Shown here: one piece after another, positions 1 to 21,313 of the stretch
Position numbering within the stretch: position 1 is the first letter of the stretch
Layout: every line of letters begins with the position of its first letter
Source: a virus
DNA length: 21,313 bases
Direction: 5' to 3' (one strand)
IMG/VR virus record: IMGVR_UViG_3300050026_000023
Span: 1 to 21,313 of that record
Notes under the pieces: model-generated
The model's database searches: none
Told to the model about the DNA's origin: nothing
What the model saw: the letters and a program-made list of their open reading frames with translations, nothing else
Made by a program: the position numbers and the translations under genes

Positions 1-4
1 TCTA

Positions 5-310
5 ATGACCTACATAGCCACTTGGCGCAAAAATCTCGGTATGCTCCGTTGCGATGCCGCTGTTCTTCTGGGACTTTCACGTGACACTCTCTGGCGGTAC
101 GAAAACGGCAGGATTCCAACACCCCGCGTCGTGCGGATGGCGTGCGAAGGATTTGAGCTTCTCTGTCGCATCCGCGCCGGGGCTTTCGGTCCGCGTAATC
201 TGGTATCCGAGATCGAGGATTATCTCCGACACTGCGAAGATAATCTGCCCACACATGCCAGCAGCCTGCCGATCCTCTCTGACGCGGAAGGGGACATAAA
301 AACCGCTTGA
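5..310 (+). CDS. Small helix-turn-helix DNA-binding protein
   Basis: A 101-aa protein whose residues about 14-41 read as an XRE/Cro-like helix-turn-helix: the stretch AAVLLGLSRDTLWRYENG has the usual helix, Gly turn, recognition helix and the YENG tail common in this fold. The remainder is a short helical/acidic tail of unknown role. It presumably binds DNA as a phage or prophage regulator, but no operator is identifiable. The ATG at 5 overlaps a TAA at 3-5 (TAATG), the same stop/start coupling used throughout this cluster, so an upstream gene probably ends at the window edge. Because the frame is open back to base 2, a start further upstream outside the window cannot be fully excluded. The HTH call is from the residue pattern only; the regulatory role is inferred. 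Confidence 0.7.
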   Translation: MTYIATWRKNLGMLRCDAAVLLGLSRDTLWRYENGRIPTPRVVRMACEGFELLCRIRAGAFGPRNLVSEIEDYLRHCEDNLPTHASSLPILSDAEGDIKTA

Positions 311-370
311 CAGCGCGGACATCAACGGGCAAATAGGGGTTCAGGGACGGTCGGGTTTAGTGGGACTCAC

Positions 371-1069
371 TTGGCGCCGATCGTTCCCACTATGCGTTTG
401 GCAATGGGGGATCGGTTGCGACGTACCAGACGGAAACCGAACGCCGCGCGATGGCCCAACGGTAAGCCAAAGCCGATCTATCAGATCATCCCTCCGGCTG
501 TCCTGGCGCATAGGCAGGCGTTGCTTGCTCGCCCGGTAACGGCGCAAGATATCCGCAGCCAATATGCCGGTACTGTGCTTGGGCAGATGCTCTTGGGCGG
601 GGAAATAACGACAGCGCAACACGCAGGAGCGGAAGCGCTGGGGCGTCTGTGGCGCCGGTGGGAAGCCGAGGCGTGCGCTCCGGCACGAGTGCCGCTGCAT
701 ACCGATGGGCATGGCCACCCGCCAACTGTGGTAGACGAGGCCACGTTAAAACGGGAATATGACTCTTGGCTACGCAACAGTGGCGAAATGCTTGCTGTCC
801 GAAACAAAATCGTCCGGTCAGCGCAACATGGCTTTCTGGCACTGACGATGATTGAATCGATAGTTACCCTAGAGGATGTCCGACCGCCACGCCTCACGCG
901 GGAAAATAGCGGTGAAACGCAATGGCCGCTCGGCTGGGCAGTGTTTCGCGCGGCGTTGGACGAGCTTGCAGCGCATTTCGGTTTTGCCCGGCCGCCATCG
1001 CAATCTGGCGCGGTCAAAAAATGTTGGACTACCTCAAAAATTCTTGTTGACAGCCAAGAAACGCCGTGA
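371..1069 (+). CDS. Unrecognised phage protein before the terminase genes
   Basis: An open frame of 232 codons. The N-terminus is very basic (RRTRRKPNAAR), followed by a helical middle containing IRSQYAGTVLGQMLLGGEI and a C-terminal LDELAAHFGF helix; I recognise no catalytic motif. Its place, after a small HTH gene and before terS, is where many phages keep a late regulator or packaging accessory protein, but that is only context. The start is uncertain: the longest frame opens at TTG 371, with ATG options at 392 and 404, and none has a convincing Shine-Dalgarno. The last ~18 residues follow a run of six A (1016-1021) and are poor in recognisable structure, so a frameshift near the end is possible. 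There is no signal peptide and no membrane segment. Confidence 0.6.
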   Translation: MAPIVPTMRLAMGDRLRRTRRKPNAARWPNGKPKPIYQIIPPAVLAHRQALLARPVTAQDIRSQYAGTVLGQMLLGGEITTAQHAGAEALGRLWRRWEAEACAPARVPLHTDGHGHPPTVVDEATLKREYDSWLRNSGEMLAVRNKIVRSAQHGFLALTMIESIVTLEDVRPPRLTRENSGETQWPLGWAVFRAALDELAAHFGFARPPSQSGAVKKCWTTSKILVDSQETP

Positions 1070-1073
1070 TACT
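1047..1073 (+). promoter_or_regulatory. Candidate sigma70-type promoter ahead of the terminase operon
   Basis: A perfect TTGACA at 1047-1052 is followed after 15 nt by GATACT (1068-1073, four of six matches to TATAAT). It lies at the end of the preceding gene and would begin transcription near 1080, upstream of the structured segment and the terminase genes, which is a sensible place for a late promoter. The spacer is short and the -10 imperfect, so this is a weak call from sequence alone. Confidence 0.3.
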
Positions 1074-1149
1074 GGCGATAGGTACGATGGAGAAATTGCG
1101 AATGCCTCGCGCGGCCGGAAGCGTGACTTAGCTTGAAAAACTTGTGGTA

Positions 1150-1266
1150 GGGTCGGCTTGGCCCGGCGACAACGCATGGGGAGATTGCAGCGCTGGCCGC
1201 CTCGCAAGAGGCGGTGAAACTGCGGTCGGTGAACCGTGAACTAAACCCGTGCGCACTTGTGCGTGC
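1150..1266 (+). ncRNA. Candidate structured RNA or structured packaging site upstream of terS
   Basis: In the gap between two genes there are several perfect or near-perfect pairings. GGGTC 1150-1154 pairs with GGCCC 1160-1164 (one G-U). CGCATGGG 1173-1180 pairs with CCCGTGCG 1246-1253 (8 bp, one G-U), closing a multibranch domain. Inside it, GCAG 1187-1190 pairs with CTGC 1220-1223, and CCGCCTC 1197-1203 pairs with GAGGCGG 1208-1214 across a GCAA (GNRA) tetraloop. A short hairpin lies around 1223-1236. Finally 1249-1256 can pair with 1259-1266, which competes with the 8-bp stem. The GNRA loop argues for the + strand. No T-run follows any hairpin, so these are not terminators. The element ends 5 nt before the terS ribosome binding site (1272-1277). 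It could be a cis-acting leader, a trans-acting phage RNA (perhaps related to HEARO/omega RNAs, though I cannot confirm that consensus from memory), or a terminase recognition site. Confidence 0.5.
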
Positions 1267-1285
1267 AAATTAGGAAGCAGATACT

Positions 1286-1816
1286 ATGGGTAGGCGTTCT
1301 AGTCTTTCTCCGCAGCAATGGCACGAAATTGGGATGCGGCGTGCGGCTGGGGAAGGCGTCAGGAGCTTGGCCAAGGAATTCGGGGTGTCTCCGGCGGCCG
1401 TATGCGTCCGATTTTCCGAGCGCGTAAACATCCAGAAAACGGTAGCGAAGCAACTTGCCGACGCGGAAACGGCGGTGCTGGCGTTGCCTGTCTCGGAGCA
1501 AATTTCGGTCAGGCAGTTGGCGGATGAACTAAAGGCAATCTCGTGCCACCTTGCCAGTGCCGCGCGCGTTGGTAGTCAAACCGCGCAACGATTAGCGACT
1601 CTGGCGCACGAACAGGTTGGCAGGATCCGCACCGATGGCACGGTTGACGCGGACGCGAATACCGACAATCTAAAGATGGCGATGACGTTAACCGCTGGCG
1701 CCAATGGCGCGGCTCAGATCGGTATGGGGTTGCTCGCGGCAAACAAGGATTCCATTGCCGTGGCACAGATTCCGCAAACGTCAGGTCTCGGCCGGTTTTA
1801 TGGGTCAAAAAAATGA
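1286..1816 (+). CDS. terS: Probable terminase small subunit (DNA-recognition)
   Basis: A 176-aa protein immediately before the large terminase. Residues about 6-46 form a helix-turn-helix: SLSPQQWHEIGMRRAAGEG, then VRSLAKEFGVSPAAVCVRF, typical of small terminase or resolvase-like DNA-binding domains. The middle (about 55-115) is helical and could be the oligomerisation region; the C-terminus is Ala/Gly-rich. The expected role is to bind the packaging start site on phage DNA and hand it to the large subunit. The start is supported by AGGAAG at 1272-1277, 8 nt before the ATG. Its stop overlaps the start of a 41-aa microprotein (ATGA at 1813-1816). The identification rests on the HTH, length and gene order; the protein family itself is not one I recognise with certainty. 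Confidence 0.7.
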   Translation: MGRRSSLSPQQWHEIGMRRAAGEGVRSLAKEFGVSPAAVCVRFSERVNIQKTVAKQLADAETAVLALPVSEQISVRQLADELKAISCHLASAARVGSQTAQRLATLAHEQVGRIRTDGTVDADANTDNLKMAMTLTAGANGAAQIGMGLLAANKDSIAVAQIPQTSGLGRFYGSKK

Positions 1817-1938
1817 CCGCCGTTTGGGATTGGATCGTCCTCAACCAAGAAGGCTTGGTTTTTGGTGCGGTTCTCGCTTTGTTTTGGATCAAATTGGATG
1901 ATTTGGTCGATGCGTTGCGGGAAAATCGCAATAAATAG
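1813..1938 (+). CDS. 41-aa predicted single-span membrane microprotein
   Basis: A short frame whose ATG sits in an ATGA overlap with the terS stop. It encodes 41 residues: an N-terminal MTAVWDWIVLNQEG, a hydrophobic span GLVFGAVLALFWIKL (residues 14-28), and a charged tail LDDLVDALRENRNK. The composition suggests a single membrane helix with a short amphipathic tail. It fills almost the whole gap between the terminase subunits (only 17 nt remain before terL), and the tight coupling favours it being a real gene. Its function is unknown: too short for a typical holin, and isolated from any lysis gene in view. Small phage membrane proteins at this place are easily missed by gene callers. Confidence 0.55.
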   Translation: MTAVWDWIVLNQEGLVFGAVLALFWIKLDDLVDALRENRNK

Positions 1939-1955
1939 CTCACGGACGCAACATT

Positions 1956-3359
1956 GTGGCAGGGGAACCAACACTAAACCCAGCGCTGCGTGATTTCTGG
2001 CTGCAAAAAGCTGATATCCGAGTGCTATATGGTGGCCGTGTATCTAGCAAATCCTGGGACGCTGCTGGCTTTGCTGTTTTTTTGGCCCATAATTTTCGCA
2101 TACGTGTTCTATGTACTCGTCAGTTTCAGAATAAAATCGCCGATTCGGTTTATACGCTTCTAAAGTTCCAAATTGAACGGTTCGGATTGCAAGAACATTT
2201 CGAAATTCAACGTGACAAGATCATCGCGAAGTACACGGGATCCGAATTTCTCTTTTACGGTTTGTGGCGTTCCATTGATGAAGTAAAATCAATGGAGGGT
2301 ATCGATATATTGTGGATCGAAGAAGCACACAATCTGACAGAAGAACAGTGGCACGTTCTTGAGCCTACAATACGAAAAGAGAATTCTCAAATCTGGATCC
2401 TTTTTAACCCGCGCTTGGCAAACGATTTTGTGTATAAAAGGTTTGTGCTCCATCCCCCGCCAAATGCAATAGTGCGGAAGATAAACTACCTAGAAAACCC
2501 GTTCCTTTCTGAAAAAATCATCCGCACTATTGACGCCCTGAAAGCAGAAAACTATTTAGATTACGAGCACGTTTATCTTGGAGTGCCAAAACAGGACGAT
2601 GAAAGCGTCATCATTAAGCGTTCCTGGATTATGGCGGCAATTGACTCTCACTTGAAACTGGGGTTCAAACCGACTGGCCGAAAGCGCATCGGGTTCGATG
2701 TTGCAGACTCCGGTCCCGACAAATGCGCACTAGTTTACGCTCACGGATCCGTCGTCATTTGGTCGGATCTATGGCAAGCAGGCGAAGACGAATTGCTGAA
2801 ATCCTGCACACGTGTTTTTAAGGCCGCCAAATTGCATCACGCCAACGTGACCTATGACAGTATCGGCGTTGGAGCGAGTGTAGGGGCAAAGCTCGCGGAG
2901 TTAAACGCCAGCACAGGGGATCCTGATCGCGTCATATACGAAAAGTTCAACGCTGGGGGCAGTATTTGGCAGCCTGACCGGATTTACAGTGGCAGCACGA
3001 AAAACAGCGACATGTTCCTCAACATCAAAGCACAGGCTTGGTGGTTGTTGGCGGATCGATTCCGGAATACCTTCAACGCGGTGCGTAATGGGGACAAGTT
3101 CCCCGATGACAAGTTGATCAGTCTGTCAAGTGCTCTGCCCAATCTCAACATGCTGATTGACGAATTGGCTACACCGAAACGCGATTACGACGCCAACGGC
3201 CGGGTGAAAGTCGAAAGCAAGAAAGACTTGGCCAAGCGGGACGTTCCGTCACCTAATTTGGCCGACGCAATGGTGATGACCTTTGCCCCGGTGAGTGAGC
3301 CTCTTCGAATTACGGAGGAGGTAATGGCGCGGTTCGGGACAAGGAAGCGTTATGGTTGA
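1956..3359 (+). CDS. terL: Terminase large subunit (packaging ATPase and nuclease)
   Basis: A 467-aa protein with both halves of a large terminase. In the ATPase half, the Walker A-like loop is GGRVSSKS (residues 26-33) and Walker B is DILWIEEAH (from residue 117), with catalytic Glu at 122-123. In the RNase-H-like nuclease half, acidic residues are seen at D248 in IGFDVADSG, at D301 in VTYDSIGVGAS, and at D437 in PNLADAMVM. The length and arrangement fit the Terminase_3/Terminase_6 type. It pumps DNA into the procapsid through the portal and cuts the concatemer. The start chosen is GTG at 1956; no strong Shine-Dalgarno is visible, so translation may depend on coupling from the microprotein 17 nt upstream. 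The 3' end overlaps the portal gene by 8 nt. The ATPase-coding part is clearly more AT-rich than later genes. Confidence 0.95.
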   Translation: MAGEPTLNPALRDFWLQKADIRVLYGGRVSSKSWDAAGFAVFLAHNFRIRVLCTRQFQNKIADSVYTLLKFQIERFGLQEHFEIQRDKIIAKYTGSEFLFYGLWRSIDEVKSMEGIDILWIEEAHNLTEEQWHVLEPTIRKENSQIWILFNPRLANDFVYKRFVLHPPPNAIVRKINYLENPFLSEKIIRTIDALKAENYLDYEHVYLGVPKQDDESVIIKRSWIMAAIDSHLKLGFKPTGRKRIGFDVADSGPDKCALVYAHGSVVIWSDLWQAGEDELLKSCTRVFKAAKLHHANVTYDSIGVGASVGAKLAELNASTGDPDRVIYEKFNAGGSIWQPDRIYSGSTKNSDMFLNIKAQAWWLLADRFRNTFNAVRNGDKFPDDKLISLSSALPNLNMLIDELATPKRDYDANGRVKVESKKDLAKRDVPSPNLADAMVMTFAPVSEPLRITEEVMARFGTRKRYG

Positions 3360-4842
3360 TTTGCGATTCTGGCGGCATTTGTCTCATCCGATACCGCCGG
3401 TGCAGACGCCCGTTGCGCCTACTAAACAGACATGGAACTATGACGCGGCCAACGCTGTGCCGCCGCTGGCTATGCGGAGATCGCCGTTCGCGCCAGCGAT
3501 TGCCGGACCCGGTGTAATTCCCCCAGGCGTGACCATCGCTACTGATTCCGCTATGCCGTCTCAGTTTGACATGGCATACGCCTCGGCGGGGTATGCGTCT
3601 CTTGGGATGGCTGACGAGGGTAGGGGGTTCATGGGCTATCCCTATCTGGCGGAGTTACTGCAACTAGCTGAATACCGCAACGCCTGCGACATGCTCTCGC
3701 AAGACATGACCCGTAAATGGATCAAGCTCCAATGCACCGGGGATGACGAGAACAAAAGCGACAAACTCGCGGCAATTGAGGCAGAAATGAAGCGCCTGGG
3801 GGTGCAACAGATCGTCCGGGCGGCGGCATGGCAGGGCGACGGGTTCGGCCGCGCACAAATCTATATCGACACGGGGGACGGTGACGACCCCGACGAATTG
3901 TTGATGCCTTTGGTGGAATCGCCTGCGAAGGTCGGTCTAGGCGCGTTGAGAGCACTGCGCATCATCGAACCCATGTGGACCTATCCTAATCGGTACAACA
4001 CGAACGATCCGCTGCACCCGCATTTCTTCAAGCCAGAAACATGGTTCGTCCTGGGTAAGGAAATTCATGCTAGCCGGATCATGACAATAGTACCGAGGCC
4101 AGTATCCGATATGCTGAAGCCCGCGTATGCCTTCGGCGGGCTAGCCTTGCCGCAGATCATGAAGCCTTATGTGGATAACTGGATCCGCACTCGTCAAAGC
4201 GTGACAAATCTGGTTTCTAATTTCAGCGTCATGGTTCTGGCAACAGATTTAAGTACTTTTTTGACTACAAATAGCGGGGCAGACTTAGAGCGAAGAGTTC
4301 AGTTTTTCAACGTGTTGCGCGACAATCAAGGCGCAATGGTTGTCAATAGAGAGACCGAATCTCTCTCTAATATCTCCGCGCCAATCGCTGGCCTCGATCG
4401 CTTGCAGAGCCAAGCACAAGAGCATATGGCTTCGGTGTGCCGGATTCCGTTGATCAAGTTGTTGGGGATATCGCCCTCCGGCCTGAATGCCAGTAGTGAC
4501 GGCGAAATTCGCAGCTATTACGACAATATTGAATCGATGCAGGAAGCAATTTATACCGCCCACTTATCGAAGATCATCAACCTGATTCAGTTGTCGTTAT
4601 TCGGTGAGGTTGACAAGGAAATCACTTTCGTCTGGGAACCGTTATGGTCGTTGGATGCCATCGAGTCGGCTACAGCGCGGAAGACTGAAGCGGAAACCGA
4701 TTGTCTATTAATGGATCATGGGGTTCTGTCAACCATGGAAGTCCGGATCCGGATCGCGGCGGATGAAAATAGCCCCCATGCCGGGCTTGACTTGGGCGAC
4801 GCGCTCGCCACAAACGAGCCAGAAGAGTATTATGAGCAATGA
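3352..4842 (+). CDS. Portal protein (DUF1073-like)
   Basis: A 496-aa protein of typical portal length that directly follows terL. The N-terminal 85 residues are Pro/Ala-rich and probably flexible. The core starts near GYPYLAELLQLAEYRNACDM, a pattern characteristic of the DUF1073 anti-parallel portal family, followed by AAWQGDGFGRAQIYIDTGDG, a long helical central part (about 250-420) with SSDGEIRSYYDNIESMQ, and a C-terminal acidic tail. Twelve copies are expected to form the ring at one capsid vertex through which DNA enters and to which the neck binds. The ATG is preceded by AAGGAAG (3341-3347), 4 nt away, inside the end of terL. The stop overlaps the start of an 18-codon frame (ATGA 4839-4842). 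Confidence 0.9.
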   Translation: MVDLRFWRHLSHPIPPVQTPVAPTKQTWNYDAANAVPPLAMRRSPFAPAIAGPGVIPPGVTIATDSAMPSQFDMAYASAGYASLGMADEGRGFMGYPYLAELLQLAEYRNACDMLSQDMTRKWIKLQCTGDDENKSDKLAAIEAEMKRLGVQQIVRAAAWQGDGFGRAQIYIDTGDGDDPDELLMPLVESPAKVGLGALRALRIIEPMWTYPNRYNTNDPLHPHFFKPETWFVLGKEIHASRIMTIVPRPVSDMLKPAYAFGGLALPQIMKPYVDNWIRTRQSVTNLVSNFSVMVLATDLSTFLTTNSGADLERRVQFFNVLRDNQGAMVVNRETESLSNISAPIAGLDRLQSQAQEHMASVCRIPLIKLLGISPSGLNASSDGEIRSYYDNIESMQEAIYTAHLSKIINLIQLSLFGEVDKEITFVWEPLWSLDAIESATARKTEAETDCLLMDHGVLSTMEVRIRIAADENSPHAGLDLGDALATNEPEEYYEQ

Positions 4843-4895
4843 TCACGGATAATGGCACGACCTATGCGTTTCCCCTTTGGGCAGTATCGGCGTAA
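4839..4895 (+). CDS. Possible 18-aa micro-ORF after the portal gene
   Basis: An ATG in the ATGA overlap with the portal stop opens an 18-codon frame (MITDNGTTYAFPLWAVSA) that ends in TAA at 4893-4895. This TAA forms part of the AAGGA Shine-Dalgarno (4894-4898) of the next gene. The arrangement could carry ribosomes from the portal gene to the following one (a coupling peptide), or it may encode a real micropeptide. It may equally be chance. No function can be assigned. Confidence 0.35.
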   Translation: MITDNGTTYAFPLWAVSA

Positions 4896-4907
4896 GGATT
4901 TTCGGGA

Positions 4908-5465
4908 ATGACTGCTCAACCGCTTTACGTTACCTCTGTTCTCGGACAGGCTGCGCCAACAGTGGCGATAGGCGCCCTTGACGCTAACGGTGTCCTTCAG
5001 GTCGCCAGCGCGACGAACCCGCTGCCGATCGGCGCGACCCTTACGCTAAACCCGTCAGTCACGATCACCAGCGGAACGGTTGGACTCACTGTCGGCACAT
5101 CAAACATTGGCGTGGTAACGCCATACAGCGTGGCGTCTGCCAACTGGCAATATGCGGCGCCAACCGGGGGGATCATTACGACGGCACCCGTGACACTTGT
5201 TGCTGCGGCGGGGACCGGAGTTCGCAACTACATCACGGCACTGCAAATCAAAGGCTGCAATGCCGTCGCGTCTGAAGTTGTCATCCAGGATGGTGCGGCT
5301 GTAGTCCTCTGGCGGGGCTACGTAGCCGCAACGATGCTGACGGCGGATGACTTGGTATTCCCGACGCCGCTAATGTCGTCAACCGGGGTGAATTCTGCGA
5401 TTACGCTGACGGTCAACACCACGGCAACGCTAACATATGTGACAGCGCAGGGCTTTACCGCATAA
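4908..5465 (+). CDS. Beta-rich virion structural protein of unknown role
   Basis: A 185-aa Ala/Thr/Val/Gly-rich protein with alternating hydrophobic residues throughout, indicating an all-beta fold. The first half (to about residue 85) is repetitive, with many TLTLNPSVTITSGTVGLTVG-type strands; the second half (about 95-185, from RNYITALQIKGC to TLTYVTAQGFTA) looks like a compact jelly-roll or sandwich domain often seen in phage structural proteins. It lies between portal and minor head genes, so a head-decoration or portal-vertex component is plausible, but that is inference. The start is supported by AAGGA at 4894-4898, 9 nt upstream. The stop overlaps the next ATG (TAATG at 5463-5467). Confidence 0.7.
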   Translation: MTAQPLYVTSVLGQAAPTVAIGALDANGVLQVASATNPLPIGATLTLNPSVTITSGTVGLTVGTSNIGVVTPYSVASANWQYAAPTGGIITTAPVTLVAAAGTGVRNYITALQIKGCNAVASEVVIQDGAAVVLWRGYVAATMLTADDLVFPTPLMSSTGVNSAITLTVNTTATLTYVTAQGFTA

Positions 5466-6358
5466 TGGCGACAAAACAGCTTGTCTCCCTTACCGGCAAG
5501 CAGCAGATTCTCGCACCGATTCATCCCAGTGTTGCCATTGAGATCGCATACCAGCGGAAACTTGAAGCCATTATCAAGGCTATGCACCGCTCTATATTAT
5601 GCCATGTTGCGGCGATATACAGAACAAACCCGCCAGCGATGGCGCAGGATGTGACGATCAAAGAATACGGCGCCGCAACGGCAATGCAACAGTATTTCGA
5701 AGAACTTGGCAAACAGGGGACATTCGAAGAAGGCGGTGTCGCAGAGGCACTGCAACAGCATTTCGAAGAACTTAGCAAACAGTGGATAAAGAATTTTGAC
5801 GAAGCCGCCCCAGCGATCGCGAAACACTTTGCGACAGCCGTGACGAACCGGGCGGACGGCGCGCTTATGGCCAGCCTGAAAAAAGCCGGATGGACGATCA
5901 AGTTCAGGCTCGACGAAGACGCAAAAGAAGTTCTTCGTACGGTAATCGGCGATAATGTCAGATTGATCAAATCCATTGCACCGCAACATTTGAAAGATGT
6001 CGAAGGTCTCGTCATGGAGTCCGTAGCGCGCGGGGGCGACCATGCGTTCTTGGTGAACGAGCTTGTAGCGCGTTACGGTCTTACGAGGCAGAGAGCGGCA
6101 CTGATCAGCAGGGACCAGAACAGCAAGGCAAATGCCGCTATCCTCCGTGCCCGATGGGTGAAAAACGGGATCGAAGAAGCCGTGTGGATGCACTGCCATG
6201 GCGGAAACAAGCCGAGGCCGACGCATTTGGCAAATGACCGGAAAAGATACAAAGTAAAAGATGGTTGGTATGACCCTGCTGAGGGACGTAACATCTTCCC
6301 TGGGGAGCTTATAAATTGCGGTTGTGTAGCGGGCATAATTCTCCCTGGATTTGACTAA
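5465..6358 (+). CDS. MuF-like minor head / head morphogenesis protein
   Basis: A 297-aa protein. The C-terminal ~110 residues resemble the phage Mu F / SPP1 gp7 minor head domain: RQRAALISRDQNSKANAAIL, then WMHCHGGNKPRPTHLANDRK, then a Pro/Gly turn and INCGCVAGIILP, with the Cys/His pattern at the end usual for this family. The N-terminal part is a helical region carrying a near-perfect 22-residue tandem duplication (see the repeat at 5681-5782). Such proteins enter the procapsid with the portal in few copies and are needed for head assembly or are ejected with DNA. At about 300 aa it is somewhat short for the family. Its start overlaps the previous stop and its stop overlaps the next start, both as TAATG. 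Confidence 0.8.
   Translation: MATKQLVSLTGKQQILAPIHPSVAIEIAYQRKLEAIIKAMHRSILCHVAAIYRTNPPAMAQDVTIKEYGAATAMQQYFEELGKQGTFEEGGVAEALQQHFEELSKQWIKNFDEAAPAIAKHFATAVTNRADGALMASLKKAGWTIKFRLDEDAKEVLRTVIGDNVRLIKSIAPQHLKDVEGLVMESVARGGDHAFLVNELVARYGLTRQRAALISRDQNSKANAAILRARWVKNGIEEAVWMHCHGGNKPRPTHLANDRKRYKVKDGWYDPAEGRNIFPGELINCGCVAGIILPGFD
5681..5782 (+). repeat. In-frame 66-nt tandem duplication in the minor head gene
   Basis: The 36-nt segment 5681-5716 recurs at 5747-5782 with only three mismatches, offset by 66 nt (22 codons). The protein repeats are AMQQYFEELGKQ and ALQQHFEELSKQ, with GTFEEGGVAE between them. The high nucleotide identity indicates a fairly recent duplication that lengthens a helical (probably coiled-coil) part of the protein. 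Confidence 0.85.
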
Positions 6359-7968
6359 TGCCAATCCATTCATGCAAACTCCCCAATGGAAAATCCGGCT
6401 ATCAATGGGGTAATCACGGCAAGTGCTACGCTACCCGTGCGGATGCAGAACGACAGGAAGCAGCGATCCGGGCGAGCGGGTGGGTTGGCGACAAGGAACC
6501 AAAGCATATGACGCGCCACGTGATCCTGTCGGCATCAAAATCACGCGACAGGCTCGCGATGGACCGCACATCGGTTCGTAGCTATGACGAGGATGGCCGT
6601 CTGCATGTCGCGGTCGCCAATATCAGCAAGGCCAATATCTGCCCATACCGTGGCAATGAGATCCCCGGCTGGCAAGAAAGCGGGCTTGATCCGCAACGCA
6701 TCTACCAACTGCTGCGCAGCCCTGACGAATTGGCCAAGGCCGCGCCAACCTTCAACAATGTTCCCCTGCTATTGGGTCACGTTTTCGTTACGGCAGATAA
6801 TCACCAACCCGATTTGGTAGTAGGGGCCACTGGTAGCGATGCCAAATTTTCCGCGCCATATTTGACGAATTCACTAGTGATTTGGGTGAAAGATGCGATC
6901 GACGGCGTTGAAAATGGGGATCAACGAGAAATTTCGTGCGCCTACCACTACACGCCAGACATGACGCCGGGCAGTTATCGTGGCATGAAATACGATGGCG
7001 TTATGCGAGATATCCGCGCGAACCATGTTGCTCTTGTTCCCGAAGGTCGCGCCGGGTCCGACGTTATTGTCGGGGACAGTCAACTAGGATTGGAGAATGC
7101 AGCAATGCCGAAGGCCCTCAACCAAAAAAGTGCGATGCTTAAGGGGGTCCTAATGGCCGCCATTTGCCCGCGCTTGGCACAAGATCAAAAGATTGATTTA
7201 ACGCCGGTTCTATCCGGCGTTTCCGCGACGACCTGGGAAGCGAAGAAGCCGGTAATCGCCGAATGGCTAATCAAGAATCTCGCGGGCAAGCTCGCGCAAG
7301 ACGCTAAACCGGAAGATGTCGTCTCCTTACTCGACACTCTTGACGAGGATGACGGCACGGTTACCTCGGACGATGATGTGGACACTCCGGCCCCTGACGG
7401 GGAGCGCGACGAAGAGGCCAACGCCACCGACGAAGAGCCGGAAGACGACGCTTGGCGCGCGCTGTATATGGCGCTCTGCAAAAGGTTCGGCCCCGAAAAG
7501 AAGCCCGCCAAGGATACTCCGCTTCCGACGCCGGTCCCGCCAGCACTTCCCGCCAAAGCCAAGGACCCTGATCCTGTGAAGAGTGACAAGCCAGCTATTG
7601 GCAAACCCGCCATGGATACGGCCATCGCGGCGGCTGTCGCGCGGGCACGATCCGAAACGGAAACCGCAACGATCGCCCGGTTGCGGGACATCGCCACTGC
7701 CGAGAACGCCGTAAGGCCGTATGTCGGAAATCTGGCCGTCGCTTACGACAGCGCGGAGGGTGTCTACCGATCTGCGCTCGAAACCATGGGGGTCGATATC
7801 GCAGGTGTGACTGGCCTTCCGGCTTTCAAGGCGATCCTGACGGCGCGCGGCGTGGCCGCGACGCAAGATCGCGTCTCCCATACCGGCGCCATGGATGCTC
7901 TTAGCGCCAAGGGTGCCGTAGATTTCGACAAAGAATTCGGCGGGTCTCGCATCCGCGTCCTGAAGTAA
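6358..7968 (+). CDS. Prohead protease (DUF2213-like) fused to scaffold
   Basis: A 536-aa protein with three parts. Residues 1-45 form a small Cys/His motif region (C6, H20, C23 around GYQWGNHGKCYATRADAE), often seen at the N-terminus of phage capsid-maturation proteins. Residues about 55-240 match the DUF2213 prohead protease type: VPLLLGHVF with H140, the strand EISCAYHYTPD around S193, and ANHVALVPEGRAGSDVIV with H223 are the likely active-site region by analogy with prohead proteases. Residues 250-536 are scaffold-like: helical, with an acidic low-complexity stretch (about 330-370) and a Pro-rich linker (about 385-415). The protein would guide capsid assembly and then cleave the scaffold and itself. 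The start overlaps the preceding stop (TAATG). An in-frame ATG at 6508 preceded by AAGGAA (6493-6498) is an alternative start at the protease domain. Confidence 0.85.
   Translation: MPIHSCKLPNGKSGYQWGNHGKCYATRADAERQEAAIRASGWVGDKEPKHMTRHVILSASKSRDRLAMDRTSVRSYDEDGRLHVAVANISKANICPYRGNEIPGWQESGLDPQRIYQLLRSPDELAKAAPTFNNVPLLLGHVFVTADNHQPDLVVGATGSDAKFSAPYLTNSLVIWVKDAIDGVENGDQREISCAYHYTPDMTPGSYRGMKYDGVMRDIRANHVALVPEGRAGSDVIVGDSQLGLENAAMPKALNQKSAMLKGVLMAAICPRLAQDQKIDLTPVLSGVSATTWEAKKPVIAEWLIKNLAGKLAQDAKPEDVVSLLDTLDEDDGTVTSDDDVDTPAPDGERDEEANATDEEPEDDAWRALYMALCKRFGPEKKPAKDTPLPTPVPPALPAKAKDPDPVKSDKPAIGKPAMDTAIAAAVARARSETETATIARLRDIATAENAVRPYVGNLAVAYDSAEGVYRSALETMGVDIAGVTGLPAFKAILTARGVAATQDRVSHTGAMDALSAKGAVDFDKEFGGSRIRVLK
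7092..7095 (+). promoter_or_regulatory. Internal ribosome binding site for a nested scaffold start
   Basis: GGAG at 7092-7095 lies 9 nt before an in-frame ATG at 7105, exactly at the boundary between the protease domain and the scaffold region. Position and spacing suit a second translation start. Confidence 0.45.
7105..7968 (+). CDS. Putative nested scaffold protein made from an internal start
   Basis: Within the protease-scaffold gene, M250 begins MPKALNQKSAMLKGVLMAA, immediately after the conserved end of the protease domain. Initiation here would give a free 287-aa scaffold of helical, acidic and Pro-rich composition sharing its C-terminus with the full protein. This resembles lambda, where the scaffold Nu3 is translated from inside the protease gene C. 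Scaffold is usually needed in much greater amount than protease, which an internal start would provide. The support is the GGAG Shine-Dalgarno at 7092-7095 and the domain boundary; expression is not demonstrated. Confidence 0.4.
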   Translation: MPKALNQKSAMLKGVLMAAICPRLAQDQKIDLTPVLSGVSATTWEAKKPVIAEWLIKNLAGKLAQDAKPEDVVSLLDTLDEDDGTVTSDDDVDTPAPDGERDEEANATDEEPEDDAWRALYMALCKRFGPEKKPAKDTPLPTPVPPALPAKAKDPDPVKSDKPAIGKPAMDTAIAAAVARARSETETATIARLRDIATAENAVRPYVGNLAVAYDSAEGVYRSALETMGVDIAGVTGLPAFKAILTARGVAATQDRVSHTGAMDALSAKGAVDFDKEFGGSRIRVLK

Positions 7969-7980
7969 GGATTTGACAAA

Positions 7981-9168
7981 ATGTTTCCACGGCAAGTTAA
8001 TGTCCAGCAAGCCCCCGGTGTAACGGGGGATTTTGCTACTCGGAACCCTCGGCAGTCGGTGCCATCAACGCAAGGCGGTTTCGTCGCTGGCCCACTCGGC
8101 CTGACGATTGGCGCATTCGCTTGGGCCGACGCCGCGACCAATACGGTCTTAACCAGCTATGGCAATGGCGCCCCTACCGGGTTCGTCGCCAACACGCTGC
8201 AAGGCACGTTCCCGCAACCCGGCTCTGACAGTGGCTTCGCGATTCTTCCCGGCTTCCCTGCGACCGCGTTCAGTTCGGCCGATTTCTGGGTTACTAACGC
8301 CGGATCGAATTCGGTGACGGTCGGGATGAAGGCATACGCCAACAACAGCACTGGTCAGGTCACGTTCAACGCTACCGCGACGCCCCCCACCAGCGCTAGC
8401 GCAACCGGGGCGACGCTGATCAAGATCGTGTCTGCCGGGACGGGCGGGGCATTGCCTGTTGCCAACACATGCACCGGCTCGATTTCCGGCACCATTCTTA
8501 CCGTTACGGCGGTTGGCGCCGGTTCGGTCGTCGGTGTTGGCGCGGTCCTGTCTGGCGGCACCACCCTTACGGGCATCGTCGCCGCCAATACCGTAATCAC
8601 GTCGTTCGTTTCTGGTACTCGCGGCGGAGTTGGCGTTTACTCGATCAACATTAGTCAGGTCGTGACATCAACCGCGATCGCGGTGTCTGGCGGTGGTCTT
8701 ACCCTGACGGGTGCCAACACCAGCGGCGTGTTCGCGCTTGGCATGACGATCAGTGGTACCAACATCCCAACCGGCACCATGATTCTGGATTACGGCACCG
8801 CAACGGCTGGCGGGGCTGGCACCTATTGGGTGAGCGCGCCTGCCGTGTCGGCTGCAACGGCGAGCACGGTGACCGCGACCAACGCCATGTTGCTGACGGT
8901 CGATAGTAGCTCGACGGGTGTTTGGGCGGCATACGACACTATTACGGGCGCTAGCGTCAATGCGCAGCAGATCAACGCAACCGGCGCGACCAACGCCAAT
9001 CTGACCGGCCTTGGTGGCGCAGGCACGTACCTGACCAATGGTTATCAAACTGCGGTCAGTGTCGGGCAAGTCATGGGCGTCAATTCCGGCACCGAAACCA
9101 AGTGGATCGCGACCAGCGCCGGGGCACCCGGTGAACTCGTGATCATGTCCGCTCAAGCTCTGGGGTAA
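7981..9168 (+). CDS. Capsid cement / decoration protein with inserted beta repeats
   Basis: A 395-aa protein. The first ~125 residues (MFPRQVNVQQAPGVTGDF, then GGFVAGPLGLTIGAFAW, then FPATAFSSADFWV) look like the gp24-like structural cement family, which normally is only about 150-200 aa. The family-type C-terminal end appears much later, at residues 360-395 (TETKWIATSAGAPGELVIMS). Between them, roughly 163-350, are three tandem Gly/Thr-rich beta repeats that appear inserted into the cement fold. The protein likely binds the capsid lattice from outside to stabilise it, with the repeats projecting outward. It lies directly before the major capsid gene, the usual place for such proteins. AAGGA at 7967-7971 overlaps the upstream stop and is 9 nt from the ATG. 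The cement assignment is from remembered family features; the insertion is visible directly. Confidence 0.7.
   Translation: MFPRQVNVQQAPGVTGDFATRNPRQSVPSTQGGFVAGPLGLTIGAFAWADAATNTVLTSYGNGAPTGFVANTLQGTFPQPGSDSGFAILPGFPATAFSSADFWVTNAGSNSVTVGMKAYANNSTGQVTFNATATPPTSASATGATLIKIVSAGTGGALPVANTCTGSISGTILTVTAVGAGSVVGVGAVLSGGTTLTGIVAANTVITSFVSGTRGGVGVYSINISQVVTSTAIAVSGGGLTLTGANTSGVFALGMTISGTNIPTGTMILDYGTATAGGAGTYWVSAPAVSAATASTVTATNAMLLTVDSSSTGVWAAYDTITGASVNAQQINATGATNANLTGLGGAGTYLTNGYQTAVSVGQVMGVNSGTETKWIATSAGAPGELVIMSAQALG
8467..9030 (+). repeat. Three tandem Ig-like/beta repeat units in the cement protein
   Basis: This stretch encodes cement protein residues 163-350. Unit 1 (163-236) carries CTGSISGTILTVTAVG, then GAVLSGGTTLTGI, then GGVGVYSINISQVVTS. 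Unit 2 (237-298) carries GMTISGTNIPTGTMILDYGT and GGAGTYWVSAPAVS. Unit 3 (about 300-350) carries a shorter version ending in GGAGTYLTNG. The shared core is G(x)LSG(T)xIxxGTxI...GGxGTYxVS. The units are degenerate at DNA level, so this is a protein-level repeat. A related single unit is found in the tail sheath gene (13184-13378). Confidence 0.7.
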
Positions 9169-9173
9169 AAACC

Positions 9174-10256
9174 ATGCGTCGTCATCAAAACTTTCAACGC
9201 CTAGAGGATTTGGGCGTTTATTTCCCTGGGGCCGTAGATATGCTGCCCGAAGAATGGAAATCCGACTATCGCCTCGCGGGTCCGCGTCTTGCGGCGGACG
9301 CCCAGCCAACGCTGGTCAGCACGCCGAACGCCGCGATTCCCGCTATCCTGACGACGTTTATCGATCCGCAGCTATTGCGGGTTCTGTTGTCACCGATGGC
9401 GGCAACCGAAATTTTCCCGGAAGTTCGTAAGGGCAGCTACACTGATCAGACGATCATGTATCCTGTCGTCGAACATGTCGGTCAAGTTGACAGTTACGAC
9501 GATTTCAACGCTGGCGCTATGTCCGGCGTCAACATGAATTGGGAAAGCAGAAACGTCTACAACTATCAGACAGGATTGACTTACGGCGATATGGAAATGG
9601 ACCGCGCCGCACTTGGCCGGATCAGTATTGCCTCGGAGAAGCGAGAGTCGGCAATTTCGACTCTGAACAACTACCAAAACCTGACTTATTTCTTCGGCGT
9701 TCAGGGATTGGCGTTGTATGGCATCCTCAACGACCCGGCGCTGTATCCCCCGCTGGCGCCGTCACTCAAGGCATATGGCGGGCTGAAATGGGCGACCAAT
9801 GGCTCGATCTTGGCAACGGCGCTGGAAGTCTACCGGGATATCCAAGCGCTGGTCTATCAATTGATCAGCCAGTGCAACGGAAACGTCTCTGAAGAAGACG
9901 AATTGATTCTCGTCACGAGTCCCACGGCTATGCTGGCGTTGACTGCGACCAATAACTTCAACGTCAACGTTTACACGCTGCTGAAGGAAAATTTCCCCAA
10001 AATGAGGTTCGTCCGGGCGATCCAGTACGGTCCGAACTCGAACGACAACAATCAGGGAAGTTCAATAGGCACCGTTGTACAACTTATCGCGCCGAAAGTT
10101 AAGGGGCAGGATACAGGCTTCTGCGCCTATCCCGAAAAACTGCGGGCATTCCCGATCGTCAGACACGAGAGTTCTTATTCGCAAAAGATGATGCAGGGAA
10201 CTGAAGGCGCCGTCATCCGGATCCCCTACGCCATTTCGCAGATGGTAGGCGTCTAA
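9174..10256 (+). CDS. Major capsid protein (DUF2184-like, HK97 fold)
   Basis: A 360-aa protein with the hallmarks of the DUF2184 capsid family: an N-terminal arm, TFIDPQLLRVLLSPMAATEI, then FPEVRKGSYTDQTIMYPVVE, NWESRNVYNYQTGLTYGDME, a long helix with EKRESAISTLNNYQNLTYFF, GVQGLALYGILNDP, and near the end the A-domain-type LVTSPTAMLALTATN. It forms the icosahedral shell. There is no separate N-terminal scaffold (delta) domain, consistent with scaffold being encoded in the 6358-7968 gene. It starts 5 nt after the cement gene; GGGG at 9162-9165 may serve as a weak ribosome site, although a capsid gene would be expected to be strongly translated. Confidence 0.9.
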   Translation: MRRHQNFQRLEDLGVYFPGAVDMLPEEWKSDYRLAGPRLAADAQPTLVSTPNAAIPAILTTFIDPQLLRVLLSPMAATEIFPEVRKGSYTDQTIMYPVVEHVGQVDSYDDFNAGAMSGVNMNWESRNVYNYQTGLTYGDMEMDRAALGRISIASEKRESAISTLNNYQNLTYFFGVQGLALYGILNDPALYPPLAPSLKAYGGLKWATNGSILATALEVYRDIQALVYQLISQCNGNVSEEDELILVTSPTAMLALTATNNFNVNVYTLLKENFPKMRFVRAIQYGPNSNDNNQGSSIGTVVQLIAPKVKGQDTGFCAYPEKLRAFPIVRHESSYSQKMMQGTEGAVIRIPYAISQMVGV

Positions 10257-10258
10257 TC

Positions 10259-10723
10259 ATGGCGCCACAACCAACTATTTCGAGGATCGCAAACGTGAGC
10301 GAAACTGTTACTGTCGCCTGCAAAATCCCCGCCGGTTTGATTCTGCGGATTTTCGAATTCGAGGAACAAGCTGAACCGATGTTCGGCGGCGGGACTCGTG
10401 CCGTGCGCCTCTCTCGCGAAGTTGCTAACGCCCCGCGCGTCAAGCTGAACGGTCCTGCACATCGCCAGGATCGCGCACCCGTCCAGTCTATCTCTGGCGG
10501 GTATGGCCTGACATTCGGCGTCCCGAAAGATTTTTGGGATCGATGGCTCGAACAGAACCAAACGGCTGAATTCGTCAAGAACGGTTTGGTTTTCGCGCAT
10601 ACCAAATCAAGCATGGCTGAAGACGAGGCAAAGGAAAAAGCGAAGCTCAAAACGGGATTCGAACGGATAGACCCGTCGAAGCCCCCGCGCGGTATTGAAA
10701 CCGTCAATCAGCGGGCCGCCTGA
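10259..10723 (+). CDS. Unrecognised head-region protein after the capsid gene
   Basis: A 154-aa basic/hydrophilic protein. It contains TVTVACKIPAGLILRIFEFE near the start (beta-type), a central GGYGLTFGVPKDFWDRWLEQN, and a charged C-terminus with EDEAKEKAKLKTGFERIDPS. I recognise no domain. Its position between the capsid protein and the DUF4054-like connector gene suggests a head-completion or accessory structural role. It starts 2 nt after the capsid stop and has no clear Shine-Dalgarno, so translation is probably coupled. It ends 2 nt before the next gene. Confidence 0.7.
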   Translation: MAPQPTISRIANVSETVTVACKIPAGLILRIFEFEEQAEPMFGGGTRAVRLSREVANAPRVKLNGPAHRQDRAPVQSISGGYGLTFGVPKDFWDRWLEQNQTAEFVKNGLVFAHTKSSMAEDEAKEKAKLKTGFERIDPSKPPRGIETVNQRAA

Positions 10724-10725
10724 TC

Positions 10726-11178
10726 ATGGGCTATTCCGCGCCATGCGGCGTAGTCATCTTCGATTATGCTGCGTGGTGCTCGCGATACCCTGAACTCGCA
10801 CCCTATGTCAGCCAACCGCAAGCTCATCAATATTTTTACGAAGCCACGCTATATTGCGACAACAAACCGACTAGCGTCGTTGTCGATGTGTGTCAACGAT
10901 CAGTATTGCTGGGAATGGTCACGGCGCACATTGCCGCGCTCAACGCCCCCATTGGCGGGCAGCCGTCATCTCCCCTGGTGGGTCGGATTAACAATGCCAC
11001 CGAGGGCACCATATCGGTCCAGACCCAAATGGATTACCCGGCCGGGTCGGCTCAGTGGTTTGTGCAGACTAAATATGGCGCCGCGTATTGGGCTGCGACG
11101 GCGGGGTTTCGCACGATGCGATATCTCGGGCCAGGCCAACAGGCAAGGGGCGCGAATAGATGGCCACATGGAAATTAA
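10726..11178 (+). CDS. Head-tail connector / adaptor protein (DUF4054-like)
   Basis: A 150-aa protein resembling the DUF4054 family: FDYAAWCSRYPELAPYVS at the N-terminus, a helix ending CQRSVLLGMVTAHIAALNA, the loop PLVGRINNATEGTISVQTQM, and AGSAQWFVQTKYGAAYWAAT followed by FRTMRYLGPG. The helices, the G(R)I..ATEG.ISV segment and the QTKYG..YW end are the features I rely on. DUF4054 proteins occupy the position of gp6-like adaptors that bind below the portal. The gene overlaps the next one by 19 nt, an unusually long overlap for this cluster. Confidence 0.8.
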   Translation: MGYSAPCGVVIFDYAAWCSRYPELAPYVSQPQAHQYFYEATLYCDNKPTSVVVDVCQRSVLLGMVTAHIAALNAPIGGQPSSPLVGRINNATEGTISVQTQMDYPAGSAQWFVQTKYGAAYWAATAGFRTMRYLGPGQQARGANRWPHGN

Positions 11179-11759
11179 GCGGCGGCGATGCGCTCAAAAA
11201 ATATTTGAGCGAACTCGGAAAGAAAGTCGAGCAATCCGCGTATGTCGAAGTCGGATACGCAGAAGACGCCTTGTATCCGGACGGGACACCAGTGGCGTCA
11301 ATCGCATTCATCCACGAGTACGGCGCCATAATCCCATGGTACAATGCAGCAAAGGGGTGCGAAGAGATCCAAGAGATTCCGCCACGGCCGACGTTCCGAC
11401 CGATGATCGCAGAACAATCGCCGACTTGGGGGCCGAAGTTGTTGGGACAGTTGAAAACAACGGATTATGATATAGATGTCTCGTTACAAAATCTTGGCGA
11501 CGATATCGTCAGGCATCTTGTTGATGCTATCCAAACATTGACCGAGCCGCCATTGAAGCCCGTCACCCTGATGATACGTAAAATGCTGAGTGAAGACCCG
11601 AGCCTAAGATCCCTCTCGCGCGAATCTCTGGTCAACGTAGCGCGCCATCGCCTTGATGCAGGCGAAAGCACCGATGGCATTTCGGACAAGCCGCTAATTG
11701 ATACCAAAGTTATGGAAAAAGCGCCTAAAGCGATTGTCTTCCAAGGACTGCCGGAATGA
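11160..11759 (+). CDS. Tail completion / virion morphogenesis protein (HK97 gp10-like or Mu G-like)
   Basis: A 199-aa protein. The N-terminal half has YVEVGYAEDALYPDGTPVAS, then IAFIHEYGAI, then IPPRPTFRPMIAE, the E-G, HEYG and PPRPF pattern characteristic of HK97 gp10-like and Mu G-like tail-completion proteins. The following helical region ends with LVDAIQTLTEPPLKPVTL, also typical (xxGxxxPPL). The C-terminal ~50 residues are variable and end with KAPKAIVFQGLPE. The expected role is in the neck, joining tail to head. The start lies 19 nt inside the previous gene, and the stop overlaps the next ATG (ATGA 11756-11759). Confidence 0.75.
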   Translation: MATWKLSGGDALKKYLSELGKKVEQSAYVEVGYAEDALYPDGTPVASIAFIHEYGAIIPWYNAAKGCEEIQEIPPRPTFRPMIAEQSPTWGPKLLGQLKTTDYDIDVSLQNLGDDIVRHLVDAIQTLTEPPLKPVTLMIRKMLSEDPSLRSLSRESLVNVARHRLDAGESTDGISDKPLIDTKVMEKAPKAIVFQGLPE

Positions 11760-12139
11760 ACTTACACAATATCGTCGCCCCCTGCATCGCGGTAATCAAT
11801 CCGATGCTCACGGCGTCTATTCAGGTATCGACAGGATATACAACGGGAAGTGACGGCTTAACGACGCCAGCATATGCGCCAGCGGTAAACGTGCAAGTCC
11901 AGATGCAATCGTTGACGTATAACGATCTGTATCAATTGGATGGAATGGATATCAATGGCGAAAAACATGCCATGTATATCAACGGAAATTGGGAAGGCGT
12001 CGTCCGTCCTGACGGGAAGGGCGGGGATATTATCACTATGCCGAATGGCGACGTTTATTTGGTCGCGCAGATCCTAGAGAATTGGGCGGATACTGACGGT
12101 TGGACGAAGGTTGCCGTAACTCGGCAGATGAATCCATGA
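11756..12139 (+). CDS. Neck/head-closure region protein, function not recognised
   Basis: A 127-aa beta-rich protein with IQVSTGYTTGSDGLTTPAYA, then VQVQMQSLTYNDLYQLDGMD, then GDIITMPNGDVYLVAQILEN. The pattern (property-rich N-terminus, Q-x-L-T..D...L, then G-D-v/I...P-x-G..Y.V..vlE) is common among small head-closure or stopper-like proteins encoded between tail-completion and terminator genes, so a neck role is likely. That is an inference from order and fold-like features rather than firm recognition. It is coupled at both ends by ATGA overlaps. Confidence 0.7.
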   Translation: MNLHNIVAPCIAVINPMLTASIQVSTGYTTGSDGLTTPAYAPAVNVQVQMQSLTYNDLYQLDGMDINGEKHAMYINGNWEGVVRPDGKGGDIITMPNGDVYLVAQILENWADTDGWTKVAVTRQMNP

Positions 12140-12684
12140 CGCAACCCACCGTCAACTTAACCCAATCCAATATTTTTACCGCGTTAAGGTCCTTTTTACT
12201 CGCCGTACTGCCGACAGGTATCGAAGTTATCCGAGCGCAAACGAACCGAGTTCCCGAACCAAAGGGGCCTGATTTTGTTATCATGACACCGATCATGATG
12301 CCGCGACTTGAAACTAACACCGTAACATACACCGACAATTATCCGTTGGGGGCAAGTATCAGAAATGATATGGAGCCGATTAAGGTCACAATTCAACTCG
12401 ACGTTCACGGGCCGAATAGCGCGAATAATACGCAGCTTATCACGACTTATTTTCGCTCAAGTTTTGGTTGTGACCAGTTCGCAACATCTGGCTTTGATAT
12501 TGCGCCTTTGTATAATGAGACGCCGAAACAGATCGCCTTTAAGAACGGCGAACAGCAGATCGAAGAGCGTTGGATTGTCGATTGCGTTATGCAGGCCAAC
12601 CCAGTTGGGACGGTCCCGCAACAGTTTGCCTCGACGCTAAAAGTTGGCGTTATCAGCGTCGACGAGAAATACCCGCCAGCGTAA
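12136..12684 (+). CDS. Neck/tail terminator protein (gp12-like, LIC_12616-type)
   Basis: A 182-aa protein beginning MTQPTVNLTQSNIFTALRSF. The helix FTALRSFLLAVLPTGIEVIR, the PKGPDFVIMTPIMMPRLETN strand pair, DMEPIKVTIQLDVHG, and later EERWIVDCVMQANPVGTVPQ fit the family annotated as phage neck terminator gp12-like (LIC_12616). It should cap the tail tube at the head-proximal end. The ATG at 12136 is preferred over an in-frame ATG 12 codons upstream because it lies in an ATGA overlap with the previous stop and the upstream residues are unlike the family. It is the last gene before the sheath. Confidence 0.75.
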   Translation: MTQPTVNLTQSNIFTALRSFLLAVLPTGIEVIRAQTNRVPEPKGPDFVIMTPIMMPRLETNTVTYTDNYPLGASIRNDMEPIKVTIQLDVHGPNSANNTQLITTYFRSSFGCDQFATSGFDIAPLYNETPKQIAFKNGEQQIEERWIVDCVMQANPVGTVPQQFASTLKVGVISVDEKYPPA

Positions 12685-12706
12685 CACACAAACGCCAAAT
12701 ATACTT

Positions 12707-12710
12707 GGAG
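12707..12710 (+). promoter_or_regulatory. Ribosome binding site that fixes the sheath start
   Basis: GGAG at 12707-12710 is 5 nt before ATG 12716 and supports that start over an in-frame ATG at 12644, which lies deep inside the preceding gene. Confidence 0.65.
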
Positions 12711-12715
12711 TTACC

Positions 12716-14431
12716 ATGACCTCAATTCCCGCTTCCGCCATTGTGTCGGTGGTGCCGTCCGTCCTGAGTGCAGGCGGGACAGCACTCGATCTAAATGGCC
12801 TCGCTCTGACCACGAATGCCTTGATCCCAACGAACACGACGATATCCTTCTCTTCGCCGTCTGACGTTGCCGGATTCTTTGGCCCGACATCAACGGAGGC
12901 GGCAACGAGTGCTGTCTATTTTGGCGGGTTCACGGGAGCCAATGCGCTCCCCGGCAGCCTATTGTTCGCGCGGTATCCGACCGCGGCGACTGCTGCACAG
13001 ATCTATAGCGGCAGTCTTGCGAGCGTGACTGTCTCCCAAATGAATGCGATGACCGGGACGTTGGCCATCACGATCGACGGGGCTGCGTTCACCGCGTCGT
13101 CGTTTACGCTGACGGGCGTCAGTCAATCCGCCATCGCAGCGACAATTCAGACGGCGTTGAACACGACCCTGCCGACAGAGGCGTCCTGCACTACCGGCTC
13201 GATCGCGGGGACGGTCTTTACTCCAGCGGGCACGGTGACCGGGACTTTCGCCGTCGGGCAGACGCTCACGGGATCCAGCATCACGTCTGGCTCTATGATC
13301 ACGTCGGCAGGGACTGTCGGAGGCACTTGGAATTTAGCTGCATCCAGCACGGTTAGCGACATCGTAATCACTGCCACGCCGACACCTGTTAGCGTCACCT
13401 GGAACAGCACGTCAGCGAAGTTCATCCTCACCAGCGGCACAACGGGCACTATCAGCACGGTCGCATACGCAACTGGTACGCTGGCGGCAATGATCAAGCT
13501 GACTAGTGTGGCCGGTGCGACGCTATCTCAGGGCGTGGCGGGGACGACTCCCGGAGCGTTCATGACCAGTCTTGTTCAAAATACGACGAATTGGGCGAGC
13601 TTCTTCACCATGTTCGACCCGGATGGCGGATCGGGGAACGCTCAAAAACTGCTGTTCGCGCAATGGACCGCGCAGCAGAACGACCGATACGCCTATGTCT
13701 GCTGGGATACCGACATCACCCCAACTGAATCGAATGCTGCGACCACCAGCCTAGGCTATCTGTTGGCGCAAGAAAATGCGTCGGGAACCATCCTGATATA
13801 CGAGCCGACGGACTTGAACTTGGCTGCGTTCGTCAGTGGCGCAATTGCCAGCATCGATTTCACCGAAACCAACGGCCGGGCGACGTTGGCATTCAAGGGA
13901 CAGTCGGGGCTGACAGCGAGTGTCACTGATCAGACGGTTGGCGCCAATCTGATAGCCAACGGCTATAATTTCTACGGAAGCTATGCGACGGCAAACGATA
14001 AGTTTGTGTTCTTCTACCCGGGGGTGATCAGCGGACCCTATCTGTGGGCTGACAGCTACGTCAACCAAATCTGGCTGAACAACGCTTTCCAGCTTGCGAT
14101 GATGACCTTACTGACGGCGGTTAAGTCCGTTCCCTACGATGCGGCAGGGCGAACACTGATCTACGCATCATGTCAAGACGTGATCACGGCGGGGCTAAAT
14201 TTCGGCGCTTTTTCCGGCGGCGTGACGCTTTCGGCGGCGCAGGCTGCGGAAGTCAACTACGCCGCGGGCGTCAAAATCGACGCGATCCTCTCAACGCGCG
14301 GCTGGTATCTGCAAATCTTGGCGGGGACCGCACAAGTCCGCGCTGCCCGCACGTCTCCTCCAATGACGTTTTGGTATACAGACGCGGGATCCGTCCAGAA
14401 ACTCAATCTTGTTAGCGTGGAGATCCAATAA
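12716..14431 (+). CDS. Tail sheath protein (DUF3383-like) with an inserted beta module
   Basis: A 571-aa protein starting MTSIPASAIVSVVPSVLSAG. The N-terminal VVPSVLSAGG...LNGL, the FSSPSDVAGFFGPTSTEA segment, the central TWNSTSAKFILTSGTTGTIS, and the C-terminal sequence running from QIWLNNAFQLAMMTLLTAVK to VSVEIQ are typical of the DUF3383 contractile-sheath family; WASFFTMFDPD is the expected conserved core. The sheath surrounds the tube and contracts to drive it into the cell. An extra segment of about 65 residues (157-221) interrupts the fold between TIQTALNTTLP and PVSVTWNS and resembles the repeat of the cement protein. The start is chosen from GGAG at 12707-12710. The stop overlaps the tube ATG (TAATG), as expected for stoichiometric sheath/tube pairs. 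Confidence 0.85.
   Translation: MTSIPASAIVSVVPSVLSAGGTALDLNGLALTTNALIPTNTTISFSSPSDVAGFFGPTSTEAATSAVYFGGFTGANALPGSLLFARYPTAATAAQIYSGSLASVTVSQMNAMTGTLAITIDGAAFTASSFTLTGVSQSAIAATIQTALNTTLPTEASCTTGSIAGTVFTPAGTVTGTFAVGQTLTGSSITSGSMITSAGTVGGTWNLAASSTVSDIVITATPTPVSVTWNSTSAKFILTSGTTGTISTVAYATGTLAAMIKLTSVAGATLSQGVAGTTPGAFMTSLVQNTTNWASFFTMFDPDGGSGNAQKLLFAQWTAQQNDRYAYVCWDTDITPTESNAATTSLGYLLAQENASGTILIYEPTDLNLAAFVSGAIASIDFTETNGRATLAFKGQSGLTASVTDQTVGANLIANGYNFYGSYATANDKFVFFYPGVISGPYLWADSYVNQIWLNNAFQLAMMTLLTAVKSVPYDAAGRTLIYASCQDVITAGLNFGAFSGGVTLSAAQAAEVNYAAGVKIDAILSTRGWYLQILAGTAQVRAARTSPPMTFWYTDAGSVQKLNLVSVEIQ
13184..13378 (+). repeat. Beta repeat module inserted in the sheath, related to the cement repeats
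   Basis: This encodes sheath residues 157-221: CTTGSIAGTVFTPAGTVTG, then AVGQTLTGSSITSGSMITS, then GTVGGTWNLAASSTVSD. Residue by residue it follows cement repeat unit 1: C-TGSI-(S/A)-GT, then VG..L(S/T)G, then the VITS/MITS-type strand, then GT..GG, then a closing S..VS...I strand. It sits inside the DUF3383-like fold, so it should form a loop domain facing outward from the sheath. Confidence 0.6.
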
Positions 14432-14862
14432 TGGCTACGATTACAGGCGCAAATAGCACCTTTTATTTGTCTATCGACACGATCTTCCCGATAGCGCAAG
14501 AACTACAAGGGTTCGCCGTCGATGATCTGATGGACACGGACGCGATCGAACGTGTCGAAACAAAAATGGGCGTTGATGGAATTCTTTCTGCTGGCCGCGT
14601 CAATGTTCCGGTCAAGACAACCATCGCATTGATGGCGGATAGCGCCAGCATTGACTTGTTCGAGCAATGGGTAGCATATGAAGCGTCAGTGAATGACGTT
14701 TACTTTGCCAACGGGACCATTTCTCAAGACAGTATCGGTCGCCGATATACCCTAACGAATGGGGTGCTTACGAGTTATCCCACGATGGCTAACATCAAAA
14801 AGTTGCTCGGCGAGCGAAAAATGATCATCACATGGGAATCTGTCACAGGGAGCACTTACTGA
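14431..14862 (+). CDS. Tail tube protein (DUF3277-like)
   Basis: A 143-aa protein immediately after the sheath. Features of the DUF3277 tube family are the N-terminal G-A-N/F-x-L pattern (ITGANSTFYLSIDTIFPIAQ), the charged DDLMDTDAIERVETKMGVDG strand-helix segment, VNVPVKTTIALMADSASIDL, and GRRYTLTNGVLTSYPTMANI with KKLLGERKMIITWE at the end. Hexamers would stack to form the inner tube through which DNA passes. GGAG at 14419-14422 lies 8 nt upstream of the ATG, and the ATG overlaps the sheath stop. The stop overlaps the chaperone ATG (TGATG). Confidence 0.85.
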   Translation: MATITGANSTFYLSIDTIFPIAQELQGFAVDDLMDTDAIERVETKMGVDGILSAGRVNVPVKTTIALMADSASIDLFEQWVAYEASVNDVYFANGTISQDSIGRRYTLTNGVLTSYPTMANIKKLLGERKMIITWESVTGSTY

Positions 14863-15266
14863 TGTCTCGCAAGGAAATCACCATCACAATTTCGGCGGAA
14901 GGGCGAGATAAAGGGAAACAGTTTCGCCTCCGTGAAATGTCGGCCTCGCAGGCTGAGAAGTGGGCGACAAAAGCGTTTCTCGCCTTAGCCAAAGGTGGGG
15001 TCGATCTCCCTGGTAATGTCAGTGCGTCAGGTGCCGCAGGGATCGCGGTCATGGGATTGAGTGGGCTGCGTCATGCCCGGTTCGAAGATCTTGAACCACT
15101 CATGGACGAGGCCATGCAGTGCGTGAGTCGAATCCCGGATCCAAACCACCCGCAAGCAACCCTCCCTCTCAACGATGACGCGATCGAAGAAGTCGCGACG
15201 TGCCTAAAGCTGAGACAGGAGTTATTTGCGCTCCACACGGGTTTTTCGCCAGCCGACTTCCTGTAG
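14862..15266 (+). CDS. Tail assembly chaperone, zero-frame product (G-like)
   Basis: A 134-aa protein beginning MSRKEITITISAEGRDKGKQ. The early beta strands followed by RLREMSASQAEKWATKAFLA, the Gly/Ala-rich middle and the C-terminal LKLRQELFALHTGFSPADFL match tail assembly chaperone proteins of the G type found between tube and tape measure genes. It coats the tape measure during tail assembly and is absent from mature tails. The in-frame ATG at 14832 is rejected because it lies within the tube gene, while ATG 14862 makes the standard TGATG overlap. A -1 frameshift near the end yields a longer product (see 14862-15481). Confidence 0.8.
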   Translation: MSRKEITITISAEGRDKGKQFRLREMSASQAEKWATKAFLALAKGGVDLPGNVSASGAAGIAVMGLSGLRHARFEDLEPLMDEAMQCVSRIPDPNHPQATLPLNDDAIEEVATCLKLRQELFALHTGFSPADFL

Positions 15267-15481
15267 ATCTGGGAGTCGGCCCGGTTGTTACTGAGGAATA
15301 CGTGGAATATACAAACGTTTCACAGCGTATCGGCGCGGTGATATCCAGCGGACATGCCCGAATGACTGAACTAGATAGCGCGCTGGGGATCGAAGACCTG
15401 TATAATCTGCTGGAAATTATCCAGATTGATGCGCACAATCAACGAATCGCATCAAAGGCAGCACAAGGGAGAAGGCAATAG
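14862..15481 (+). CDS. Tail assembly chaperone GT fusion made by -1 frameshift
   Basis: The zero frame (14862-15266) and the frame ending at 15481 differ by -1 and overlap where the G-T junction is expected. Slippage at G GGT TTT (15239-15245) changes HTGF-SPADFL into HTGF-FASRLPVDLG and continues with GVGPVVTEEYVEY to residue ~206 (128 residues from frame 0 plus 78 from the -1 frame). The extra domain is acidic at first, then basic at its tail (ASKAAQGRRQ). In lambda the GT protein links the tape measure to tube protein; the same role is inferred here. The -1 part has no good independent start codon of its own, which further supports the fusion. The coordinates span both frames; the base at 15245 is read twice. 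Confidence 0.85.
15239..15280 (+). other. Programmed -1 ribosomal frameshift signal
   Basis: The heptamer GGGTTTT (15239-15245) fits X XXY YYZ in the zero frame (G GGT TTT). After a 6-nt spacer (15246-15251) comes a 10-bp stem, GCCGACTTCC (15252-15261) with GGGAGTCGGC (15271-15280), one G-U pair, and a 9-nt loop that contains the zero-frame TAG stop at 15264-15266. All three standard components are present with the standard spacing, between a tube gene and a tape measure gene. Confidence 0.9.
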
Positions 15482-15484
15482 CGC

Positions 15485-17839
15485 ATGGACATAGTTGACA
15501 AGCTCGTCGTCACCCTCGGGCTGGATGCCAGCGGATTCAAGCAAGGGACGAAGGATGCCTATTCGTCCCTTGACGGATTCGCCGCGAAATCCGACGAAGC
15601 CGGGCGGCGCATAGCGGCAGGACTAGGCGTCTCAAAAGAGGCTCTGGAAAGTTGGCACGCTAGTGCAGGTAAGCTTTCCGGCGCGAACCCAATCAGCAAG
15701 GCGTTTGAAGACCTCGGCGTATCGGTAGCCACTGCCTCCGGGAAATTACGCCCGCTCCGCGACATCCTTGTCGATCTGAGCGGAAAATTCGAGGGACTGG
15801 ACAAGGCTCAACGTGCGGCGGCTGGGGCGTCTCTCGGACTGAGTCAACAATCCATCGATGCTCTGAGCAAGGGCAAAACTGCCGTAACGGGCATGTCTGT
15901 TGAGGTTCAGAAACGGATTGACCTCGAAAAGAAACAGCACGAGGCGTCAAGCAAACAATCAGCGGAACAGCTAGACCGGAACAAGAAGCAGTTAGCGAGT
16001 TACTCAAAAATACGAGATATGCTAATTTCCGTTTCGTCGGTAGTTGGCCTCGGCGGATTCTCGGAACTTGTAAACAAAGTAAGTTCTGGCGACGCATCGC
16101 TGTATCGTTTTGCAAATTTGATCGGCGTCAACGAGGAAAAGCTACGCAGTCTCCAATCTGTCATTAAGTCGTTTGGGGGAACTGACCAAGACATTAGTCA
16201 GTTCGCGCAAAATGTTACAACAGAAATCGCTAACTATAAAGCTACTGGGCAAACATCACTTATTCCTGGGCTAAACCGTCTAAGTTCAGAAGTTAATTTC
16301 GACACAAGAAAATATATGGACGAAAAAACGTCCACAGAAGAACGCATAAAGATGATGGCTGATGCCGTCAAGGCATATCAGGTCCAGGGTTTTACTCAGG
16401 GAGACATCCAGTATAGATTGCAACTTGCAGGTCAGTCGAACCCGCTAATAAACTTGGAGATGCAGGGCCGGGCGAAAATTGATGAAAAGCTTGCTCAAGC
16501 GCAGACCGAGAACAAGGCGGATGGAGATAGCGGGAAACTAGCTGCGGACAGGGAAAGGGCATTTAATAACCTGACGACTGCCGTCGAAGGGACGTTTAGG
16601 ATAATAAATGACAAACTAAACCCGGCACTTACGAAGTTTTATGATTGGCTGTCGAATTTTATCGACAAGCACCCGGATACTGCTGTCGCGGCCGAAGCGC
16701 TCATGGGCGGCGGTATTCTGTATAAACTGTATAAATTTTTTCGACCGGGCGTAGCCGCGGCTCCGTCGGTAGCAACAGGAGCAGCGGGCGGTGGTATTGT
16801 TGGTGGGGTTCTTGCGGGCATTGCGGCAGGACTTGCGTTGTTTTTTAAGGGCGGCGATCTTGGACTAAATACCGGGGAAGAGGATAACGGGATAGGTCGG
16901 GGCCGACCTATTTTGCAACCGAAGCCCGCGCCAAAATCTCCGTTGACTTCCGATAACCCAGCCGCAGGTTATGGTTATTTTGATTTGATGGCGTATAATC
17001 CCGCAGAGGGATCAGGGAACGGGATCGTCAGAGCAATCGCTACTTTGGCGGTTAGCATTCAGCATTATTTATGGGATTTGCAGGTGGGCCTTATTTCTGG
17101 GATGCAGATGCTTCTGCGCCCAAGTGAAGCCGGAACCGTGATGGAAATTGACAACTACGGTGGATCGTCCGGAGCATCGGGAATAAACGGGGCTAAATTG
17201 ACCTCGGATCAAAAAAAGAAAGCAGCATATGCGGTAGAGTATCTTAAGCAAAAAGGCGGCTGGACAACAAATCAAGCGGTCGGGATCGTCTCCAATCTCA
17301 TGCGGGAAAGTGGCATGAATGAACGCGCGGTTGGCGATCACGGTACGTCGTTCGGGCTGCCGCAGCTTCATGGTTCGCGCGTTAATGATTTTCGGCAGTG
17401 GTCCGGGCATGATATCCGCAATTCGACGCTGGACGAACAGCTTGGTTTTATTAACCATGAACTGACCGTGGGGAAAGAGCGGCGGGCAGGAGACATTATC
17501 CGAGGAACGCAAACTAGCGACCAAGCAGCTCGGGCGGGCACGCAGTATTACGAGCGCCCCCGGGATATTGCCGGAGAATCAAACAAAAGTGCCGCGATCG
17601 CACGTCTCCTCGGCGCCCGCATCGATCCTATGGCGGAGACCGGGGCGTCAACCCACATGTCGTTACGAGACTGGTCCGACAGCGTTGCCAAGCGCGGGGG
17701 CACCGTATCGAGCGATGTCCGAATTGGTACGATTGTTATCCACACTGCGGCGACAGATGCCAGGGGCATCGCTGCCGAAATTTATCCTGCCATTACCAGG
17801 ACGGCAAATGCTTATAGATCTGATACAGGTCTGGCATAA
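15485..17839 (+). CDS. Tape measure protein with C-terminal tail-lysozyme domain
   Basis: A 784-aa protein. Residues 1-60 (DKLVVTLGLDASGFKQGTKD) are the classic tape measure start. The middle is helical, with a Lys/Glu-rich coiled-coil stretch about 140-175. Residues about 433-454 form a Gly/Ala hydrophobic segment (GGIVGGVLAGIAAGLALFF) that may enter the membrane. Residues about 575-700 resemble the phage tail lysozyme domain: GGWTTNQAVGIVSNLMRESG with likely catalytic E608, then HGTSFGLPQLHG, then LGFINHELTVGKERRAG. The end, VRIGTIVIHTAATDARGIA, is common at tape measure C-termini. The protein sets tail length and probably helps cross the cell wall and inner membrane. A purine-rich GGGAGAAGG lies just upstream. 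At 784 aa the implied tail is of moderate length. Confidence 0.9.
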   Translation: MDIVDKLVVTLGLDASGFKQGTKDAYSSLDGFAAKSDEAGRRIAAGLGVSKEALESWHASAGKLSGANPISKAFEDLGVSVATASGKLRPLRDILVDLSGKFEGLDKAQRAAAGASLGLSQQSIDALSKGKTAVTGMSVEVQKRIDLEKKQHEASSKQSAEQLDRNKKQLASYSKIRDMLISVSSVVGLGGFSELVNKVSSGDASLYRFANLIGVNEEKLRSLQSVIKSFGGTDQDISQFAQNVTTEIANYKATGQTSLIPGLNRLSSEVNFDTRKYMDEKTSTEERIKMMADAVKAYQVQGFTQGDIQYRLQLAGQSNPLINLEMQGRAKIDEKLAQAQTENKADGDSGKLAADRERAFNNLTTAVEGTFRIINDKLNPALTKFYDWLSNFIDKHPDTAVAAEALMGGGILYKLYKFFRPGVAAAPSVATGAAGGGIVGGVLAGIAAGLALFFKGGDLGLNTGEEDNGIGRGRPILQPKPAPKSPLTSDNPAAGYGYFDLMAYNPAEGSGNGIVRAIATLAVSIQHYLWDLQVGLISGMQMLLRPSEAGTVMEIDNYGGSSGASGINGAKLTSDQKKKAAYAVEYLKQKGGWTTNQAVGIVSNLMRESGMNERAVGDHGTSFGLPQLHGSRVNDFRQWSGHDIRNSTLDEQLGFINHELTVGKERRAGDIIRGTQTSDQAARAGTQYYERPRDIAGESNKSAAIARLLGARIDPMAETGASTHMSLRDWSDSVAKRGGTVSSDVRIGTIVIHTAATDARGIAAEIYPAITRTANAYRSDTGLA

Positions 17840-18435
17840 TGGCCGCCACGAATGGTGTCCCGACTCTTTTAGGCGGACAGCCCGTCTCCACGGCCCCATC
17901 GGCTCTGCTAACGCAGGACGCCCAAACCGTCATGGCGGCGTCTGCCGCCACCGTGTGGGGGGTGTACCAGGACGGCGCTTTGATCGTTAAGCCAGATTCC
18001 ATCATCGCAGTGGAATACAAGCGGGAGTGGAAAATCGCGGATTATCCGCAAGAAGAAGGTGGGTTCGAGTCCTACGATAAAGTAACCGTTCCATTTGACG
18101 TTCGCCTTACGATGACAAAGGGCGGTTCAAAAGAAGCCCGCCAAAAATTTCTTGAAAGCATCGACACGGTAGCGGCATCATTGGATACATACGATATTGT
18201 TACGCCAGATGTCACATATCTTAGTTGCAACGCTAGTCACATAAATTATAAAAGAATTGCTACATCTGGCGTTAATCTGATAACAGTAGAGATGTGGCTA
18301 GTCGAAATACGAGTTACGGTGACGGTGGAATTCTCAAACACAAATAAGCCTAGCGGGGCGAACCCGATAAGCACTGGGCCAGTCCAAACAATTACTCCGT
18401 CTGCTGCGGAGACGCCTTCCACTGCTATTTTATGA
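17839..18435 (+). CDS. Dit-like distal tail / baseplate protein
   Basis: A 198-aa protein with a Ser/Ala-rich N-terminus (about 1-40) and a central beta domain: DSIIAVEYKREWKIADYPQE, then FESYDKVTVPFDVRLTMTKG, then SKEARQKFLESIDTVAASLD, then the GVNLITVEMWLVEIRVTVTV strand pair. The EYK..W.i.dYP.e.Ggf.sYnKV..P....l..t.gG sequence is characteristic of Dit-like N-terminal domains encoded after tape measures in contractile phages. It would form the ring joining tube to baseplate hub. The Pro/Ser/Thr tail (about 170-198) is likely flexible. Start overlaps the previous stop (TAATG) and stop overlaps the next ATG (ATGA). Confidence 0.75.
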   Translation: MAATNGVPTLLGGQPVSTAPSALLTQDAQTVMAASAATVWGVYQDGALIVKPDSIIAVEYKREWKIADYPQEEGGFESYDKVTVPFDVRLTMTKGGSKEARQKFLESIDTVAASLDTYDIVTPDVTYLSCNASHINYKRIATSGVNLITVEMWLVEIRVTVTVEFSNTNKPSGANPISTGPVQTITPSAAETPSTAIL

Positions 18436-18758
18436 TAGGCTTCGCTATGCTGATAATTCCGGTTATTGATACCTACTCGCAAACAGTTAGCGTACAACTC
18501 GCGTTTCAGAGTTGTTCCATTAACCTGTATCAAAAATCAACCGGATTCTTTTGTGATCTCTATGTCAACGGCACGCTGATTATCGGCGGGGTGATTTGCC
18601 AAAATATGAATAGGATTGTCCGATCACTCTATCTGGGGTTCTCCGGCGATCTGGCGTGGTACGACACCCAGGGAACGGATGATCCGTCAAGCCCCGGCCT
18701 TGGTACCAGATATTTGTTCTACTACCTAACCACAGCAGACCTGAACGGATTAGGCTGA
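18432..18758 (+). CDS. Baseplate plug-like protein
   Basis: A 108-aa protein with ...IPVIDTYSQTVSVQLAFQSC, then SINLYQKSTGFFCDLYVNG and GDLAWYDTQGTDDPSSPGLG, ending TRYLFYYLTTADLNGLG. The pattern (I-P..d..sQ.v...L.g..y.l.l.yN...g.w.lDl, D......DP...gLG.R..L.Y) matches the small plug proteins that close the tube inside the baseplate hub in Pam3-type and related myoviruses. The start is either ATG 18432 (ATGA overlap) or the in-frame ATG 18447; the latter gives an N-terminus nearer to the family. Gene order (Dit-like, plug, hub, spike) supports the call. Confidence 0.75.
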   Translation: MIGFAMLIIPVIDTYSQTVSVQLAFQSCSINLYQKSTGFFCDLYVNGTLIIGGVICQNMNRIVRSLYLGFSGDLAWYDTQGTDDPSSPGLGTRYLFYYLTTADLNGLG

Positions 18759-19639
18759 TGTCATTCGTTCAGCGGCTGATCAATGTCACGTTTAGGTTGG
18801 GCAGCGGAACTTTCGAAAACACGAAGTTCAACACGGTTACGCTATCAAATCTTCGCGTATCTACGTTAATCAATTCGGTTTCCGGCCCTGATTTTAATTC
18901 TGCGTCCATAAGAATTTTTGGGATGACTCTTCCTCAAATGAACCAGTTATCCGAAATAACAGACCAAGCATTTTTGGTTAAGCACAATATCATTTCCGTA
19001 GCAGCAGGAGATGCAGTCAACGGAATGAGCACCGTGTTTGTGGGGAACATCCAAAACGCTTGGTTTGATGGGAATAGCTCTCCTCAGGTTGTATTCAACG
19101 TCAGCGCCGCATCCGCATTTTTTCATTCCATACAACCAGCAAACCCAACGAGCTATCGCGGCGCGGTGAATGTTGCCGACGCTATGAAAGCCCTAGCGAA
19201 ACAAATGGGATATGGATTTTCAAATAACGGTGTAAATGTCACACTAAAAAAACCGTATCTGCCAGGAACACTGCGGGATCAGGTCCGAAATCTCGCCGAA
19301 CAGGCAAATATATACTTCACAATTGACCGGGACGTTTTGTACATATATTCTAAAAGAACGGGGTCTTCTGAAAATCCTATATTGGTCTCTGTAGAAACTG
19401 GAATGGTCGGATACCCTACGTATATGAGCAACGGGTTGGCCGTGAGAACCCTGTGGAATCCGAACATCCGGGTTGGATCCCCGATACAGGTAAAAAGCAT
19501 ACTGAAGGTCGCCGAGGGTGTCGTTTGGCGGGTACAATCGTTTGCTCATAGCCTCGACAGCATGGTCCCCGGCGGGCAGTGGTTTACCACGATGCAATGT
19601 ACCACGCTTAACCCAAACCAAAGCACCCAAACACCATGA
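18758..19639 (+). CDS. Baseplate hub protein
   Basis: A 293-aa protein with repeated beta strands typical of hub proteins: FNTVTLSNLRVSTLINSVSG, then ASIRIFGMTLPQMNQLSEIT, then HNIISVAAGDAVNGMSTVF, VFVGNIQNAWFDGNSSPQVV and FNVSAASAFFHSIQPANPTS. A small domain at about 140-200 (NVADAMKALAKQMGYGFSNN; LRDQVRNLAEQANIYFTIDR) resembles the peptide-binding-like domain of hubs, and the end has SPIQVKSILKVAEGVVWRVQ. A trimer should connect the tube to the spike. It is flanked by plug and spike genes, with 1-nt and 4-nt overlaps. No lysozyme motif is present, consistent with that activity residing in the tape measure. Confidence 0.8.
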   Translation: MSFVQRLINVTFRLGSGTFENTKFNTVTLSNLRVSTLINSVSGPDFNSASIRIFGMTLPQMNQLSEITDQAFLVKHNIISVAAGDAVNGMSTVFVGNIQNAWFDGNSSPQVVFNVSAASAFFHSIQPANPTSYRGAVNVADAMKALAKQMGYGFSNNGVNVTLKKPYLPGTLRDQVRNLAEQANIYFTIDRDVLYIYSKRTGSSENPILVSVETGMVGYPTYMSNGLAVRTLWNPNIRVGSPIQVKSILKVAEGVVWRVQSFAHSLDSMVPGGQWFTTMQCTTLNPNQSTQTP

Positions 19640-20199
19640 CAAATTTTGACAGCTTCAACAGGGGCCAAGGATTCCAGGGATCTGTCGATGCCGGTGTTGT
19701 TGGCAGCGACTACAATACCCTGCACTCGACCATTGCCGCGATTATTGGCAGGATTTGGACAAGCGCCCCGGTCCAGGTGATGGCGGTCACAAATGCCGGG
19801 GGAGTATCTCCTGTAGGGTTCGTGGATCTACTGCCATTGGTCAATCAGATCGATGGGAATGGCAATGCCGTGCCCCATGGGACCATCCACCAATGTCCAT
19901 ATCAGCGTGTTCAGGGTGGCGGCAATGCCGTGATTATGGACCCGCAAGTCGGTGATATTGGTGTTGCCCTATTCGCAATGCGGGACATCGATAGTGCTAT
20001 CGCAAACAAAGGCCAAGCAAATCCAGGCAGTTTCCGACGGTACAATCCGGCTGATGCAATCTATCTGTACACGATCGCAGGATCGGCGCCGACGCAGTAT
20101 ATGCAATACACGGCATCGGGCATTACGATAACGTCGCCAACTGCTGTCACCATCAATGCTCCACAAGTTACTATCAATGCCACAACGATCGCAATGTGA
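19636..20199 (+). CDS. Baseplate spike protein (Gp138 N-terminal OB-domain type)
   Basis: A 187-aa protein. Residues about 35-140 form an OB-type domain with VQVMAVTNAGGVSPVGFVDL, then VPHGTIHQCPYQRVQGGGNA, then MDPQVGDIGVALFAMRDIDS and GQANPGSFRRYNPADAIYLY. These elements (G.V.V.PlV.qiDg.g...phg.I...P..R.qgG..a.i..P.vGDiG...f..rDis) are typical of Gp138-like/gpV-like spikes. The C-terminus is a beta-helix-like repeat (GITITSPTAVTINAPQVTIN) that trimerises into the needle. It acts together with the PAAR tip encoded next. Start overlaps the hub stop by 4 nt. Confidence 0.85.
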   Translation: MTNFDSFNRGQGFQGSVDAGVVGSDYNTLHSTIAAIIGRIWTSAPVQVMAVTNAGGVSPVGFVDLLPLVNQIDGNGNAVPHGTIHQCPYQRVQGGGNAVIMDPQVGDIGVALFAMRDIDSAIANKGQANPGSFRRYNPADAIYLYTIAGSAPTQYMQYTASGITITSPTAVTINAPQVTINATTIAM

Positions 20200-20468
20200 T
20201 GTCGGTATTATCTCCTGTTGCGCGCCTTGGTGATACATCGAGTCATGGCGGCACGATCATCTCAGCATCGACGCACAAAACGGCAGATGGGCGTGGCATC
20301 GCTCGTTCCGGAGACGATCACTCCTGCCCGTTGCCGGGGCATGGTATAACAGCGCTGTCGGCAACGTCTGTCAATACATGCGATGGCAGGCAGATTGTCC
20401 GCATTGGCGATGTGGCCGGATGTGGCGCCGTGATTAGTTCCGGAAGCCCTGTTGTGAGTTCGCACTAA
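20199..20468 (+). CDS. PAAR-domain spike tip protein
   Basis: An 89-aa protein with the PAAR pattern: PVARLGDTSSHGGTIISAST, GRGIARSGDDHSCPLPGHGI, RIGDVAGCGAVISSGSP. Likely metal ligands are H16, H41, H48 and C75, with C43 as another candidate. PAAR proteins cap the spike trimer with a metal-bound sharp tip that first touches the outer membrane. ATG 20199 overlaps the spike stop (TGATG); a GTG one codon upstream (20196) is an equally placed alternative. The stop overlaps the next ATG (TAATG). Confidence 0.85.
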   Translation: MSVLSPVARLGDTSSHGGTIISASTHKTADGRGIARSGDDHSCPLPGHGITALSATSVNTCDGRQIVRIGDVAGCGAVISSGSPVVSSH

Positions 20469-20830
20469 TGACCGCCCCATACAACACGATATACCTAGAC
20501 CCGACAACGTGGGATCTTGCGATTGATGTTGACGGCAACATCGCAATGGCGCAATCTCCCTATGCTCTGGCGCAGGATGCAGCGTCAGCGATCAAAACGT
20601 TTCTGGGCGAGTGCTGGTACGATACGACGATTGGTGTTCCGTATTGGGAGCAAATCTTGGGGAAGAGGCCGACGATACCGCTGCTTAAACAACGCATTAC
20701 CGCAGCCGCATTAACTGTTCCCGGTGTGGTTTCCGCAACGACTTACATTTCCAGCGTATCGGGCAGAACGGTTTCTGGTCAGGTTCAGATTTCCGATACG
20801 AGCGGCACAACTTCAACGGCGAGTTTCTAA
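20468..20830 (+). CDS. Baseplate wedge protein (Mu gp46 / gp25-like)
   Basis: A 120-aa protein: TTWDLAIDVDGNIAMAQSPY, AQDAASAIKTFLGECWYDTT, GVPYWEQILGKRPTIPLLKQ, then AALTVPGVVSATTYIS and a C-terminal beta hairpin. The DL..D..GNia......A.aQDa...ikt..GE.wyD...GvpY...iLGk.p pattern is that of the Mu gp46/gp25-like family, which initiates sheath assembly at the baseplate. It lies between the PAAR and J-like genes, the normal order. The start is coupled to the previous stop. Confidence 0.85.
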   Translation: MTAPYNTIYLDPTTWDLAIDVDGNIAMAQSPYALAQDAASAIKTFLGECWYDTTIGVPYWEQILGKRPTIPLLKQRITAAALTVPGVVSATTYISSVSGRTVSGQVQISDTSGTTSTASF

Positions 20831-21313
20831 TGGTCACAACCAGCGTTCCCGCACCGAGCTTCGGAGCCACTGGTTTCGTGGCCCCGCTTGAATCTGCTAT
20901 CCTGGCCGGTGTGCAGACCGATATGAACGCGGCGTTCGGCGGGAATCTCAATCCGGGCCTAACGACGCCGCAAGGGCAGTTGGCGCAGTCTTTGACGGCC
21001 ATCATCGGAGACTGCAACAACGATTTCCTCGCCTTGGCGAACGGCGTTGACCCAGCCTATGCCTCGGGCCGGATGCAGGATGCAATCGCACGGATTTATT
21101 TCCTCGAACGCAACCCCGCGCAATCGACCGTGACGACAGCGACATGCACAGGGCTTCCCGGCACAGTGATCCCAATAAATGCCCAAGCGGTCGATCAGGG
21201 CGGGAATGTTTATCTGGCCACGGAATCCGGAACAATTCCAACCGGCGGCACGATTGATTTGACCTTCGCATGTGCGGTGACCGGGCCTACCTCGTGCCCG
21301 ATTGGCTATCTCA
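20830..21313 (+). CDS. Baseplate J-like wedge protein (partial, runs off the window)
   Basis: The frame opens at ATG 20830 (TAATG overlap) and stays open for 161 codons to the right edge. It contains TSVPAPSFGATGFVAPLESA, AGVQTDMNAAFGGNLNPGLT, TPQGQLAQSLTAIIGDCNND, PAYASGRMQDAIARIYFLER and the start of a beta domain (TTATCTGLPGTVIPINAQAV). The P.f..tGf..P.e..IL.g...D...afGg.ln....TPqGQLa.s......d.n..f sequence is the hallmark of Mu gp47/J-like baseplate proteins. It forms the wedge arms that hold tail fibres. The C-terminus lies beyond the window. Confidence 0.9.
   Translation, partial: MVTTSVPAPSFGATGFVAPLESAILAGVQTDMNAAFGGNLNPGLTTPQGQLAQSLTAIIGDCNNDFLALANGVDPAYASGRMQDAIARIYFLERNPAQSTVTTATCTGLPGTVIPINAQAVDQGGNVYLATESGTIPTGGTIDLTFACAVTGPTSCPIGYL

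Follow-up and report, generated by a model that had tools for sequence, protein, structure and literature searches.

A MITE-like element before the small terminase gene of a phage: probable IS607 derivative with an orphan TnpB guide RNA

The gap before the small terminase gene (terS) of the phage contig IMGVR_UViG_3300050026_000023, of which the whole analysed stretch of 21,313 nucleotides is called the window here, very probably contains a non-autonomous, MITE-like derivative of an IS607 transposon, which has lost tnpA and nearly all of tnpB and retains an orphan TnpB guide RNA. The sequence evidence for this identity comprises homology to tnpB-linked guide RNAs, covariation, transposon ends, a contig that lacks both tnpA and tnpB, and another copy that is likewise tnpB-less. 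As in IS607-derived MITEs, both ends are present and no functional transposase or TnpB gene is found. The RNA is of a known kind, an IS607 TnpB guide RNA, but it belongs to a branch that lies under the Rfam cut-off. A preliminary description had marked a candidate structured RNA at 1150-1266; the structured RNA is real, but the element is larger, at about 1122-1280, and the likely guide extends beyond 1266 into terS (Table 1).

Table 1. Features of the element and its neighbourhood (window positions, except where loci are named)
Feature	Position	Strand	Basis
Whole element, MITE-like IS607 derivative without tnpA and tnpB (left end, tnpB 3' remnant with guide-RNA scaffold, right end)	1122-1280	+	91.7% match; left end of L086; right boundary of four copies
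Left junction with AG (1120-1121) as the proposed crossover dinucleotide, and left end CGT-GACTTAG	1120-1131	+	GACTTAG shared with L086
Remnant of tnpB codons 382-434, overlapping the guide-RNA scaffold	1132-1270	+	tblastn
5' hairpin, GGGUC-GGCUU-GGCCC	1150-1164	+	Same hairpin in L086, L087 and L088
Conserved core of the TnpB guide-RNA scaffold	1166-1246	+	Covariance models R2 and R1
P1, CAUGG (1175-1179) with CCGUG (1234-1238)	1175-1238	+	Compensatory change in 4 of 5 pairs
P2, 1183-1190 with 1220-1227	1183-1227	+	Compensatory change in 4 of 6 conserved pairs
P3, 7-bp hairpin with GCAA loop, 1197-1203 with 1208-1214	1197-1214	+	Compensatory change in 7 of 8 modelled pairs
3' hairpin, 1249-1255 with 1260-1266, GUGCGCAC..GUGCGUGC	1249-1266	+	Kept in L086, L087 and L088
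Transposon right end TAGGAAGCAG, including the Shine-Dalgarno-like AGGA before terS	1271-1280	+	Last bases common to the window, L086, L087 and L088
Predicted guide ATACTATGGGTAGGCGTTCT, spanning the terS start codon	1281-1300	+	Position directly 3' of the right end; use as guide putative
terS, small terminase, 176 aa	1286-1816	+	HTH_7 domain; relatives 35-52% identical directly before terL
terL, large terminase	1956-3359	+	Terminase_3, E 2.6e-40
Related IS607 tnpB copies with guide RNA in genome G458	L157, L162, L165, L167, L169, L170, L172-L175		

A blastn search of plasmids gave one strong match, in which positions 1163-1282 were 91.7% identical over 120 nt (E 9e-41) to the Acidiphilium multivorum plasmid NZ_CP041717. 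The matched sequence consists of the final codons of a gene with the annotation 'RNA-guided endonuclease TnpB', located directly after an IS607-family transposase, and the 3' end of the tnpB gene is the site of TnpB guide RNAs (omegaRNA/reRNA; PMC11061315). This plasmid tnpB locus is referred to as L087 (tnpB at 2807-4111), a tnpB locus in a MAG as L088, and a different phage contig as L086. The TnpB of the MAG is 75% identical to that of A. multivorum, and this RNA is likewise present at its 3' end. A recognisable version is also found at the 3' end of TnpBs that are about 42-52% identical (from Cupriavidus, Geoalkalibacter, Hydrogenophilus, Thiodictyon, A. cryptum and others), where it follows the pattern UGGAG, helix, GCKCUGGC, hairpin (usually with a GCAA loop), GUGAAAC, helix, GUGAA. 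When we compared the L087 TnpB with the window by tblastn, residues 399-434 matched at 1163-1270 (89% identity, E 4e-13), and residues 382-400 matched weakly at 1132-1176 in another frame. Only residues ~382-434 are left, and the frame is broken by a deletion of ~20 nt: the window lacks a 20-nt hairpin that L086, L087 and L088 contain, and this difference shifts the tnpB frame. The same hairpin is also missing in other tnpB-linked relatives. Since only this broken fragment of tnpB is left, the element is a derivative and not a complete IS607 TnpB system. No tnpA or tnpB gene was found in the contig, which, like the other contigs, is incomplete.

Blastn of the window in phages returned no match, the exact 21-nt motif was absent from genome contigs, and a DNA search of 317 genomes of the MAG's order returned only the MAG itself and chance-level matches of 27-47 nt. 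In alphaproteobacterial genomes, tnpB-less or tnpB-relic copies of related RNAs are present, some of them near contig ends. One such genome (G458) has ten copies of a related IS607 tnpB with its guide RNA, with ten different guides. The MAG tnpB copy (L088:1200-1500) has no tnpA and lies beside iteron-like repeats, and its guide overlaps with the beginning of the following gene.

Covariation was examined in an alignment of 16 RNAs, the window included, over 19 pairs. Compensatory (double) changes were seen in 15 of the 19 pairs compared with 8.9 in shuffles, and none of 500 shuffles scored as high; 94.6% of cells were paired in the alignment, whereas shuffles reached 73.5% and slid controls 29-46%. 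These results bear out the structured RNA of the preliminary description. Because the window sat in this first alignment, we built a second covariance model (R2) from 12 tnpB-linked RNAs, none of the window type. This held-out model found the core at 1166-1246 as its sole match in the window (53.7 bits, E 9.3e-12, where E-values from purpose-built models are rough), and model R1 scored the same core at 78.1 bits. RAGATH-18 RNAs are published guide RNAs of IS607 TnpBs (PMC11061315), and the corresponding Rfam family, RF03064, was found at the equivalent position in the tnpB-linked loci L141, L134 and L142 at 25-26 bits, below its cut-off of 44.9 bits. When we ran Rfam cmscan on the window and on 1040-1400 with E up to 10, only chance hits were returned and RF03064 was not listed. 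By these scores, a proteobacterial branch of IS607 guide RNAs is diverged and falls under the Rfam cut-off.

The gap extends from the end of the ORF at 371-1069 to the terS start (1286), and its plus strand folds well. The region 1150-1266 had an MFE of -54.2 kcal/mol (z -2.35; equally stable shuffles, 3 of 200), and the 117-nt segment starting at 1141 ranked 6th of 2120 plus-strand segments after GC correction; the fold of the minus strand there was unremarkable. Taken on its own, the single sequence gives a good though not extreme signal; the comparative evidence is decisive. The GNRA hairpin and the hairpins at both ends are present as first drawn, and the 4-bp helix (1187-1190 with 1220-1223) proved to be the inner half of the 8-bp P2. 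An 8-bp stem (1173-1180 with 1246-1253) had been proposed to close the multibranch domain. It can form and is part of the MFE structure, but it is not the closing helix of the relatives, since it is broken by U.U in L087 and the relatives back P1 instead, which is CUCGG/CCGAG in L087. In addition, the loop GCUU (1156-1159) is complementary to AAGC at 1275-1278, and we propose a 4-bp pseudoknot between them; the complementarity is matched in most, not all, relatives. The loop and 3'-strand counterparts in tnpB-linked relatives are GUUC(C)/(G)GAAC in several and GCUC/GAGC in two, and are not clear in all. The proposed pairing is similar to a pseudoknot that is reported as essential in IS607 guide RNAs.

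Comparison of the copies revealed the transposon ends. First, the window, L086, L087 and L088 share the right end ...AGGAAGCAG and diverge just after it, and only these four copies set the boundaries. Second, L086 contains a second tnpB-less copy, located before an unrelated gene. The left ends GACTTAGC(A/T)TGA of the window and L086 match, with 0 of 300 shuffles doing as well. The longer left end of L086 also matches that of the full element (1 of 300 shuffles as good). Since the kept left-end lengths differ, these two copies are separate deletion derivatives or have diverged since. The left boundary is not fixed to the exact base; the counterpart of GACTTAG in L087 is GACTCTAG. Third, the left end is preceded by GGAAG in the window, GGGAG in the sister contig L085, GAGAG in L086, and GGAG in both L087 and L088. 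The published TAM of IS607 TnpBs is AGGAG or GAGGG, with 5'-AGGAG in 18 of 22 strains (PMC11061315), and the proposed window TAM, GGAAG, matches AGGAG imperfectly. IS607 elements recombine at matching dinucleotides (PMC10711439). Finally, the guide of IS607 TnpB guide RNAs lies directly 3' of the right end (PMC11061315, PMC10711439); because the element is positioned directly before terS, the 20 nt after the scaffold, which is the guide position, include the terS start codon.

When the element's flanks in the window are joined, CGGAAG-ATACT-ATG would form a plain Shine-Dalgarno sequence and start, and the empty site is predicted to consist of CGGAAG or CGGGAG and then directly ATACTATGGG. The joined L086 flanks would likewise give a predicted upstream frame ending in an ATGA overlap with the next gene. 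Searches for empty sites of the window and L086 guides returned only already-known records, the homologs found in a search for an uninterrupted L087 target gene do not span the break point, and the L088 left flank had no match in plasmids. As a separate observation, there are 8 substitutions between the window and L085 over the first 5 kb, 4 of them within 6 bases at the left junction (1119-1124, GGAAGCGT in the window and GGGAGATC in L085), as if the junction had been remade. Further downstream, 36 bases at 5026-5061 (12 codons inside the ORF 4908-5465) are absent from the sister contig, with several substitutions close by.

A guide RNA without a TnpB gene could act only with TnpB from elsewhere in the cell, and we give a mechanism of this kind in trans an even chance. 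A read-through transcript of the terS operon would carry the guide RNA, and the TnpB of a resident IS607 element (e.g. of the A. multivorum type, whose scaffold is about 92% identical) would bind it. The bound TnpB would then cut DNA with an empty terS site, where a GGAG-like TAM is followed by the guide sequence, whereas element-carrying copies would stay uncut because the element separates the TAM from the guide. The TnpA of a resident IS607 element would move the element in trans, and overall the element would selfishly persist and spread among the genomes of related phages. The phage would tolerate the insertion because the right end restores a ribosome-binding site in front of terS. A more specific reading, which we offer as a speculation, is that the orphan guide RNA with a TnpB borrowed from the host or a co-resident element targets the terS start of element-free related phages and is an RNA-only homing element biasing inheritance between phages in competition, and that TnpB processing of the terS leader might tie packaging to the presence of TnpB. 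In the open-licence papers searched, we found no guide RNA that lacks its nuclease, stands in the packaging operon of a phage and has its guide on the start of terS.

The main rival shares the identity of the element and sees it as an inert scar, a recent and decaying remnant of an IS607 insertion that is unexpressed and unused, with a fold inherited from the parent transposon. We consider this a serious possibility, somewhat short of even. It is supported by the loss of tnpA and tnpB, by the frame broken by the 20-nt deletion, by the absence of the element from other related-terminase phages, and by a sigma-70 promoter scan, which found no site near the element; a terminator scan was likewise negative. 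However, no conserved helix of the scaffold has been lost, both the right end and the complementarity of loop and 3' strand have stayed intact, and the tnpB-less copy in L086 has another left-end length, indicating that such derivatives arise or spread repeatedly.

The terminase relatives bear on the remaining explanations. We gathered 80 loci by TerL and 3 by TerS, and none of these related loci has the element before terS apart from the sister contig of the same phage (L002/L082/L085), which is 99.4% identical over 9.6 kb. Since the gaps before terS in the relatives are not homologous, terS-linked explanations were dropped. The terS gaps thus do not keep the pairings, while the true homologs of the element, the transposon right ends, do. 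The preliminary description had offered a cis-acting leader controlling terS translation as one alternative. Its position directly before the terS start and the likely Shine-Dalgarno sequence in its last bases agree with such a role, but we regard it as improbable because the gap is not conserved in related-terminase phages and a near-identical element precedes an unrelated gene in L086 and lies inside or beside other genes in L087 and L088. A side effect of the element on terS is possible. The other alternative, a terminase recognition (pac/cos) site, agrees only with the position upstream of terS, and is very improbable: a plasmid and a MAG carry the same sequence, elsewhere it precedes a gene unrelated to terminase, the covariation is that of an RNA, and conservation at the same place in related-terminase phages was not observed. 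The suggested relation to HEARO/IscB-type RNAs, drawn from the general look, is refuted by the Rfam search (RF02033 unmatched even at E up to 10) and by the protein linked in the relatives, which is TnpB; the nearest family is the IS607 TnpB guide RNA of the RAGATH-18 lineage, so that of the proposed free-standing, omega-type phage noncoding RNA, an omegaRNA-type guide RNA without a nuclease gene is what stands.

Some relatives carry other sequences before terS. There are tRNA genes just upstream of terS at L048:3374-3458 and L050:3171-3245, which suggests that the gap is a cargo spot in these phages. A conserved GC-rich block of ~120 nt lies just before terS in L061:3300-3456, L064:3300-3459, L067:3070-3228 and L050:3300-3459. 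It differs from the element, is under all Rfam gathering scores and is unmatched by the guide-RNA model, and is a candidate cos/pac site or other structured RNA.

Altae-Tran et al. in 2021 reportedly described standalone IscB omegaRNAs acting in trans, guide-RNA copies without a nuclease gene; these are said to be of the IscB/HEARO type on a bacterial chromosome, whereas the RNA described here is of the TnpB type in a phage packaging operon. The element resembles IS607 TnpB guide RNAs (reRNA, RAGATH-18-derived, RF03064; PMC11061315) in the IS607 TnpB linkage of its relatives, the position at the tnpB 3' end adjoining the right end, the three-helix core, the 5' loop/3' end pseudoknot, which is a proposal here, and the guide beyond the right end. 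It differs from RF03064 as part of a diverged branch, and its scaffold overlaps the tnpB coding sequence, whereas the published RAGATH-18 type is outside it (PMC11061315); unlike the usual IS607 TnpB guide RNA, it has no adjacent tnpB. The guide RNAs of TldR in temperate phages are also TnpB-derived, but at TldR loci the encoded TnpB is nuclease-dead and the target is host flagellin (PMC13418256), while the element described here encodes no protein and its guide matches the terS start of the phage itself. Like bacterial insertion-sequence MITEs, the element is short and protein-less with both transposon ends; unlike them, it derives from IS607, which has no terminal inverted repeats, and it keeps a structured guide RNA.

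Cas12 descends from TnpB. In plasmids, TnpB has been reported to work as a gene drive that favours its own insertion sequence (PMC11870625). If the proposed mechanism is true, a protein-less element of ~160 bp in a packaging operon would mean that such a drive can split into an RNA-only parasite and a nuclease acting in trans. An element of this size is small enough for gene-based annotation to miss, and the diverged proteobacterial branch of guide RNAs to which it belongs also falls under the Rfam cut-off.
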